A DNA stretch of 64,000 nucleotides from the NCBI GenBank assembly GCA_022846095.1, contig AP025583.1, positions 186,001-250,000 on the forward strand, written 5' to 3'. The notes beneath the pieces were generated by a model. That model searched no databases, was not told where the DNA came from, and saw nothing but the letters and a program-made list of their open reading frames with translations. Source of the DNA: Oscillospiraceae bacterium. GTDB taxonomy: Bacteria > Bacillota > Clostridia > Oscillospirales > Oscillospiraceae. Within the stretch, counting starts at the first letter, position 1. Each line of letters begins with the position of its first letter. Shown here piece after piece: positions 1-64,000 of the stretch. A program made the translations under genes and the position numbers.

Positions 1-1615
1 GCTTGGCGAAATAATAGCCCTGTACGAAGTCGCAGCCGATCTCCATGAGCCGGCGCAGCTGCTCCTTGGTCTCCACCCCCTCGGCCACCACGCTCAGGTG
101 CATCCAGCGGGCCAGGCCGATGATGAACTGTAAAATACCCTGGCTGTTGGGCTTGGCGGTCTCACTCTGGATGAACTTCATGTCCAGCTTCAGGATGTCG
201 ATGGGCATCTCGTTGAGCATGTTCAGGGAGGAGTAGCCGCTGCCGAAGTCGTCCATCTCGATAATGAAGCCCAGCTCCCGCAGGCGGCCCACGGTGTCGA
301 TAATCTGCCCGGGGTTCTCGGTGTAAGCGCTCTCGGTGATCTCCAGGTGCAGCCGGGAGGGGGGCAGGCCGTACTTCTCTACAATCTGCATCAGGATGTG
401 GGTGATGTCCGCGTTGTAGATGTCGGCTCGGGAGACGTTGACCGACACCGAGATGGGGGGCAGCCCCTCGTCGTCCCACGCGCGCAGGATGGCGCAGGTC
501 TTGGCCCAGACGTACTGGTCCAGCTTGGTGATGAAGCCGTTTTTCTCGAACAGGGGGATGAAGTCCCCCGGGGACTGGAAGCCCAGCTGGGGGTGGATCC
601 AGCGCACCAGGGCCTCCGCGCCGATCAGGCGCTCGTCCGAAATGCGGTATTTGGGCTGTAAGTAGACCTGGAACTGGTCCTGGGCCAGGGCGGCCTCCAT
701 ACTGTTGGTGATGGCCTGGTCCTTTAACAGCTGGTTGCGCAGGGTGTCGTCGTAGTAGGCAAAATACTTCCCGTACTGGCCCTTGATGCTGCGGGCGGCC
801 AGCAGGGCCCGGTCGCACATCTGCTCCACCGTGATGGAGCGGTCCTCCACCGCGTAGATGCCCCACTTCATCACGACGCTGCGCGCCTCCAGCAGCGTGT
901 TAATCTTCTCCCCGGCCTCCAGGAACATCCCATTGCCGTAGCTCCACTTGCGCTCGATGAGGCAGGCGAACTGGTCGGAGCTCAGCCGCCCGCAGATGCC
1001 CCTGCCGTCCAGCTTCTGGAGGTAGAGCGCCGCGATGCCCCGCAGCAGCTTGTCCCCCGCGGGCAGGCCGAACACGTCGTTGATGAGCTTGAAGCTCTCG
1101 ATGTCGGAGCAGATGATGTCGTATTTGCGCTCCGGGTTGCGCAGCAGCACGTCCCTGGCCTGCTGGTAGAAGAAGGCCTTGCTGTACAGCCCGGTGAGCT
1201 GGTCGTACTGCACCAGGTTGACCACGGCGGCGGTCTCCCGCAGGTTAATCAGGCTGGCCACCCGGTGCAGGATGATCTGGGGCTTGTAGGGCTTGGCCAC
1301 AAAGTCGGTGGCCCCGTGGGACAGGGCGGCCACCTCGTCCGACTCGCCGTCGTTCTGGGTGGTGACGATGACGGGGATGTAGGAGTAGGCGGGGTCGGCC
1401 TTCATAATGGACAGGAAGGTGTAGCCGTCCATCACGGGCATGACGATGTCCAGCAGGATCAGGGAGATGCCCTCCCCGTACTGCCCCAGGATTTCCAGCG
1501 CCTCCTGGCCGTTCTCCGCCTCCAGCACGTCGTAATCCGAGGCCAGGATCTGGCATAGCAGGCCGCGGTTCAGCGCGTTGTCTTCCACGACCAATATCTT
1601 TTTTCGTGAGAACAT
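1..1615 (-). CDS. REC-GGDEF-EAL response regulator, C-terminus beyond left edge
   Basis: Read on the minus strand from an ATG at 1615 with AGAGGG nine bases upstream; no stop is reached before the window edge, so at least 538 residues are present. Residues 1-125 form a receiver domain (start MFSRKKILVVEDN, phospho-acceptor Asp56 in LLDIVMP, conserved Lys in VAKPYKP). A GGDEF-type domain follows, but its signature is SSDQF (residues 212-216), so cyclase activity is unlikely. An EAL domain then carries EAL at 334-336, the ITES motif and DDFGSGY, so phosphodiesterase residues look intact. Expected role: a phosphorylation-controlled c-di-GMP phosphodiesterase. No partner histidine kinase is visible. 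The in-frame ATG at 1624 is rejected because the ribosome site would abut it. Confidence 0.9.
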   Translation of the reverse strand, partial: MFSRKKILVVEDNALNRGLLCQILASDYDVLEAENGQEALEILGQYGEGISLILLDIVMPVMDGYTFLSIMKADPAYSYIPVIVTTQNDGESDEVAALSHGATDFVAKPYKPQIILHRVASLINLRETAAVVNLVQYDQLTGLYSKAFFYQQARDVLLRNPERKYDIICSDIESFKLINDVFGLPAGDKLLRGIAALYLQKLDGRGICGRLSSDQFACLIERKWSYGNGMFLEAGEKINTLLEARSVVMKWGIYAVEDRSITVEQMCDRALLAARSIKGQYGKYFAYYDDTLRNQLLKDQAITNSMEAALAQDQFQVYLQPKYRISDERLIGAEALVRWIHPQLGFQSPGDFIPLFEKNGFITKLDQYVWAKTCAILRAWDDEGLPPISVSVNVSRADIYNADITHILMQIVEKYGLPPSRLHLEITESAYTENPGQIIDTVGRLRELGFIIEMDDFGSGYSSLNMLNEMPIDILKLDMKFIQSETAKPNSQGILQFIIGLARWMHLSVVAEGVETKEQLRRLMEIGCDFVQGYYFAK

Positions 1616-1674
1616 GAAACCCATCCCTCTGTCTGGAACGCCCCGCCCCGGGATCGTTCGCATATATAGAAATA

Positions 1675-1703
1675 AGTTTATCATAAGGGGCCCGGAAAGA
1701 CAA
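1675..1703 (-). promoter_or_regulatory. Putative promoter of the REC-GGDEF-EAL gene
   Basis: On the minus strand TTGTCT (1698-1703) and TAAACT (1675-1680) are 17 bases apart, about 60 bases upstream of the start. Inference from consensus only. Confidence 0.45.
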
Positions 1704-1729
1704 TCTTTTTCAGGGGTTCCAGAGAGGAA

Positions 1730-1760
1730 GGGCGGGGTAAACCAGTGGTTTACCCCGCCC
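1730..1760. promoter_or_regulatory. 14-bp perfect inverted repeat between divergent genes
   Basis: GGGCGGGGTAAACC at 1730-1743 is repeated in inverse at 1747-1760 with a three-base loop. It has no T-run on either side, so an operator or leader element is more likely than a terminator. It lies between the promoters of the response regulator and the XRE gene. Confidence 0.5.
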
Positions 1761-1774
1761 TCCGGCACGGTTGC

Positions 1775-1804
1775 TTGCTATTTGCAGGGGTGCCGGGGTA
1801 AAAT
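1775..1804 (+). promoter_or_regulatory. Putative promoter of the XRE regulator
   Basis: TTGCTA (1775-1780) and TAAAAT (1799-1804) with an 18-base spacer, 24 bases before the start codon. Confidence 0.45.
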
Positions 1805-1828
1805 AGGGTTCGGAAAGGACGTGGAAGA

Positions 1829-2641
1829 ATGGATCAGGCGAAAACAGGGCTTTTTATCGCCCAGCGCCGCCGGATGCTGGGCATGACCCAGCAGGAGCTG
1901 GCCGACCGGCTGGGCGTGACCGATAAGGCGGTGTCGAAATGGGAGCGGGGGCTGAGCTACCCCGACATCACGCTGGTGTCCCCCCTGGCGGACGCGCTGG
2001 GCACCACCGAGCGGGCGCTGCTGTCCGGGGAGGAGGAGGACGCGCCCGCACCGCCGCCGGCCCGGGCCCCGGACGAGGGGGCGCGGCGGCGCAGGCTGCT
2101 GCGGGCCGGGCAGGTGTGCTTCGCGGTCTACACCGCGGGGCTGCTGCTGGCGGTCTTTATCTGTATGCTGTGCGATCTGGCGATTAACCGCACGGCCACC
2201 TGGAGCCCCATCGTGCTGGCCTCCTGCGCGCTGGCCTGGGGGGCGGCGGCCCCCTTCTACTACATGCGCCGGCGCAAGCTGCTCTGGTGCTGCCTGTGCC
2301 TGAGCCTGCTGCTGCCCGTGCTCCTGGCGGTCGTCGAGGCCTGCGCCCCGGTGAAGGGCTGGCTTTTCCCCGTGGCGCTGCCCATCACCGCCGCCTCGCT
2401 GGCTCTGGCGTGGGCGGTGGTGCTGCTGCACACCTTTACCCCCATGAACAAATGGACGGTGGCGGCGGCGGGCGTTTTGCTCTGCGCCCCCCTGGACTGG
2501 TTCATCAACCGGGTGGTGCTGCATGAGAGCTATCCCGGCCAGAGCGGCTGGTGGGACGTGTTCAACTGGATCTTCATCGCGGCCCTGGCGCTGGCCCTGT
2601 TCCTGGTGGGCCGGGCGCTGCGCCGCCGCCGGGAGGCATAA
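1829..2641 (+). CDS. XRE-family regulator with C-terminal membrane domain
   Basis: A 270-residue protein. Residues 8-62 are a Cro/C1-type helix-turn-helix (QRRRMLGMTQQELADRLGV, then DKAVSKWERGLSYPD). A charged, Ala/Pro-rich linker follows, and residues 90-265 hold about five hydrophobic segments ending in a basic tail. This architecture, a cytoplasmic HTH tethered to a membrane bundle, is common in Clostridia; the signal sensed is unknown. GGAAAGGA lies eight bases before the ATG. The gene stands alone and ends in a strong shared terminator. Confidence 0.85.
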   Translation: MDQAKTGLFIAQRRRMLGMTQQELADRLGVTDKAVSKWERGLSYPDITLVSPLADALGTTERALLSGEEEDAPAPPPARAPDEGARRRRLLRAGQVCFAVYTAGLLLAVFICMLCDLAINRTATWSPIVLASCALAWGAAAPFYYMRRRKLLWCCLCLSLLLPVLLAVVEACAPVKGWLFPVALPITAASLALAWAVVLLHTFTPMNKWTVAAAGVLLCAPLDWFINRVVLHESYPGQSGWWDVFNWIFIAALALALFLVGRALRRRREA

Positions 2642-2678
2642 GGAAAGGGCGCTGTCCGTCTGGACAGCGCCCTTTCCT
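2641..2678. terminator. Bidirectional terminator, 17-bp stem
   Basis: AGGAAAGGGCGCTGTCC (2641-2657) pairs perfectly with 2662-2678 around a four-base loop. It separates the XRE gene from the convergent VOC gene. Confidence 0.9.
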
Positions 2679-2717
2679 GTGTTTTAAAAGGTAACAAGCG
2701 GCTCATGTGCGGCCCGG

Positions 2718-3203
2718 TTAGCCGTGCTCCGGCATGGTGCCGTCGCGGAACATGCACACCACGCCCAGGGGGTACCCGGTGCGCTGTGCCACCTGCTCCT
2801 CGGTCATGCCCTGCGCCAGGAAGCGCAGCACCACGATGCGCATGTTCTCCCCCAGCTCGATGAGGTGGCCGTCGGGGTCGAAGAAGCGCAGCACCCGCTG
2901 GCCCCAGGGGTATTCCTTAATCTCGTGGAGCAGCTCCACGCCGGCGGCGCGCAGGCGCTCCGCCTCGGCGTCCAGATCGTCGGTCTCGAAGTAGAGCTCG
3001 CTGTTGTAGGCCCGGTAGACGGTGTTCTCCTCGGGGAAGCCCACCAGCGCGGCGAAGCCCTCCTGGAGCACGGGCCCGCCCTCAAAGGCCAGGTTGGTGC
3101 CCAGATCCATGGCCACCTTGCGGCCCAGCACGTTCTCGTAAAAGGGGCGGGAGACCGCCATGGAGCGCACGGCGAAGAGCACGCCTTCAAATCTCATATC
3201 CAT
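2718..3203 (-). CDS. VOC-superfamily (glyoxalase/bleomycin-resistance-like) protein
   Basis: A 161-residue protein. It starts with a typical VOC strand and helix (FEGVLFAVRSMAVSRPFYE) and contains ELYFETDDLDAEAERLRAAG and the FFDPDGHLIELGE strand that normally ends the second beta-alpha module. The last 35 residues (FLAQGMTEEQVAQRTGYP) are a helical extension. It lies 37 bases downstream of an AraC regulator on the same strand, so the two probably form one transcript. The substrate cannot be read from sequence: metal-dependent detoxification or ligand sequestration are both possible. Confidence 0.85.
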   Translation of the reverse strand: MDMRFEGVLFAVRSMAVSRPFYENVLGRKVAMDLGTNLAFEGGPVLQEGFAALVGFPEENTVYRAYNSELYFETDDLDAEAERLRAAGVELLHEIKEYPWGQRVLRFFDPDGHLIELGENMRIVVLRFLAQGMTEEQVAQRTGYPLGVVCMFRDGTMPEHG

Positions 3204-3240
3204 TGTGTTAACCTCCTTTGTATTGTACTGGAAGTCTACC

Positions 3241-4062
3241 CTAAAACTTCAGCGGTTCATTGTAAAAATCGGACAGGCCCGCCCGGTACCGGGAGGGGGA
3301 CACGCCGCACACCGCCCGGAAGTCGTGGATGAAGTGGGACTGGTCGTAGTAGCCCAGCTCCTGGGCCAGCCGGGTCAGGGAGGGGGCGCCCTCCCGCAGG
3401 GAGCGGGCCGCGGCGTTGACCCGCAGCACCCGGGCGAAGGCCTTGGCGGACAGGCCCGCCCCCTCCCGCAGCAGGCGGGAGAGGTGGCGCTGGCTGTACC
3501 CGGTGTAGGCCGCCAGCGCGGCGGCGGGGGAGGGGGCGCGGCTGGCGGCCAGGTGGGAGAGCAGGCGGGAAAAGTCCAGGGTGTCCCGGCAGATCCCGGC
3601 CAGGGCCGCGTCCGCCCCGCGCACGAATTCGTCCAGGTCGGGGCAGGCGCGCCAGAGCCGGGACATGGCGCGCGCCAGGCCGGGGTGCAGGTCCGCCAGG
3701 GGGAGCACCCGGTCGGCCAGCTCCCACTGGGGCACAGGGAGGAAGGCGTACTCCCCGCCGGGGCGGAACTCCACGAAAAAGCGCAGGGGCCCGGCGCCCA
3801 GGTCGTTTTCCACCGTCACGGCGGCGGTGGTGGGGCCGTAGACCCGGCTCTCCAGCCCATCCCCCCCGTCGGTAAAGACCAGGCAGCCCGACGCGTCGGG
3901 GACCAGGGTGAGCAGCCCGCCCCCGCCGGGGCCCCCGGCGGTCCCCGGACAGATGGTGTAGTGGGCCACGTAGGGCCGCAGGGCGGGGGAGGGCAGGAGG
4001 TAGATGTGGGTGGCGGTGCGCCCGGCCAGCACGCCGTACCGGTTTTCAAAGGTTCCGTCCAT
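3241..4062 (-). CDS. AraC-family transcriptional regulator
   Basis: A 273-residue protein. The N-terminal two thirds resemble the effector-binding domains of the DUF6597 type (LLPSPALRPYVAHYTI near residue 22). Residues 165-262 form the double helix-turn-helix of AraC proteins, with AALAAYTGYSQRHLSRLLREGAG-like spacing followed by LARVLRVNAAARSL and the second motif RLAQELGYYDQSHFIHDFR. It probably controls itself and the VOC gene behind it. Its promoter faces the divergent YjbR gene. Confidence 0.9.
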   Translation of the reverse strand: MDGTFENRYGVLAGRTATHIYLLPSPALRPYVAHYTICPGTAGGPGGGGLLTLVPDASGCLVFTDGGDGLESRVYGPTTAAVTVENDLGAGPLRFFVEFRPGGEYAFLPVPQWELADRVLPLADLHPGLARAMSRLWRACPDLDEFVRGADAALAGICRDTLDFSRLLSHLAASRAPSPAAALAAYTGYSQRHLSRLLREGAGLSAKAFARVLRVNAAARSLREGAPSLTRLAQELGYYDQSHFIHDFRAVCGVSPSRYRAGLSDFYNEPLKF

Positions 4063-4086
4063 CTCCTCGCCCCCTTTCGCCCACCC

Positions 4087-4116
4087 ATCTTACCACGCCG
4101 GGGCCGGGGCGGACAA
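4087..4116 (-). promoter_or_regulatory. Promoter of the AraC/VOC operon
   Basis: Minus-strand TTGTCC (4111-4116) and TAAGAT (4087-4092), spacer 18. Confidence 0.55.
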
Positions 4117-4124
4117 GTGCGCTG

Positions 4125-4153
4125 TTGCGGTTTGGGGCCGGATTTGATATAGT
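4125..4153 (+). promoter_or_regulatory. Promoter of the YjbR/nitroreductase operon
   Basis: TTGCGG (4125-4130) and TATAGT (4148-4153), spacer 17, 30 bases before the start codon and only nine bases from the divergent AraC promoter. Confidence 0.6.
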
Positions 4154-4182
4154 AAATCCATCTTATTATGGGAGGAAGCGCC

Positions 4183-4575
4183 ATGAACCGATACGAATGG
4201 CTGGACGGATACCTGCGCGCCAAGCCGGGGGCGGAAAAGGACTACAAGGAGGAGTGGGGGTGGTTCCGCTACCGGGTGGACGGCAAGCAGTTCGCCGCCA
4301 CCTGCCGGCCCGACCCCAAGTACAAGCCCCACGACGGCCGGGAGATGGTGCTTTTGAAGTGCGACCCCCGCCTGGCCGAGGCCTACCGGGAGACCTATCC
4401 CGACGTGGTGCCCGGCTTCTACTCGGACAAGCGCACCTGGAACTCGGTGTATCTGGACGGGGCGGTGCCCGACGAGGTTTTGAAGCAGATGTGCGACCAC
4501 TCCTACGAGCTGGTGTTCGCCAAATTGACCAAGGCCCGGCAGCGGGAGCTGCTGGCCGGAACGGAGCGGGTATGA
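4183..4575 (+). CDS. MmcQ/YjbR-family protein
   Basis: A 130-residue protein of the small MmcQ/YjbR family, usually described as DNA-binding by structure (double-wing fold) but without a settled role. Visible family features are the N-terminal YEWLDGYLRAKPGAEKDYK, the central PKYKPHDGREMVLLKCDP and the C-terminal WNSVYLDG followed by a DHSYELV helix. The ATG at 4183 is chosen because GGAGG sits seven bases before it; the ATG five codons upstream has none. Its stop overlaps the next gene's start in ATGA, so the two are translationally coupled. Confidence 0.85.
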   Translation: MNRYEWLDGYLRAKPGAEKDYKEEWGWFRYRVDGKQFAATCRPDPKYKPHDGREMVLLKCDPRLAEAYRETYPDVVPGFYSDKRTWNSVYLDGAVPDEVLKQMCDHSYELVFAKLTKARQRELLAGTERV

Positions 4576-5324
4576 ACGAGATTATCGAAAGCCTGTACCG
4601 CCGCAAATCGGTGCGGGCCTACACGGAGGAGCCGGTGGACGCGCAGACCAAGCGGGCGATTCTGGAGGCCGCCGTCCAGGCCCCCACGGCGGGCAACCAG
4701 CAGCTCTACACCATCCTGGACGTGACCGACCGGGCCCTCAAGGAGAAGCTGGCGGTCACCTGCGACAACCAGCCCTTCATCGCCAGGGCGCCGGTGGTGC
4801 TGATCTTCTGCGCCGACTGCCAGAAGTGGCAGGACGCCTTTGAGGCCGGGGGCTGCGGCCCCCGCCTGCCCGGCGAGGGGGATCTGCTGCTGGCGGTGGA
4901 CGACGCCCTGATCGCCGCCCAGAACGCGGTGGTGGCGGCGGAGAGCCTGGGCCTGGGCTCCTGCTACATCGGGGACGTGATGGAGCGCTGCGAGGAGCAC
5001 CGCGCCCTGCTGCGCCTGCCGGAGTACGTCTTTCCGGCGGCCATGCTGGTGATGGGCTGGCCCACGCAGCAGCAGAAGGACCGGCCCAAGCCCCCGCGGG
5101 CGGCGCTGGAGCATATCGTGCACGAGAACGCCTACCGCCGCATGGAGCCCGCCGAGCTGGAGGCCATGCTCTCCCCCCACGCGGGGGCGCGCCCCTACCG
5201 GGACTGGCTGGCCGCCTTCTGCGCGCGCAAGTACAACTCGGAGTTTTCCGGGGAAATGACCCGGTCGGTGCGGGCGTATCTGGCCGCCTTTTGCGAAAAA
5301 GCCGCAGGTGTGAACAAAAAATGA
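4572..5324 (+). CDS. Nitroreductase-family flavoprotein
   Basis: A 250-residue FMN-dependent nitroreductase-like protein. Residues 7-14 (YRRKSVRAY) and 33-40 (QAPTAGNQ) are the phosphate and flavin contacts of the family; GLGSCYIGD near residue 133 is the second flavin loop. The C-terminal 60 residues (PYRDWLAAFCARKYNSEFSGEM) resemble the tails of the NfsA/FRP-like subgroup in Clostridia. The likely reaction is NAD(P)H-dependent reduction of nitro, quinone or other electrophilic compounds; the physiological substrate is unknown. The start overlaps the previous stop by four bases. Confidence 0.9.
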   Translation: MNEIIESLYRRKSVRAYTEEPVDAQTKRAILEAAVQAPTAGNQQLYTILDVTDRALKEKLAVTCDNQPFIARAPVVLIFCADCQKWQDAFEAGGCGPRLPGEGDLLLAVDDALIAAQNAVVAAESLGLGSCYIGDVMERCEEHRALLRLPEYVFPAAMLVMGWPTQQQKDRPKPPRAALEHIVHENAYRRMEPAELEAMLSPHAGARPYRDWLAAFCARKYNSEFSGEMTRSVRAYLAAFCEKAAGVNKK

Positions 5325-5385
5325 ACAATAAAGCAAAACTATGCAGTACAAAGTGATAAAACCGCATCATTTCGCCTGAAAACTG

Positions 5386-5413
5386 TTGCAATCTCGTTTT
5401 CTGATGGTATAAT
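5386..5413 (+). promoter_or_regulatory. Promoter of ppdK
   Basis: TTGCAA (5386-5391) and a perfect TATAAT (5408-5413) with a 16-base spacer, followed by AGGAGG at 5432-5437. Confidence 0.8.
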
Positions 5414-5445
5414 AATCCCGGAATGCTAATTAGGAGGAATGCAAA

Positions 5446-8079
<2,634 letters not shown>

Positions 8080-8099
8080 CCGCAACTGTATCCAAAACA

Positions 8100-8131
8100 G
8101 AGGAGCCCGGCGCTTATGCGCCGGGCTCCTC
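8100..8131. terminator. Bidirectional terminator with a stop codon in the loop
   Basis: GAGGAGCCCGGCGC (8100-8113) pairs with 8118-8131 around TTAT. The loop holds the stop codon of the convergent anti-sigma gene, so one arm is also coding sequence. Confidence 0.85.
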
Positions 8132-9343
8132 GTTGTCTGTGCCCCAGGTCTTGCTGACGCCGTCCCAGTAGGCGTTGTTGGAGAAATAGTTGGGTGAGAA
8201 GAGGAAATGCACGGTCCTGCCCGGCGTCTCCTCCCCGTGGGGGTCGTTGTCCCCCACAAAGACGATGTCCACGATCTCCCCCACGTCGATGGGCTTCTCC
8301 AGGGTGAGCACCGCGTGGTCCACCCGGCAGATCAGCGCCCCGTCCTCGCCGTAAAACCGGTCCAGCCGCCCGGAGGGCTGGTCGGGGAAGCGGGCGGAGA
8401 CCCGGGAGCCGTCGGAGAGCAGCACGTACACCGGCCACGGCCCCTGGGCGGCGAAGGCCGCGTCATAGGCCGCGCTGTCCGGGATAATGAGATCCAGGGA
8501 GATGGAGATGGGGGAGATGGTCAGATGCTCCGCCACCGCCATGGTGCTCCCCCCCAGCTTGACCCCGCAGCGCCCGTAGAAGGAGTAGACCGGGGCGGAG
8601 CCGCGCAGGGGCACCACCACCTCCAGGTCCATCCCCTCCAGCACCTGGGTGAGCGCACCGTCCACCGCCGTGGACAGGGCGGAGATGCCGCTGATGCGGC
8701 AGTACCCGGCCTCCTCCGGGAAGCCCCGGTCGGTGGACACGGTGAACAGCAGGGGGAGCACGTTGTCGCCGGGGTCCGGGTCGGCCAGGGAGTCGAAGCC
8801 GTAGGACCAGCCCCCGTAGGGCGGGGCGCCCAGGGTGCAGGCCTCGTCCCGGTAAAAGGTGCTGCTCAGAGCGCCGTCCCCGCCGTCGGAGAGCCAGTAG
8901 CCCTTCTTGTCCCGCCCCGAGCCGTCCGGCACGGGCAGCACCGTGCCCTCGGGCGCGGTGAAGTCCATCAGCACGTAGAGCCGCTCCTGGTCGGAGACGA
9001 TCTCCTGCACGGTGAGGAAGGCGCCCGAGCCGTTTTTGTCCCGGAAGACTTGGCCCACGGCCAGCGCCCCCAGGTTCTGTTCTTCCTCGGGGGTGGCGGC
9101 GCCGAAGAGGGCCCGGAACGCCGGGGAGGCCCCCATCAGGGACACCGCCCCCGCCGCGCCGATCAGCAGCGAGACCGCCGCCACGGCGGCGATGAGGGCC
9201 CGGTAGGCCCCCGCGGGCCGCCGGTCCCGGCGCGGCCTGGGCCGCGCCGCCGCTGAAGCGCCGGCCAGGAGCCGGCGCTTCAGAATCTCCTTCTGCTGCG
9301 CCGAAAAGGACAGCCGCTCCAGTTCCTCAGGATAGTTTGCCAT
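8114..9343 (-). CDS. Anti-sigma factor-like membrane protein (DUF4179 type)
   Basis: A 409-residue protein. About 45 charged cytoplasmic residues come first (MANYPEELERLSFSAQQKE), then a single membrane segment near residues 47-68 (ALIAAVAAVSLLIGAAGAVSL), then a long extracellular part typical of DUF4179 proteins. It overlaps the ECF sigma gene by 17 bases, and this gene order is the normal one for sigma/anti-sigma pairs. It probably holds the sigma factor at the membrane until an envelope signal arrives. The last residues (EEPGA) are encoded by a terminator arm. Confidence 0.85.
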   Translation of the reverse strand: MANYPEELERLSFSAQQKEILKRRLLAGASAAARPRPRRDRRPAGAYRALIAAVAAVSLLIGAAGAVSLMGASPAFRALFGAATPEEEQNLGALAVGQVFRDKNGSGAFLTVQEIVSDQERLYVLMDFTAPEGTVLPVPDGSGRDKKGYWLSDGGDGALSSTFYRDEACTLGAPPYGGWSYGFDSLADPDPGDNVLPLLFTVSTDRGFPEEAGYCRISGISALSTAVDGALTQVLEGMDLEVVVPLRGSAPVYSFYGRCGVKLGGSTMAVAEHLTISPISISLDLIIPDSAAYDAAFAAQGPWPVYVLLSDGSRVSARFPDQPSGRLDRFYGEDGALICRVDHAVLTLEKPIDVGEIVDIVFVGDNDPHGEETPGRTVHFLFSPNYFSNNAYWDGVSKTWGTDNEEPGA

Positions 9344-9824
9344 AGCCCAGTCCCTCCAATTCCGGTTTCAGCCTCTGCCGGGCCCGCCGCATGCGGGCGC
9401 GCACCGCGTCGGCGCGGATGCCCAGCAGCTGCCCGATCTCGTTGGTGTCGTACCCCAGGTAGTAGTAGAGCACCAGCACCTCCCGGTACTGGGCGGGCAG
9501 GCGCTGGACCTCCTCCAGCACGCCGCCCTCCTCGGGCTGGAAGTCCGCCTGCTCCCCCAGGCAGTCCAGGCCCACCGTGCTCCGCCGCCAGACGTTGCGG
9601 CGCAGGTTCTTGCAATGGTTCACCGCCACCCGCACCAGCCAGGCCCGCTCATGGGCGGCGCTCTCAAAGTCCCCCGGGTGGGCCAGGCGCTTGAGCAGCA
9701 CCTCCTGGCACATGTCCTGGGCGTCGGGCACCGAGCCCAGCAGGGAATAGCCCAGCCGCAGGAGCATGTCCGAGTAGGTCTCCACCAGCCGCCGGGCCAG
9801 GGCCTCGTCCGCTTGATCCGGCAT
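9327..9824 (-). CDS. ECF-type RNA polymerase sigma factor
   Basis: A 165-residue protein with sigma region 2 at about 14-80 (ETYSDMLLRLGYSLLGSVPDAQDMCQE) and region 4 at about 108-158 (LPAQYREVLVLYYYLGYDTNEIGQLLG, ending in ARMRRARQRLK). The length and lack of other regions place it among ECF sigma factors. The gene for its presumed membrane anti-sigma overlaps its 3' end. A candidate autoregulated promoter lies 35-60 bases upstream. Confidence 0.93.
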   Translation of the reverse strand: MPDQADEALARRLVETYSDMLLRLGYSLLGSVPDAQDMCQEVLLKRLAHPGDFESAAHERAWLVRVAVNHCKNLRRNVWRRSTVGLDCLGEQADFQPEEGGVLEEVQRLPAQYREVLVLYYYLGYDTNEIGQLLGIRADAVRARMRRARQRLKPELEGLGYGKLS

Positions 9825-9857
9825 ATAACCGCCCCCTCTCTAAAACGTGTTCACTCT

Positions 9858-9888
9858 CTATACACCCCCGCGGGGGCAAACGTGACGG
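9858..9888 (-). promoter_or_regulatory. Candidate ECF-dependent promoter
   Basis: The minus strand carries CACGTTTGCC (9875-9884) followed by GTGTATAG (9858-9865), the two blocks joined by a GC-rich palindrome. The layout resembles ECF -35/-10 elements; no sigma-A promoter is seen here. Autoregulation is inference. Confidence 0.35.
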
Positions 9889-9894
9889 AACTTT

Positions 9895-9926
9895 AAAAAA
9901 AGCAGGGCAAGCATCGCTTGCCCCGC
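9895..9926 (-). terminator. Intrinsic terminator of the GNAT/PEBP operon
   Basis: Minus-strand stem GCGGGGCAAGC with GCTTGCCCTGC (9902-9926), one mismatch, followed by a run of seven T. Confidence 0.85.
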
Positions 9927-9980
9927 CGGTTTGCCGAAGGATTGCGGATACAGAGGAACAGATGGGAGCCGGTGCGGGCC

Positions 9981-10457
9981 TCACGGCCTGCCGCTCTGAA
10001 ACTGCCCGGAGAGCGCGGCCCGCTGCAGGATATGTCCCTCCATGGCGGCCAGCAGATCCGGCTTCCTGCACGCGGGGGACAGGTTGAGCCGGCAATCCAG
10101 CGCATAGACGGTGAACACATAGGTGTGGGTCCAGCGCAGGGGGGGCTTGGGCCCCTTGTACCGGTTGCGCCCGTAAGCGCGGCCCTGCATTGCGCCGCCC
10201 AGGCTGTCCACGGCCTCCCCCGCGGGGATACCGCCGGGAATAAGGGACTCCGGGGGCAGGTTCCAGATGAGCCAGTGGTTGAAATTGGGGAAGATGGGGT
10301 GGGAGGCGTCGTCCAGCGTGACGGCGACGGACTTGGCCCCGGGCGCAAGCCCATTAAGCCGGAGGACGGGGGAGCGGTTCTCGCCCCGGGGTGAGTTTCT
10401 GCGCGGGATCCAGCCGCCCTCCTCAAAATCGGGGCTGGTGACGGTCAACAATTCCAT
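9981..10457 (-). CDS. YbhB/YbcL (PEBP/Raf-kinase-inhibitor-like) family protein
   Basis: A 158-residue protein. Family landmarks are the N-terminal strand LLTVTSPDFEEGG, PVLRLNGLAPGAKSVAVTLDD with the conserved acidic pair, HWLIWNLPP and the loop around NRYKGPKPP and YVFTVYALD. It is a phosphatidylethanolamine-binding-protein homologue; bacterial members have no settled role. The ATG at 10457 is chosen for the AGGAGG eight bases upstream. It lies 35 bases after the acetyltransferase on the same strand. Confidence 0.9.
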   Translation of the reverse strand: MELLTVTSPDFEEGGWIPRRNSPRGENRSPVLRLNGLAPGAKSVAVTLDDASHPIFPNFNHWLIWNLPPESLIPGGIPAGEAVDSLGGAMQGRAYGRNRYKGPKPPLRWTHTYVFTVYALDCRLNLSPACRKPDLLAAMEGHILQRAALSGQFQSGRP

Positions 10458-10492
10458 ACCGCGGCCTCCTGTCTTGTAGTGTTGCGGCCCTT

Positions 10493-11005
10493 TTATCCAA
10501 AGGCCGGGCCGTAGGCGACAACGCCCCGGAGGGACACCGGCTCCCCCCGCAGGTTTGCCGCCAGGAAGGCGTCCTCCGGCGCGTCGAAGGGACAAAGGAT
10601 GCCGTAGGGGGCGGCGGGGCGGTAGCCGAAGCGGGGGTAGTACCCCGGATGGCCCAGCACGATGCTGTGGGTATACCCCAGCCCGGCGGCGGCGCGGTGG
10701 CCCGCCTCCACCAGGGCGGAGCCCACGCCCCTGCCCTGGTACGCAGGCAGCACGGCCAGGGGCGCCAGGGCCAGGGCCTCGTCCTCCCCCACGCGGATGC
10801 GGGAGAACAGGATATGGCCCACGGGGAGCTCACCGTCCAGGGCCAAAAGGGAGAGGGCGGGGATATAGTCCGGGGTCCGCCGCAGGCGCTCCACCAGGTT
10901 CTGCTCGTCCCCGTCGGTGTGTTCGCTGCCCGCGAAGGCGGCCCGCACCAGGCGGTAAATTGCCGGGTAATCCGTTGGCCGTTCAGGCCGTATGGTCAGC
11001 TCCAT
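10493..11005 (-). CDS. GNAT-family N-acetyltransferase (YhbS-like)
   Basis: A 170-residue protein starting at the ATG at 11005, which has GAGAGGAG just upstream. Motif A is LAPLAVLPAYQGRGVGSALVEA (acetyl-CoA pyrophosphate loop QGRGVGSA), followed by VLGHPGYYPRFGYRPA, characteristic of the YhbS-like subgroup. It starts ten bases after the stop of the upstream lipoprotein gene, so the lipoprotein, GNAT and PEBP genes read as one operon. The substrate is unknown. Confidence 0.9.
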   Translation of the reverse strand: MELTIRPERPTDYPAIYRLVRAAFAGSEHTDGDEQNLVERLRRTPDYIPALSLLALDGELPVGHILFSRIRVGEDEALALAPLAVLPAYQGRGVGSALVEAGHRAAAGLGYTHSIVLGHPGYYPRFGYRPAAPYGILCPFDAPEDAFLAANLRGEPVSLRGVVAYGPAFG

Positions 11006-11015
11006 GGCGCTCCTC

Positions 11016-12062
11016 TCAGGGGTCCAGCCCCAGCCGGGCGCGGATGTCCGCGCGCAGCGCAATCATCTCCGGGTAGGCGAAAAAGAACTCGTATTTCTCC
11101 CGCCGCACCCCGTCCTCCTCCGGCGGATCGTAGAACACGAAGTGGGAGAAGCACTCCGCGATGTCCTCGGACGGGTCGGTGGAGGCGTATTCGGTGAGGA
11201 ATTCGTCCTCGTGGCGGCGGTAGAAGTTAAAGGAGTCCAGGTCGGCCAGCCGGTCGTCCAGAAGCTCGCTCCAGAAGGCCTGGTAGAAGTCGTCCAGGTA
11301 GGAGCCCGGGTGGGCGACCATGCCCTCCTCGTTGTAGGTGGACACGGTCTGGTCGTCGGTGTAGTCCACCTGGGTCTCGTTGAGGGTCAGATAGTGGCAG
11401 TACTCGTGGAGCACCGTCTCGGTAAACCAGTCCCCGTCCCCCGCGTCCGCCGGGTCCACGGCGATCTCCCAGGCGGAGCCGTCGCCGTTCAGGGGGGTCA
11501 CGTAGGCCAGGGTCTCGTCCTGGCCGTCGGTAAAGACGGTGAAGCGGGTAAAGGCCTCAAAGGCCCCCTCGGGCAGCATGGCGGTCATCTGTTCCCAGAG
11601 GGAAACATAGTCCTCACCGCCGTACCCGCCCGCCGGGGCCACCTTCTTCTCCTGGAGCTGTCCGCCGGAGATGCGGTACTCGGCCAATATCCGCTCCCGG
11701 GGGTTCGTGTAGCCCCAGCCGCCTCCGCCGCCCAGGTATTTGACGGTGTAGCGCTCGTAGAGCTGGTGGAGCTTGTCCAGGAGGTAGGCCTCCTCCTGGG
11801 ACTTCTCGTAGCGGCCCTGCTCCAGCCGCTCCTGGCGCAGGGGCCAGAGCTTTTCCAGATAGCTCAGGGCGCGGCCGCGCTCCTGGGGGGTGACCAGCTG
11901 GCTGAGCAGGCCCAGCTGCGCGTCCAGCGTCCGGTCCAGCTCGGCGCTGTCCGGGGCGGACGTGGGCGCGGCGCTGGGCGCCGGGAGGCCGGCGGCCTCG
12001 CAGCCGGTAAAAAGGGCCGCCGTCAGCAGGACGGCGGCCGCAAGAAGGCAGGCTTTCCGCAT
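11016..12062 (-). CDS. Putative zinc-metallopeptidase lipoprotein
   Basis: A 348-residue protein with a lipoprotein signal (basic MRK, hydrophobic stretch, lipobox LFTGC with Cys at 21). At about residues 220-226 it has HEYCHYL, an HExxH zincin motif in the context TETVLHEYCHYLTL. ECFSHFVFYD near residue 310 may supply the third ligand or a structural equivalent. Expected location is the outer face of the membrane. No specific family is recognised, so peptidase activity is inferred from the motif alone. Confidence 0.75.
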   Translation of the reverse strand: MRKACLLAAAVLLTAALFTGCEAAGLPAPSAAPTSAPDSAELDRTLDAQLGLLSQLVTPQERGRALSYLEKLWPLRQERLEQGRYEKSQEEAYLLDKLHQLYERYTVKYLGGGGGWGYTNPRERILAEYRISGGQLQEKKVAPAGGYGGEDYVSLWEQMTAMLPEGAFEAFTRFTVFTDGQDETLAYVTPLNGDGSAWEIAVDPADAGDGDWFTETVLHEYCHYLTLNETQVDYTDDQTVSTYNEEGMVAHPGSYLDDFYQAFWSELLDDRLADLDSFNFYRRHEDEFLTEYASTDPSEDIAECFSHFVFYDPPEEDGVRREKYEFFFAYPEMIALRADIRARLGLDP

Positions 12063-12101
12063 GGGGTGTCCTCTCTTTCCGTATTTCCTTGCGTTAAGCT
12101 G

Positions 12102-12130
12102 ATTATACGGGAAAGAGCCTGGAAAAACAA
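12102..12130 (-). promoter_or_regulatory. Promoter of the lipoprotein-GNAT-PEBP operon
   Basis: Minus-strand TTGTTT (12125-12130) and TATAAT (12102-12107), spacer 17. Confidence 0.7.
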
Positions 12131-12147
12131 GGGGAACATGGGGCGCC

Positions 12148-13044
12148 TTACGTGTGGAAGAGCAGGGGGAAGCGCAGCTGCCGCGCGCCGAAAAGATCCT
12201 TCTTCCCGTTGAGGAAGAACAGGGTGCTCTCCTTCTCCCGCAGGGGGCGCACCGAGCAGGCGGCCCCGTCCCTGGGGGTGAAGCCCAGCACCACCCGGCG
12301 GGTCTCCGGCCCGGCCAGGGCGGCGGCGATCTTGGGCAGGGTGCAGCCCCCAGGGGCGAACACGTCGTGGAGGTGGAGGGTGGCGCCGTCCGCCTGGGCG
12401 ATGGCCACCGCCCGGCTCTCCTCCAGGTAGTAGACGCTCTCCCGCAGAGCGCCCAGGCATTCGTACATCAAAAGGCCCGGGCTGTGCTCGCAGGAACACA
12501 GGGAGAGGGGGTTGCCCCGGCCGTAGCGCTCCAGCAGCAGGGCGCGGTCGGCCTGGCGGGACAGGTCCAGCCGCCGGACCCGCTCCCCGCCGGCCTTGCC
12601 CTCCAGGCGCAGGGAGTGCAGGTACTCCCGGGCGGGGGCGAAGCCGAATTTGGGGTAGAAGTCCAGCACCGAGCTGTTGGCGTAGAGGAAGACCGCGTCG
12701 CACTTGTCCGCCCAGTCGGTGAGCACCCGGGCCATCAGGAAATGCTGCAGCCCCCGGTTGCGGAACTCGGCGTCGGTCATCACGGTGCCCAGCTGCACGG
12801 CGTGCACGCTGCGCCCCAGGATCTGTAAATCCAAGGGGCTGACCGAGATGTTGGCCACCACCCGCCCCCCGGAAAACAGGGAGTGGACGCGGTAGCGGTC
12901 ATCCCAATAGCCCTCCTGGAACCAGCGCTCAAAGCTGTTGCCGAACACACGCCCGGCGAGGGAATCGAAGCTGGCGCGCAGGGCCTTGTCGTCCTGGTAG
13001 TCCGTGCGGTATTCAAACTGGGAGCCGTCGATAGTAATTTCCAT
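12148..13044 (-). CDS. GNAT-family acetyltransferase (Eis-like N-domain)
   Basis: A 298-residue protein. The N-terminal half has the GNAT core: VVANISVSPLDLQILGRSV, then the acetyl-CoA loop TDAEFRNRGLQHFLM at about 92-106 and FYPKFGFAPAREY. The C-terminal half is longer than a simple GNAT and resembles the second domain of Eis-like proteins. AAAGGAG precedes the ATG by about ten bases. It lies downstream of ilvE across a strong hairpin. Confidence 0.85.
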   Translation of the reverse strand: MEITIDGSQFEYRTDYQDDKALRASFDSLAGRVFGNSFERWFQEGYWDDRYRVHSLFSGGRVVANISVSPLDLQILGRSVHAVQLGTVMTDAEFRNRGLQHFLMARVLTDWADKCDAVFLYANSSVLDFYPKFGFAPAREYLHSLRLEGKAGGERVRRLDLSRQADRALLLERYGRGNPLSLCSCEHSPGLLMYECLGALRESVYYLEESRAVAIAQADGATLHLHDVFAPGGCTLPKIAAALAGPETRRVVLGFTPRDGAACSVRPLREKESTLFFLNGKKDLFGARQLRFPLLFHT

Positions 13045-13074
13045 TTATTCCAGATACTCCTTTGACGCAGAAGA

Positions 13075-13110
13075 GCAGCAGGACGGGTAAGCGCTTACCC
13101 GTCCTGCTGC
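13075..13110. terminator. 36-base perfect palindrome, probable terminator of ilvE
   Basis: GCAGCAGGACGGGTAAGC (13075-13092) is followed directly by its exact inverse (13093-13110). The T-run is weak, so an additional operator role for the acetyltransferase start nearby cannot be excluded. Confidence 0.65.
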
Positions 13111-13131
13111 CGCGTATCAATTTTAACCCGG

Positions 13132-14199
13132 TTAACAGATCTTCACGGTCCAGCCGTAGGGGTCCTCCAGGGCGCCCCACTGGATGCCGGTGAGAGTGTC
13201 GTACAGCTTCTGGGTCAGCGCCCCGATCTGTTCGCCGCCGATGGTGCAGGAGCGTTCGCTCCAGCCCATCTCCCCGATGGGGGAGACCACGGCGGCGGTG
13301 CCGGTGCCCCAGGCCTCCTCCAGCGCGCCGGATTCGGCGGCGTCGAAGAGCTCCTCGGCGGTGATGAGCCGCTCACTGACGGGGACGTCCCAGGCGCGCA
13401 GCAGGTCCAGGCAGGACTTGCGGGTGATGCCGGGCAGCACCGAGCCGGTGAGCGCGGGGGTGATCACCTCGCCCGCCACCTTGAACATGACGTTCATGGA
13501 GCCCACTTCCTCGATGTACCTGCGCTCCACGCCGTCCAGCCACAGGACCTGGGCGTAGCCCCGCTGTTCGGCCCGTTCGCTGGCCCGGATGGAGGCGGCG
13601 TAGTTGCCGCCGCACTTGGTGTGCCCCGTGCCGCCGTGGACGGCGCGCACGTCGTCGTTCTCCACGTAGATGCGCACCGGGTTGATGCCCTCTTTATAGT
13701 ACGCGCCCACGGGGCAGCATATGACGCAGAACAGGTAGCTGTGGGAGGCGTGGACCCCCAGGCTGGCGTCGGTGGCGATGATGAAGGGGCGGATGTACAG
13801 GCTGGTGCCGGGCGCGTCCGGCACCCAGTCGGCCTCCAGCTTCACCAGCTGGCGGATGGCCTCGAACGCGGCCTCCTCGGGCAGCTGGGGGATGCACAGC
13901 CGCTCGCAGGAGCTGTTGATGCGCTTCACGTTCTCCATGGGCCGGAAGAGCTGCACGCCGCCGTCGGGGGTGCGGTAGGCCTTCATGCCCTCAAAGACCT
14001 CCTGCGCGTAGTGGAACACCATGGCGGAGGGGTCCAGGGCGAGGGGGGCGTAGGGGACAATGCGGCCGTCGTGCCAGCCCTGCCCGGCGTCGTAGTCCAT
14101 CAGGAACATGTGGTCGGTAAAGGTCTTGCCAAAGACCAGGGTCTTGGGGTCGGGCTTGGGCTTCAAGGTGCTGGAGCGGGTGACGGGGTACTCGTACAT
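13132..14199 (-). CDS. ilvE: Branched-chain amino acid aminotransferase
   Basis: A 355-residue PLP enzyme of fold type IV with the length of class II BCATs. Visible motifs are AMVFHYAQEVFEGMKAYR (residues 62-79), SLYIRPFIIATD and TGHTKCGGNYAAS, where the Lys forms the Schiff base. The C-terminal EEAWGTGTAAVVSPIGEMG is the cofactor phosphate loop. It transfers amino groups between branched-chain 2-oxo acids and glutamate. It is monocistronic with a good promoter. Confidence 0.97.
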   Translation of the reverse strand: MYEYPVTRSSTLKPKPDPKTLVFGKTFTDHMFLMDYDAGQGWHDGRIVPYAPLALDPSAMVFHYAQEVFEGMKAYRTPDGGVQLFRPMENVKRINSSCERLCIPQLPEEAAFEAIRQLVKLEADWVPDAPGTSLYIRPFIIATDASLGVHASHSYLFCVICCPVGAYYKEGINPVRIYVENDDVRAVHGGTGHTKCGGNYAASIRASERAEQRGYAQVLWLDGVERRYIEEVGSMNVMFKVAGEVITPALTGSVLPGITRKSCLDLLRAWDVPVSERLITAEELFDAAESGALEEAWGTGTAAVVSPIGEMGWSERSCTIGGEQIGALTQKLYDTLTGIQWGALEDPYGWTVKIC

Positions 14200-14300
14200 G
14201 GCGGCGGCCTCCTCAAACTCATTCGTTTGACGATTATTATTACACCCTTTCAGGGAGAAGAATGTAAAGCGTGATACAATTTAGCGGTTGAATTATGACT

Positions 14301-14329
14301 ATTATACCAGCTTGGCCGCCGCCGCGCAA
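14301..14329 (-). promoter_or_regulatory. Promoter of ilvE
   Basis: Minus-strand TTGCGC (14324-14329) and TATAAT (14301-14306), spacer 17, leaving a 5' leader of about 95 bases with no clear T-box motif. Confidence 0.7.
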
Positions 14330-14341
14330 GGGGGACGCGGC

Positions 14342-14486
14342 CCGTCATTGCTAGGAGGCCCGGCGGGGCCGACGCGGCAATCCGTTTCATCCCCGTAGCG
14401 TAGGGGCCGATGCCCACATCGGCCCGCCGTTCCAGGCCCGTAGGGGCGATTCACGAATCGCCCGTCCACCCTCGGCCGCCTTTATC
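14342..14486. repeat. Composite intergenic repeat, copy 1
   Basis: About 145 bases made of three modules: GTCATTGC with a GGAGGCCCGG hairpin and GACGCGGCAATCCGT; a palindrome TAGGGGCCGATGCCCACATC; and a palindrome TAGGGGCGATTCACGAATCG. A near-identical full copy lies at 35731-35876. Partial copies are at 16332-16360 and 33237-33266. With the ilvE promoter it fills the gene-free stretch 14200-14505. Confidence 0.9.
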
Positions 14487-14505
14487 ACATAAAAGGGAGA
14501 GCGGC

Positions 14506-14985
14506 TCAGCCGCCGGGCGCCTCCTCCGGAGCGGCGGGCGGGGACGTGCGGATAAACCGGCGCAGGAAGCCCAGCCCGGCCCCCATCAGCGCCGCGCCCA
14601 GCCCCACGTAGAAGGGCCCCAGGATGGGCGGGGGCACCAGCCCTGAGCGGCGCAGCAGGATGCCGAAGGTCATCATGCCCGCCATGAGCAGATAGCTCTT
14701 TTTGTCAAAGAAGTAGAGGATCATCACCCGGGCCTCCTCATAGGCCAGGATGCGCCCGGTGTGCCTGCGCACCAGCTTGCGGAAGATCATCAGGAAAAAG
14801 GCCAGAAAGACGGCCAGCGCCCCCAGGCAGGGCAGGGGGGAGAGCCCCCGGGCCAGAAAGCCGGGCCAGCCCAGCCGCGCGATGTTGAAGCCCGCGGCCA
14901 GCCACACCAGCCCGGCAGTGAGCAGCAGCCCCCGGGGCGGCACCTTGGGCAGGCGGGCGGCGATCCGGCGGAGCAACGCGCTCAC
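14506..14985 (-). CDS. Small membrane protein of the TetR-controlled pair
   Basis: A 159-residue protein. The GTG at 14985 overlaps the stop of the upstream gene in GTGA, implying coupled translation. There are about four hydrophobic segments (GLLLTAGLVWLAAGFNI; LPCLGALAVFLAFFLMIF; LMAGMMTFGILL; PILGPFYVGLGAALMGAG) with a basic cytoplasmic loop RKLVRRHTGRILAYEEAR between the second and third. No family is recognised. Sharing an operon with another membrane protein suggests a two-part membrane complex. The function is unknown. Confidence 0.75.
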   Translation of the reverse strand: MSALLRRIAARLPKVPPRGLLLTAGLVWLAAGFNIARLGWPGFLARGLSPLPCLGALAVFLAFFLMIFRKLVRRHTGRILAYEEARVMILYFFDKKSYLLMAGMMTFGILLRRSGLVPPPILGPFYVGLGAALMGAGLGFLRRFIRTSPPAAPEEAPGG

Positions 14986-15647
14986 TGCGCCCGCTCCCGC
15001 CGGTAGGCCCCGAAGCCCATCAGCACGATCCACACGTAGGCCACGGTTTTGGGGATCATCAGCATCCCCACAGGGGGCACGGCCTCGGCGAAGAGCACCA
15101 CGGGGATGTAGAAGCCGAAGCTCAGGGTCACGGCCAGCCACATCCAGCGGAACGCCCGGTCGCCCGTGCGGCGGGCCTCCCGGTAGAAAATCACGATGAT
15201 GATAAGCCCCAGCACGGCGAAGGGCAGGTTGCGCAGCACCCCCCACAGCAGGGGCGGATTGTAGACCAGCCACTGGTTCTGGGGAAAGAGGCACAGGGCC
15301 ACGCGCAGCGCGGCCAGCGCCCACACCGCCCCGGTCAGGCCGGCCCGGCCCTCCACGCGGAAATGGGAGCGCCAGACGTAGTACAGCAGCACGTAAAAGA
15401 TTGTCATGGTGATGGAGGTGACGAATTTGCCCGCCCCCAGGGCGGCGGCGTGGTGCTCCAGCCCATCGGTGCACAGAGCGAACGCCCGGGGCACCAGGTG
15501 GAAGGCGTCCCCGCAGCCCAGGATGACCGCCATCCAGCCGAAGAGGCGGATGGGGCGGGTTTTGGCCCCCCGGACCATCAGCACGCCCAGGGTGATGACG
15601 GTGCAGAGGTACAAAACGTCGAATGCGGTCTCAAAAATAGCCTGCAT
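14982..15647 (-). CDS. Integral membrane protein of unknown function
   Basis: A 221-residue protein with about seven hydrophobic segments, starting with FDVLYLCTVITLGVLMV and ending with TVAYVWIVLMGFGAY. CGDAFHLVPRAFAL and the YREARRTGDRAFRWMW loop are notable. AAAGGAG lies eleven bases before the ATG at 15647. The gene sits directly behind a tetR gene, and a 13-bp palindrome identical to the one at the tetR promoter lies 20 bases before its start. No family is recognised; a repressed transport or resistance function is a guess from context. Confidence 0.75.
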   Translation of the reverse strand: MQAIFETAFDVLYLCTVITLGVLMVRGAKTRPIRLFGWMAVILGCGDAFHLVPRAFALCTDGLEHHAAALGAGKFVTSITMTIFYVLLYYVWRSHFRVEGRAGLTGAVWALAALRVALCLFPQNQWLVYNPPLLWGVLRNLPFAVLGLIIIVIFYREARRTGDRAFRWMWLAVTLSFGFYIPVVLFAEAVPPVGMLMIPKTVAYVWIVLMGFGAYRRERAQ

Positions 15648-15666
15648 AGTAGAAAAACTCCTTTTC

Positions 15667-15679
15667 TGAACAATGTTCA
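15667..15679. promoter_or_regulatory. TetR operator site 2
   Basis: TGAACAATGTTCA, identical to the site at the tetR promoter, placed between the tetR terminator hairpin and the ribosome site of the membrane gene pair. Confidence 0.75.
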
Positions 15680-15693
15680 CTGATTGACAGAAG

Positions 15694-15716
15694 AAAATCC
15701 GCTGTCTGCGGATTTT
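15694..15716 (-). terminator. Hairpin at the end of tetR
   Basis: AAAATCCGC / GCGGATTTT (15694-15702 and 15708-15716), followed on the minus strand by CTTCTGTC. It is weak, so partial read-through from tetR into the membrane genes is plausible. Confidence 0.5.
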
Positions 15717-16270
15717 CAGCGCAGGACGGCCTCCAGCAGCCGCCGGAGGTAGGCGCAGTCCTCCCGGCCCGCCCGGAGCAGGGCCATCATATTGGAGAAG
15801 ACGAAGTCCACGAAGTCCTCCCGTTGGGCCGCCGGGCCCGAGCGGGGGGCGGCGGGGTCGCCCTCCAGGGCGTGGAGCAGGCCGGACTTGAGGTGGGTGA
15901 AGCAGCGCTCCTCCAGCGCCCGGCCCTTCTGCCGCTCCTCGGCCCCCAGGGCGGAGACCTGCCGCAGCCAGTCGGAGCGGAAGGCGGCCAGATCCACCCG
16001 CAGCTCCTCGTACAGGCGGCCCACGTAGTCGGGGAAGGGCTCGCCGGGGCGGGGGGCGCAGGTCTCCCGGTGGGCCGCGCCGCGCCAGAAGTCCTCGATG
16101 ACGGCGGCGATCAGATCGGCCTTGGTGGGGAAGTAGTTGTACAGGGAGCCCACGGCCACGCCGCACGCGGCGGCCACCGCCCGGATGTTCACCGCAGAAA
16201 GGCCCTGGGCGTAGGCGATCTCCTTGGCGGCGGCCAGAAGCTGGCCCCGGCTGGTGACGGACTTGTTCAC
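15716..16270 (-). CDS. TetR/AcrR-family repressor
   Basis: A 184-residue protein. The start is taken as the GTG at 16270 because GGAGGG lies six bases upstream and the promoter's transcription start (about 16292) leaves no room for the more distal in-frame ATG. Residues 9-55 hold the HTH (GQLLAAAKEIAYAQG, then IRAVAAACGVAVGSLYNYFP). The remaining helical domain is a divergent ligand pocket. It probably represses itself and the membrane gene pair downstream through two identical operators. Confidence 0.92.
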   Translation of the reverse strand: MNKSVTSRGQLLAAAKEIAYAQGLSAVNIRAVAAACGVAVGSLYNYFPTKADLIAAVIEDFWRGAAHRETCAPRPGEPFPDYVGRLYEELRVDLAAFRSDWLRQVSALGAEERQKGRALEERCFTHLKSGLLHALEGDPAAPRSGPAAQREDFVDFVFSNMMALLRAGREDCAYLRRLLEAVLR

Positions 16271-16286
16271 GGCGTACCCTCCATTC

Positions 16287-16299
16287 TGAACAATGTTCA
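16287..16299. promoter_or_regulatory. TetR operator site 1
   Basis: TGAACAATGTTCA, beginning at the last base of the tetR -10 box and covering the expected transcription start, the ideal position for autorepression. Confidence 0.8.
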
Positions 16300-16327
16300 T
16301 TATAGCCCAAACAGCGTACGCTGTCAA
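16299..16327 (-). promoter_or_regulatory. Consensus promoter of tetR
   Basis: Minus-strand TTGACA (16322-16327) and TATAAT (16299-16304) with a 17-base spacer: a perfect sigma-A promoter, consistent with a gene that needs repression. Confidence 0.9.
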
Positions 16328-16331
16328 GGGG

Positions 16332-16360
16332 GCGGGCGATTCGTGAATCGCCCCTACGCC
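16332..16360. repeat. Partial intergenic repeat (GATTC palindrome module, inverted)
   Basis: GGGCGATTCGTGAATCGCCC followed by CTACG: the inverse of the module in the composite repeats at 14342 and 35731. Its CTA supplies the TAG stop of the ribbon-helix-helix gene. Confidence 0.85.
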
Positions 16361-16503
16361 TGTTCCGTCAGTTTCCAGTACTCCTTCAACGCCTGATTGA
16401 TGTAGCTGGAGACGGAGCGGTCATCCTCCTCCGCCTTGAGCTTCAGACGCTCCAAAATGGGCTCGTCCAAGGTAATGCTGAGTTTTACTTTTAATGGCTT
16501 CAT
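16354..16503 (-). CDS. Ribbon-helix-helix (CopG-like) small DNA-binding protein
   Basis: A 49-residue protein from the ATG at 16503. The pattern KVKLSITLDEPILERLKLKAEE then RSVSSYINQALKEYWK is the beta strand plus two helices of MetJ/Arc/CopG proteins. No toxin partner is adjacent on the same strand, so it may be an orphan antitoxin or a small repressor. The stop codon lies inside a dispersed repeat, so the original C-terminus may have been longer. Confidence 0.75.
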   Translation of the reverse strand: MKPLKVKLSITLDEPILERLKLKAEEDDRSVSSYINQALKEYWKLTEQA

Positions 16504-16598
16504 AATTATCACCCGATAATTACTATATAAGTTCATCGCATGCGCTATTGTATTATCGCCTTAAATCGCCTATAATAGCCTAAAAGGAGGCGGCATTC

Positions 16599-16871
16599 AT
16601 GAAGGTACTGGATTTGCTTTTTCGCAAGTGCACAATGTACTGCGACGGCAGTCTCAGCCGGGAACCGGAGGTGGAACGTCTGCAGCTGGAGCTGGCCGAA
16701 TTGGAAGTGAAGCTGCGCGAGGAGGTGGGGGAATCCTTCGCGCACTATGTGGATCTCCAGTGCGAGGAGACGGGCTGCATGAACCGGCACTACTTCGCCT
16801 GCGGCTTCCAGATGGGGGTGGAGGCCGCGCGCGGAAAAATCAGCAGCGGTATTCAGGAGCCCGGCGCGTAA
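16599..16871 (+). CDS. Small hypothetical protein, DUF6809-like
   Basis: A 90-residue protein with AAAGGAGG upstream. It has a heptad-rich helix (EVERLQLELAELEVKLREEVG) and ends in a short helix around HYFACGFQMGVEAARG, a layout like the small DUF6809 proteins of gut Firmicutes (uncertain). Four Cys residues (11, 54, 60, 68 region) are unusual for its size. It is divergent from the ribbon-helix-helix gene 95 bases away. Its last residues and stop are part of a terminator hairpin. Confidence 0.65.
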   Translation: MKVLDLLFRKCTMYCDGSLSREPEVERLQLELAELEVKLREEVGESFAHYVDLQCEETGCMNRHYFACGFQMGVEAARGKISSGIQEPGA

Positions 16872-16885
16872 CGCGCCGGGCTCCT
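16855..16885 (+). terminator. Terminator with stop codon in the loop
   Basis: AGGAGCCCGGCGCG (16855-16868) pairs with 16872-16885; the three-base loop is the TAA stop, followed by TTGCGCTTT. Almost the same stem occurs at 8100-8131. Confidence 0.85.
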
Positions 16886-16972
16886 TGCGCTTTGGAAGTA
16901 CGCCAGTGGGCAAAAATTACGACATAATCATGTTATGTGACCAAAAGTCCCTGGATTCAAGCGCCGAAATCC

Positions 16973-17002
16973 TTTACTTCCACTGGTATTATGTGTTATA
17001 CT
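16973..17002 (+). promoter_or_regulatory. Putative promoter of the DUF1836 gene
   Basis: TTTACT (16973-16978) and TATACT (16997-17002), spacer 18. Confidence 0.4.
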
Positions 17003-17054
17003 GGTACGGAAATGCCGTGATGTAATTTTGAAAACCACGAAGGAGGGCTTTTCG

Positions 17055-17591
17055 GTGGAGGAACTGGAGGAATTAAAGCAGCGCATGACCACGGAGCGGC
17101 CCCAGCCGTGGGATGCGTTTCCGGACATCGGGCTGTATATGGATCAGATCATCTCCTATATGCCCCGGCAGCTCATCAACTACGGGGACGCGGAGCTGTT
17201 GACCTCGGCCATGGTGAACAACTACATTAAGGACGGCATGCTGCCCCGGGCGGAGGGCAAGCGCTACTCCCGGGTGCACCTGGCCTATCTGACGGCCATC
17301 TGCGTGCTCAAGCAGGTGCTGTCGGTCAAGCAGGCCAGCCTGCTGATCGCGGCGGGGGTGGAGCACAAGGGGGGCGACTCCGAGGAGCTTTACCGCTACT
17401 TCTGCGACAAGCTGGACACGGCCCTGACCGACACGGCCCAGCGCCTGGACACCCAGGGGGACGTGGACGACCTGCCACGGCTCGCCCTGAGCCTGGCCCT
17501 GCGCAGCTACGCCGACCGCCTGGCCTGCCAGCGGGTGCTGGACGTGCTGGCGGAGCGCTGCCCCGAGAAGGCGCCCAAGGGCAAAAAGTAG
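17055..17591 (+). CDS. DUF1836-family predicted regulator
   Basis: A 178-residue protein. Start GTG at 17055 is chosen for the AGGAGG eight bases upstream; an in-frame TTG at 17028 has no such site. The DUF1836 core is visible: MDQIISYMPRQL, LLTSAMVNNYIKDGMLP, RYSRVHLAYLTAICVLKQVL and VKQASLLIAAG, with a MerR-like winged helix in which a new-copy (VNNYIKDGMLP) segment precedes a helix bundle. It is presumed to bind DNA; its targets are unknown. It precedes the degV pair on the same strand. Confidence 0.85.
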   Translation: MEELEELKQRMTTERPQPWDAFPDIGLYMDQIISYMPRQLINYGDAELLTSAMVNNYIKDGMLPRAEGKRYSRVHLAYLTAICVLKQVLSVKQASLLIAAGVEHKGGDSEELYRYFCDKLDTALTDTAQRLDTQGDVDDLPRLALSLALRSYADRLACQRVLDVLAERCPEKAPKGKK

Positions 17592-17660
17592 CGGAAACGG
17601 GCAAATTGTGAATCCGGGCGGGAGAGGCCGCCCTCAACTATACTGGAGGTTATCATTGTC

Positions 17661-18533
17661 ATGAGCGAATTTTTGATTGTTACCGATTCGGCGGCAGACC
17701 TGAGCGCGGAGATGGTCGCGGAGCTGGGGGTGGAGGTCTACCCCCTGTCCTTCACCATCCAGGGCAAGACCATGCACAACTACCCGGACAACCGGGACAT
17801 GGACCCCAAGGCGTTTTACGCCCTGCTGCGCGGGGGCGAGACGGCCACCACCGCCGCCGTCAACGTCAGCGACTACACCACCGGGCTGGAGCCCGTTTTG
17901 GCCGGCGGCACCGACGTGCTGATCCTGGCCTTCTCCTCCGGGCTGTCGGCCACCTACCAGAGCGCCTGCATCGCGGCGGACGAGCTGCGGGAGAAGTTCC
18001 CGGAGCGGAAGATCTACGTGGTGGACACCCTTTGCGCCTCCCTGGGCGAGGGGCTTATCGTCTGGCACGCCGTGCAGCAGAAGAAGGCGGGCAAGAGCAT
18101 TGAGGAGGTCCGGGACTGGGTGGAGGACAACAAGCTCAGCCTCTGCCACTGGTTCACCGTGGACGACCTGCACTTCCTCAAGCGGGGCGGCCGGGTGAGC
18201 GCGGCCACCGCCGTGGTGGGCTCCATGCTCCAGATTAAGCCGGTGATGCACGTGGACGACGAGGGCCACCTCATCAATATGGCCAAGGCCCGCGGCCGCT
18301 CCGCCTCCCTCAAGGCCCTGGTGGATCACATGCAGGAGACCGCTATTGACCCCGGCGAGCAGGTGGTGTTCATCAGCCACGGCGACTGCGAGGAGGAGGC
18401 CATGCAGGTGGCCGAGGACGTGAAGCGGCGCTTCGGCACCAAGGTGGTGCGCCTGAACAACGTGGGCCCCGTGGTGGGCGGCCACTCCGGCCCCGGCACC
18501 ATGGCCCTGTTCTTCCTGGGGACAAAACGGTAA
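17661..18533 (+). CDS. DegV-family fatty-acid-binding protein, copy 1
   Basis: A 290-residue protein of the DegV family, whose Gram-positive members (FakB) bind free fatty acids for phosphorylation by FakA. Family landmarks: IVTDSAADLS at the N-terminus, AFSSGLSATYQSA with the conserved fatty-acid/phosphate loop, VVDTLCASLGEG, FLKRGGRVSAATAVVGSML-like spacing and the C-terminal GPVVGGHSGPGTMALFF. It is followed 85 bases later by a paralogue of exactly the same length. No FakA kinase is in the window. Confidence 0.93.
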   Translation: MSEFLIVTDSAADLSAEMVAELGVEVYPLSFTIQGKTMHNYPDNRDMDPKAFYALLRGGETATTAAVNVSDYTTGLEPVLAGGTDVLILAFSSGLSATYQSACIAADELREKFPERKIYVVDTLCASLGEGLIVWHAVQQKKAGKSIEEVRDWVEDNKLSLCHWFTVDDLHFLKRGGRVSAATAVVGSMLQIKPVMHVDDEGHLINMAKARGRSASLKALVDHMQETAIDPGEQVVFISHGDCEEEAMQVAEDVKRRFGTKVVRLNNVGPVVGGHSGPGTMALFFLGTKR

Positions 18534-18542
18534 AATCGACCC

Positions 18543-18571
18543 TGTTCCCGGGAAATCTTTTGTGCTATAAT
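18543..18571 (+). promoter_or_regulatory. Putative promoter of the second degV gene
   Basis: A perfect TATAAT (18566-18571) with a poor -35 (TGTTCC, 18543-18548). Suggests the two degV genes can be expressed separately. Confidence 0.4.
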
Positions 18572-18618
18572 GGCGGATAGAACGAAAAAGCAGTGCGCTT
18601 TTAGGGGGGTACTTTGCC

Positions 18619-19491
18619 ATGAGTGAATTCGCCATTGTCACAGACGCATGCGCCGAGCTGCTGGTCAGCCTGGCCCAGGAAAACGACGTTGAAATCCTTC
18701 CCATGAAATTTACCCTGGGGGACCGGGTCTATACCCATTACGCCGACTACCGGGAGATGGACGCGAAGCTCTTTTACGACAAGCTGCGCGCGGGGGAGAC
18801 CATCACCACCTCCGCCATCAACACCGCGGACTATACCGAGGCCCTCACCCCCATTCTGGAGGCGGGGCGGGACGTGCTGCTGCTGGTGTTCTCCTCCGGC
18901 CTGTCGTCCACCTACCAGTCCTCGCTGATCGCGGTGGAGGAGCTGCGGGAGCGGTTCCCGGACCGGACGATCTTCACGGTGGACACCCTGGCCCCCTCCG
19001 GCGGCGAGGCCCTGCTGGTCTGGCACGCCGCCCAGCTGAGAAAGGCGGGGAAGGCCATCGGGGAGGTCCGGGACTGGGTGGAGGAGAACAAGCTCCACAT
19101 GGCCCACTGGTTCACCGTGGACGACCTGCACTTTTTGAAGCGGGGCGGACGCATCAGCGCGGCCACCGCCGTCATGGGCACCATGCTGTCCATCAAGCCG
19201 GTGCTCCACGTGGACAACGAGGGGCATCTGGTCAATGTGGGCAAGGCCCGGGGGCGAAGCGCCTCCCTCAAGGCCCTGGTGGACCACATGGAGCAGAGCG
19301 CCATCCGCCCGGAGGAGCAGACCGTGTTCATCGGCCACGGCGACTGCCTGGAGGACGCGCAGAAGGTGGCCGCCGACGTGGAGGCGCGCTTCCACCCCAA
19401 GGCCATCCACATCGCCTACACCAGCCCCATCATCGGCGCCCACTCGGGCCCCGGCACCCTGGCGCTGTTTTTCCTGGCGACGGAGCGGTAA
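18619..19491 (+). CDS. DegV-family fatty-acid-binding protein, copy 2
   Basis: A 290-residue paralogue of the preceding gene. It starts IVTDACAELLVSLAQEND and keeps VFSSGLSSTYQSS, TLAPSGGEALLVWHAAQ, HFLKRGGRISAATAVMG and PIIGAHSGPGTLALFFL. The N-terminal 60 residues and the lid region differ most from copy 1, as expected if the two bind different fatty acids. It ends in a strong terminator that also lies just before prmA. Confidence 0.93.
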   Translation: MSEFAIVTDACAELLVSLAQENDVEILPMKFTLGDRVYTHYADYREMDAKLFYDKLRAGETITTSAINTADYTEALTPILEAGRDVLLLVFSSGLSSTYQSSLIAVEELRERFPDRTIFTVDTLAPSGGEALLVWHAAQLRKAGKAIGEVRDWVEENKLHMAHWFTVDDLHFLKRGGRISAATAVMGTMLSIKPVLHVDNEGHLVNVGKARGRSASLKALVDHMEQSAIRPEEQTVFIGHGDCLEDAQKVAADVEARFHPKAIHIAYTSPIIGAHSGPGTLALFFLATER

Positions 19492-19505
19492 AACGGCACA
19501 AAACG

Positions 19506-19537
19506 GCGGACACGGCTTGCCGTGTCCGCTTTTCTTT
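19506..19537 (+). terminator. Intrinsic terminator between degV and prmA
   Basis: GCGGACACGGC (19506-19516) pairs with GCCGTGTCCGC (19519-19529), then TTTTCTTT. The T-run ends right at the ribosome site of prmA. Confidence 0.88.
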
Positions 19538-19548
19538 GGAGGATTACT

Positions 19549-20505
19549 ATGGACGACATCAAATGGCTGGAGATCACCGTGGAGGCCCCGGCGGCGGAGC
19601 TGGACGGCCTCACCGCCCGGCTCACCGCCAACGGGGTCAACGGGCTGGTCATCGAGGACGAGGCGGACTTCTTGCAGTTTCTGGAGCAGAACCACCAGTA
19701 CTGGGACTACGTGGACGACGCCCTCCTGGAGCGCATGAAGGGGGCCGCCCGGGTGAAGTTCTACGTCACCGACGACGCGGACGGGGAGAAGCAGCGCGCC
19801 GCCTGGCTGGAGGGGGTGCCCTACCCGTATACCTCCGCCTGCCTGGGGGAGAACGACTGGGCCCACTCCTGGCAGAAGTATTACAGGCCCATGGCGGTGG
19901 GGGAGCGGCTGTACATCGTGCCCGAGTGGGAGCGGGGCGGCGTCCAGCTCCCGGCGGGCCGCACCCCTCTCTATCTGAACCCCGGCCTCATTTTCGGCAC
20001 CGGCTCCCACGCCTCCACCCAGCTGTGCCTGGAGGGGGTGGAGGCCAACACCCCCGCGGGTGGGAAGGTGCTGGACCTGGGCTGCGGCAGCGGGATTCTG
20101 TCCATCGCCGCCCTGGGGCTGGGGGCGGCCAGCGCCGTGGGGGTGGACATCGACCCCAAGGCGGTGGGCGTGGCCTACGAGAACGCCGCCATGAACGGCA
20201 TCGGCCGGGACCGCTACACCGTCCGGGCGGGGGACGTGCTCTCCGACCTCGCCCTGGTGGAGGAGCTGGCCGGGACGCGGTACGATCTGGTGCTGGCCAA
20301 CATCGTGGCCGACGTGATCATCCCCCTGTCCGCCGTGGTGGGGCGCTTTTTGACCCCCGGCGGCACGTTCATCTGCTCCGGCATCATCGACACCCGTGCC
20401 GACGAGGTGCGCACCGCCCTGGAGCGCAGCGGCCTTGCGGTGGCGGAGCGGCGGGAGAAAAACGGCTGGGTGGCCTTCACGGCCCGGGTGCGCCGGGAGG
20501 ACTGA
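19549..20505 (+). CDS. prmA: Ribosomal protein L11 methyltransferase
   Basis: A 318-residue protein. The N-terminal domain (IKWLEITVEAPAAELDGLTARL) is the L11-binding module. The C-terminal domain has the SAM motif VLDLGCGSGILSIAALGLG (about 173-191) and VGVDIDPKAV, followed by the PrmA-specific DLVLANIVADVI motif. It trimethylates ribosomal protein L11. The ATG at 19549 follows GGAGG by six bases. No separate promoter is visible after the terminator, so it depends on read-through or a cryptic promoter. The next gene starts one base after its stop. Confidence 0.95.
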   Translation: MDDIKWLEITVEAPAAELDGLTARLTANGVNGLVIEDEADFLQFLEQNHQYWDYVDDALLERMKGAARVKFYVTDDADGEKQRAAWLEGVPYPYTSACLGENDWAHSWQKYYRPMAVGERLYIVPEWERGGVQLPAGRTPLYLNPGLIFGTGSHASTQLCLEGVEANTPAGGKVLDLGCGSGILSIAALGLGAASAVGVDIDPKAVGVAYENAAMNGIGRDRYTVRAGDVLSDLALVEELAGTRYDLVLANIVADVIIPLSAVVGRFLTPGGTFICSGIIDTRADEVRTALERSGLAVAERREKNGWVAFTARVRRED

Positions 20506-20506
20506 C

Positions 20507-21622
20507 ATGGAGATGAAGGTCTTGCGGCCCCGGATCCCGGCCGGGCGGCGGGTGCTGGCGGTGAGCGACATCCACGGCAACCTGCCCCTGCTGAAGGCCC
20601 TGCTGGAGCGGTGTTGCTTCACCCGGGAGGACGTGCTGATTATCGTGGGCGACATCCTGGAGAAGGGGGAGCGCAGCCTGGAGACCCTGCGCTATGTGAT
20701 GGCGCTGTCCCAAACCCACAAGGTGTACGCCCTGTCCGGCAACTGCGACAGCATGGTGCTGGACTTCGTCCAGGGGGGCAAAGGGGTCAGCGAGGCATTT
20801 TTGCGCTGGTACCTGGACCACTGGGGGGAGCGCTGCTGCCTCGTCCAGATGGGGCTGGAGGCGGGCTTCCGCCTGGAGCGGTTCGAGGACGTGCCCCGGC
20901 TGCGGGAGGTCATCAAGGCCCGCTTCGCCCCAGAGCTGGCCTTCCTGGAGGGCATGGGCGTGGTGCTGGAGGCGGGGGAGTACCTCTTTGTCCACGGGGG
21001 CGTGCCCCGGGAGGATAATTTGGAGCGCCTGGCCCCCTGGAAGTGCATGAAATGCGACGATTTCCTGGGCCGGGGGTACGCCTTCCGCAAATGGGTGGTG
21101 GTCGGACACTGGCCGGTGAGCAATTACGACGCCGGAATCCCCTGCGCCAACCCCCTGGTGGAGCGGGCGCGGCACATCATCTCCATCGACGGGGGCTGCT
21201 CCCTCAAGCCGGACGGGCAGCTCAACGCCCTGATCCTGCCCGACATTACACGGGGGGAGTTCTCCTGGGTGAGCTGCGACGGCCTGCCGTCCGCCGTGGC
21301 CCTGGAGGGGCAGACCCCCTCCCCAGACCCCCTGTACATCCGCTGGGCGGACAACCGGGTGCGGGTGCTGGAGCGGGGGGCGGAGTTCAGCCGCTGCCGC
21401 CACGAGGCGAGCGGGCGGGAGCTGGACGTGCTGACGGGCTACCTCTATGAGCTGGAGGACGGCTGGCACTGCGAGAACTCCACCGATTACCTGCTGCCCG
21501 TGGCGCCCGGGGACGTGCTGGGGGTGGTGGAGCGCACCTCCCGGGGGGCGCTGTGCAAAAAAGACGGGGTGACGGGCTGGTACCTGGGAAAAATGGAACA
21601 AAATCAGGAGAAAACCCCTTGA
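20507..21622 (+). CDS. Metallophosphoesterase (calcineurin-like)
   Basis: A 371-residue protein. The ATG at 20507 follows prmA by one base. The metallophosphoesterase signature is AVSDIHGNLPLL (D and H ligands), IVGDILEKG, LSGNCD, then YLFVHGGVP and VVVGHWPVSNYD, so all metal-binding blocks are present. The C-terminal 130 residues form a further domain, ending in a stretch (VAPGDVLGVVERTSRGALCKKDGVTGWYLG) that resembles an SH3-like fold. It may act as a serine/threonine phosphatase or nucleotidase; the substrate cannot be read. Confidence 0.85.
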   Translation: MEMKVLRPRIPAGRRVLAVSDIHGNLPLLKALLERCCFTREDVLIIVGDILEKGERSLETLRYVMALSQTHKVYALSGNCDSMVLDFVQGGKGVSEAFLRWYLDHWGERCCLVQMGLEAGFRLERFEDVPRLREVIKARFAPELAFLEGMGVVLEAGEYLFVHGGVPREDNLERLAPWKCMKCDDFLGRGYAFRKWVVVGHWPVSNYDAGIPCANPLVERARHIISIDGGCSLKPDGQLNALILPDITRGEFSWVSCDGLPSAVALEGQTPSPDPLYIRWADNRVRVLERGAEFSRCRHEASGRELDVLTGYLYELEDGWHCENSTDYLLPVAPGDVLGVVERTSRGALCKKDGVTGWYLGKMEQNQEKTP

Positions 21623-21647
21623 CTTGTTCCATTTCCACTGATATACT
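21619..21647 (+). promoter_or_regulatory. Promoter of the rplU operon
   Basis: TTGACT (21619-21624) and TATACT (21642-21647), spacer 17. The -35 box overlaps the stop codon of the phosphoesterase gene. Confidence 0.85.
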
Positions 21648-21654
21648 ACTATAG

Positions 21655-21735
21655 CCGCTTTGACTGGGTCCGGAAGTGGGACGCCTGCGTCCCCACCCCC
21701 GACAGCGAGCCCGTAATGAAGGAGTTGAATTCAGT
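21655..21735 (+). ncRNA. Probable L21 leader (ribosomal protein autoregulatory leader)
   Basis: The 80-base leader between the promoter and rplU folds into a hairpin (GTGGGACG at 21676-21683 with CGTCCCCAC at 21688-21696) flanked by GGGTCCGG and GAGCCCG segments that can pair outside it. Position and gene order match the L21 leader of Firmicutes, which is thought to bind L21 and control the operon. The assignment rests on context plus hairpin, not a covariance-model match. Confidence 0.5.
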
Positions 21736-22047
21736 ATGCACGCTATCATCGAGACCGGCGGCAAGCAGTACAAGGTGGCCGAGGGCGATACCCTCTTCAT
21801 CGAGAAGCTGCCCCAGGAGGCCGGCGAGACCGTGACCTTCGACAAGGTCCTGGCCGTCATCGACGGCGACAAGGCCACCATCGGCACTCCCGTGGTGTCC
21901 GGCGCCAAGGTGGACGCCTCCATCGTGAAGAACGGCAAGGGCAAGAAGATCATGATCTTCAAGTACAACCCGAAGAAGGGCTACCGCAAGCGCCAGGGCC
22001 ACCGCCAGCCGTACACCAAGGTGACCGTCGGCAAGATCTCCGTGTAA
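21736..22047 (+). CDS. rplU: 50S ribosomal protein L21
   Basis: A 103-residue ribosomal protein. It begins [18 protein letters not shown], contains [10 protein letters not shown], and ends [17 protein letters not shown], the RNA-binding tail of L21. It is the first gene of the usual Firmicute order rplU-prp-rpmA-obgE. Its TAA stop shares a base with the ATG of prp, indicating coupled translation. Confidence 0.97.
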
Positions 22048-22379
22048 TGACCACGGTCTCTTTCCATCTGGAGGGCGAGCGCATTGTGGGCTTCACCGTG
22101 AAGGGCCACAGCGGCTACGCCGAAGCGGGAAGCGATGTTTTGTGCGCGGCCGTGACCAGCGCCGTCCGCCTGACCGAGTGCGCCGTCAACGACGTGCTGG
22201 GCCTGGGGGCCGCCGTCAGGGTGCGCGAAAAGGACGCTTCCATCTCCCTAAAACTCCCCGGCGCCCTGGGCGCGACCAACGAGAGTACCTGCCAGACCCT
22301 TCTGGCGGCGCTGATGGTCTACCTGGCCGAGCTGCACGAGGAGTATCCTGAACATCTTTTGGTGGTGGAGGAGGAGTAG
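22047..22379 (+). CDS. prp: Ribosomal-processing cysteine protease Prp
   Basis: A 110-residue protein. The catalytic pair is visible in [18 protein letters not shown], with His21 and Cys33. Prp removes the N-terminal extension of ribosomal protein L27 in Firmicutes. The next gene encodes an L27 that carries exactly such an extension, so enzyme and substrate are side by side. It is coupled to rplU through a one-base overlap. Confidence 0.95.
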
Positions 22380-22425
22380 CCTCCCCGGCCCCATGTATCT
22401 GCACACTGTTTGGAGGTGTACGAGA

Positions 22426-22710
22426 ATGCTGAAGATTGGTATCCAGTTCTTCGCCCACAAAAAGGGCGTCGGCTCCACCCGCAACGGCCGCGACTCCGAG
22501 TCCAAGCGCCTGGGCGTGAAGCGGGGCGACGGCCAGTTCGTCCTGGCCGGCAATATCCTGGTCCGCCAGCGCGGCACCCATATCCACCCCGGCGAGGGCG
22601 TGGGCAAGGGCAGCGACGACACCCTGTTCGCTCTGCGCGACGGCAAGGTCAAGTTCGAGCGGATGGGCAAGGACCGCAAGCAGGTCTCCATTGTGGAGAT
22701 TGCGCAGTAA
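22426..22710 (+). CDS. rpmA: 50S ribosomal protein L27 with Prp-cleavable extension
   Basis: A 94-residue protein. The N-terminus MLKIGIQFF precedes [15 protein letters not shown]. The mature protein should begin at Ala10, because Prp cuts after the FF pair. Downstream are the conserved [24 protein letters not shown] and DDTLFAL. GGAGG lies about ten bases before the ATG at 22426. A terminator follows before obgE. Confidence 0.97.
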
Positions 22711-22729
22711 CCTGAAAAACGGGTATACT

Positions 22730-22764
22730 AAAAGCCTCGAACGGTTTTCCCGTTCGGGGCTTTT
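22730..22764 (+). terminator. Terminator between rpmA and obgE
   Basis: AAAAGCC plus TCGAACGG pair with CCGTTCGG plus GGCTTTT (22730-22764). The hairpin ends six bases before the AAGGAGG ribosome site of obgE. Confidence 0.8.
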
Positions 22765-22787
22765 GCTTTAAGGAGGTGGCAGAGTAA

Positions 22788-24065
22788 ATGCCACAGTTTA
22801 TCGATACGGCCAAAATCGCCGTCAAGGCGGGCAACGGCGGCAACGGCGTCGTCTCCTTCCACCGGGAGAAGTACGTGGCCTCCGGCGGGCCGGACGGCGG
22901 GGACGGCGGCCGGGGCGGGGACGTGATCCTCACCGTGGACGACCACATGTCCACCCTGATGGACTTCCGCTACAAGCGCAAATACGCCGCGGCCCCCGGC
23001 GCGGACGGCCAGGGCAAGCGCTGTTCCGGCAAAGACGGCGCGGATCTGGTGATCAAGGTCCCCCGGGGCACCGTGGTCCGGGACGCCGAGACCCGCGAGA
23101 TCATCTGCGACATGTCGGGGGACGAGCCCTTCGTGCTGGCCCGGGGCGGCAACGGCGGCTGGGGCAACAAGCACTTCGCCACCCCCACCCGGCAGGTGCC
23201 CCGCTTCGCCAAGGCCGGCCTGCCCGGCCAGGCCAGGGACGTGGTGCTGGAGCTCAAGCTCCTGGCCGATGTGGGCCTGGTGGGCTTCCCCAACGTGGGC
23301 AAGTCCACGCTTTTGAGCGTGGTCAGCAAGGCCAACCCCAAAATCGCCAACTACCACTTTACCACCCTCTACCCCAACCTGGGGGTGGTCTACGTGGAGG
23401 AGGGGGTCTCCTTCGTGATGGCCGACATCCCCGGCATCATCGAGGGGGCCGCCGAGGGGGCGGGCCTGGGGCACGACTTCCTGCGCCACATCGACCGCTG
23501 CCGCCTGCTCATCCACGTGGTGGACGTGTCGGGCAGCGAGGGCCGGGATCCGGTGGAGGACTTTGCCGCCATCTGCAGGGAGCTGGAGGAGTACAGCCCC
23601 GAGCTGGCCTCCCGCCGCATGATCGTGGCGGGGAACAAGACCGACGTCGCCCCCGACACCGCCCTGGCGGACAAGCTGCGCGCCCACGTGGAGGCGCTGG
23701 GCCTGCCGTATTATGAGATCTCGGCCGCCGCCCAGCAGGGCACCCGGGAGCTGATGTACGCCGCCGCCCGGGAGCTGGCGCAGCTGCCCCCCATCGTGGT
23801 GTACGAGCCCACCTATACCCCCAGGCCCCCCCAGGTGGACACCTCCGCGCCGCTGAACATCGAGCACGTGGACGACACCTGGATCGTGGAGGGCCCCTGG
23901 CTGGAGCGGCTCATGGCCAACGTCAACTTCGGGGACTACGAGTCCCGCAACTGGTTCGACCGCATGCTGCGGGAGTCCGGCCTCTTCGACCGCCTGGAGG
24001 AGATGGGGATCCAGGACGGGGACACCGTGTCCCTGTACAACCTGGAGTTTGAGTACCAGCGCTGA
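22788..24065 (+). CDS. obgE: GTPase Obg/CgtA
   Basis: A 425-residue GTPase. Residues 1-158 are the glycine-rich Obg domain (VKAGNGGNGVVSFHREKYV, then GGDGGRGGDV). The G domain has G1 GFPNVGKST at 166-174, G3 DIPGIIEGA, G4 NKTD and G5 EISAA. The C-terminal OCT domain (about 345-425) holds VEGPWLERLMANVNFGDYES. It acts in late assembly of the 50S subunit, in keeping with the ribosomal genes upstream. An AAGGAGG site lies 11 bases before the ATG. Confidence 0.97.
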   Translation: MPQFIDTAKIAVKAGNGGNGVVSFHREKYVASGGPDGGDGGRGGDVILTVDDHMSTLMDFRYKRKYAAAPGADGQGKRCSGKDGADLVIKVPRGTVVRDAETREIICDMSGDEPFVLARGGNGGWGNKHFATPTRQVPRFAKAGLPGQARDVVLELKLLADVGLVGFPNVGKSTLLSVVSKANPKIANYHFTTLYPNLGVVYVEEGVSFVMADIPGIIEGAAEGAGLGHDFLRHIDRCRLLIHVVDVSGSEGRDPVEDFAAICRELEEYSPELASRRMIVAGNKTDVAPDTALADKLRAHVEALGLPYYEISAAAQQGTRELMYAAARELAQLPPIVVYEPTYTPRPPQVDTSAPLNIEHVDDTWIVEGPWLERLMANVNFGDYESRNWFDRMLRESGLFDRLEEMGIQDGDTVSLYNLEFEYQR

Positions 24066-24085
24066 TAAAATCCAATCCGGTTTGG

Positions 24086-24116
24086 AAAGGGCCGCCCTTC
24101 GGGGCGGCCCTTTTTT
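24086..24116 (+). terminator. obgE terminator with TTCG tetraloop
   Basis: AAAGGGCCGCCC, TTCG, GGGCGGCCCTTT then TTT: a 12-bp stem, the strongest textbook-type terminator in the window. Confidence 0.95.
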
Positions 24117-24161
24117 GCTGCGCCCCGGCGCGGTGTCACAAATAACTTTCACGAGTTTTGA

Positions 24162-24197
24162 AAATGTGACCGAAATGTAACCGCCGCGCGGTATGCT
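24162..24197 (+). promoter_or_regulatory. Promoter with tandem 11-bp repeats (site A)
   Basis: AAATGTGACCG (24162-24172) is directly followed by AAATGTAACCG (24173-24183); TATGCT (24192-24197) begins after an eight-base gap. The 11-bp period over the -35 region is the pattern bound by PhoB/OmpR-type response regulators. The same arrangement precedes the second LPXTG gene at 28399. Confidence 0.65.
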
Positions 24198-24236
24198 AAG
24201 CACAACAAAACAAAAGCGACGTTCATGGAGGGGCCT

Positions 24237-24428
24237 ATGGAGAAGAAAAAGGGCTGCCGGGACAGCTTCCTGGTACAGATACGCAATACGCAGAACGCCA
24301 CCTGGCAGGGTACGGTAACCTGGACGCAGAGCAGGCGCAGCGAGTCCTTCCGCAGTGCGCTGGAGCTTATCAGGCTCATCAGCAGCGCGCTGGAGGAGGA
24401 GTCCGGGGAGACGGACCCGGAGCGGTAG
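24237..24428 (+). CDS. Small conserved-looking hypothetical protein upstream of an LPXTG gene
   Basis: A 63-residue protein. The ATG at 24237 is preferred because GGAGGGG lies just before it. The middle part (FLVQIRNTQNATWQGTVTW) looks like two or three beta strands and the end (SFRSALELIRLISSALEEE) a single amphipathic helix. There is no signal peptide. Proteins with this ATWQGTV-strand plus FRSALELI-helix pattern occur in other Clostridia, but I know of no assigned function. It is the first gene behind the repeat-bearing promoter and probably shares a transcript with the surface protein that follows. Confidence 0.6.
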   Translation: MEKKKGCRDSFLVQIRNTQNATWQGTVTWTQSRRSESFRSALELIRLISSALEEESGETDPER

Positions 24429-24442
24429 CGGCAGACAACTCC

Positions 24443-24482
24443 ACGGGGGGTACCCCCCGTTTCATTTCCCTTTCGGGAAATG
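24443..24482 (+). promoter_or_regulatory. Two adjacent hairpins between the small gene and the surface protein gene
   Basis: ACGGGGGGTACCCCCCGT (24443-24460) is a perfect palindrome followed by TTTCATTT, then CATTTCCC / GGGAAATG (24463-24482). They may reduce read-through into, or stabilise the mRNA of, the surface protein gene. Confidence 0.5.
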
Positions 24483-24513
24483 AAGTTCCATGATTCACAA
24501 GGAGGAAACGGTT

Positions 24514-27500
24514 ATGAAGCGGATTCAGAAATGGATTTCCCTGCTGGTCACCGGGGCCATGCTGGTCTCCCTGTTCCCCGCCGCCCTGGCGGCGGACGAG
24601 GCGGGCGGCGGGCGCGCGGTGGTAGACATTTACCACCTGGACGCGACCACCAGCGCGGTGGTGGGAAACCAGGATGTATACAGTATCCGGAACGCGGCGG
24701 AGTGCCCGGCGCTGGACAGCGACTGGGCGGATACCTACGCCAGGGACATCGACGGGTATACGTATGTCGGCAGTTCGCTGGACGACGGCAGCCTGGACGT
24801 GAGCGCCGGCGGCAGCTATCAGGTGGAGCTGTACTATGCGGACACCTCTTCCGTCTACAAGCCCGCCAACTGGAACGACCCCGTTCTGGACGAGATTATG
24901 ACGGTGGAAGGCAAAGCGGTGTCCATTACGCTGAAGGATGGACAGACCTTGGATCTGAGCAGCGCCGGGGGCGGCCCCGGCGGTTATACGGTCACGGTCT
25001 ACGTGCAGGGCAGCGCCACGCTTATCGGCAAGGGGAACACCGGACTGCGGCGCATTTTGGTCTCCCTCGGGGACGGCGCAGAGCTGACGGTTCGGCAGCT
25101 GAGTCTTTTCCTTGATCCTGCCAACAGCGCCGTCAGCGTGCAGGAAGGCGCCTCCGCCACCCTGATTCTGGACGGAGAAAACCGGATTAACGCCTTTACG
25201 CACAGCATTAGCGTGGCCGACGGAAGCCGGCTCGCCATCCGGCAGGTCAACGGCGGCTGGCTGAACGCTCTGGACGGCGCCGGCGCGATTGAGGGCGGCG
25301 GCACAGTCTACGCGGAGGACGTACGCCTGACCACCGGCAATATTACCGCCGACGGCGCTTACGTAAACTGCGGCCTCATGGTATCCGGCGGTATCTCCGG
25401 GCAGGTCTCCCTGACCGGCAGCACGGTGGACATCAGTGGCGGCGCGCCGGCGCTGGGCGGCGAGATTACCATTGATAACAGCGCTGTGACCGCCCGTGCG
25501 GCCAATAACGCCACCGCGGTAACCGGGACTGTGAATCTGAACAGCGGCTCCCTGACGGCGGGTACCGTCAGCGGGAACGATAACTCCCCGCACCACGCCG
25601 TTGAAAACGCTGTGATTTATCTGGGCCAGGAAGCGGTGCTGAACGTGTTCAGCAATTATAAAGTGTCCGCTATCGACACGGAGACCGTTACCGTAATCGG
25701 CGGCGAAATACTCCAGGGCCGGCTTGCTTCGAATCAGCAGATTCAAGACTTCCGCGTCAACGACGGCCGGGTTGTTTCGCCCCGTGAGTCCGGGGACAGG
25801 AGCTTCGCAGTCAACGTGGAGCCCAGTGCGGACGGCACCTATTCCGTGACCCACCGCTACGGGCTGAGCTATGCCGCGCTTCCTCTGGAGGGTGGCGGAT
25901 ACACCGGCGAACTGACGCTGGACGGCGAGAACAAGGATTTAGTCTGGAAGGCTGCTTCCGGCGATGAAATCGAACATTTCTATCTGGACGGCGGTAATAT
26001 CACGGTTGCGCCGGGTATGGACGGAACTGTTCTGGTCCAGTATGGGGGAGCGGACTTCTCCGTCCCGGCGGATAAAGCCCTGTCTGTAAAGCAGGAGGAC
26101 AGCGGCGTGGTGTCCCCCGCCCACATCTCCGTGGAGTCCGGCGTCAGCGGCCTCACCCTTGTGCTCGACAGCGTGAACATGGGGACGAACACCGCCTGGG
26201 AGAACCTGATTACCGTAGAGGCGGATTCCGACGTGACCATCCTCCTGGAGGGGGAGAATACCCTCACCGCCAGCGGCAGCTGCATCACGCTGGAGAACGG
26301 CGCTTCCCTCAGCCTGGACGGGGACAGCCTGAACGCCACCACCACCGGCTCCCTGGCGGGCGCCATCCAGGTGGTTCCCGGCGCGGCGCTCACCATTGCG
26401 GGCGGTACGATCAACGCCGCCGTGAAGTCCGACGCTGCGGGCGCGGCCATCGGCGGCCGGGGGGCTACCGGCGGCGGGGCCGACAACTGGGCCGACTGCG
26501 GCACCATCCTCATCACCGGAGACGCCGTGGTCAACGCCCAAGGCGGCAACGACGGCGCGGCCATCGGCGGCGGCCAGTACGGCAGCGGCGGCGACATCAC
26601 CATCACCGGGAGCGCAAAAGTGACCGCCATTGCCGGCGCCCACGCCGCGGCCATCGGCGGCGGCGGGCAGAGCAGCGACCTGGGCTATGCCTTGGGCGCG
26701 GGCCAAATCACCATCAGCGGCAACGCGGACGTGTACGCCGTGGGCGGCGCGGGCGCGGCGGCCATCGGCCGCGGGCGGTTCGCCGCGGCGGAGCTGTCCG
26801 GGGGCGACATTACCGTAACCACCGGCGGCAGCGTGACCGCCTTTGCCGACGGGGCCTACTTCGCCATCGACGTGCCCGAGGCCGGCGACAGCGGCGATAC
26901 CTCCATCCTCAACGCCCGCTTTGCAGACGGCGAGCTGTCCTACCTGCCCCAGGCGGGCAATCCCATCGTGGTCTATGCGGTGGATGGGGACGCAGCCCGG
27001 AGCCTGACCCTGGAGCACATCGGTTCCAACAACCCCATCCGCGCCTTCGCCTGCACCGTCCCCGCCGGCGCCTACATGGTGCGCAACGGGGCCCAGGGCA
27101 AGGAGCTCCAGCACACCGGCTACACCCTGCTGGACGGCGACAAGGACTTCCTCTTTGCCGTGGCCGGGAACGCCATGACCACCCGCGACGACCTGCGCTT
27201 CAAGACCTTCACCATCACCGCCACCGCGGGCAGGGGCGGCTCCATCAGCCCCGCCGGCGCCACCACCGTGGCCCCCCTGGGCGGCCAGAGCTACACCATC
27301 ACCCCCGACGACCACTACATGGTGGACGCCGTCACCGTGAACGGCGAGACTCTGGAGGCCTCCGGCAGCTACGCGTTTACCGGCGTGACCGCCGACCAGG
27401 AGATCCATGCCAGCTTCAAGCCCGTGGCCCAGTACGTGGTGCGCGTGAACTACTACCTGCTCAGTGAGGACGCGGACCACGTGTACACCGACGCCGACAA

Positions 27501-28302
27501 GGTTCTGGACAGCTTCCTCGCCGCCACCGGCTATGCGGGCGACACCTACGCGGTGGACGCGGCCGTGACCAGCGGCCAGGCCGTGGAGGGCTACACCTTC
27601 GCGCAGCTCTCCGGCGACCCCGCCACGGGCGTCCTGGACGGCGACAAGGCCATCAACGTCTACTTCACCAAGAACCCCGCCGCGCAGTACAGCGTGCGCG
27701 TGAACTACTACCTGCTCAGCGCGGACGCGGACCACGTATACACCGAGACCGACAAGGTGCTGGACAGCGTGACCGCCCTCACCGGCCTGGCGGGCGATGC
27801 CTACGCCGTGGACGCGGCGCTCACCAGCGGCCGGGCCGTGGAGGGCCACACCTTCGCGCGGCTCTCCGGCGACCCCGCCACGGGTATCCTGGACGGCGAC
27901 AAGGTCATCAACGTCTACTTCACCAAGAACGCCGGGCCCGAGCCCGAGAACCCCGGCGGCGGCGATGACGACGAGCGTCCCGTGCGCCCCGACCGCCCCG
28001 ACCCCACTCCCGACCCCATCCCCGACGAGGAGATCACCGACAGCGAGACCCCGCTGAACCCCGGCCCCGAGGCCGGCGGCGAGGAGCAGGACATCCCCGA
28101 CGGCGAGACCCCGCTCTCTCCCGCCCCTGAGGGCGGCGAAGAGGTGGTCGTGGAGGAGGGCGAGGTGCCCTTGGGCAACCTGCCTCAGACCGGCGCCGCG
28201 GCCTCCCCCGTGAACCCCGCCCTGACCCTGGGCCTGGCGGCCCTGGCGTTCTCCCTGGCGGCGGCGGGCCTGAGCCTGCGCAAGAGGGAGACCGAGGAGT
28301 AA
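24514..28302 (+). CDS. LPXTG-anchored surface protein with beta-helix-like repeats
   Basis: A 1262-residue protein. Signal peptide: MKRIQKWISLLVTGAMLVSL ending at AALAAD. Residues 150-820 are glycine/alanine-rich, with repeated strands such as GGDITITGSAKVTAI and AAIGGG, typical of parallel beta-helix surface proteins. A single divergent beta-repeat follows (TATAGRGGSISPAG, SYTITPDDHYMVDAV). Next come two MucBP-like modules of 85 residues (27430 and 27685) that begin RVNYYLLS. The Pro/Glu-rich stalk ends in LPQTG (1223-1227), a hydrophobic segment and a basic tail, the sortase A anchor. The expected place is the cell wall, possibly binding mucin or glycans. No sortase is in the window. GGAGG precedes the ATG by eight bases. 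Confidence 0.9.
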   Translation: MKRIQKWISLLVTGAMLVSLFPAALAADEAGGGRAVVDIYHLDATTSAVVGNQDVYSIRNAAECPALDSDWADTYARDIDGYTYVGSSLDDGSLDVSAGGSYQVELYYADTSSVYKPANWNDPVLDEIMTVEGKAVSITLKDGQTLDLSSAGGGPGGYTVTVYVQGSATLIGKGNTGLRRILVSLGDGAELTVRQLSLFLDPANSAVSVQEGASATLILDGENRINAFTHSISVADGSRLAIRQVNGGWLNALDGAGAIEGGGTVYAEDVRLTTGNITADGAYVNCGLMVSGGISGQVSLTGSTVDISGGAPALGGEITIDNSAVTARAANNATAVTGTVNLNSGSLTAGTVSGNDNSPHHAVENAVIYLGQEAVLNVFSNYKVSAIDTETVTVIGGEILQGRLASNQQIQDFRVNDGRVVSPRESGDRSFAVNVEPSADGTYSVTHRYGLSYAALPLEGGGYTGELTLDGENKDLVWKAASGDEIEHFYLDGGNITVAPGMDGTVLVQYGGADFSVPADKALSVKQEDSGVVSPAHISVESGVSGLTLVLDSVNMGTNTAWENLITVEADSDVTILLEGENTLTASGSCITLENGASLSLDGDSLNATTTGSLAGAIQVVPGAALTIAGGTINAAVKSDAAGAAIGGRGATGGGADNWADCGTILITGDAVVNAQGGNDGAAIGGGQYGSGGDITITGSAKVTAIAGAHAAAIGGGGQSSDLGYALGAGQITISGNADVYAVGGAGAAAIGRGRFAAAELSGGDITVTTGGSVTAFADGAYFAIDVPEAGDSGDTSILNARFADGELSYLPQAGNPIVVYAVDGDAARSLTLEHIGSNNPIRAFACTVPAGAYMVRNGAQGKELQHTGYTLLDGDKDFLFAVAGNAMTTRDDLRFKTFTITATAGRGGSISPAGATTVAPLGGQSYTITPDDHYMVDAVTVNGETLEASGSYAFTGVTADQEIHASFKPVAQYVVRVNYYLLSEDADHVYTDADKVLDSFLAATGYAGDTYAVDAAVTSGQAVEGYTFAQLSGDPATGVLDGDKAINVYFTKNPAAQYSVRVNYYLLSADADHVYTETDKVLDSVTALTGLAGDAYAVDAALTSGRAVEGHTFARLSGDPATGILDGDKVINVYFTKNAGPEPENPGGGDDDERPVRPDRPDPTPDPIPDEEITDSETPLNPGPEAGGEEQDIPDGETPLSPAPEGGEEVVVEEGEVPLGNLPQTGAAASPVNPALTLGLAALAFSLAAAGLSLRKRETEE
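27430..27927 (+). repeat. Two tandem MucBP-like modules
   Basis: Two copies with a 255-base period (85 residues), each starting RVNYYLLS and ending in NVYFTKN. DNA identity between the copies is high, so recent duplication or conversion is likely. Confidence 0.85.
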
Positions 28303-28320
28303 TACGGACGAATCCCTTTT

Positions 28321-28352
28321 ACCGGGCGGCCCTTTGGGCCGCCCGGTATTTT
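28321..28352 (+). terminator. Terminator of the large surface protein gene
   Basis: ACCGGGCGGCCC, TTT, GGGCCGCCCGGT then ATTTT. Confidence 0.9.
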
Positions 28353-28398
28353 CGTGCGCGGGTACTGCGTACTTGTGCGCAGAGTACGGAAAAGAGAG

Positions 28399-28434
28399 AA
28401 ATGTAACCGAGATGTGACCGGGGACGGCTATACT
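28399..28434 (+). promoter_or_regulatory. Promoter with tandem 11-bp repeats (site B)
   Basis: AAATGTAACCG (28399-28409) is directly followed by AGATGTGACCG (28410-28420); TATACT (28429-28434) follows after the same eight-base gap as at 24192. No good -35 box is present, so the promoter should need an activator. Confidence 0.65.
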
Positions 28435-28484
28435 CACATAGCAATGAAGTATGCTATTGAACGAAACAAAAAGGAGACCGTCCT

Positions 28485-30134
28485 ATGATGTTCAACCGAT
28501 TCCGCCGCGCCGCCGCGGCGTTTCTCGCCGCCGTGTTCGCAGCCTCCCTGTGCTCCGCCGCCGCGCTGGCCACCGGCTCCGCGGGGGAGAACGGGGCCTA
28601 CAGCCTGCGCCCCACCGTGGCGGCCGCCCAGAACGAGGTGTACCATCTGGCCCAGACCCCCACGCCCAGCGGCCTTATGAGCGGCATGCTGATCGGCGGG
28701 CACTACACCTACTGTATCGACCACCACCTGCCCTGGCCGAAGGACGGGCAGAAGTACCGCGAGGGGGCGGCCCTGGAGCTGACCCAGGATCAGCGGGAGC
28801 AGCTGGCCCGCTGCCTGGACGCGGGCTACCCCTACGACCTGTTCGGCCTCACCGGACTGGTGCAGATGCCGGGCCAGGGCTACGGCTACTGGACCCAGGC
28901 CATGGTGTGGGCCATCGTGGCAACCGACACCGATAATTTTTTGAGCTTTGTAGACGCCAACGCCTATACCAAGGCCCTGTACCACTACGCGCTGACCGGC
29001 GAGCTGCCCGAGGGCTACGGAGAGGTCCGGGGGGCCGTCAAGGTGACCGCCTCCGCCGCATCGGTGGAGCTGGAGTACCGGGAGGACACGCAGACCTATG
29101 CGGGGAGCCTCACCCTGCGGGCCAACGCGCTGACCGATGTGTCCGTGACCGGGATGCCCGATGGGGTGACGATCCAGGTGTCCTACCTCGACTACAGCGT
29201 CACCCTGGAGCGGGGCGGCAGCTTCACCCTGCCCGCCGGGGAGGTGCCCATGGAGCTCAGTGTCAGCGCCGGGGGCGACCTGAGCGCGGTAAAGGGGGCG
29301 TTTTCCCTTCAATATACCAGCTATCAGAAGGTGGACGCGGACTCCTTCCAGGTCTACGAGCCTGTGGACCGCGAGAGCCAGCGCATGGTCGGGTTCGAGT
29401 TTGAAGCTGTGACCCCTGAGGGAACGGTGGCCTTTACCCTGGGCGAGAAGCCGGCCCCCGCGCCCATGCCGACTCCCGCGCCCACGCCGACTCCCGCGCC
29501 CACGCCGACCCCCGAGCCCACGCCGACTCCCGCGCCCACGCCGACTCCCGCGCCCACGCCGACTCCCGCGCCCACGCCGACTCCCGCGCCCACGCCGACT
29601 CCCGCGCCCACGCCGACTCCCGCGCCCACGCCGACTCCCGCGCCCACGCCGGCCCCCGCCCCCACGCCGACTCCCGCCCCCACGCCGACTCCCGAGCCCA
29701 CGCCGACTCCCGCGCCCACGCCGACCCCCGCGCCCGCGCCGACTCCCGCGCCCACGCCGGCCCCCGAGCCCGCGCCGTCGCCCGAGCCCGGCCCCCGGCC
29801 CGACCGGGATCCCCCGTCCCGGCCCACGCCCGCCCCCGTGCCCAGCGCGGCCCCGGATCCCGCCCCCGAGGTGGAGATCCCGGATGTGCAGACCCCCCTG
29901 GCCCCGGCGCCTGAGGTAGAGGTCCCGGAGGCCGCCGTGCCCCTGGCCCCCGCGCCCGGCCCCGCCCCGGAGGAGGAGATCGACCTGGCGGAGGCGGCCG
30001 TGCCCCTGGGCAACCTGCCCCAGACCGGCGGCAGCGCGCGGGACAACGCCCTGCGGGCCTCCCTGGCGCTGGCGGCGCTGTCCGCCGCCGGGCTGTGCGC
30101 GGCCCTGCTTCTGGGCAAAGAGGAAAACGCCTAA
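28485..30134 (+). CDS. Thioester-domain (TQXA) LPXTG surface adhesin
   Basis: A 549-residue protein. Signal peptide to about residue 30 ([19 protein letters not shown]). Residues 60-170 look like a TQXA thioester domain: Cys77 in [13 protein letters not shown] and Gln138 in [11 protein letters not shown] are the pair that forms the internal thioester in this family. A beta-sandwich region follows (residues 185-310). Then about 110 residues of Pro-Thr repeats form an extended stalk, and a Pro/Glu-rich linker leads to LPQTG at 511-515, a hydrophobic segment and a short charged tail. Thioester adhesins of Gram-positive bacteria bind host or other surface proteins covalently. AAGGAG lies eight bases before the ATG. 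Confidence 0.85.
29461..29778 (+). repeat. 18-base tandem repeats coding the Pro-Thr stalk
   Basis: Units of CCCGCGCCCACGCCGACT and close variants, each coding PAPTPT, run about 17 times. Such arrays change length by slippage, so stalk length probably differs between strains. Confidence 0.9.
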
Positions 30135-30147
30135 ACTTATCCACAAG

Positions 30148-30187
30148 AAAACCCGGCCCGGTGGAAAACTCCACCGGGCCGGGTTTT
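30148..30187. terminator. Bidirectional terminator, 18-bp stem
   Basis: AAAACCCGGCCCGGTGGA (30148-30165) pairs with 30170-30187; both flanks give T-runs. It separates the adhesin from the convergent purine operon. Confidence 0.93.
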
Positions 30188-30201
30188 GTCTGTGGGGCGC
30201 G

Positions 30202-33198
30202 TTAGGCACCCAGATAGGAGTAGTTGGCGTAGACCGCGCAGATGAGCTTGCGCAGATCCTCGTAGAGGCCGCAGGAGGCGTCCTCCACCGCGTAGTCCTT
30301 CACCGCGCCGCCCAGGCGCACGCGGGTCTTGCCGCCGGGCAGCTTCACGAAGCCCTCGTTCTCGCTGTTCTCAAAGTCCTCCACGCTCCAGTACAGGGTG
30401 AACTTATCCCTGTAGGGGCGGCTGTCGTAGGGGCAGAAGGTGGCGCAGTTGCCGCACTCGTTGCACATGCCGTCCACGTGGATGATCTGGCGCTGGCGTT
30501 TGCCGGGTACCCAGACCGCCACGTTGGCCCGGTTGGGGCACACGTCGGTGCAGGTCTCGCACACGGTGGCGCAGCCCAGGCAGCGGCTGTCGTCGCAGGA
30601 GGAGCAGTCGGTGCACAGGATGCCCTTCTTGGCCAGGGGCTTCTGGTAGTCGGGGTTGATGTTGGATTCCACAAACCGCTCGGTGTCCGCCGCCGCGATG
30701 GCCTTCGCCGCCTTGGTGGCCCCCGCGATGGCCTCCACCACGGTGCCGGGGCCCTTCTGGCCGTCGCCCACCACGTAGACATGCTTCACGTTGGTCTCCA
30801 GGGTCTCGGGGTCCACCACGGCCTTGCCGCGCTTGTCGAGCGTAATGCCGTTGGCCTGGAACAGGTCGCTGTCCACCTTCTCGCCCACGGCGGTGATGAC
30901 GGTGCTGGCGGCAAGCTCCACCGTCCTGCCGGTGTCCACGGGGCTGCGGCGGCCGCTGGCGTCGGCCGCGCCCAGCTCCATCACGCGGCAGGTGAGCACG
31001 CCGTCTTTGTGGCCCACGGGGGCCAGGAGCTCACGGAACTCCACGCCATCCTCCAGCGCCAGGCTCAGCTCCTCCTCGTCGGCGGGCATGTAGCGGCGGG
31101 TTCTGCGGTAGACCAGGCTGACCGCCTTCACGCCGGGCAGGCGCTTGGCCACCCGGGCCGCGTCCATGGCGGTGTTGCCGCCGCCGATGACCACCACGTG
31201 CTCACCGGCGTCCACCTTGGCGGGGTCGGCCTTGGCCTGCTCCAGGAACTCGATGACGTTGACGGCCTCGCCGTACTCCAGCCCCGCGTCGCCCTTCTTC
31301 CAGGCGCCGGTGGCGAAGATCACGTCGGTGTAGCCCCGGTCCATCAGCTCCTTGGCGCTCTTGACCTCCACGCCCAGCTCGAATTTGGCGCCCATGGCCT
31401 TGCAGAGGGCCACGTCGTTGTCGATGGCCTCGTGGCTGATGCGGAACGCGGGGATGACGTGGCGGACGATGCCGCCCAGGGTGTCTTTGCGCTCAAAGAC
31501 GGTCACGTCCACGCCCTCGCGGCCCAGGAAGTAGGCGGCGGAGAGGCCGGCGGGGCCGCCGCCCACGACGGCCACCTTCTTGCCCGGCTGAGCGGGCTTC
31601 GCCTTCAGCTTGGGCAGCAGCGCGGCGAAGCCGTGCTCGGCGGCGGTCAGCTTGGCGTCCCGGATGTGGACGGACTCCTCATAGAAGCCGCGCATGCACT
31701 TGTCCATGCAGCGGTGGGAGCAGATGGTGCCGGTGATGAAGGGCAGGGCGTTGCGCTGGGTGATGATCTCCAGGGCCTCCTCGTACCTGCCCTCCTGCAC
31801 CTTCATCAGGTAGCCGGGGATGTCCTGCTCGATGGGGCAGCCGGAGCGGCAGGGGGCGGTGAAGCAGTCGATGAGAGGGACCTTTTTGTCGATCTTCTTG
31901 CTGGGGATGGGCTTCACGGGCTTCTTGAAGTGGCCGTTGACCTCCAGGTCGGCCACCATAGCGTCCACCTTGGACAGGTCCACGCCGCTCCAGGGGGCGC
32001 TGCCGCCCTCCAGCAGGGCCTCGCCGATCTGGCTCATGCGCCGGTAGCCGCCGGGCTTGAGCATGTTGGTGGCCATGGTCACCGGCCAGATGCCCGCCGC
32101 CACGAACTGCTCGATGGTGAAGATGTCCGCGCCGCCGGAGTAGGAGATGCGCAGCTTGCCGCCGAACTCGTGGGTGAGCTTGTGGGCCAGGGAGAGGGAC
32201 AGGGGGTACAGGGAGCGGCCCGACATGTACATCTCCTCGCTGGGCAGCTCGCCCGCGGTTACGTCCACGGGGCAGGTGTTGGTGATCTTCACGCCGAATT
32301 CCAGGCCGCGTTCAGCGGTCAGGGCCATCAGGCGGTGGAACATGGGCACCGCGTCCTCAAACTGCAGATCCTCCTTGAAGTGGTGGTCGTCGAAGGACAC
32401 GTAGTCGAAGCCCAGGCTGTCCAGGCGCTTGCGGGCGAACTCGTAGCCCAGCATGGTGGGGTTGCACTTGACGTAGGTGTTGAGCCCCTTCTCAGTGATG
32501 AGGTAGGTGGCGATGCGCTCGATCTCGTCGGGGGGGCAGCCGTGGAGGGTGGACTCGGTGATGGAGTCGGAGACCTTGGGCGAGATCGCCTTGACGTAGG
32601 CCTCGTCCACGTGCTGGAACTTATCCAGGTTGGCCAGGGTCCAGTCCATGCACGCCTGCCAGGCCTCGGTGCCCTCGGCGTTCATCATGCCGTTGATGTA
32701 GCTGTCGATCTTCTCGCTCTTGATGCCCGCCAGGTCGTAGCCCACGGACATGTTGAACACAAAGCCGTCGGGGTCGCCCAGGCCCAGCTCCTTCGCCATC
32801 AGCTTGCAGGCGAACCAGGCCTTCACGTACTCGGCCAGGGCCTGGGGCACGTAGAGCTCGGTGGACCACTCGCAGTTGTAGCACTCGTCGGCGGCGGTGA
32901 TGCAGGGCTTGCTGACGCACTTGGACAGCTCGTCGCCGTCCATGATCTGCACCGTCTTCACCTCGAAAAACCGGCTGCCCGCCGCGTAGGCGGCGATGAT
33001 GTTCTGGGCTAGCTGGGTGTGGGGGCCGGCGGCGGGGCCGTAGGGGGACTCGATCTTCTCCTTGAAGATGGGCCTGGCTTGGCCGTTTTCATGCCTGACC
33101 AGCTTGGATACGCCGAAAACGCTGCCCTGCTCCCGGTATTCGGTCAGAATCCAGTTCATCAGCCGGGCAAACGGCATGGGACGCATAATGTCGCTCAT
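30202..33198 (-). CDS. ygfK: YgfK-family iron-sulfur flavoprotein oxidoreductase
   Basis: A 998-residue protein of the YgfK family (annotated in databases as a putative selenate reductase subunit), now linked to purine degradation. N-terminal half: a dihydroorotate-dehydrogenase-like barrel. About residues 430-520: a GltD-type Fe-S segment (CFTAPCRSGCPIEQDIPGYL). About 540-830: two Rossmann motifs (VAVVGGGPAGLSAAYFLG; VVVIGGGNTAMDAAR) for FAD and NAD(P)H. C-terminus: cysteine clusters including CNECGNCATFCP for 4Fe-4S centres. It may pass electrons between NAD(P)H and the xanthine dehydrogenase or another redox step. The ATG at 33198 is chosen for the GGAGG eight bases upstream. It lies 71 bases after ssnA. 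Confidence 0.93.
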   Translation of the reverse strand: MSDIMRPMPFARLMNWILTEYREQGSVFGVSKLVRHENGQARPIFKEKIESPYGPAAGPHTQLAQNIIAAYAAGSRFFEVKTVQIMDGDELSKCVSKPCITAADECYNCEWSTELYVPQALAEYVKAWFACKLMAKELGLGDPDGFVFNMSVGYDLAGIKSEKIDSYINGMMNAEGTEAWQACMDWTLANLDKFQHVDEAYVKAISPKVSDSITESTLHGCPPDEIERIATYLITEKGLNTYVKCNPTMLGYEFARKRLDSLGFDYVSFDDHHFKEDLQFEDAVPMFHRLMALTAERGLEFGVKITNTCPVDVTAGELPSEEMYMSGRSLYPLSLSLAHKLTHEFGGKLRISYSGGADIFTIEQFVAAGIWPVTMATNMLKPGGYRRMSQIGEALLEGGSAPWSGVDLSKVDAMVADLEVNGHFKKPVKPIPSKKIDKKVPLIDCFTAPCRSGCPIEQDIPGYLMKVQEGRYEEALEIITQRNALPFITGTICSHRCMDKCMRGFYEESVHIRDAKLTAAEHGFAALLPKLKAKPAQPGKKVAVVGGGPAGLSAAYFLGREGVDVTVFERKDTLGGIVRHVIPAFRISHEAIDNDVALCKAMGAKFELGVEVKSAKELMDRGYTDVIFATGAWKKGDAGLEYGEAVNVIEFLEQAKADPAKVDAGEHVVVIGGGNTAMDAARVAKRLPGVKAVSLVYRRTRRYMPADEEELSLALEDGVEFRELLAPVGHKDGVLTCRVMELGAADASGRRSPVDTGRTVELAASTVITAVGEKVDSDLFQANGITLDKRGKAVVDPETLETNVKHVYVVGDGQKGPGTVVEAIAGATKAAKAIAAADTERFVESNINPDYQKPLAKKGILCTDCSSCDDSRCLGCATVCETCTDVCPNRANVAVWVPGKRQRQIIHVDGMCNECGNCATFCPYDSRPYRDKFTLYWSVEDFENSENEGFVKLPGGKTRVRLGGAVKDYAVEDASCGLYEDLRKLICAVYANYSYLGA

Positions 33199-33236
33199 AT
33201 GTAAAGCCTCCATATCGTTTTTTATTGGGTATTGCG

Positions 33237-33266
33237 CAGGGGCCGATGCCCACACCGGCCCGTCCC
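33237..33266. repeat. Partial intergenic repeat between ssnA and ygfK
   Basis: AGGGGCCGATGCCCACACCG and CCCG: the second palindrome module of the composite repeats, with one mismatch in an arm. Confidence 0.75.
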
Positions 33267-33269
33267 GCA

Positions 33270-34610
33270 TTAATAAGTACGGTGGTTGAGCTCGCCCCAG
33301 AGCTTTTTGGACTGCTCCATGGTCCAGGCGTTAATCCGGTCCTCGTCAATGCCCACGAACTCCCGGTCCTTGTAGACCACCTTGCCGTTGATGACGGTGG
33401 TGCGGCAGTTCTTGCCCATCATGCCGAAGAGCATGTGCCCGTCGATGTTGGCGTCAGAGAAGGGGGTGAAGGGCTTGTAGTCCATCACGATCACGTCGGC
33501 GGCGGCGCCGGGCTTGAGCACGCCCAGGGGCTTTTCAAAGTAGCGCGCGCCGATCTTGGCGTTGTTGCGGAAGAGCATGTCGGTGGCCTCGCACCAGCCC
33601 ACGGCGGGGTCGCAGGCGTTGTGGCGCTGCATGGGCAGCAGCACCTTCAGGCTCTCCAGCATGTCGTGGGTGTAGGCGTCGGTGCCCAGACCGATGAGGA
33701 TGCCCTTCTTGTAGAGCTGGAGCACGGGGGTGCAGCCCACCGCGTTGCCCATGTTGGACTCGGGGTTGTTGACCACCATGGTGTCGGTCTGCTTGATGAT
33801 GTCCATCTCGGCGGGGGAGACGTGGATGCAGTGGCCCAAAATGGTCTTTTCGCCCAAAACGTCGTTGTAGAGCAGGCGGTTCACCGGGCGGCAGCCGTAG
33901 TTTTGCAGCGCGTCGTACACGTCGTTCATGCCCTCGGCCACGTGGATGTGGAAGCCGGTCATGCCGTCGTTGGCCTTGACCATCTCCTCAAAGGTCTTGT
34001 CGGAGATGGTGAACAGGGCGTGGCCGCCGAACATAGCCTTGATCATGTCGTCGTTTTCGTCCTTCGCCCATTTGGCGAAGTCGGCGTTCTCCTGGATGGA
34101 CTGGGCGCATTTCTCCGCGCCGTCGCGCTCGCTCACCTCGTAGCACAGGCAGGCGCGCATACCCAGCTCCCTGCATACGTCCTTGATGGCGAAGAGGGAG
34201 CCGGGGATCTCGCCGAAGGAGGCGTGGTGGTCGAAGATGGTGGTCACGCCGTCCCGGATGCAGTCCAGCACGGTGGCGTAGGCGCAGGCGCGGGTGCCGT
34301 CCAGGGAGAGGTGGCGGTCGATGTACCACCACTGGCCGTCCAGCACCTCAAAAAAGTTGGTGGGGTTGAAGCCGTCGATAGACAGGCCGCGCGCCAGCCC
34401 GCTATAGATGTGGGTGTGGGCGTTGATGAGGCCGGGCATAATGACCTGGCCCTTTGCGTCCACAAATTCCGCGTCGGGGTACTTCGCCCTCATGTCGGCC
34501 AGCGTACCGACCTCCTTGATCATCTCGCCATCGATGACCACGGCGCCGTCTTCCAGGTAGGGCAGGGCCTCGTCTCTTGTGATGAGCCTTCCGTTCCCAA
34601 TCAGCAGCAT
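33270..34610 (-). CDS. ssnA: SsnA-type aminohydrolase of purine degradation
   Basis: A 446-residue amidohydrolase-superfamily protein. The metal site is visible: NAHTHIYSG (HxH) near 66, HIHVAEG, GHCIHVSP and LGTDAYTHD, giving the His/Asp set of the ATZ/TRZ subgroup of deaminases. SsnA is one of the genes tied to uric acid and purine fermentation in gut anaerobes; the exact ring-opening or deaminating step is not certain. The ATG at 34610 follows AAGGAAGGAA. It is the first gene after a leader of about 220 bases with a strong terminator. Confidence 0.92.
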   Translation of the reverse strand: MLLIGNGRLITRDEALPYLEDGAVVIDGEMIKEVGTLADMRAKYPDAEFVDAKGQVIMPGLINAHTHIYSGLARGLSIDGFNPTNFFEVLDGQWWYIDRHLSLDGTRACAYATVLDCIRDGVTTIFDHHASFGEIPGSLFAIKDVCRELGMRACLCYEVSERDGAEKCAQSIQENADFAKWAKDENDDMIKAMFGGHALFTISDKTFEEMVKANDGMTGFHIHVAEGMNDVYDALQNYGCRPVNRLLYNDVLGEKTILGHCIHVSPAEMDIIKQTDTMVVNNPESNMGNAVGCTPVLQLYKKGILIGLGTDAYTHDMLESLKVLLPMQRHNACDPAVGWCEATDMLFRNNAKIGARYFEKPLGVLKPGAAADVIVMDYKPFTPFSDANIDGHMLFGMMGKNCRTTVINGKVVYKDREFVGIDEDRINAWTMEQSKKLWGELNHRTY

Positions 34611-34828
34611 AATGCGTTCCTTCCTTTCTTGTCCGTCGAATCCAAATGATAAACATAAAAAAGTGCTCATTCTTTTGAATGAGCACCTGCCGCCGGATGG
34701 GCCGCGGCGCGCTCGCGCCCAGCCGAACAGCAGATGTTCATTCAGCCCGTGCGCAAAAGCACTTCGTTGCAGCCACAACCAAGTATATGGAGTTGTTTGT
34801 GTAATCTGTACAGTCTTTTCTTGTTTAC
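34611..34828 (-). ncRNA. Structured 5' leader of ssnA, candidate attenuator or riboswitch
   Basis: The transcript from the promoter at 34835-34863 would carry about 218 bases before ssnA. It can form ACAAC/GTTGT with an inner CCA/TGG stem, then GTGC/GCAC, GAACA/TGTTC and a GC-rich hairpin, and ends in an intrinsic terminator (34657-34687). A segment TGAATGA (34738-34744 region) can pair with TCATTCA of the terminator's first arm, giving an alternative antiterminator. It lacks the conserved purine-riboswitch core and the T-box sequence. Ligand binding is inference. Confidence 0.5.
34657..34687 (-). terminator. Intrinsic terminator in the ssnA leader
   Basis: Minus-strand GTGCTCATTC and GAATGAGCAC form a perfect 10-bp stem around AAAA, followed by six T. 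It ends about 47 bases before the ssnA start, inside the transcription unit. Confidence 0.88.
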
Positions 34829-34834
34829 GCCCCT

Positions 34835-34863
34835 ATCTTATCACATCTTTTTGCAGAAATCAA
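34835..34863 (-). promoter_or_regulatory. Promoter of the ssnA-ygfK operon
   Basis: Minus-strand TTGATT (34858-34863) and TAAGAT (34835-34840), spacer 17. Confidence 0.7.
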
Positions 34864-34872
34864 TAGTTTTTA

Positions 34873-34897
34873 TGCCTGTCTAAAAAATTTTTAGGCA
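34873..34897. promoter_or_regulatory. Palindrome between the divergent ssnA and PAS-regulator promoters
   Basis: TGCCT (34873-34877) and AGGCA (34893-34897) frame CTAAAAAATTTTTAG. It lies about 10-12 bases from each -35 box. A related CTAAAAATTTTTT lies upstream of the ygeX promoter at 44673-44687. Likely site of the divergently encoded regulator; inference. Confidence 0.5.
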
Positions 34898-34909
34898 ACA
34901 CAATTTTTC

Positions 34910-34937
34910 TTGAAATTGTTGTGGATTGTGGTACAAT
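34910..34937 (+). promoter_or_regulatory. Promoter of the YheO-type regulator
   Basis: TTGAAA (34910-34915) and TACAAT (34932-34937), spacer 16. Confidence 0.65.
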
Positions 34938-35009
34938 ATGTAGTATCGGCGCCGGGTTTTCCGGCAAAATCATGGAGGAAGGGAAGGGATTACGCTGAAC
35001 GCATCCACA

Positions 35010-35630
35010 TTGCAGTTTATGTTCCAGCTGGCGAAGGGGATCGCCCGCCAGTTCGGGCCGAACTGCGAGGTCGTGGTCCACGATCTCACCAGCAACGACC
35101 CTGACAGCTCTATCGTGGCCATCGAGAACGGACACGTCACCGGGCGAAAGCCGGGGGACGGCCCCTCCCATGTGGTCCTGGAGGCCCTGCGCGTGGGCGG
35201 GGAGAAGCTCAGCGACCATCTGTGCTATCTGACCAAGACGAAGGACGGCAAGATCCTCAAGTCCACCACCATCTACGTCCGGGACGACGACGGGGAGGCC
35301 ATCGGCATCTTCGGTATCAACTACGACATCACCCTCATGCTGGCCATGGAGGAGACCCTCAAGCAGTTCACCGCCACCGAGCAGGAGAGCCAGGACCCGG
35401 AGCCCATCGCCCGCAACGTCAGCGACCTGCTGGACGAGCTCATCGAGCAGAGCGTGGCCCTGGTGGGCAAGCCGGTGGCCCTGATGACCAAGGAGGACAA
35501 GGTGAAGGCCATCCAGTTCCTCAACAACACGGGGGCCTTCCTGATTACCAAGAGCGGCGACAAGGTGTGCAAATTCTTCGGCATCTCCAAGTACACGCTG
35601 TACAGCTACATCGACGAGGCGAAGGAGTAG
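35010..35630 (+). CDS. YheO/DauR-type PAS-HTH transcriptional regulator
   Basis: A protein of about 206 residues. The N-terminal YheO-like PAS domain shows AKGIARQFGPNCEVVVHDL, SIVAIENGHVTGR and GIFGINYDIT. The C-terminal winged HTH shows KVKAIQFLNNTGAFLITKSG and FFGISKYTLYSYIDE, the DauR pattern. The start is uncertain: AGGAAGGGAAGGG at 34976-34988 best fits a CTG at 34995, while the TTG at 35010 is the first standard start; no ATG fits. It is divergent from ssnA and surrounded by purine genes, so it is the best candidate for the local regulator. Members of this family often respond to small metabolites. Confidence 0.88.
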   Translation: MQFMFQLAKGIARQFGPNCEVVVHDLTSNDPDSSIVAIENGHVTGRKPGDGPSHVVLEALRVGGEKLSDHLCYLTKTKDGKILKSTTIYVRDDDGEAIGIFGINYDITLMLAMEETLKQFTATEQESQDPEPIARNVSDLLDELIEQSVALVGKPVALMTKEDKVKAIQFLNNTGAFLITKSGDKVCKFFGISKYTLYSYIDEAKE

Positions 35631-35666
35631 GGCTTGCCCCCGCCGCCCGTGCGCCTGAGCTTTGAA

Positions 35667-35708
35667 CGCGCCCCCGGCGGGAAACTCCCGCCGGGGGCGC
35701 GTCCTTTT
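35667..35708 (+). terminator. Terminator of the PAS-HTH regulator gene
   Basis: A 16-bp perfect stem (CGCGCCCCCGGCGGGA and inverse) around AAC, followed by TCCTTTT. Confidence 0.9.
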
Positions 35709-35730
35709 CGGCTTTGGCGGATAGGGCGCC

Positions 35731-35876
35731 CTGTCATTGCGAGGAGGCCCGGCAGGGCCGACGCGGCAATCCGTCCTATCCCCATATCGTAGGGGCCGAT
35801 GCGTACATCGGCCCGCTGCTCCAGGCCAGTAGGGGCGATTCACGAATCGCCCGTCCGCCATTGGCCGCCTTATCCG
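35731..35876. repeat. Composite intergenic repeat, copy 2
   Basis: Same three modules in the same order as at 14342-14486, differing at scattered positions. Together with the terminator it fills the stretch 35631-35915, which contains no gene. Confidence 0.9.
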
Positions 35877-35915
35877 CCTAAGGTACATAACGGGCATAGT
35901 GAATAAGCGCTTGAA

Positions 35916-36500
35916 CTAGAAAATTTTCGGTGATCTGTAAAAATTATTCCAGTGTGGCGCGGCCCGTGTGGGTTCCACGACAGTAACCATATCGAAATAG
36001 AGATATGCCCTCATCTCTTCTATCATATGGCCCATTTGAGACATGTACTGCTTGTTTAACAAAAGGCTCTCGTGGAACACCATTTCCCTCCATAAACGGA
36101 TGTTGACATCCGGGAAAAAATACTCATAGCTGAGCCGTTCATCCTCTATATCGTGCATACAGGGACTAAAACGCCTCATGTGATTCACCAACGCTTCCGC
36201 CTCGGTACGAAAGACGTCCATACCATAGAGGGCTACACATGCGTGAGGTGCTATCTCCCGATTGACCGAAATTTCTACCGCGCGTTCGCCGCAGAACCGC
36301 ACTATAAAAAGAGCCAAATCATTAAAATACCGTATCGTGTATCCATCTGTGTCCAAGTCCTTGGAAGTCCATGGCTTTGTCTGCTCCTGAGGGAAGTTTC
36401 TTTTGCACATGCGCTGTAATGTGCTGCGTATTGTATCAGGTGACATTCCCAGCGTTAAATCACCAATCCCTGTATGGGGAATAACAGGTAATAAATCCAT
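35916..36500 (-). CDS. Hypothetical protein of low GC content
   Basis: A 194-residue protein without signal peptide or membrane segment. It begins with VIPHTGIGDLTLGMSPDTIR, a short Gly-rich strand motif also seen in immunity-like and small cytosolic proteins, but I recognise no family. Base composition is clearly lower in GC than all neighbours, and codons end in A/T far more often, suggesting recent acquisition. AAGGAG precedes the ATG. It follows a membrane protein gene by 25 bases, so the two may be one operon inserted within the purine region. Confidence 0.6.
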   Translation of the reverse strand: MDLLPVIPHTGIGDLTLGMSPDTIRSTLQRMCKRNFPQEQTKPWTSKDLDTDGYTIRYFNDLALFIVRFCGERAVEISVNREIAPHACVALYGMDVFRTEAEALVNHMRRFSPCMHDIEDERLSYEYFFPDVNIRLWREMVFHESLLLNKQYMSQMGHMIEEMRAYLYFDMVTVVEPTRAAPHWNNFYRSPKIF

Positions 36501-36525
36501 TTGGTCTCCTTAAAATGAGTTGCAG

Positions 36526-37269
36526 CTACCACTGATTGGCCAGATACAAAATCTCGCCTTTTTCCCGGGAAATGGCGGCAAGGCAGAACTGCCCGTGGTT
36601 CAGGGTCTGCGCCTCATCCCCCCTAAAATACAGCACGTAGAGGGTGAGGTCGGCGGGGATGTCCTCTTCCCCTTCATAAAAGGGCAGGGAGTTTGCGTCA
36701 ATCCCGTACCCGGCGGCGTCGCCGTCGCAGAGGGAGCCCGACCAACGCGCGGCCCGGGCGCAGGCCGACTCGTACTGCGCCAGTTTACTGTCGTCCGCCC
36801 CGTATTGCAGCGCCACGGTGGCGCCGCCCAGGCCGGAGAGATAGTGGAATTGCACGTGCTCCGCGCCCTCCGGGATCCGGGCCGGAAAATATCCGAGGGC
36901 CGGGTCGCCGGGGTAGCCGCCCAGCTCCAGCACCTTTTCATATTTCTCCGGGTCTGCGGTCTCCGTCCGGACGGAGCCGAGGAGAATCGCGCCACCCGCC
37001 AAAAACACCCCCAGCAGCAGGCAGACGGCCGAGAGCGCCACGCAGGCCGGAACGAGCGCCCGGTCGCCGCCCCGCCTGCGCATATAGAGCGCGGCGGCGG
37101 CGATGAGCGCCGCGGGGAGGAAGAAAATCAGGGCCAGGGCGTAGTTTGGCGCCACGGCGTACCTGTTGAGCAGCAGGCACAGCGCGGCCGAGAGCAGCAG
37201 GAAAAACAGGCTCAGCGCGGCCGGAACCAGCCAGGCGCGGCGATCCGCGGCTGTTACATTGTTTTGCAT
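36526..37269 (-). CDS. Membrane-anchored hypothetical protein
   Basis: A 247-residue protein from the ATG at 37269 (AGAGGGG upstream). Three hydrophobic segments in the first 105 residues (WLVPAALSLFFLLLSAALCLL; ALALIFFLPAALIAAAALY; VACVALS-type segment LLLGVFLAGGAILL) precede a soluble domain of about 140 residues with Tyr-rich strands (YLSGLGGATVALQYG). The topology suggests an extracellular or cytosolic sensor domain tethered to the membrane. The family is unknown. It interrupts the purine genes together with the gene that follows. Confidence 0.6.
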   Translation of the reverse strand: MQNNVTAADRRAWLVPAALSLFFLLLSAALCLLLNRYAVAPNYALALIFFLPAALIAAAALYMRRRGGDRALVPACVALSAVCLLLGVFLAGGAILLGSVRTETADPEKYEKVLELGGYPGDPALGYFPARIPEGAEHVQFHYLSGLGGATVALQYGADDSKLAQYESACARAARWSGSLCDGDAAGYGIDANSLPFYEGEEDIPADLTLYVLYFRGDEAQTLNHGQFCLAAISREKGEILYLANQW

Positions 37270-37326
37270 GGTACCCCTCTTTTCTACCCATATAACGTTT
37301 GATGGGGCCAAAGTATGACACAGGTT

Positions 37327-37368
37327 GCAAAAACAGGCGCCCCGGCGGTTTTACCCGCCGGGGCGCCT
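37327..37368 (-). terminator. Terminator of the purine permease gene
   Basis: AGGCGCCCCGGCGG (37335-37348) pairs with 37355-37368; on the minus strand GTTTTTGC follows. Confidence 0.88.
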
Positions 37369-37387
37369 TTGGAGAGGTAAAGGGGCG

Positions 37388-38782
37388 CTAATCTCTGGAG
37401 ATGGGCTCGGCGGCCTGCTCCATGGCCTCCTCTGCGGCCTCCTCCACGGGGTCGGCCACGTCGTTGGGGTCCTTGGGCAGGATAAGATTGAGGGCGATGG
37501 CCATAATGGCGGCCACCACCACGGGGGAGGAGCCGAACACGGTGTTGACCCACGCGGGGAAGCCCGCGCCGGACAGGGAGCCGCCCACCTGGCTGATGCC
37601 CACGCCCAGGGCCACGGAGAGCCCCACCACGGTGGAGGAGCGCATGGTGAACTTGCCGGAGGTAATCATGCGCACGCCCGTCATGGTGATGGTGGCGAAG
37701 ACCGAGATGGTGGCGCCGCCGATGACGGACTGGGGGATGGTGGCCAGGACGGCGGCGAACTTGGGCACGAAGCCGGCCACCAGCAGGATGAGGGCCGCCA
37801 GGGCAAAGACCGCCTTGTTGATGACCCGGTTGACGGTGACGATGCCCACGTTCTGGCTGTAGGTAGCGGCGGGCAGGCCGCCGAAGAGGGAGCCCACCAC
37901 GCTCATCAGGCCCTGGGCGACGATGCCGCCGGAGAGCTCCTTATCGGTGGGCATGCGGTCCATGCCGCCCATGGTGGTGGAGGACAAATCGCCGATGGTC
38001 TGCACCGCGTTGACCACGTAGACGATGGCCAGGGACGCGATGGCGCTGCCGTTGAAGGCGATGTCGAAGTGCAGGGGCATGGGCACCTGGAACCAGCCTG
38101 CGGAGCCCACGTCGGCGAAGTCCACCATGTGCAGGGGGAGGGAGACCAGGTAGCCCGCCACGATGCCGATGAGGATGGCGCCCAGCTTCATGGTGCCCTT
38201 GGTGAAGTGGTTGAAGAAGATGACCACCGCGAAGGTAATCAGGGCCACGGCCCAGCTCTTGGGGGTGCCGAAGTCCGGGGTATTCGCGCCGCCGGCCATG
38301 TACTTGACGGCCGTGGGGTAGAGGGACAGGCCGATGGTGAAGATGACCGTGCCGGTGACCAGGGGCGGGAAGAGCACCCGGATCTGCTTGACGAAGATGC
38401 CGAAGATAATGGCCACGATGCCGCCGATGATCTCCGCGCCCAGTATGGTGGGAAGTCCAAACTGGCCGCCGATGGCGAGCAGGGTGGGTACGTACGCGAA
38501 GCTGATGCCCATGACCACGGGCAGGCCGGAGCCGAGACGCCCGAAGATGGGGAAGAGCTGCAGGAGGGTGGCCACGGCGGTCACCAGGAGGGAGACCTGA
38601 ATCAGGAGCCGTTTGTCGGCCGCGTCAAGGCCGCAGATATTGGCCACCAGGATAGCCGGGGTGATAATGCCGACGATGGCCGCTACGACGTGCTGGAGAC
38701 CCAGGGGGATGAGCTGGCCCGGCCGGGGAATGCCGCCCAGCTCGAAGACCGAAGCCGGGACTTTTGCGGAGCTCTTTGCCAT
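37388..38782 (-). CDS. NCS2-family xanthine/uracil/urate permease
   Basis: A 464-residue transporter with about 14 membrane segments. The family signature is in ADVGSAGWFQVPMPL and the QTIGDLSSTTMGGMDRMPTDKELSGGI stretch in the second half (positions about 270-300), and GLQHVVAAIVGIITPAIL near the start. The subgroup is that of xanthine and uric acid carriers, fitting the surrounding purine catabolic genes. The ATG at 38782 is preferred; a GTG five codons upstream overlaps the ribosome site. It has its own promoter and terminator. Confidence 0.9.
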   Translation of the reverse strand: MAKSSAKVPASVFELGGIPRPGQLIPLGLQHVVAAIVGIITPAILVANICGLDAADKRLLIQVSLLVTAVATLLQLFPIFGRLGSGLPVVMGISFAYVPTLLAIGGQFGLPTILGAEIIGGIVAIIFGIFVKQIRVLFPPLVTGTVIFTIGLSLYPTAVKYMAGGANTPDFGTPKSWAVALITFAVVIFFNHFTKGTMKLGAILIGIVAGYLVSLPLHMVDFADVGSAGWFQVPMPLHFDIAFNGSAIASLAIVYVVNAVQTIGDLSSTTMGGMDRMPTDKELSGGIVAQGLMSVVGSLFGGLPAATYSQNVGIVTVNRVINKAVFALAALILLVAGFVPKFAAVLATIPQSVIGGATISVFATITMTGVRMITSGKFTMRSSTVVGLSVALGVGISQVGGSLSGAGFPAWVNTVFGSSPVVVAAIMAIALNLILPKDPNDVADPVEEAAEEAMEQAAEPISRD

Positions 38783-38837
38783 TCTTACTCGCCTCACAAA
38801 TATTTTTTTGCACTAAAGGAATTTTTGGTTCATTTAC

Positions 38838-38866
38838 AATATACCCCATTCCGCGGCGGGTTGCAA
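38838..38866 (-). promoter_or_regulatory. Promoter of the purine permease gene
   Basis: Minus-strand TTGCAA (38861-38866) and TATATT (38838-38843), spacer 17. Confidence 0.75.
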
Positions 38867-38921
38867 GCGAAACCTGCCGGGGGGACGCCAAAGAAATGCG
38901 CTCAAATTTGGTCAAAATGAC

Positions 38922-38964
38922 AAAAAGCCGCCGGCCACCCGGGTAAGCCAGGGTGTCCGGCGGC
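38922..38964 (-). terminator. Terminator behind ridA
   Basis: GCCGCCGG and CACCC pair with GGGTG and CCGGCGGC (38927-38964); the minus-strand flank is TTTTTG. Confidence 0.82.
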
Positions 38965-38981
38965 AGGGGAAGGGGGATGTG

Positions 38982-39356
38982 CTATTTCACGGCGACGCAC
39001 TCCACCTCGAAGGCGCCCCCCTTGGGCAGGGCGGCCACGGCCACGCAGGAGCGGGCGGGGGCCTCGCCGGTGAAGTACTCGGCGTAGATGGCGTTGATGG
39101 CGGCGAAGTCGCCCATGTCGGTGAGGAAGACGGTGGTCTTGGTCACGTCGCAGTAGTCCATTCCGGCGGTCCTGAGGATGGTGCCCAGGTTGTCCAGGGC
39201 CTGGCGGGCCTGGGCCTCCACGCCCTCGGCCAGGGAGCCGTCGGCAGGGTTCAGGCCCAGCTGGCCGGAGACGTACAGGGTGTTGCCCGCCAGCTTGGCG
39301 TGGCAGTAGGGGCCCACGGCGGCGGGGGCCCCCTGGGCGGTGATGGTCTTGTTCAT
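38982..39356 (-). CDS. ridA: RidA/YjgF-family enamine/imine deaminase
   Basis: A 124-residue protein. Landmarks: GPYCHAKLAGNTLYVSGQLG, DNLGTILRTAGMDYCDVTKTT-like spacing (TVFLTDM), and the C-terminal ARSCVAVAALPKGGAFEVE with the Arg that binds the substrate carboxylate. RidA hydrolyses 2-aminoacrylate and related enamines. The cluster also holds diaminopropionate ammonia-lyase, whose product path runs through aminoacrylate, so RidA probably speeds and detoxifies that step. It is 78 bases downstream of arcC on the same strand. Confidence 0.93.
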   Translation of the reverse strand: MNKTITAQGAPAAVGPYCHAKLAGNTLYVSGQLGLNPADGSLAEGVEAQARQALDNLGTILRTAGMDYCDVTKTTVFLTDMGDFAAINAIYAEYFTGEAPARSCVAVAALPKGGAFEVECVAVK

Positions 39357-39434
39357 GTCAACTACCTCCTGAAATGTTTGATTCAGCAGACATTATTATA
39401 CGTCCGGAAAAAGATTCCTGCAAGCACAAAGGGC

Positions 39435-40376
39435 TTAAGCCTGGATCCGGGTGCCGGTCTCGCCGTTGATGCCGGCCTTGGCCTTCTCCAGCAGGGTGAT
39501 GAGGGAGGTGCGGCCGGGGGCGGACTCGGCGAACTGCACCGCGGCCTGGACCTTGGGCAGCATGGAGCCGGGGGCGAAGTGGCCCTCGTCCATGTATTTG
39601 CGGGCCTCGTCGGGGGAGAGGGCGTCCAGCCACTGCTCGTTGGGCTTGCCGAAGTTGATTGCCACCTTCTCCACGGCGGTGAGGATAATGAGGGCGTCGG
39701 CGTTCAGCTGCTGGGCCAGCACGGCGGAGGCGAAGTCCTTGTCAATGACGGCGGCCGCGCCCTTGAGGTGGTTGCCCTCGGTGGGGTAGACGGGGATGCC
39801 GCCGCCGCCGCAGGCCACCACCACCAGCCCGGCGTCCACCATGTCGCGGATGGACTCGATCTCCACGATGGACTGGGGCCTGGGGGAGGCCACCACGCGC
39901 CGGTAGCCCCGACCCGCGTCCTCGATGACGTTATAGCCGCGCTCGGCCACCAGCTTGTCGGCCTCGTCCTTGCTCATAAACGCGCCGATGGGCTTGGTGG
40001 GGTTCTGGAAGGCGGGGTCGTCCGGGTCCACCTGCACCTGGGTGAGCACGGTGGCCACGCCCTTGTTGATGCCGCGGTTCAAAAGCTCCTCCCGCAGGCC
40101 GTTCTGCAGGTCGTAGCCGATGTAGCCCTGGCTCATGGCCACGCAGACCGAGAGGGGGCAGGGGATGTACTTCTCGGGGTCGGAGCGGGTCAGCTCGGCC
40201 ATGGCCTTCTGGATCATGCCCACCTGGGGGCCGTTGCCGTGGGCGATGACCACCTCGTGGCCCTCCTGAATGAGGTCGGCGATGGCGCTGGCGGTCTGGC
40301 GGACCGCGACGGCCTGCTCGGGCAGGTTGTTGCCCAGGGCGTTGCCGCCCAGGGCGATGACGATGCGTTTACCCAT
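39435..40376 (-). CDS. arcC: Carbamate kinase
   Basis: A 313-residue enzyme of the usual length. It begins RIVIALGGNALG, contains AHGNGPQVG, the SQGYIGYDLQN motif and GGGGIPV, and ends with the FAPGSMLPKVQAA segment. It converts carbamoyl phosphate and ADP to ATP, CO2 and ammonia. It follows ygeW, the carbamoyltransferase that would release carbamoyl phosphate, so this pair should be the ATP-yielding end of purine fermentation. GAAAGGTGG precedes the ATG at 40376. Confidence 0.96.
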   Translation of the reverse strand: MGKRIVIALGGNALGNNLPEQAVAVRQTASAIADLIQEGHEVVIAHGNGPQVGMIQKAMAELTRSDPEKYIPCPLSVCVAMSQGYIGYDLQNGLREELLNRGINKGVATVLTQVQVDPDDPAFQNPTKPIGAFMSKDEADKLVAERGYNVIEDAGRGYRRVVASPRPQSIVEIESIRDMVDAGLVVVACGGGGIPVYPTEGNHLKGAAAVIDKDFASAVLAQQLNADALIILTAVEKVAINFGKPNEQWLDALSPDEARKYMDEGHFAPGSMLPKVQAAVQFAESAPGRTSLITLLEKAKAGINGETGTRIQA

Positions 40377-40460
40377 GATAAATCCACCTTTCATAAAGTA
40401 TTGGAATACAAAGGAGGGCAGGGCGTCTTAGGGGGGATAAGGCGCACCAAAAACGGCGCA

Positions 40461-40496
40461 GCCCGTCCGCACATAGGTATCTATCTGCGGACGGGC
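40461..40496 (-). terminator. Hairpin between ygeW and arcC
   Basis: GCCCGTCCGCA (40461-40471) pairs with TGCGGACGGGC (40486-40496); on the minus strand TTTTTGG follows after a short GC stretch. It may only reduce expression of arcC and ridA, which show no clear promoter of their own. Confidence 0.6.
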
Positions 40497-40548
40497 CGTA
40501 CCGAATGAAGGGGGAGGTCTGTATGAGTTACAGAAGCACCGGCAGGTC

Positions 40549-41748
40549 TTACTTCTGGAACCAGCGGGAGGTGCCGCGCTCCTCCAGGGCCTTCAGGGTG
40601 GCCTGGGGGTCCTTGACCTTGGCCAGGAAGATCATGGCGGCGATGATGTAGGGCTTGAAGGAGGCCTCCTTGTACAGGGGGGTGCGGTAGCGGTCGAACA
40701 CGCTGGCCTCCACCTCGCCGTCCACGCAGGACACGTCGTTGATGTCGGCGGGCAGGCAGTGCATGTACAGGGCCTTGCCGTCGGTGGTGGTCTTCATCAG
40801 CTCCTCGGTGCAGCACCAGTCCTTGTGCTGGGCGTTCTGGGCCAGCAGCTCCTTCTCCAGGGCCTTGATGCCCTCGCTGTCGCCGTTGCCGTAGAGCTCG
40901 GTGCGCTTCTCCATGGCGGCGAAGGGGGCCCAGCTCTTGGGGTAGACGATGTCCGCACCCTGGAAGGCCTCGGCCATGGAGTTGGTGCGCTTGAAGGTGC
41001 CGCCGCTCTTCTTGGCGTTCTCGGCGGCCACGGCCTCCACCTCGGGCATGATCTCGTAGCCCTCGGGATGAGCCAGCACCACGTCCATGCCGAAGCGGGT
41101 CATCAGGCCCACGATGCCCTGGGGCACGGAGAGGGGCTTGCCGTAGGAGGGGCTGTAGGCCCAGGTCATGGCGATTTTCTTGCCCTTCAGGTTCTCCACG
41201 CCGCCGAACTCGTGGATGATGTGCAGCATGTCGGCCATGGCCTGGGTGGGGTGGTCGATGTCGCACTGGAGGTTGACCAGGGTGGGCTTCTGCTCCAGCA
41301 CGCCGTCCTCGTGGCCCTGCCTCACGGCCTCCACGACCTCCTGCTGGTAGGTGTGGCCCTTGCCGATGTACATGTCGTCGCGGATGCCGATGACGTCGGC
41401 CATGAAGGAGATCATGTTGGCGGTCTCGCGCACGGTCTCGCCGTGGGCGACCTGGCTCTTGCCCTCGTCCAGGTCCTGGACCTCCAGGCCCAGCAGGTTG
41501 CAGGCCGAGGCGAAGGAGAAGCGGGTACGGGTGGAGTTGTCGCGGAACAGGGAGATGCCCAGGCCGCTTTCAAAGACCTTGGTGGAGATGTTGTTCTCAC
41601 GCATGTAGCGCAGGGCGTCGGCCACGGTGAACACGGCCTCCAGCTCGTCGTCGGACTTATCCCAGGTGAGGAAGAAGTCGCCCTCGTACATCTCTTTAAA
41701 GTTCAGGGCGTTGAGCTTGTCAATATACATCTGAAGCGTCTTATCCAT
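40549..41748 (-). CDS. ygeW: YgeW-type knotted carbamoyltransferase
   Basis: A 399-residue protein. The carbamoyl-phosphate site is STRTR in LFRDNSTRTRFSFASA; HPTQAMADML and MHCLPADIND are the other family blocks. The insert around LNFKEMYEGDFFLTWDKS and the longer second domain mark the YgeW subgroup of knotted transcarbamylases, whose natural substrate has been unclear and is now tied to purine/urate degradation. In this setting it should run in the direction that forms carbamoyl phosphate for arcC. It lies between ygeY and arcC. Confidence 0.94.
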   Translation of the reverse strand: MDKTLQMYIDKLNALNFKEMYEGDFFLTWDKSDDELEAVFTVADALRYMRENNISTKVFESGLGISLFRDNSTRTRFSFASACNLLGLEVQDLDEGKSQVAHGETVRETANMISFMADVIGIRDDMYIGKGHTYQQEVVEAVRQGHEDGVLEQKPTLVNLQCDIDHPTQAMADMLHIIHEFGGVENLKGKKIAMTWAYSPSYGKPLSVPQGIVGLMTRFGMDVVLAHPEGYEIMPEVEAVAAENAKKSGGTFKRTNSMAEAFQGADIVYPKSWAPFAAMEKRTELYGNGDSEGIKALEKELLAQNAQHKDWCCTEELMKTTTDGKALYMHCLPADINDVSCVDGEVEASVFDRYRTPLYKEASFKPYIIAAMIFLAKVKDPQATLKALEERGTSRWFQK

Positions 41749-41777
41749 GTAAAAAACCTCCGGTTTTTTTAATTTAT

Positions 41778-41860
41778 AATTGATAATTGAAAATTGAGAA
41801 TGGGGCGCGCCCCTCCCGCCGCAGCGGAATTATCAATTATCCATTATCAATTCTCAATTA
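41778..41860. repeat. AT-rich inverted repeat between ygeY and ygeW
   Basis: AATTGATAATTGAAAATTGA (left arm from 41778) and an inverse right arm (41828-41859) flank a GC core containing GGGGCGCGCCCC (41802-41813). The layout is that of a miniature palindromic element. Its right end supplies the TAA stop of ygeY. Confidence 0.75.
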
Positions 41861-43249
41861 CTGAATGTCGTTGTTGGTCTTGCCCGCGCGGAACTGGGAC
41901 ACGTCGCCGGTCTTGTTCTCCTCCTTGTAGAGGCCGGGCACGGCGGCGTACAGGGCGGCGCAGGTGGCCAGATCCTGCTTCCAGGTGATCTCGTTGGGGG
42001 CGTGGGCCTGGCTCTCCGCGCCGGGGCCGAAGCCCACGCAGGGGATGCCGTAGCGGCCCTGGATGGCCACGCCGTTGGTGGAGAAGGTCCACTTGTCGGT
42101 GAGGGGGCGGCGGCGCAGGGGCATGGCGCCGTCGGGCCCGATGCGCTCCTCGCCGAACAGAGCGTGGTGGGCGTCCACCAGGGCCTGCACGTGGGCGGCG
42201 CTCTCCTTGTTGATCCAGGTGGGGAAGTAGCACTCGGTCTCGTAGACCTCGCCGGTCCAGGAGGGCCGGTCGTACATGTACATGGACACCTTCACGTCCT
42301 CGCCGTACTTTTTCACGCTGGGCAGGGCGCGGATCTCGTCCAGGCAGCTCTCCCAGGTCTCGCCCGCGGTCATGCGGCGGTCGATGGAGATGGAGCAGGA
42401 GTCGGACACGGCGCAGCGGGAGGGGGAGGTGAAGAAAATCTGGGAGGTGGTGCAGGTGCCGCGGCCCAGGAAGCGGGCGTCCTCGTAGTGCTCGGGGTTG
42501 TACTTGGGGTCGAGCATCTTCACAAGGCCCTTGATCTCGGTGGACTCTTCGGCGTCGTTCTCGTTGAGGGCGCGCACGTCCTGGAGGATGTCGGCCATCT
42601 TGTAGATGGCGTTGTCGCCGCGCTCGGGGGCGGAGCCGTGGCAGGAGACGCCCTTCACGTCCACGCGGATCTCCATGCGGCCCCGGTGGCCGCGGTAGAT
42701 GCCGCCGTCGGTGGGCTCGGTGGACACCACGAACTCCACCTGCTCCTTCTTGATGCCGTTTGCGGGGAAGAACTTGTTGACGATGTACTGCCAGCACATG
42801 CCGTCGCAGTCCTCCTCCTGCACGGAGCCCACCACCATGATCTTGTAGCCCGCGGGGATGAGGCCCAGATCCTTCATGATCTTGGCGCCGTACACGGCGG
42901 AGGCCATGCCGCCCTCCTGGTCGGAGCCGCCGCGGCCGTAGATGACCTCGTCGTCCTCGTAGCCCTGGTAGGGGTCGTGGGTCCAGTTGCTCAGGTTGCC
43001 CACGCCCACGGTGTCGATGTGGGAGTCGAAGGCGATAATCTTCTCGCCCTGGCCCATCCAGCCGATGATGTTGCCCAGGCCGTCGGTCTCCACCTTGTCG
43101 TAGCCCAGCTTCTCCATCTCGGCCTTGATGCAGGCCACGACCTCCTTCTCCTCGCAGCTCTCGCTGGGATGGGAGATCATGTCGCGCAGGAACCGGGTCA
43201 TGTCGGCCTGGTAGCCGGCCGCGGCCGCCTTGATCTGCTCAAAATCCAT
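41858..43249 (-). CDS. ygeY: YgeY-type M20-family hydrolase
   Basis: A 463-residue protein of the M20 metallopeptidase/amidohydrolase fold, YgeY subgroup. Ligands are visible in DSHIDTVG (His, Asp), [10 protein letters not shown] (bridging Asp), SVQEEDCDG (catalytic Glu), STEPTDGG and the C-terminal QAHAPNE His. It probably cleaves an amide or carbamoyl bond of a purine-derived intermediate. It sits 56 bases after ygeX. The stop codon is inside an AT-rich repeat, so its last residues may be altered. Confidence 0.94.
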
Positions 43250-43305
43250 GGTACGTTACCTCCACCTTATTGTATTTGAATTTGATTTGAATGAGTTGAC
43301 AAAAA

Positions 43306-44556
43306 TCAGCGCCGTCCGTTGTAGTCGCCCTGGGGGGTCTGGGTGGTGGGGTACTCGCCGTCCCAGATGACCCGGCGGAACTTCATGGGGTCGGTGTTGC
43401 CCTCGGTGGAGAACATCAGCACCTGGCTGAAGCGGTCCAGGCCGATGGCCTCCCGGAACTCCTTATAGTAGTCGTCCTCCATCACGGCGTCCAGGCAGCC
43501 CATGCCCACCGCGCCGGACTCGCCGGAGATGACCACCGGGTCGCCCTTGCAGGGCACGCCCAGCATCCGCATGCCCTTGGCGGAGACCCAGTCGGGGCAG
43601 GAGACGAAGGCCTTCGTGTGGTTGCGCAGGATGTCCCAGGACAGGGTGTTGGGCTCGCCGCAGGCCAGGCCCGCCATAATGGTGTTCAGATCGCCGTCCA
43701 CGATGCGGGGGGAGCCGTCCCCGGCCAGCGCGCCCCGGTAGAGGCAATCGGCGGCCATGGCCTCCATCACCACCACGGTGGGGGGGCACTCGGGGAAGAG
43801 GTTGCGGAAGTAGCCCTGGATGGCGCCGGCCAGGCTGCCCACGCCGGCCTGGATGAAGATGTGGGTGGGGCGGTTCACGCCGCACTGGCGCAGCTGTTCG
43901 GCGGCCTCGCTGGCCATGGTGCCGTAGCCCTGCATGATCCAGGAGGGGATCTCCTCGTAGCCGTCCCAGGCGGTGTCCTGCACCATGACGCCGTGGGGGG
44001 TGGCCTCCGCCTCGGAGTTGGCCAGGCGCACGCAGTCGTCGTAGTTGAGCTCCTCAATGGTGACGGCCGCGCCCTCCTTCTTGATGTTGTCGAAGCGGGC
44101 CTTGGCGCTGCCCTTGGGCATATGTACCACGGCCTTCTGGCCCAGCTTGTTGGCGGCCCAGGCCACGCCGCGGCCGTGGTTGCCGTCGGTGGCGGTGAAG
44201 AAGGTGGCCTGGCCGAACTCCTTGCGCAGCCGCTCGCTGGTCATGTACTCGTAGGTCATCTCGCTGACGTCCCTGCCCATCTCGCTGGCGATGTAGCGCG
44301 CCATGGCGAAGGAGCCGCCCAGCACCTTGAAGGCGTTGAGGCCGAAGCGGTAGGACTCGTCCTTCACGTACACGCCGCCCACGCCCAGGTACTTGGCCAT
44401 GCCGTCCAGCCGGGCCAGGGGGGTGATGGAGTACTGGGGGAAGCTGCTGTGGAAGGCGCGGGCCTTGGCCACGTTGTCCAGGGACATAATCGAAAGCTGC
44501 TTATCCTCGCTCTTGGGCATCCGGTTCATGACCCACTTGATCGGTTCCATCTCCAT
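43306..44556 (-). CDS. ygeX: Diaminopropionate ammonia-lyase
   Basis: A 416-residue PLP enzyme of fold type II. The Schiff-base Lys lies in RFGLNAFKVLGGSFA. The cofactor phosphate loop and substrate region follow: FFTATDGNHGRGVAWAANK and IFIQAGVGSLAGAIQGYF. The C-terminal GESGAVGMGCL is typical of DAPAL. It converts 2,3-diaminopropionate to pyruvate and two ammonia. In the urate pathway this gives pyruvate for short-chain fatty acids. The ATG at 44556 has GGAGG eleven bases upstream; a second ATG lies two codons on. Confidence 0.95.
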   Translation of the reverse strand: MEMEPIKWVMNRMPKSEDKQLSIMSLDNVAKARAFHSSFPQYSITPLARLDGMAKYLGVGGVYVKDESYRFGLNAFKVLGGSFAMARYIASEMGRDVSEMTYEYMTSERLRKEFGQATFFTATDGNHGRGVAWAANKLGQKAVVHMPKGSAKARFDNIKKEGAAVTIEELNYDDCVRLANSEAEATPHGVMVQDTAWDGYEEIPSWIMQGYGTMASEAAEQLRQCGVNRPTHIFIQAGVGSLAGAIQGYFRNLFPECPPTVVVMEAMAADCLYRGALAGDGSPRIVDGDLNTIMAGLACGEPNTLSWDILRNHTKAFVSCPDWVSAKGMRMLGVPCKGDPVVISGESGAVGMGCLDAVMEDDYYKEFREAIGLDRFSQVLMFSTEGNTDPMKFRRVIWDGEYPTTQTPQGDYNGRR

Positions 44557-44616
44557 GGTTTTGGTCGCCTCCAAATTATTTTGAAGTCTAACAGACTTTT
44601 TGCTCTCTATGGCTCC

Positions 44617-44644
44617 ATCATACCACGCCATTTTCAGTTGTCAA
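44617..44644 (-). promoter_or_regulatory. Promoter of the ygeX operon
   Basis: Minus-strand TTGACA (44639-44644) and TATGAT (44617-44622), spacer 16. A CTAAAAATTTTTT element lies 28 bases further upstream (44673-44687). Confidence 0.8.
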
Positions 44645-44751
44645 GGGCTAATCTGAAAAAAATACTGCTAAGCTAAAAATTTTTTTGATCCGCCCAAACC
44701 GGAGGGCCTCCGGGGCCGGGGACAGGCCCTGAAAACAAGGGCGGGGCCCCG

Positions 44752-44781
44752 GGCGGGGCGCGTTTCGCGCCGGCCGCCCGG
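44752..44781 (-). terminator. Probable terminator of the xanthine dehydrogenase gene
   Basis: GGGCGGGGCGCG and CGCGCCGGCCGCCC form a GC-rich stem with one bulge around TTT; the T-run beyond it is poor. Confidence 0.4.
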
Positions 44782-44796
44782 AACCCCGCAGGCAGG

Positions 44797-47391
44797 TCAA
44801 TTGGCCGCCTTCTTTGCCGGTTTATAGAATGTATCCCGCATGGGCAGGGAGGTACGCAGGACGTGGTCTCTGGCGTAGTAGGCCCCCTGGGCGGCGGGGG
44901 CGGTGGGGATGGTGGCGATCTCGCCGATGCCCTTGGCGCCGTACGCGAAGGGGAGCAGCTCCTCCTTCTCCACGTAGATGGCGTGTATGTCGGGGATCTG
45001 GTCGGCGCGCATCAGGCCCAGGGTGCCGAACTTGGCCTTGGGCACGCAGTCCACCAGGGGGAAGTCCTCGGTAAGGGCGTAGCCCAGGCCCATGAGCACC
45101 CCGCCCTCGATCTGGCCCTGGATGGAGATGGGGTTGACCACCTTGCCCGAGTCGTGGGCGGCGTAGACCTCCTTCACCCTGCCGTCGTCGTCCAGAATCA
45201 CCACGTGGGTGGCGAAGCCGTAGGCGATGTGGCTCTTGGGGTTGGGCTTGTCGGCGCCCAGCTTGTCGGTGGGGTCGAAGAACTCGGCGAAGAACTCCCG
45301 GCCCTCCAGGGCGGACAGGTCGCCGCCCGCCCCGTCCAGGGCCTGCTTGAGCGCCTCGGCGGCCATGCGCACGGCCTCGCCGGTAATGAGGGTCTGGCGG
45401 GAGCCGGAGGTGGTGCCGGAGTCGGGTGAGAGCTCGGAGTTGGAGCCCATGTTGCGCATCTGGTCCAGCCGCAGGCCCGCCGTCTCGGCGAGCACCTGCA
45501 AAAAGACGGTGGCGCAGCCCTGGCCGATGTCGGACGCGGCGGAGTAGAGCTCCACCGCGCCGTTATGTACCAGCAGCCTGGCCCGGCCCTTGTCGGGCAG
45601 GCCCACGCCCACGCCCGCGTTCTTCATGGCGCAGGCGATGCCCGCGTGGTCCGCGTTTTGCTCGTAGACCTCCTTCACCGCCTCCAGGGTCTCCTTCAGG
45701 GCGGTGGAGCAGTCGGCGATCTGCCCGTTGGGCAGCACCTTGCCCGGCTCGATGGCGTTGCGGTAGCGGATCTCCCAGGGGGATATGCCAACCTTCTCAG
45801 CCAGCAGGTTGATGTTGGACTCCAGGGCAAATTCGCTCTGGCACACGCCGAAGCCCCGGAAGGCCCCGGCGGGGGGGTTGTTGGTGTAGTAGCCGAACCC
45901 GCGTATGTCGGTGTTCTGGTAGCAGTAGGGGCCCACCGAGTGGGTGCAGGCCCGCTCCAGCACCGGCCCGCACAGGGAGGCATAGGCCCCGGTGTCGAAG
46001 TAGATCTCGCAGTCCAGGCCGGTGAAGATGCCGTTTTCGTCGCAGCCCAGGGTGAAGGTGCCCTCCATGTAGTGGCGCTTGGGGTGGAAGGCCAGGGACT
46101 CGGCCCGGGAGAACTTCACCTTCACCGGGCGGCCCACCTTGAGGGCGGCCAGCACGGCGATGTGCTGGGCCGACACGTCCTCCTTGCCGCCGAAGCCGCC
46201 GCCCACCAGCTTGTTTTCCACCACCACCCGGTCGGGGTCCCAGCCCAGCATGATGGCGATCTCCTTGCGGGTGTCGTAGACGCCCTGGTCGCTGGTGTAC
46301 ACCTTCACCCCGTCCTTGTAGGGGAAGGCCAGGGCGCACTCCGGCTCCAGGAAGGCGTGCTCGGTGAAGGGGGTGCGGTAGCTCTGGGTGACCACGTACT
46401 TGGAGCCCTCCAAAGCCGCCTTGGCGTCCCCGCGCACCACGTGGCGGGACTGGCACAGGTTGCCGCCCGGGTGGAGCTTGGGCGCGCCCTCCGCCATGGC
46501 CTCCTGGATATTGCGCACCGGCTCCAGGGGCTCGTAGTCGATTTTTATTAATTTTTTGGCCTGCTCCAGCACGGCCTCGCTCTCGGCCACCACCAGGCAG
46601 ATGGCGTCCCCCACGCAGCGGGTGCAGTCCCCCTTGGCGATCATCACGTCCCAGTCCTGCTGGATGTGGCCCACCTTGTTGTTGGGCACGTCCTCGGCGG
46701 TGAGCACCGCCAGCACGCCGGGCAGGGCCAGGGCCCCGGACGCGTCGATGTCCAGCACCCGGGCGCGGGGGTATTGGGCGCGCACGGCGGAGGCGTGGAC
46801 CATGCCCTCCAGCTCCACGTCGTCCACGTACTGCCCGCGGCCCAGCACCTTGTCCCGCACGTCCACGCGGAACGCGCGCTCGCCCACGCCGTACCTGTCC
46901 CCCTGCTCCAGGGCGGGGTCCGCGGCGGCGTCGCCCCGCAGGATGGCGGCGGCCAGGGTGATGCCCTCGATGATCTTCTTGTAGCCGGTGCAGCGGCAGA
47001 TATTGCCCCGGATGGCCTTTCGGATCTCGGCCTCGGAGGGGTCGGGCACCTTGTGGATCAGGGCCGCCCCCGCCATCACCATGCCCGGGATGCAGAAGCC
47101 GCACTGCACGGCCCCCACCGCGCCAAAGGCGTAAACGAAGGCCTCCTGCTCCCGCTCCGGCAGGCCCTCCACGGTCACGATGGCCTTGCCCACGGCCCGC
47201 TTGGTGGACAGCACGCAGGACTTGACCGCCTTGTCGTCCACCAGGATAGTGCAGGTGCCGCAGGCCCCCTCGCTGCACCCGTCCTTGACGGAGGTCAGGT
47301 GCAGGTCGTCCCGCAGGTAGCGCAGCAGGGGCTTTTCCTCCTCGGTGGTGTACAGGTTACCGTTGATATTTAATGTATAGACATCAGACAC
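44797..47391 (-). CDS. xdhD: Fused selenium-type xanthine dehydrogenase (Fe-S + molybdopterin)
   Basis: An 864-residue protein. The GTG at 47391 has GGAAGGA five bases upstream. Residues 1-155 are the small subunit with two 2Fe-2S sites: CSEGACGTCTILVDD and QCGFCIPGMVM with GNICRCTGYKKI. From about 170 it is the molybdopterin subunit, with VGGGFGGKED, PPAGAFRGFGVCQSEFALES and the catalytic Glu in the C-terminal GAKGIGE loop. No FAD domain lies between the parts, unlike classical xanthine dehydrogenase, so electrons must leave to another flavoprotein such as YgfK. The fused form matches the selenium-dependent enzymes of purine fermenters. It is transcribed toward ygeX from its own strong promoter. 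Confidence 0.93.
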   Translation of the reverse strand: MSDVYTLNINGNLYTTEEEKPLLRYLRDDLHLTSVKDGCSEGACGTCTILVDDKAVKSCVLSTKRAVGKAIVTVEGLPEREQEAFVYAFGAVGAVQCGFCIPGMVMAGAALIHKVPDPSEAEIRKAIRGNICRCTGYKKIIEGITLAAAILRGDAAADPALEQGDRYGVGERAFRVDVRDKVLGRGQYVDDVELEGMVHASAVRAQYPRARVLDIDASGALALPGVLAVLTAEDVPNNKVGHIQQDWDVMIAKGDCTRCVGDAICLVVAESEAVLEQAKKLIKIDYEPLEPVRNIQEAMAEGAPKLHPGGNLCQSRHVVRGDAKAALEGSKYVVTQSYRTPFTEHAFLEPECALAFPYKDGVKVYTSDQGVYDTRKEIAIMLGWDPDRVVVENKLVGGGFGGKEDVSAQHIAVLAALKVGRPVKVKFSRAESLAFHPKRHYMEGTFTLGCDENGIFTGLDCEIYFDTGAYASLCGPVLERACTHSVGPYCYQNTDIRGFGYYTNNPPAGAFRGFGVCQSEFALESNINLLAEKVGISPWEIRYRNAIEPGKVLPNGQIADCSTALKETLEAVKEVYEQNADHAGIACAMKNAGVGVGLPDKGRARLLVHNGAVELYSAASDIGQGCATVFLQVLAETAGLRLDQMRNMGSNSELSPDSGTTSGSRQTLITGEAVRMAAEALKQALDGAGGDLSALEGREFFAEFFDPTDKLGADKPNPKSHIAYGFATHVVILDDDGRVKEVYAAHDSGKVVNPISIQGQIEGGVLMGLGYALTEDFPLVDCVPKAKFGTLGLMRADQIPDIHAIYVEKEELLPFAYGAKGIGEIATIPTAPAAQGAYYARDHVLRTSLPMRDTFYKPAKKAAN

Positions 47392-47463
47392 GGGTATCCT
47401 TCCTTCCTTTTTGTTCCCGTAGGGCGGAGTGGGGCGCGGGGACAAGGGCTCTAACTTTTTTTC

Positions 47464-47492
47464 AGCATACAACAAAAAAAGTGTGATGTCAA
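47464..47492 (-). promoter_or_regulatory. Promoter of the xanthine dehydrogenase gene
   Basis: Minus-strand TTGACA (47487-47492) and TATGCT (47464-47469), spacer 17. Confidence 0.82.
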
Positions 47493-47545
47493 TGGATTTA
47501 TAGGAAATGACAAAAAAACCTGGCCGTGGTATTGAAAATCATGTG

Positions 47546-47581
47546 AAAGCGCCCCCGGATCCCAGAATCCGGGGGCGCTTT
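47546..47581. terminator. Terminator of the LrgAB-like operon
   Basis: AAAGCGCCCCCGGAT (47546-47560) pairs perfectly with 47567-47581. It ends the lrgB gene and insulates the purine region. Confidence 0.88.
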
Positions 47582-47583
47582 GT

Positions 47584-48264
47584 CTACAGAATCAGCATGG
47601 AGATCAGCACGGTCACGATGCCGCACACCCCGATGGCCAGCCCGCTCATGGCCCCCTCGGTCTCGCCCAGCTCCAGGGCCCTGGCGGTGCCCACGGCGTG
47701 GGAGCAGGCCCCGATGGCCAGCCCGGCGGCCACCGGCTCCTTCACCCGGAAGAGCTTGATCAGCACGGGGGCCAGGATACTGCCGGTGATGCCGGTGAGG
47801 ATGACGGCCACCACCGTGATGGAGGGCACGCCCCCGTGGCTGGAGGAGATGCCCACGGCGATGGGGGTGGTGACCGATTTGGGCAGCAGGGAGGCGGTCA
47901 TGGCCGCGTCCAGCCCGAAGAGGCGGCAGAGCAGGAACACGCTGCCCATGGACACCGCCGACCCCACGCAGCAGCCCACCAGGATGGGCAGCCAGTGCCG
48001 CTTGAGCAGGGACAGCCTGGTGTATACCGACACGGCCAGGCAGGCGGTGGCGGGGGCGAGGAACATGTTGATGATGCTCCCGCCCTGGTTGTAGTCCTCG
48101 TAGGGGATGCGCAGTACCAGCAGCACCCCCACCACCAGGGCGATGGCGATGATCAGGGGGTTGCAGACCACCAGCCCCGTTTTTTTCTGGATCCGGATGC
48201 CGATCCAGAAGGCCACCACGCTCAGGCCGATGCCGAAGAAGGGGGAGGCGAACAGCTCAGACAC
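47584..48264 (-). CDS. lrgB: LrgB/CidB-family membrane protein
   Basis: A 226-residue membrane protein with about eight hydrophobic segments. The LrgB block LPKSVTTPIAVGIS and the GACSHAVGTARALELGETEGAMSGLAIG signature near the end are clear. LrgB/CidB proteins partner with LrgA/CidA; holin-like and pyruvate-transport roles have both been described. It overlaps the upstream lrgA-like gene by eight bases. The position next to purine genes may be chance, or could serve pyruvate exchange. Confidence 0.92.
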   Translation of the reverse strand: MSELFASPFFGIGLSVVAFWIGIRIQKKTGLVVCNPLIIAIALVVGVLLVLRIPYEDYNQGGSIINMFLAPATACLAVSVYTRLSLLKRHWLPILVGCCVGSAVSMGSVFLLCRLFGLDAAMTASLLPKSVTTPIAVGISSSHGGVPSITVVAVILTGITGSILAPVLIKLFRVKEPVAAGLAIGACSHAVGTARALELGETEGAMSGLAIGVCGIVTVLISMLIL

Positions 48265-48622
48265 GGCGCTTCCTCCTCTCCAGCAGGCGCATGGTCAGCT
48301 TTACGCTGTAGGCCGTGGCGGCGAAGGTGATCACGGTGGTAATGAGGCAGATCAGCACCAGCTGCACGGCGCTGGACTTGAGCAGCTCGAAGTAGTTCAT
48401 AATGCTCACCCCGGCGGGGACGAAGAAAAAGGCCATGTTGGAGAGCAAAAAGTCGGACTTTTCCCGGATGTGCCCGATCTTCACGGCCCCGGAGCACAGC
48501 AGCAAAAAGAGCAGCACCATGGCGATGACGCTGGCGGGGAAGGGGAAGGGGAGCAGGGCCTCCACGATCTGCCCCACCCAGCAGATGAGAAAGACGATGG
48601 CGATTTGGTACATGATTTTCAT
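48257..48622 (-). CDS. lrgA: LrgA/CidA-family membrane protein
   Basis: A 121-residue protein with four membrane segments: IAIVFLICWVGQIVEALL, FPASVIAMVLLFLLLCSG, FLLSNMAFFFVPAGVSIM and VLICLITTVITFAATAYS. The PFPFPASVIAMVLLF part is the family signature. GGGAGG lies seven bases before the ATG at 48622. The gene overlaps lrgB, forming the usual two-gene unit. No LytSR-type regulator is adjacent. Confidence 0.92.
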   Translation of the reverse strand: MKIMYQIAIVFLICWVGQIVEALLPFPFPASVIAMVLLFLLLCSGAVKIGHIREKSDFLLSNMAFFFVPAGVSIMNYFELLKSSAVQLVLICLITTVITFAATAYSVKLTMRLLERRKRRV

Positions 48623-48689
48623 GGCGGAACCTCCCGCAAATTCAGAATCCAAGCCTGATTGTAGGCCCTGCGGGGCGGCTTGTCAAATC

Positions 48690-48718
48690 AAAAACGGAGG
48701 CCCGGAGGGCCCCCGTTT
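48690..48718. terminator. Terminator between the membrane protein and lrgA genes
   Basis: AAACGGAGGCCC and GGGCCCCCGTTT with a GGAGG loop and one mismatch. Confidence 0.65.
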
Positions 48719-48742
48719 CGGGTGGAGTTGCGGCGCGCGGGA

Positions 48743-49141
48743 TTAGGCGGCCTCCGCCGGGCAGGTGGGCAGCTCCCCCACCGCCGCGCAGAAGGCGGAG
48801 AACACCAGGTTGGCGGCCTGCGCCGCCATGGAGATCAAAAAGCCGGGCCTGACGGCGCTCAGGCCCCCGCCGGGCCAGCTCAGCAGCCAGTAAAAGTGCA
48901 GGGCGAAGAGGAGCAGCAGGCAGCAGATGCCCAGGGAGCGGCGGAACCGGAACCGCTCCAGCCCCACCTGGGACAGCAGGTATACCCCCATGGCGGCCAG
49001 GGCCAGGGGATTGCCCAGAGCCAGCCCCGCGCCCCGGTACTGCGCGCCGGATCCGGACGAAAACCAGACCAGAAGGAGGGGCAGCAGGCTGACGCCAAAG
49101 GCGATCAGCAGATAATCATGCCGGCGGGTCGATTTCTCCAT
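48743..49141 (-). CDS. Small membrane protein, unknown
   Basis: A 132-residue protein with four hydrophobic segments (YLLIAFGVSLLPLLLVWF; ALAAMGVYLLSQVGL; GICCLLLLFALHFYWLLSW; the PGFLISMAAQAANLVFSAFCAAV end). AAAGGAGG lies eight bases before the ATG. No family is recognised and no operon partner is evident, as strong terminators lie on both sides. The function is unknown. Confidence 0.65.
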   Translation of the reverse strand: MEKSTRRHDYLLIAFGVSLLPLLLVWFSSGSGAQYRGAGLALGNPLALAAMGVYLLSQVGLERFRFRRSLGICCLLLLFALHFYWLLSWPGGGLSAVRPGFLISMAAQAANLVFSAFCAAVGELPTCPAEAA

Positions 49142-49210
49142 GGCGTTCAGCCTCCTTTAATAATAAAACGAATCAAAGGGGCCAAAAATGACAGGGAAAC
49201 CGAAAAAATT

Positions 49211-49250
49211 TAAAAAAGTCCCGCCGCGCCCGGTGGAGGGGCGCGGCGGG
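49211..49250 (-). terminator. Terminator of the sigma/anti-sigma/secreted-protein operon
   Basis: CCCGCCGCGCCC (49220-49231) pairs with 49239-49250; on the minus strand ACTTTTTTAAA follows. Confidence 0.88.
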
Positions 49251-49368
49251 AGGGAAAGGAAGCAGACGGCCGTGAGCCGGGCCTCCATCCGTCCCCCGGC
49301 TATCCACTACTAGTAAACGTTTCAGGGGACGGTTTTCTTGCAGAGAATTAAAAAAATTTGAAAAATTT

Positions 49369-49749
49369 TTAGCGGTAGACGAAAGTGGCAGAATCGCTGA
49401 TACGATCTGTGCCAAGTGAGCTTTTAATAGTCAGATTATAGGAAAGAGTATAAGTGCCTGGGACTATTTGAGTATTGGTGCACGACTTAGAAAACGTCGG
49501 GTCTCCGCTTCCACTAAGACCACTCCAAGTACAAATAGTAGTGCCACCTTTGGAGAGGGTCATGCTACCGGTAACGGTTGCATTATCATCTCCAGTAGTA
49601 ATGTCTAAAACGCAGGTTGCTTTGATGCCACTGAAAGTGACATCGGGTGCGATGGTGGCTCCGCTATCCCAGCGGAGGACGGCGGCGGAGGCGCTAATAG
49701 AGAAGATCATTGCAAGGACAAGGGCAATTGCGGAAATACGCTTTTTCAT
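49369..49749 (-). CDS. Small secreted protein, unknown
   Basis: A 126-residue protein with a clear signal peptide (MKKRISAIALVLAMIFSI, cleavage near SASA-A). The mature part of about 100 residues is Thr/Ser-rich, predicted all-beta, with three Cys (CVLD, ICTW, KSCTN). It is AT-richer than the genome average. It is the third gene of an operon with an ECF sigma factor and its anti-sigma, so it could be a target or a signal of that system. No family is recognised. AAAGGAAG precedes the ATG by eight bases. Confidence 0.7.
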   Translation of the reverse strand: MKKRISAIALVLAMIFSISASAAVLRWDSGATIAPDVTFSGIKATCVLDITTGDDNATVTGSMTLSKGGTTICTWSGLSGSGDPTFSKSCTNTQIVPGTYTLSYNLTIKSSLGTDRISDSATFVYR

Positions 49750-49839
49750 GGGTATCGCTTCCTTTCACGTTTGTGTCAGAGCCTATTAGTTAGGCTCCTG
49801 AATAATCAAACGGGCGAGGAATAAGAAACCTTACAAGAT

Positions 49840-50553
49840 TCAAGTAAATTTTTCGACGTTTTTCGCTATTTCAATAAGCTCGTTCTTGCCAACAAGGCCA
49901 GACAGCAAAAAAGCAACATCTTCATTTTCGTTTATCCAAGATAAATGACTACGGTAACCTATACTAGTCGAGACAAAAACTGTAGCAGGGTTACTGTTGA
50001 CTGTGATATTTTCTGGTACTGCGTGTTCGCTATCAACACTAAACATACCGCCATGCTGTAGAGACCGATAACTAAAATATAATTTTTCATTTTGTGTATT
50101 CTTGTATGTAAGCCTAATTAAATTATCTGTTACAACAATACTGTCTTCCGTATAGCCCTCAGGAATATAGCTAGGACGCCATTCGGAGGATTCGCTATTT
50201 TCTTCCTCAGGCGCAGTAAAAATAAAGTTTACATGATCCTCCCGCCATTCGATGTACATCCGCACAACCCAGGCGCGGGCCGAGGGGCTGAGCGCCATGA
50301 CGGAGCCGAACAGGGTGGCCAGGGCCAGCAGGATACAGGCCACCATCCTCAGGGTTTTCTTCCAAACCGGCCGGGCCAGACGCCTGACGTACCCAATGGG
50401 GTCGGCCAGCAGCTTCCGCTTACGGCGCAGGTACTTTTCCGTGTGGGGCGGCACGTCCGGCTCACCCTCCAAAATGTCGGCGTAGTCTTCATGGATAACG
50501 TCAATCAGGGCGCGGCGGAGCAGAGCGTCAAACTCGCTTTCCGTCAAATTCAT
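49840..50553 (-). CDS. Anti-sigma-like membrane protein with DUF4367-type domain
   Basis: A 237-residue protein. A cytoplasmic part of about 70 residues (MNLTESEFDALLRRALIDVI) is followed by one membrane segment (LRMVACILLALATLFGSVMAL) and an extracellular domain that resembles DUF4367 (YIPEGYTEDSIV, then HLSWINENEDVAFLLSGLVGKNELIEIAKNVEKF). It overlaps the sigma gene by 26 bases. The DNA shifts sharply from GC-rich to AT-rich at about 50235, just after the membrane segment, so the outer domain seems to have a different origin from the inner one. Confidence 0.82.
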   Translation of the reverse strand: MNLTESEFDALLRRALIDVIHEDYADILEGEPDVPPHTEKYLRRKRKLLADPIGYVRRLARPVWKKTLRMVACILLALATLFGSVMALSPSARAWVVRMYIEWREDHVNFIFTAPEEENSESSEWRPSYIPEGYTEDSIVVTDNLIRLTYKNTQNEKLYFSYRSLQHGGMFSVDSEHAVPENITVNSNPATVFVSTSIGYRSHLSWINENEDVAFLLSGLVGKNELIEIAKNVEKFT

Positions 50554-51085
50554 ACCCCTCCCTTCGCAGTATCTTGATGAGCTTGTCGCGGCCCCGCGAG
50601 ATGCGGGCGTCCACCGCGCTCACCGTAATGTCCAGCGCCTTGGCGATGTCCGCGCTGGACCACTCCAGGATGTACCGCAGCACCAGCGTCTCCCGGTACG
50701 TTTCGGGCATGGAGCGGATCAGCTCCTTCACCCGGCTGTAGCCCGCCTCGCTCTCCGTGCTGCCGGGGGCGGGCGCGTCCCACCACTCCTCCATAGGCGT
50801 GGTGCGGGACTCCTTCTCCAGCATGTCCATCGCGGTGTGCTTCACTATAGTAACGGCCCAAGCCTCCAATTCCTGACAGGGCTTTTGGGTTAATGCAATA
50901 AATTTTTCCATATACTTCTCGATAATCTTGACCATGGAGGTGTGCACCGCGTCCTCGGCGGCCTCCTGATTGCGCATGAAACGCAGGGCAACGGCGAAGA
51001 GTTTTTTATCATAACGCTCGTAAAACTGGGTAAAAAGCTCTTTTTCCCGGTCGCCGTCGATCATGGAAAGATAGAATGAAAGCAT
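50528..51085 (-). CDS. ECF-type sigma factor, second system
   Basis: A 185-residue protein. Region 2: ELFTQFYERYDKKLFAVALRFMRNQEAAEDAVHTSM. Region 4: RSMPETYRETLVLRYILEWSSADIAKALDITVSAVDARISRGRDKL, the HTH for -35 recognition (written here only in part in the family sense). It leads the operon sigma, anti-sigma, secreted protein. A TATAAT lies about 40 bases upstream on the minus strand, without a good -35 box. Confidence 0.9.
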   Translation of the reverse strand: MLSFYLSMIDGDREKELFTQFYERYDKKLFAVALRFMRNQEAAEDAVHTSMVKIIEKYMEKFIALTQKPCQELEAWAVTIVKHTAMDMLEKESRTTPMEEWWDAPAPGSTESEAGYSRVKELIRSMPETYRETLVLRYILEWSSADIAKALDITVSAVDARISRGRDKLIKILRREGYEFDGKRV

Positions 51086-51186
51086 GTGGAGCCTCCCTTG
51101 TTTCGGCTATTTTTGCTATTATAGCACGAAAATCGACGGGAAATCTATGGCAGAAACGCATTTGCAGCGGTCAATTAAAAATAAGA

Positions 51187-51215
51187 CCGCCGCGCCTGAT
51201 ACAAAGGCGCGGCGG
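51187..51215 (-). terminator. Hairpin with leftward T-run in the sigma-typA gap
   Basis: CCGCCGCGCC (51187-51196) pairs with GGCGCGGCGG (51206-51215); the minus-strand flank is TATTTTTAATT. It lies behind, and separate from, the typA terminator. Confidence 0.65.
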
Positions 51216-51320
51216 ATGAAAGGGATCGGGGGTGCGCAAGGGCGGGGCTCCAATCCGCCTCAGCAGCCTCCTACCCTTAAAACGCCTCAGGTGCGCGTTT
51301 TATTGCAGAATTATATAAAA
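51216..51320 (-). other. Gene-free segment between two leftward terminators
   Basis: About 105 bases with no coding potential, between the typA terminator and a second leftward terminator. A minus-strand TATAAT lies at 51310-51315, but no acceptable -35 box is seen. It could encode a short RNA; unproven. Confidence 0.25.
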
Positions 51321-51321
51321 A

Positions 51322-51360
51322 AATCAAAAAATTTCTCCGCCGAAAAACGGCGGAGAAATT
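51322..51360 (-). terminator. typA terminator
   Basis: AATTTCTCCGCCG (51330-51342) pairs with 51348-51360; TTTTTGATTT follows on the minus strand. Confidence 0.9.
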
Positions 51361-51375
51361 TTATGAAATCCAGTC

Positions 51376-53202
<1,827 letters not shown>

Positions 53203-53338
53203 AGGGATGCACCTCAAATCTATATTTCAAAAAGATACCGTTTCAAACTCGACCAGATATTATACCGTATTAAATCGGAAAACGCAACTTTTTTGCTCCG
53301 TTGATTTCATAAAATTTTGTGGTTTTTTACTGGGAAAG

Positions 53339-53367
53339 TTGACAGAAGCGCTGCGTTAGGGTACAAT
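53339..53367 (+). promoter_or_regulatory. Promoter of the tRNA-Arg locus
   Basis: TTGACA (53339-53344) and TACAAT (53362-53367), spacer 17. It lies 19 bases before the truncated tRNA copy, which is therefore transcribed first. Confidence 0.85.
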
Positions 53368-53386
53368 ATCGCTTGCGCAGCCACAT

Positions 53387-53416
53387 GCGCCTGTAGCTCA
53401 GCAGGATAGAGCGACC
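53387..53416 (+). pseudogene. Orphan 5' part of tRNA-Arg
   Basis: Thirty bases identical to the first 30 of the intact tRNA-Arg at 53548, including acceptor 5' strand and D-arm (GCGCCTGTAGCTCAGCAGGA). After GCGACC the sequence diverges completely, with no anticodon arm, T-arm or 3' acceptor. The two bases before it (AT) also match. It reads as a tRNA remnant. Confidence 0.9.
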
Positions 53417-53547
53417 ATGCACCCCGCGAAAGGCGGGCCTTTCACGGGGGCCCCGCGGCGGACTTGAATTTTGCCGCGCTGCGGCAAAAAACGGCGGTCG
53501 CCCCATTGTGTTTCACGTGCGCTCCATTGGGAGCCAACCCCTACTAT

Positions 53548-53624
53548 GCGCCTGTAGCTCAGCAGGATAGAGCGACCGCCTCCTAAGCGGTAGGTCGGAG
53601 GTTCGAATCCCCTCAGGCGTGCCA
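53548..53624 (+). tRNA. tRNA-Arg(CCT)
   Basis: A complete cloverleaf: acceptor GCGCCTG with CAGGCGT, D-arm AGCTCAGCAGGATAGAGC, anticodon arm ACCGC-CTCCTAA-GCGGT with anticodon CCT, T-arm GGAGGTTCGAATCCCC, and an encoded CCA at 53622-53624. It decodes AGG. A terminator follows at once. Confidence 0.96.
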
Positions 53625-53666
53625 AAAAGACATACCTCTCCCACAAGGGGAAGGTATGTCTTTTTA
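53624..53666 (+). terminator. Terminator of the tRNA-Arg gene
   Basis: AAAAAGACATACCT (53624-53637) pairs with AGGTATGTCTTTTT (53652-53665), extended by an inner CCC/GGG stem. Confidence 0.92.
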
Positions 53667-53742
53667 TTTGGCGCGGCGCGTGATATAATCCACTTGAAAC
53701 AGACGCCGGAGGCCCGGTTCAGGCAAGTGGGGGAGGAATCAC

Positions 53743-54282
53743 ATGTTTTACGCGTTGCCGTATGCGTCGCCCGTGGGGGAGCTGACGGTGGTCAGCGACG
53801 GGGAGCAAATTGTCGGATTGTGGATCGAGGGACAGAAGTATTTTCGCGCCACCCTGAGGGAGCCGCCCGCGGAGGGCGCGGATCTTCCCGTGCTGCGCGC
53901 TGCCCGGCGGTGGCTGGACGGGTACTTCGCGGGGGAGCGGCCCGACGCCTCCGCGCTGCCCCTGGCGCCCGCGGGCAGCGGGTTTCGGCAGCGGGTCTGG
54001 AGCATGCTGCGGGAGATCCCCTACGGCGAGGTGACCACCTACGGCGCGATTGCCAAAAGGCTGGCAGCGGAGCTGGGCCGGCCCACGATGTCGGCGCAGG
54101 CGGTGGGCGGCGCGGTGGGGCACAACCCCATCTCCATCCTGATCCCGTGCCACCGGGTGGTGGGCTCGGACGGCTCCCTGACCGGCTACGCCGGCGGGGT
54201 GGACAAAAAAGTCAGGCTCCTGGAGCTGGAGGGCGTGGATCTGTCCGGGCTGTCGGTGCCAAAGCGGGGGACGGCCCTTTAA
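53743..54282 (+). CDS. ogt: Methylated-DNA-protein cysteine methyltransferase
   Basis: A 179-residue DNA repair protein. The acceptor motif IPCHRVVGSDGSLTGYAGG (Cys about 145) and the HTH segment YGEVTTYGAIAKRLA are both present, with the N-terminal ribonuclease-like domain of Ogt (SPVGELTVVSDGEQIVGLW). It removes alkyl groups from O6-alkylguanine. GGGGGAGGAATC precedes the ATG. It is a single-gene unit. Confidence 0.95.
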   Translation: MFYALPYASPVGELTVVSDGEQIVGLWIEGQKYFRATLREPPAEGADLPVLRAARRWLDGYFAGERPDASALPLAPAGSGFRQRVWSMLREIPYGEVTTYGAIAKRLAAELGRPTMSAQAVGGAVGHNPISILIPCHRVVGSDGSLTGYAGGVDKKVRLLELEGVDLSGLSVPKRGTAL

Positions 54283-54340
54283 AATGCGGCGCCGCCCGCG
54301 GAATAGCCGGGAAAAAGGGGAGGCCGGCCGCTATTTGCGG

Positions 54341-54369
54341 TTGGCTTCCTCTTTCTTGTGTGGTATAAT
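54341..54369 (+). promoter_or_regulatory. Promoter of the membrane GGDEF-EAL gene
   Basis: TTGGCT (54341-54346) and TATAAT (54364-54369), spacer 17. Confidence 0.7.
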
Positions 54370-54375
54370 TTCAAT

Positions 54376-54402
54376 AAAAACAGCGCTCCGGGCTGTTTTT
54401 TT
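54376..54402 (+). terminator. Terminator hairpin immediately after the promoter
   Basis: AAAAACAGC (54376-54384) and GCTGTTTTT (54392-54400) then TT. It would end ogt transcripts, but it also lies at the very 5' end of transcripts from the TATAAT promoter. Confidence 0.7.
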
Positions 54403-54447
54403 GTATCTTTCAAAGACGCCGCCGGCACCGACAGGGAGTGTTAGAAT

Positions 54448-56394
54448 ATGGTCTGGAACATCTCGTCAGAGTGTGTTTCCGCCGTCATGCTGTGTATCAT
54501 CTGGGTGTACTCCAGGAAGGGGAGCCCCCTCCCCACCCTGAAAAACCGGCTGTTCCAGGCCTGCTTCCTGGTCACCTTCTGCGCCATGACCTCCAATATC
54601 CTCTCCACCCAGATGCTCTACCACTATCAGGCGCTGCCCCGGGCGCTGACCTGGCTGGTGACCACGGTTTACTTCGTCACCACGCCCCTCATGGGGCTGG
54701 TGTACTACTGCTACGCGGCGTCGGTGCTCTACGAGCACCGTGAAAACGTGGGGCGGCTCATGGCCTGGAGCGCCGTGCCCGCCGCCGCCTACCTGCTGCT
54801 GGTGCTCTCCAACCCCTTCACCAAGGCGGTTTTTGACGTGGTGCCCGGCACCGGCTACGTCCGCGGCCCCCTGATCATCGTCACCTACCTGGTGTTCTAC
54901 CTCTACTGCGCGGCCTGCCTGGTGCTGACCCTGCTCCGGGGCGGGCAGACCGACCCCGCCGTCCGGCGCATCCTGGCCATCTTCCCCATGGTGGCGGTGG
55001 GGGTCATCGTGGTGCAGCAGCTCTTCCCGGCCTACATCCTCTCGGGCTCGGCCGCCACCTGCGCGCTGCTGCTGCTCTACCTCTACTTACAGAACAAGCA
55101 GATCTCCATCGACTACCTGACCGGCCTGCCCAACCGGCAGGAGTTTTTAAAGCTGCTGGATCTCAGGCTCCAGAAGCGGCGGGACGAGCCCTTTGCGGTG
55201 ATGGTGCTCTCCCTCAAGAACTTCAAGTCGGTGAACAACAACTTCGGCCAGCAGAGCGGGGACCTGTTTTTGCAGGAGATCGTAAAATATCTGCGGGAGG
55301 CGGTGGCGCCCTGCCCGCTCTACCGGTACAGCGGGGACCAGTTCGCGGTGCTGCTGGAGCGCGGGGACGGGGAGCGGACCCGCCGCCTGGTGCTGTCGGT
55401 GCTGGAGCGGATGGCCCGGCCCTGGAGCGCGGGCGGGTACAGCTGTGTGATCCCCGGGGTGGTGGGCGTGGTGACCTACCCCGAGAGCGCCGCCCGCCGG
55501 GAGGATCTGATCAGCAGCATCGAGTACGCCGTGGCACGGGCCAAGCAGGACCGCACCAGGAACTACAGCTACTGCACGCCGGAGATGCTGGGTGCCCTGC
55601 GCCGCCGCAACGAGATTGCGGAGATCCTCAAGCAGTCGCTGGAGACGGGGCGCTTCCAGGTCTACTACCAGCCCATCCTGTCGGTGGAGACGGGGCGCTT
55701 CACCCTGGCGGAGTCCCTGCTGCGCATGAACGACACCCCCCTGGGGCCCCTGTACCCCAACGAGTTTATCCCCATCGCGGAGGAGACCGGCCTCATTGTG
55801 GAGATCACCTACCTGGTGCTGGAGCGGGTGTGCGCCTTCCTGCGGCGGATGATGGACGAGGGGCGGGAGCTGGATGGGATCAGCGTGAATTTCTCCGCCA
55901 TCCAGTTCGCCCAGCCCGACGTGCGCCAGCGCATCGAGGCCATCGTGCAGGCCCACGGGGTGCCCTACTCCAAGCTCAAAATCGAGATCACCGAGAGCGT
56001 GGTGGCGGAGAACTACGACCAGCTCAACAGCTTTATCGAGGACATGCACGAGCGGGGGATCCGCTTCGGACTGGACGACTTCGGCACCGGCTACTCCAAC
56101 GTGTCCAGCGTGTTCAGCCTGGCGCTGGACACCATCAAGGTGGACAAGAGCCTGGTGGACGTATCCATGACCGACCGCAAGTACGCCATGGCGGTGCGAC
56201 AGTTTGTGCGGGTGTTCAAGGAGTTCGGCATGAGCGTGCTGGCCGAGGGCGTGGAGACCGGGGCCCAGCGGGATTTCGTCGTCGACTGCGGCTGTGACAT
56301 GATCCAGGGCTTCCTGTACGCCCGGCCCATGCCGGAGGAGCAGGCGGAGGCATATCTGGGCCGTTGTGCGGACGGCTGCGGCGGACACGAATAA
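54448..56394 (+). CDS. Membrane GGDEF-EAL protein
   Basis: A 648-residue protein. Residues 1-220 hold about seven membrane segments (MLCIIWVY; LFQACFLVTFCAMT; LTWLVTTVYFVTT; LIIVTYLVFYLYCAACLVL; TCALLLLYLYL), a probable sensor. The GGDEF-type domain (about 225-385) has SGDQF at 295-299, so it is likely inactive as a cyclase. The EAL-type domain (about 400-640) has ESL at 422-424, NFSAIQF, EITES, DDFGTGYSN, KVDKSLV and AEGVE, so phosphodiesterase residues are mostly kept. Probable role: membrane-signalled c-di-GMP hydrolysis. A GGGAG site lies 10 bases before the ATG. Confidence 0.92.
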   Translation: MVWNISSECVSAVMLCIIWVYSRKGSPLPTLKNRLFQACFLVTFCAMTSNILSTQMLYHYQALPRALTWLVTTVYFVTTPLMGLVYYCYAASVLYEHRENVGRLMAWSAVPAAAYLLLVLSNPFTKAVFDVVPGTGYVRGPLIIVTYLVFYLYCAACLVLTLLRGGQTDPAVRRILAIFPMVAVGVIVVQQLFPAYILSGSAATCALLLLYLYLQNKQISIDYLTGLPNRQEFLKLLDLRLQKRRDEPFAVMVLSLKNFKSVNNNFGQQSGDLFLQEIVKYLREAVAPCPLYRYSGDQFAVLLERGDGERTRRLVLSVLERMARPWSAGGYSCVIPGVVGVVTYPESAARREDLISSIEYAVARAKQDRTRNYSYCTPEMLGALRRRNEIAEILKQSLETGRFQVYYQPILSVETGRFTLAESLLRMNDTPLGPLYPNEFIPIAEETGLIVEITYLVLERVCAFLRRMMDEGRELDGISVNFSAIQFAQPDVRQRIEAIVQAHGVPYSKLKIEITESVVAENYDQLNSFIEDMHERGIRFGLDDFGTGYSNVSSVFSLALDTIKVDKSLVDVSMTDRKYAMAVRQFVRVFKEFGMSVLAEGVETGAQRDFVVDCGCDMIQGFLYARPMPEEQAEAYLGRCADGCGGHE

Positions 56395-56404
56395 AATAAC
56401 AAGA

Positions 56405-56442
56405 AACGCGCGGCGCTGAGCGATTGCTCAGCGCCGCGCGTT
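56405..56442. terminator. Bidirectional terminator, 17-bp stem
   Basis: AACGCGCGGCGCTGAGC, GATT and the exact inverse (56426-56442). It separates the convergent GGDEF-EAL and methyltransferase genes. Confidence 0.92.
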
Positions 56443-56445
56443 ACG

Positions 56446-57099
56446 TTATTCTTTGCCGCCCGAGATGCACAGGCTGAAGAAGCCCGCCTCCACCTTCGCG
56501 CCGCTGAGCCTGGAGCCGGCCAGCAATTCGGCGATTTCAGGCGGAGTGTAGGCCGCGGCCAGGGAGCTGCGGTAGCCCGGGCGCAGGGCGGCGGGCTTCG
56601 TGGTGGCGCAGATAAACCATTTTTTCCACGCCGCCACGTCCCGCCGCAGATCGGTGATGCAGTAGCGCCCGCCGGGGCGCAGAACCCGGTAAATCTCGTC
56701 CAGTACCCGCCGCGGCTGCTCCCACTCGTGCAGGGAGCCGTTGGAGACCACGCAGTCGAAGCTGCCGTCGGGGAAGGGCATCTCCATGGCGTTCCCCCGG
56801 ACGTAGCGGGCCGGGATGCCGTATTCCGCCGCGTTTTTCTCCGCCACGGCGATCATGGCGGGGCTGATTTCACATCCGGTCAGGGTGGAGATCCCCAGGG
56901 CCTTGGCCACCTCCAGCCCCACGTACCCCGGTCCGGGGCCTACCTCCAGCAGCTCCCCCGGCTTCAGGCCGCAGGCCAGCATGTCCGACACGCCGTTCCA
57001 ACCCTTGTCCCGCATATCCCGGGCAAACCCGTCGAACATCTCCACGGTAATCTCGTCCTGAATGCCTACATTGGTCTCCACAACTCTGGCCTTCATCAT
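56446..57099 (-). CDS. Class I SAM-dependent methyltransferase
   Basis: A 217-residue protein. SAM motif I is LLEVGPGPGYVGLEVAKALG (about residues 50-69), with post-I GCEISPAMIAVAEK and motif IV FDCVVSNGSLHEW, the UbiE/small-molecule methyltransferase pattern. AGGAGG lies eight bases before the ATG at 57099. The start overlaps the padR stop by four bases, so its expression follows PadR. A role in modifying a phenolic, quinone or xenobiotic compound is possible, but the substrate is unknown. Confidence 0.9.
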   Translation of the reverse strand: MMKARVVETNVGIQDEITVEMFDGFARDMRDKGWNGVSDMLACGLKPGELLEVGPGPGYVGLEVAKALGISTLTGCEISPAMIAVAEKNAAEYGIPARYVRGNAMEMPFPDGSFDCVVSNGSLHEWEQPRRVLDEIYRVLRPGGRYCITDLRRDVAAWKKWFICATTKPAALRPGYRSSLAAAYTPPEIAELLAGSRLSGAKVEAGFFSLCISGGKE

Positions 57100-57638
57100 T
57101 TCCGCGCGCCTCCTTTTAATCTCTGTCCGGCCAGCTCGGCCCAGTCCAGCTCCGCCTGCATATGCAGCGTGTGGTGGTCGAAAATCAGCTCCGCCGCCGG
57201 GCGCAGCTCTTCGGGGACATGGGGCAGGGTCTCCGTCCGGTGGGCGCGGATGTGCGCTAGCGACTCGCGCAGATTGGCCGCGTGGCAGGCCAGGGCGGTG
57301 GAGAAGTCCCCCTCGTCCACGTAGTCGGAGAAGAAAAGAGCCCCGTCTACGGCAAAGGTGGGCCGGTACTCCAGCTCCAGCGTCCGGCCCAACAGGCAGA
57401 GGAAGCGCTCCTGTCCCTCCGGGGTAATCCGGTAGACGCGCTTCTCCGGGCGCAGGCCCTCCCTCAGCTCCTGGGCGGTGATCAGCCCTTCGGCCTCCAT
57501 TTTCTCCAGGTGGTAGTAGATGGTGGGCAGCTTGATAGAGGTGAAATCCGCCATCTGCTCCGAGATCAGCTTTTTGATTTGATACCCGTGCTGTGGACCG
57601 TACCGCAGCAGGAAACCCAAAATATACAGGGGGATCAT
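57096..57638 (-). CDS. PadR-family repressor
   Basis: A 180-residue protein. The winged helix of PadR is plain: IPLYILGFLLRYGPQHGYQI and the LPTIYYHLEKMEAEGLIT recognition and wing region. The C-terminal helices are those of the Vir-like subgroup. The start is taken at 57638 (GAGGAG eight bases upstream); the ATG at 57644 would overlap the ribosome site. It is co-transcribed with a methyltransferase. Its promoter carries a 16-bp perfect inverted repeat, the likely operator. Confidence 0.93.
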   Translation of the reverse strand: MIPLYILGFLLRYGPQHGYQIKKLISEQMADFTSIKLPTIYYHLEKMEAEGLITAQELREGLRPEKRVYRITPEGQERFLCLLGRTLELEYRPTFAVDGALFFSDYVDEGDFSTALACHAANLRESLAHIRAHRTETLPHVPEELRPAAELIFDHHTLHMQAELDWAELAGQRLKGGARK

Positions 57639-57660
57639 ACACATCGCTCCTCACAAAAAA

Positions 57661-57706
57661 TACTCAGCGCTGACTAAAGTATAGTCAGCGCTGAGTATTT
57701 TGTCAA
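57661..57706 (-). promoter_or_regulatory. padR promoter overlapped by a perfect operator palindrome
   Basis: TTGACA (57701-57706) and TATACT (57678-57683) with spacer 17. TACTCAGCGCTGACTA (57661-57676) and its inverse (57682-57697) flank a five-base centre, so the palindrome covers the spacer, the -10 box and the transcription start. It should give tight autorepression. Confidence 0.88.
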
Positions 57707-57718
57707 GGGCCTTTTTCG

Positions 57719-59506
57719 CTATTCCTCCTGCATCAGCCGCCACAGGGTGGTGCGGCTGATGCCCAGCCGCCGGGCGGCGGCGCTGCGGTTGCCCCCCAGC
57801 TCCTCCAGCACGCGGCGGATCACGTCCCGGCTGATCTCGTCCAGGGTGCGGTTGAGATCCAGCGGGGCGGACGAATCCTCCGCCATGGGGGCCAGGGAGG
57901 TGGTGGTGCGCTCCTTTTTCAGCGCCCGCTGCACGTCGGCGGTGGTGATGGTCTGGCCCTGGGCCGTCACCGACAGCTCGCTGATCACCCGCTTGAGCTG
58001 TGTGTAGTTGTGGGGCCAGGCGAATTCCCGCAGCTGGCGCAGGGCCTCGGGCTCCACCCCCAGGATCTGCCGGGCCAGGTTCACGTTGAGCTGGCTGAGG
58101 TAGAGGTTCACCAGGGGCGGGATGCGCTCCGGCCGGTCCCGCAGGGGGGGCAGGTGGAGGGAGAGGCAGCACAGGGGGTCGGCGAAGGCCGCCCCCGCGT
58201 CGGTGATGAACTCGTCCTTCTGGCACACGCAGGAAAAGAGCACCCGGTTGCGGCGGCACACGTCCATGTCCTGGAGGGCGGAGAGCAGCTGGGCGCGCCG
58301 GGCGGGGGGGAGCATGTCCACGTTCTGGAAGTAGAGGGTGTTCTCCGCGTCGGAGAGGGGGGAGTCGTGGTGGTTGAGCAGGAAGGCCCAGCTCTTGTCG
58401 TCCGGCAGGGCGCAGTCCACCGTCACCAGGGTGTGGTCCTTCAGCGGGCTGGCGGCGTAGAGCACGTTGACCACCTGCTCCTTGCCGGTGCCGTCCTCGC
58501 CGGAGATCATGATGGGCAGGGGGCTCTGGTTCAGGCGGTCCAGGGTGTCCTGCAGCTCACTGATGGCGCCCGAGACGCTGTACAGGCTGCCGTAGAAGCG
58601 CTCCTCGCTCTCCCGCCGGGAGGAGAAGCGGATGCCGCAGTGGTTGGAGGACAGGGGGGCCTTGCTGGCCGAGATGTAGAAGGCCACGTACTCCTGCCCC
58701 GCCGCGCTCAGCCGCCGGGCGGCCAGGGAGTAGAGCATCCCCCCCATGCTGCGCAGGGCGTGCCAGCGGCCCTCCTCCCCCACCTCGGGGATCTCGTGGC
58801 GCAGGAGCACCAGCAGCTTCTGGTCCAGCTCGTCCATGGAGGAGAAGAAGAGCTCCCCCTGGCGGTCGAAGACCACGGTCTGGTTGGCCTGGCCCCGGAT
58901 GATGTTGCGCAGGAAGTGGTTCTCCTCCCGCAACTGGGCGTAGCTCTCGTAGAGCTTCACCGCCCGGTCGAAGGCCTCCCGCACGCTGCCGATGCCGGAG
59001 GTGATGAGGAAGGCGTTGAGCCCCAGGCGCTTGGCCGTGATGTTGGCGATCATGTCGCACAGCACCACCTGGTACCCCTCGTGCTGCATGCGCCGCAGGG
59101 TGAACTCCACCTCGTCGGCGGCCTGGATGGTGAAAATGTCCACCTTGTAGTCCATCAAATCGCACAGCAGGCTGGCGCTGTGGGTGATGTTGTCGAAGCC
59201 CACGATGCCCACCTTGCCCTCGAAGGGCTCGCTGAGCTTGAGGGCGCAGAGGATGTCGTAGAGGGATATGTCGATCTCCACCACCGGCAGGGGCACGTAC
59301 TTCTGGATCATCCGGGCCGTGCCGCCCCGGGAGATAATGAGGTCGTAATTCTCGTGGAAGCTGCGCTGGGCGATCTCCACCCCCTTTTGCAGATCGCCCA
59401 CGTAGGTGGTCAGGCGCACGCCGGGGTACTCGGGGGCCAGGCGCTCCATCAGGCCCTTCATGCCCTCGTAGGGGGCGATGCCCAGAATTCGGATGGGCTC
59501 CGGCAT
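57719..59506 (-). CDS. PrpR-type regulator with degenerate AAA+ domain
   Basis: A 595-residue protein. Residues 1-195 are the PrpR_N sensor domain (IRILGIAPYEGMKGLMERLA, IISRGGTARMIQ, ITSGIGSVREAF). A linker follows. Residues 315-500 resemble the sigma-54 activator AAA+ domain, with a Walker A-like SGEDGTGKEQV and the R-finger region LPPLRDRPERIPPLV, but no GAFTGA loop. The C-terminus is a Fis-type HTH (GNRSAAARRLGISRTTLWRLM). Without GAFTGA it cannot act on sigma-54 in the classical way, so it probably works at sigma-A promoters. It is divergent from a TRAP/hydrolase operon and has a candidate operator over its own start site. Confidence 0.9.
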   Translation of the reverse strand: MPEPIRILGIAPYEGMKGLMERLAPEYPGVRLTTYVGDLQKGVEIAQRSFHENYDLIISRGGTARMIQKYVPLPVVEIDISLYDILCALKLSEPFEGKVGIVGFDNITHSASLLCDLMDYKVDIFTIQAADEVEFTLRRMQHEGYQVVLCDMIANITAKRLGLNAFLITSGIGSVREAFDRAVKLYESYAQLREENHFLRNIIRGQANQTVVFDRQGELFFSSMDELDQKLLVLLRHEIPEVGEEGRWHALRSMGGMLYSLAARRLSAAGQEYVAFYISASKAPLSSNHCGIRFSSRRESEERFYGSLYSVSGAISELQDTLDRLNQSPLPIMISGEDGTGKEQVVNVLYAASPLKDHTLVTVDCALPDDKSWAFLLNHHDSPLSDAENTLYFQNVDMLPPARRAQLLSALQDMDVCRRNRVLFSCVCQKDEFITDAGAAFADPLCCLSLHLPPLRDRPERIPPLVNLYLSQLNVNLARQILGVEPEALRQLREFAWPHNYTQLKRVISELSVTAQGQTITTADVQRALKKERTTTSLAPMAEDSSAPLDLNRTLDEISRDVIRRVLEELGGNRSAAARRLGISRTTLWRLMQEE

Positions 59507-59521
59507 AAAAATCCCTCCAAC

Positions 59522-59536
59522 GTTTCAATTATAAAC
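59522..59536. promoter_or_regulatory. 15-bp operator-like site a
   Basis: GTTTCAATTATAAAC, just downstream of the regulator's -10 box and over its expected transcription start, suggesting autorepression. Confidence 0.7.
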
Positions 59537-59538
59537 GC

Positions 59539-59567
59539 ATTATAGCAAGTTGCACAGAAATGTACAA
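59539..59567 (-). promoter_or_regulatory. Promoter of the PrpR-type regulator
   Basis: Minus-strand TTGTAC (59562-59567) and TATAAT (59539-59544), spacer 17. Confidence 0.75.
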
Positions 59568-59583
59568 GGGTAATTTTACGTTC

Positions 59584-59598
59584 ATTTCATATTTAAAC
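59584..59598. promoter_or_regulatory. 15-bp operator-like site b
   Basis: ATTTCATATTTAAAC, ending 20 bases before the -35 box of the TRAP operon, an activator-type position. Confidence 0.7.
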
Positions 59599-59618
59599 AA
59601 AAAACCGGGTAGAATCAT

Positions 59619-59647
59619 TTGCTTTAGCGGGCTGAATTCTGTAGAAT
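59619..59647 (+). promoter_or_regulatory. Promoter of the TRAP-hydrolase operon
   Basis: TTGCTT (59619-59624) and TAGAAT (59642-59647), spacer 17, within the block AATTCTGTAGAATA that recurs at 63892. Confidence 0.7.
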
Positions 59648-59749
59648 ATAGTCGAATTAAGACGAATGAGGAAACATAGGGCACCAAAGCGGCAAAAGTA
59701 TCTTTTGAGATGTACAAAAATGAAACAATACAAAAGAGGAGGAACTACA

Positions 59750-60835
59750 ATGAAAAAGCACGGAAAGCGCATCCTGACGGCGGTTCTGGCCCTGGCGCTG
59801 GGGCTGTCCCTGGCGGCCTGCGGGGAGGGCGGCGGCAATGCGTCCCAGCCCTCCGCGGCCCCCGCAACCGGCGGGAGCGGCGCGGCGACGCCGGCCCCGG
59901 CCGAGGGGCAGACCTACACCATCAAGCTGTGCCACGAGCAGGTGGACGGGGACCCCATTGACGACGGCTGCGACAAGTGGGCGGAGCTGGTGGCGGAAAA
60001 GACGGGCGGCGCCGTGACCATCGAGGTCTACCCCAACAGTCAGCTGGGCGCCAAGGCGGACCTGATCGAGATGGCCCTCATGGGTCAAAACGTCTGCACC
60101 ATCGCGGACGGCTCCTACCTGATGGACTACGTGCCCGACTTCGGCGTGGTCATGGGGCCCTTCCTGTTCACCGACTGGGATTCCATGTACAAGATTACCG
60201 CCAGCGACTGGTGGGCCGACCAGGTCGCCGCGCTGGAGGGCGAGGGGCTGGAGATCATCTCCACGAACTGGATTTACGGCGAGCGCCAGCTCATGACCAA
60301 GACCCCCGTCACCTCCCTGGCCGACCTGAAGGGGCTGAAGATCCGCGTGCCCAACAACGACATCTCCGTGTCCATGTTCAACCTTCTGGGCGCCGCGTCC
60401 ACGCCGCTGGCCCTCAACGAGGTCTACACCGCCCTGAGCCAGGGCGTGGTGGACGGCGTGGAGAACCCCCTGACCACGCTGTACAACAACAACTTCCAGG
60501 AGGTCTGCAAGAACGTCACCATGACCAACCACCAGATGACCTTCTCCAACTTTATCGTGGGTAAGGACTTCTGGGACACCATCCCCGAGGAATACCGGCA
60601 GACCGTTCTCGACTGCGGCGCCGAGGCGGCCCAGTACAACAACGGCCTGTACCAGGAGCAGTCCCAGGAGATGCAAAAGCAGCTTGAGGCCGCCGGCTGC
60701 ACCATCAGCACCCTGGACGAGGCCGTTCAGGCCGAGTTCAAGGCCGCCTGCGAGCAACTCTACCAGGACTATGAGGCGCAGGGCACCTGGTCCGCCGGCC
60801 TCTACGACCAGATTCAGGCGATTATCAACGGCTGA
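59750..60835 (+). CDS. dctP: TRAP transporter solute-binding lipoprotein (DctP)
   Basis: A 361-residue protein. Signal with lipobox LSLAAC (Cys about 24), then a Ser/Pro/Ala-rich linker, then the DctP fold from about residue 52: YTIKLCHEQVDGDPIDDGCDKWAELVAE, VYPNSQLGAKADLIEMALMG, LKGLKIRVPNND with the ligand-binding Arg, and GVVDGVENPLTTLY. It captures an organic acid outside the membrane for the DctQM permease. GAGGAGG precedes the ATG at 59750. The ligand is unknown. Confidence 0.95.
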   Translation: MKKHGKRILTAVLALALGLSLAACGEGGGNASQPSAAPATGGSGAATPAPAEGQTYTIKLCHEQVDGDPIDDGCDKWAELVAEKTGGAVTIEVYPNSQLGAKADLIEMALMGQNVCTIADGSYLMDYVPDFGVVMGPFLFTDWDSMYKITASDWWADQVAALEGEGLEIISTNWIYGERQLMTKTPVTSLADLKGLKIRVPNNDISVSMFNLLGAASTPLALNEVYTALSQGVVDGVENPLTTLYNNNFQEVCKNVTMTNHQMTFSNFIVGKDFWDTIPEEYRQTVLDCGAEAAQYNNGLYQEQSQEMQKQLEAAGCTISTLDEAVQAEFKAACEQLYQDYEAQGTWSAGLYDQIQAIING

Positions 60836-60918
60836 CAGCGGCCCGGATATACCGCGGCGGGAGGGACCGCCTCCCGCCGCGGTGGCGTTTACAGCGTTAA
60901 CAGTGAGGAGTTGCGGCC

Positions 60919-61419
60919 ATGAAAAAAGTTTGGAAGACCCTGGCCAACTTGGATACCCTGATTGCCGGGGTGACCCTGTGCGGGATCGTGTTCATGACGG
61001 TGGCCGGCGTCATCATGCGCAAGGCGGTGGGCAAGCCCTTCGCCTGGCTGGAGGAGATGCAGCTGTTCTTCTTCGTCTGGTCCGTGTTTTTCGGGGGCAG
61101 CGTCGCCTTCCGCCACGGCGGCCAGATCAGCATCGATCTGATTGCCAACCGCCTGAGGCCGGGCGCGCGGCGGGTCCTGGATATACTCGATTACGCCGTG
61201 ACCATGGCGGTGCTGGCCTACCTGGCCGTGGGCGGCTTCCAGCTGGTGGAGTCGGTGACCAGAAAGGTGACCCCCTACTTTAAGATCTCCTATACCTTTA
61301 TCGACATCGCGGCGCCCGTCGGGCTGATCCTGATGATGGCGCAGTACACCTGGCTCATCATCCGGGAGCTGCGCGGAGCGAAGGAGCCGCAAACCGCAGA
61401 GGAAAGGGGGGAGGCGTAA
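60919..61419 (+). CDS. dctQ: TRAP transporter small membrane subunit (DctQ)
   Basis: A 166-residue protein with four membrane segments, including IAGVTLCGIVFMTVAGVIM and the family block FAWLEEMQLFFFVWSVFFGG, then HGGQISIDLI. It forms the permease with DctM. It lies 83 bases after dctP and its TAA stop shares a base with the next start. Confidence 0.95.
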   Translation: MKKVWKTLANLDTLIAGVTLCGIVFMTVAGVIMRKAVGKPFAWLEEMQLFFFVWSVFFGGSVAFRHGGQISIDLIANRLRPGARRVLDILDYAVTMAVLAYLAVGGFQLVESVTRKVTPYFKISYTFIDIAAPVGLILMMAQYTWLIIRELRGAKEPQTAEERGEA

Positions 61420-62720
61420 TGTCCGTCTCACCCATCGCAATCGCAGCCGTCGTCATGCTGGTGCTGTTGTTTTTGAACGTGCCTGTGTTCGCCTCCGTCC
61501 TGGGCGGCTGCATCGCCTACTTCGTCACCAACCCCGACGCGGGTATCACCGGGGCGCTGGCCATTCAGCGGGTCATCAGCGGGATGCAGTCGGTCACCAT
61601 GCTGGCCATCCCCTTCTTTGTCGCCACCGGCGCGCTGATGAACTACTGCGGCATCACCAAGCGTATGATGCACTTCTGCAAGGTTCTCACCGGCCACATG
61701 TTCGGCGGCCTGGGCCAGGTCAACGTGGTGCTCTCCACCCTCATGGGCGGCATGTCGGGCTCCAGCCTGGCGGACGCCGCCATGGAGGCCAAGATGCTGG
61801 TGCCCGATATGCGCAAGGCGGGCTACTCCAACGGCTTTGCCTCGGCCATCACTGCGGCCTCGTCCATGATTACCCCCCTTATCCCGCCGGGTATCGCCGC
61901 CATCATCTACGGCAGCATCACCGGCACCTCCATCGGCAAGCTCTTCGTGGCGGGCATCGTCCCCGCCGTCATCCTGTGCGCGGTGATGATGTGCATCGTC
62001 TCCCGCTACTCCAAGAAGAAGGGCATCCCCCGCCTGAGCGAGCGCCGGGCCACCGCCGGGGAGCTGTGGAGGGCCTTCAAGCCCGCCATCCTCCCCCTGT
62101 GCCTGCCCATCATTATCATCGGCGGCATCCGCTTCGGCATCTTCACCCCCACGGAGGCGGGTGCCATCGCCATTTTCTACGCGCTGTTCCTGGGCATCCT
62201 CTACAGGGAAATTCGGCTGGACAATATCCTGGCCTGCATCCGGGAGACCGTGGTGACCACCGCCTCCATCATGCTCATCGTGGGCGCGGCCACCTGCTTC
62301 TCCTGGGTGCTGACCTGGGAAAACGTGCCCCAGACCATGACCACCTTCCTGATCAGCCTGTGCGGGAACAAGTACGTTTTCCTGCTGCTGGTGAACGTCT
62401 TTTTGCTCTGCGTGGGCATGTTCATCGAGGCCACCGCGGCCCAGATCGTCCTGGCCCCCATGCTGGTGCCCGTGGCCGTGGCCTTCGGCATCGACCCCGT
62501 CCACTTCGGCATGATGTTTATCTTCAACATGGCCATCGGGAGCCTGACCCCGCCCATGGGCAACCTGATGTTCGTCACCTGCGGCGTGACAAAGTGCTCC
62601 ACCGAGGAGTTCATCAAGGACTGCCGGGTGTTCTACGTCATGCTCTTCGCCATGCTGATGCTGATGACCTACGCGCCCTTCCTGAGCACCTGGCTGCCCA
62701 ATCTGATTTACGGGGTGTGA
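61419..62720 (+). CDS. dctM: TRAP transporter large permease subunit (DctM)
   Basis: A 433-residue protein with about 12 membrane segments. Visible DctM blocks are GMQSVTMLAIPFFVATGALM, MGGMSGSSLADAAMEAKMLVP and SSMITPLIPPGIAAIIYG, and near the end FNMAIGSLTPPMGNLMFV. It moves the substrate with sodium. One-base overlap (TAATG) couples it to dctQ. Confidence 0.96.
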   Translation: MSVSPIAIAAVVMLVLLFLNVPVFASVLGGCIAYFVTNPDAGITGALAIQRVISGMQSVTMLAIPFFVATGALMNYCGITKRMMHFCKVLTGHMFGGLGQVNVVLSTLMGGMSGSSLADAAMEAKMLVPDMRKAGYSNGFASAITAASSMITPLIPPGIAAIIYGSITGTSIGKLFVAGIVPAVILCAVMMCIVSRYSKKKGIPRLSERRATAGELWRAFKPAILPLCLPIIIIGGIRFGIFTPTEAGAIAIFYALFLGILYREIRLDNILACIRETVVTTASIMLIVGAATCFSWVLTWENVPQTMTTFLISLCGNKYVFLLLVNVFLLCVGMFIEATAAQIVLAPMLVPVAVAFGIDPVHFGMMFIFNMAIGSLTPPMGNLMFVTCGVTKCSTEEFIKDCRVFYVMLFAMLMLMTYAPFLSTWLPNLIYGV

Positions 62721-62726
62721 TTTGAA

Positions 62727-63704
62727 GTGAAAGTGATTCGCACGGTCCTTGGGGACGTCCCGGCCGATCAGATCGGCGTCACCGACGCCCACGACCACCT
62801 GATCCGCAGCGGCGGGCCGGAGGTGGAGCGGGACGGGGCGTTCCTGATGGACGACGCCGGAGCGGCAAAACGGGAGTTCGGCCGTTGGCTGGCGGCCGGC
62901 GGGAGGACCATGATCTGCATGGACCCCATCGGATGCGGGCGCAATGTGCCGAAAATGCTGGAGGTGGCCGCGGCTTACCGCGGCAAGGGGAATCTGGTTA
63001 TGACCACCGGCTTCCAGAAAGGGGCGAACTACTGCCCCAACACCTCCTTCCTGGCCACGGTGGACACCAACAAGGTGGCTGAATGTATGATTGCGGAGAT
63101 AACCCAGGGGATGGACGTCCACAGCTACAACGGCCCGGTGGTGGAGCGCACCTCCGCCCGGGCGGGCCTCATCAAGGCGGGCACCGGCTACCGGCTGATT
63201 TCCCCCCTGGAGGAGAAAGCCCTCACCGTGGCGGCCATCACCCAGAGGGAGACCGGCTGCCCCATCTCGATCCACACCGATTACGGAACCATGGGCCCGG
63301 AGCTCCTGGACATTCTTGAGGCGCACGGGGGCAGCCCGGAGCACACCGTGCTGTGCCACATGCAGCGCAACCCGGACCTCTACTACTACCAAATGCTGCT
63401 GGACCGGGGGGCCGTACTCTGCTTTGACGAGCCCAACAAGCCCCAGTACCGCCCCGATATGGAGATCGCCCGGAACGTGGCCGAGCTGTGCAGACTGGGA
63501 TATGGGGGGCAGCTCGTGCTGGGAATGGACGGCGGGCGCATTGAGGCGCTGGGCGCCTATATGGAGCCCCGGGGCCGGGCGAATGGCCTGGAATACCTGC
63601 TCACCCGCTTTGTGCCGCTGCTGCGGGCCTGCGGCGTGTCCGAGGGCGATCTGCACAACATGCTGGAGGCGAATCCCGCGCGGGTATTTGCAATGGAGGC
63701 GTAA
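62727..63704 (+). CDS. Phosphotriesterase-family metal-dependent hydrolase
   Basis: A 325-residue protein. The full binuclear metal site of the phosphotriesterase family can be seen: His22 and His24 in TDAHDHLI, Lys150 in AGLIKAGTGY (the carboxylated bridging Lys), His183 in SIHTDYG, His211 in VLCHMQRNP and Asp268 in LGMDGG. Bacterial relatives are mainly lactonases and other carboxyl-ester or amide hydrolases. It starts at a GTG six bases after dctM and lacks its own ribosome site, so translation is coupled to the transporter, suggesting it acts on the imported compound. It ends in a terminator. Confidence 0.9.
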   Translation: MKVIRTVLGDVPADQIGVTDAHDHLIRSGGPEVERDGAFLMDDAGAAKREFGRWLAAGGRTMICMDPIGCGRNVPKMLEVAAAYRGKGNLVMTTGFQKGANYCPNTSFLATVDTNKVAECMIAEITQGMDVHSYNGPVVERTSARAGLIKAGTGYRLISPLEEKALTVAAITQRETGCPISIHTDYGTMGPELLDILEAHGGSPEHTVLCHMQRNPDLYYYQMLLDRGAVLCFDEPNKPQYRPDMEIARNVAELCRLGYGGQLVLGMDGGRIEALGAYMEPRGRANGLEYLLTRFVPLLRACGVSEGDLHNMLEANPARVFAMEA

Positions 63705-63710
63705 GTATGG

Positions 63711-63748
63711 AAAGAAAACCACATCCCCACGGGTGTGGTTTTCTTTTT
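63711..63748 (+). terminator. Terminator of the TRAP-hydrolase operon
   Basis: AAAGAAAACCACA (63711-63723) pairs with TGTGGTTTTCTTT (63734-63746), followed by TT. Confidence 0.9.
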
Positions 63749-63778
63749 GGACAGCAGAGGTGGATCAAAGCACAAACT

Positions 63779-63793
63779 GTTTAAAATATAAAC
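63779..63793. promoter_or_regulatory. 15-bp operator-like site c
   Basis: GTTTAAAATATAAAC, preceded at 63762 by GGATCAAAGCAC, a 12-mer that recurs at 63926. Confidence 0.6.
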
Positions 63794-63840
63794 ACATGGT
63801 GTCATAGTGCACAGATGAGTTTCTAAAATTTTTAGCGTAC

Positions 63841-63855
63841 GTTTCATATTTAAAC
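63841..63855. promoter_or_regulatory. 15-bp operator-like site d
   Basis: GTTTCATATTTAAAC, the best match to the consensus, ending 20 bases before the -35 box exactly as site b does. Confidence 0.75.
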
Positions 63856-63875
63856 AATTCTGGACCGGAAAATAT

Positions 63876-63904
63876 TTGATCTCTCCCCCTCAATTCTGTA
63901 AAAT
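63876..63904 (+). promoter_or_regulatory. Promoter of an unseen gene beyond the right edge
   Basis: TTGATC (63876-63881) and TAAAAT (63899-63904), spacer 17, within AATTCTGTAAAATA. The stretch 63705-64000 holds no coding region; it holds a terminator, three operator-like sites and this promoter. Confidence 0.7.
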
Positions 63905-63968
63905 ACAGATAAAGAACAGAGATTTGGATCAAAGCACTGGAGAAACCGCCCTGCGGCAGGCTCTGAAT

Positions 63969-63983
63969 GTTTTAAAATGAAAC
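63969..63983. promoter_or_regulatory. 15-bp operator-like site e
   Basis: GTTTTAAAATGAAAC; read on the other strand GTTTCATTTTAAAAC. It lies downstream of the promoter at 63876-63904. Confidence 0.6.
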
Positions 63984-64000
63984 GCACAAGATTGACGAGG

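Follow-up and report, generated by a model that had tools for sequence, protein, structure and literature searches.

In adenine riboswitches of the pbuE type, which act as ON switches, the closing helix of the aptamer shares a strand with the terminator. Antiterminator hairpins of the BglG/LicT type are likewise small and overlap a terminator. The ssnA RNA motif, whose source paper is reportedly Weinberg et al. 2017, is catalogued in Rfam as RF03031; its type is given as 'Cis-reg', not 'riboswitch', the entry names no ligand, and our literature search on ssnA with riboswitch found no paper on the motif. The xanthine riboswitch (NMT1 motif) is described as sensing xanthine and uric acid and controlling purine-degradation genes; it is an OFF switch whose likely level of action is translation (PMC7373994). 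In a 2025 paper, SsnA and YgfK are placed in the breakdown of uric acid through yanthine: after XdhD has reduced uric acid to yanthine, the ring is opened by YgfK together with SsnA, and HyuA, YgeW, YgeY and YgeX then follow (PMC12507026).

We analysed the leader preceding ssnA and ygfK in a 64,000-nt window of an Oscillospiraceae bacterium (contig AP025583.1, positions 186,001 to 250,000). Its element shares with the ssnA RNA the hairpin with an internal loop, the full model length and the downstream gene, while its P2 loop is one base longer than in the RF03031 model. The expression platforms, the P0 helix of type I leaders and the ON logic described below go beyond the Rfam output and are proposals of this study. 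Unlike the NMT1 class, the window's leader has a transcription terminator as its platform, with a putative ON logic, and NMT1 gave no match at E up to 1. One class of ssnA leaders (class A) appears to work like the pbuE type, but the platform in the window is not of the direct-overlap kind, and the purine riboswitch also gave no match at E up to 1. The RNA-binding domain that recognizes BglG/LicT hairpins is absent from the host.

Family membership and genomic setting

The element is, with near certainty, a member of RF03031. Its single copy in the host genome scores 45.5 bits against a gathering score of 37.3, with E values of 3.1e-9 for the window and 2.1e-11 for the short stretch 34560-35000. 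The full-length alignment reproduces the consensus structure of P1, an 8-nt by 1-nt internal loop and P2, with no broken pairs marked. Over the whole window, the Rfam matches above cut-off are RF03031 and one tRNA; within 34560-35000, no other Rfam family matched at E up to 1, with the purine riboswitch, NMT1 and T-box included in the search. We therefore rejected a known riboswitch or T-box identity. An earlier note on this DNA had seen neither a purine-riboswitch core nor T-box motifs, had proposed covariance-model searches and had called the element a candidate attenuator or riboswitch; it is not a new candidate, because the motif is already an Rfam family. The note had missed the conserved core, the Rfam ssnA motif itself, just upstream of the TGAATGA segment it described.

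With the stricter filters used for multi-genome searches, at which weak matches are lost, 77 of 300 genomes from the host's family match RF03031 at E ≤ 0.001, and 70 exceed the cut-off. Matches were found in 6 of 391 genomes in the class draw, the host among them, and in 3 of 299 in the phylum draw; in both, the host alone is over the cut-off. The genus draw consisted of the host only. A pattern scan of named genomes returned at least 119 stretches, at least 80 of them as loci, and the matches listed include Oscillibacter, Flavonifractor, Dysosmobacter, Intestinimonas, Pseudoflavonifractor, Gemmiger, Fournierella, Subdoligranulum and Anaerotruncus.

The RNA is closely tied to ssnA. Directly downstream of 74 of the 78 family matches lies ssnA, and in 68 of these 74 ygfK is also present within the fetched stretch; the other four comprise one match at a contig edge, two weak matches without such a gene and one before another gene. 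The 80 pattern loci among the matches listed, a set that overlaps the family set, give a similar picture, with 76 before ssnA, two near a locus edge (L148 and L160) and two before other genes. At L134 (~nt 6100 to 4700 of its minus strand), the RNA precedes a dihydropyrimidinase gene (TIGR02033, 551.8 bits, cut-off 393), followed by a gene whose best match, MocA/YgfJ, is below its cut-off; this metagenome-assembled genome (MAG) carries a second copy, L163, before ssnA. At L158 (the same locus as L076), the second copy in an Intestinimonas MAG precedes a gene for a sulfide/dihydroorotate dehydrogenase-like FAD/NAD protein.

Among the 300 family genomes, 88 carry an ssnA gene over the cut-off, and 72 carry both RNA and gene. 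The 16 with the gene and without an RF03031 match count against our best explanation. Five genomes have an RNA match without a full ssnA gene; three of these show cut-off ssnA fragments and two have weak RNA matches. When the leaders of 17 RNA-less ssnA genes were searched, 16 gave no RF03031 match. The exception, L245 (303-350, minus strand), had been taken as RNA-less but scores 19.0 bits, below the cut-off, upstream of ssnA. Its P1 appears by eye, and post hoc, to be rewritten as UGACC/GGUCA, which is suggestive of a divergent variant. In the window, the minus strand continues with genes for an NCS2-type nucleobase permease, a Rid-family protein, carbamate kinase, YgeW, YgeY, YgeX and a selenium-dependent xanthine dehydrogenase.

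For leader comparisons, we removed three weak matches (G220, G067 and G185; 23-24 bits) and two duplicate sequences from the 78 family matches, leaving 73; G067 precedes ssnA and is counted in the 74 of 78 though dropped here. From the 80 pattern loci listed, 23 with a core region identical to one already in the set were dropped, and the 57 added brought the total to 130 non-redundant leaders. Because a fixed pattern served to find these 57, figures on core conservation refer to the 73 family leaders only. In all 73, the internal loop has the letters G, A, A, G, A at five positions, a lone G stands opposite it and the inner pairs of P1 are unbroken. The -1 pair of P1 is AU in 52, GU in 18, GC in 2 and AC in 1, and the last P2 pair is CG in 60, UA in 11 and UG in 2.

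Leader anatomy and terminator platforms

Table 1. Features of the ssnA leader and neighbouring genes (positions in the window)
Feature	Position	Strand	Basis
Possible regulator gene, divergent, YheO-like PAS + HTH	35010..35630	+	PF08348 130.7 bits, PF13309 72.3 bits
Promoter, TTGATT (34863-34858), 17-nt spacer, TAAGAT (34840-34835), TG before second box	34835..34863	-	Sequence and alignment
Possible operator, TGT-N9-ACA inverted repeat between promoter and aptamer	34798..34812	-	Association with regulator
ssnA RNA (RF03031), complete Rfam match	34734..34782	-	Model positions 1-48 of 48
Putative aptamer core	34743..34775	-	Rfam structure and 73 family leaders
P1	34775-34771 with 34747-34743	-	Rfam structure
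P2	34762-34759 with 34752-34749	-	Rfam structure
Internal loop GCAACGAA	34770-34763	-	Rfam structure
P2 loop	34758-34753	-	Rfam structure
Unpaired G	34748	-	Rfam structure
Switch strand (antiterminator 5' side), starting directly after P1	34727..34742	-	Folds and permutation tests
Antiterminator 3' side, holding most of the terminator's first arm	34678..34693	-	Folds and pairing tests
Intrinsic terminator, 10-bp stem of GTGCTCATTC (34686-34677) and GAATGAGCAC (34672-34663), AAAA loop, six T (34662-34657)	34657..34686	-	Sequence, scan and folding
Likely ssnA ribosome binding site, AGGAAGG	34619..34625	-	By eye from sequence
ssnA, 446 aa	33270..34610	-	NF005540 647 bits (cut-off 444); TIGR03314 567 bits (cut-off 455.5)
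ygfK	30202..33270	-	TIGR03315 1387 bits (cut-off 835)

The promoter boxes were read from the sequence. A consensus promoter scan did not list this promoter, which matches at 4 + 4 of 12 positions against a scan minimum of 9; nevertheless, TTG and TGnTAnnnT are invariant in all 18 aligned window-like leaders. Transcription would start at ~34828, giving a leader of ~218 nt, with ssnA beginning 123 nt past the end of the RF03031 match. The promoter and the length of the untranslated stretch agree with the earlier note, and in the alignment the promoter precedes the terminator, contrary to the downstream start that the note had named as a refutation.

On re-reading, the terminator is the perfect 10-bp stem with six T described before; counting two further pairs, its energy is -16.8 kcal/mol. 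It was the one terminator-like match in a scan of 33000-37000, in which shuffled sequences averaged 3.4, and we rejected a single-sequence promoter or terminator scan as proof, since by itself it is not significant. Significance comes instead from the leader comparison: a terminator of ≤ -12 kcal/mol is present in 121 of the 130 non-redundant leaders, compared with 18 of 390 dinucleotide shuffles. The TGAATGA segment (34744-34738) is complementary to TCATTCA within the terminator's first arm, as the earlier note stated, and the pairing extends further: AAUGA/UCAUU is followed by an A.C mismatch and then by 10 pairs, 34736-34727 with 34684-34693.

The 130 leaders were sorted into class A (22), type I (68) and type B (38), with two assigned to none; type B, to which the window belongs, is the remainder that is neither A nor I. 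In class A, the first arm of the terminator is the core's own 3' strand, an architecture similar to that of BglG/LicT-type hairpins. In the family set, class A comprises 16 of 73 leaders, drawn from 9 genera, and other classes occur in some of these genera as well; between 4 and 22 nt of the core go into the first arm in these 16, and at least 12 nt in 12 of them. The genome G014 provides an example, with an 18-pair hairpin built on GCGCGCACGGGCC. Some assignments are marginal: L191 (-2.0 kcal/mol) and the second copy in G286 (-8.8) have weak terminators, and G137, L116, G068, G163 and G205 overlap the core by only 4-7 nt. A terminator of ≤ -12 kcal/mol sharing at least 8 nt with the core occurs in 15 of 130 leaders and in 6 of 390 shuffles, and it is this frequency that carries information, as exclusion of the aptamer is close to the definition of class A. 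Because aptamer and terminator are mutually exclusive in these leaders, a stabilized aptamer would promote transcription. This exclusion is a new result, and it implies that class A leaders would act as ON switches.

In types I and B, the window included, the partner of the terminator's first arm is the strand that follows P1. We tested this antiterminator pairing by permuting strands among leaders, using the 30 of 38 type B leaders that met the conditions of the test. Cognate pairings averaged -10.38 against -7.51 for permuted ones in type B and -8.68 against -7.11 in type I; in each case, 0 of 5,000 permutations were as good, a value that takes no account of the tree, as is true of our permutation and Fisher values generally. 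Sets of clustered representatives (20 and 14) again gave 0 of 5,000. Leader by leader, the pairing outperforms 95% of shuffled arms in 21 of 30 cases in type B and in 25 of 68 in type I. The helix begins at the nucleotide immediately past P1 in 20 of the 30 type B leaders, and likewise in the window, with P1 and P2 formed. The shortest clear antiterminators of the set are those of L119, L150, L187 and L195, in which GCACCU right after P1 pairs with AGGUGU of the terminator.

Type I leaders can form a further helix, P0, between the 5' flank of the aptamer and the switch strand, which co-varies (0 of 5,000 permutations as good; 0 and 1 of 5,000 for clustered sets). In type B, no alternative partner for the switch strand was found in the 5' leader (853 of 5,000 and 984 of 2,000 permutations as good), and we left P0 out of the window's mechanism because it is unsupported there. 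The lack of such a partner counts against our best explanation, which has the ligand-free RNA of type B choose the terminator. A 5'-terminal hairpin upstream of the aptamer had a mean z of -1.06 in 34 leaders and +1.1 in the window; we did not adopt it.

The alignment of related ssnA upstream regions, a check suggested in the earlier note, thus revealed a structure that is both conserved and co-varying. Mutually exclusive expression platforms were found in two forms, a terminator/antiterminator pairing that co-varies and the direct exclusion of class A. Control of termination by the leader RNA is a well-supported prediction from these comparisons. The earlier note's idea that a ligand, RNA-binding protein or purine signal relieves premature termination at this site holds in part: the regulated terminator and competing strand before ssnA-ygfK stand on conservation, co-variation and a curated cis-regulatory family, and the relieving ligand is at present a guess from gene context.

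Direction of the switch and competing explanations

In our best explanation, the compact core hairpin with its 8-nt by 1-nt internal loop would be the sensing domain, and its folding would determine whether the intrinsic terminator forms or is opened by an alternative pairing. In the window and most of the family, the strand just after the core would pair with the terminator's first arm; in the remaining part of the family, the terminator would be made from the core's 3' strand. A bound ligand would hold the core, prevent the terminator from forming and allow transcription of ssnA-ygfK. Gene context points to a purine catabolite from the route in which SsnA and YgfK act, most likely uric acid, yanthine (2,8-dioxopurine) or xanthine. 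We give an even chance to the proposal that the element is an orphan riboswitch that relieves termination when such a ligand is present.

The sign of the switch is firmer for some leaders than for others. In type I, aptamer formation makes the antiterminator energetically more favourable in 57 of 68 leaders and less favourable in 5. For 33 type B leaders, the energies, which contain neither the ligand nor mutual stacking of the two helices, split into 15 towards the antiterminator and 13 away; in the window, aptamer formation changes the balance of antiterminator against terminator by +0.8 kcal/mol, a small shift in favour of the terminator. In 56 leaders outside class A, mean pairing of the lower part of the first arm, ahead of synthesis of the 3' arm, was 0.82 in the free RNA and 0.84 with the aptamer. 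Folding energies do not decide the sign at this locus, and our tentative extension of the ON logic to the window relies on its having the RNA family and the downstream gene in common with class A. The same RNA could act here with the opposite sign, P1 trimming the antiterminator so that a ligand, for example an end product, turns ssnA-ygfK OFF. The shift in the window and in the 13 type B leaders would fit this, as would the UGAAUGA/UCAUUCA pairing, which can extend into P1 by two pairs, a slight overlap such as an OFF switch would use. Yet the overlap amounts to two pairs only, this mode of action is impossible for the class A leaders that precede the same gene, and one family with one ligand and one gene would need both signs. 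We consider an OFF switch at this locus quite improbable.

Transcription may be controlled at the promoter as well, as suggested by the divergent PAS/HTH gene beside the leader, a layer that the earlier note did not consider. This regulator adjoins the leader in 28 of 38 cases in type B, 6 of 20 in class A and 1 of 66 in type I; the one unclassed leader whose upstream sequence is long enough also has it, as do 9 of 17 RNA-less ssnA genes (600 nt searched). Of 36 leaders with the divergent regulator, 13 contain the exact TGT-N9-ACA repeat, against 2 of the 89 without the regulator; other TGT/ACA spacers, from 4 to 14, occur in 0 to 3 of the 36. Promoters of type I leaders are mostly of the form TTGCAA, TTGAAA or TTGCAT-17-TATAAT-like and lie close to the aptamer. 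This correlation, which leaves the tree aside, suggests that regulation by protein and regulation by RNA substitute for or supplement one another from lineage to lineage. If control were exerted mainly at the promoter through this regulator and the repeat, the RNA would be a second layer or a relic here. However, the invariant core letters are kept in regulator-bearing lineages too, and the antiterminator pairing co-varies within type B, which argues that the RNA is still under selection. Predominant promoter control, itself compatible with the RNA mechanism, seems unlikely to us.

A related question is whether the core binds an antitermination protein rather than a small molecule. Such proteins bind small, highly conserved hairpins that overlap a terminator, RF03031 has no named ligand, and a regulator gene adjoins the leader in many genomes. 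That regulator, however, has the PAS and HTH make-up of a DNA-binding protein and is nearly absent beside type I leaders. CAT_RBD (PF03123) had 0 matches in the host and was found in 2 of 12 motif-bearing genomes, leaving 10 without. ANTAR (PF03861) is present in 9 of the 12, including a single copy in the host 1.7 Mb away, but is absent from three near-complete motif-bearing genomes. With each of these two domains, the antiterminator types tested here, lacking in some or most of the 12, we rejected a CAT_RBD or ANTAR protein as the general antiterminator, and a protein-binding core appears improbable. Attenuation by a leader peptide would start at the ATG within GAATGAAC, where an open frame of 24 codons (ATG..TGA) spans the switch region in the window. 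The ATG is missing from 16 of 38 type B leaders, and in the 22 that have it the predicted peptides range from 3 to 100 aa, the upper limit of the scan, and differ in sequence; the ATG itself is accounted for by pairing with CATTC of the terminator. As the peptide is not conserved among type B leaders, we disfavour this explanation and regard it as very improbable.

Possible role in uric-acid breakdown

The preferred reading is thus a ligand-responsive RNA that relieves termination before ssnA-ygfK. We put forward, as a tentative extension that may well prove wrong, that the ssnA RNA is a natural ON riboswitch, induced by uric acid or its reduced form yanthine, for the reductive uric-acid pathway of gut Oscillospiraceae. 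It would have evolved at least three interchangeable terminator platforms and would share its job with the divergent PAS/HTH regulator: both are present in the window's lineage, most type I leaders have the RNA without that neighbour, and some others have the regulator without a recognizable RNA.

With SsnA and YgfK assigned to the breakdown of uric acid, the RNA placed almost exclusively before ssnA and ON logic predicted for class A, the orphan RNA gains a short, testable list of ligands. If the inducer is uric acid or yanthine, the ssnA RNA would show how gut bacteria decide to consume the compound that causes gout, and would provide a small natural RNA sensor for uric acid or yanthine.
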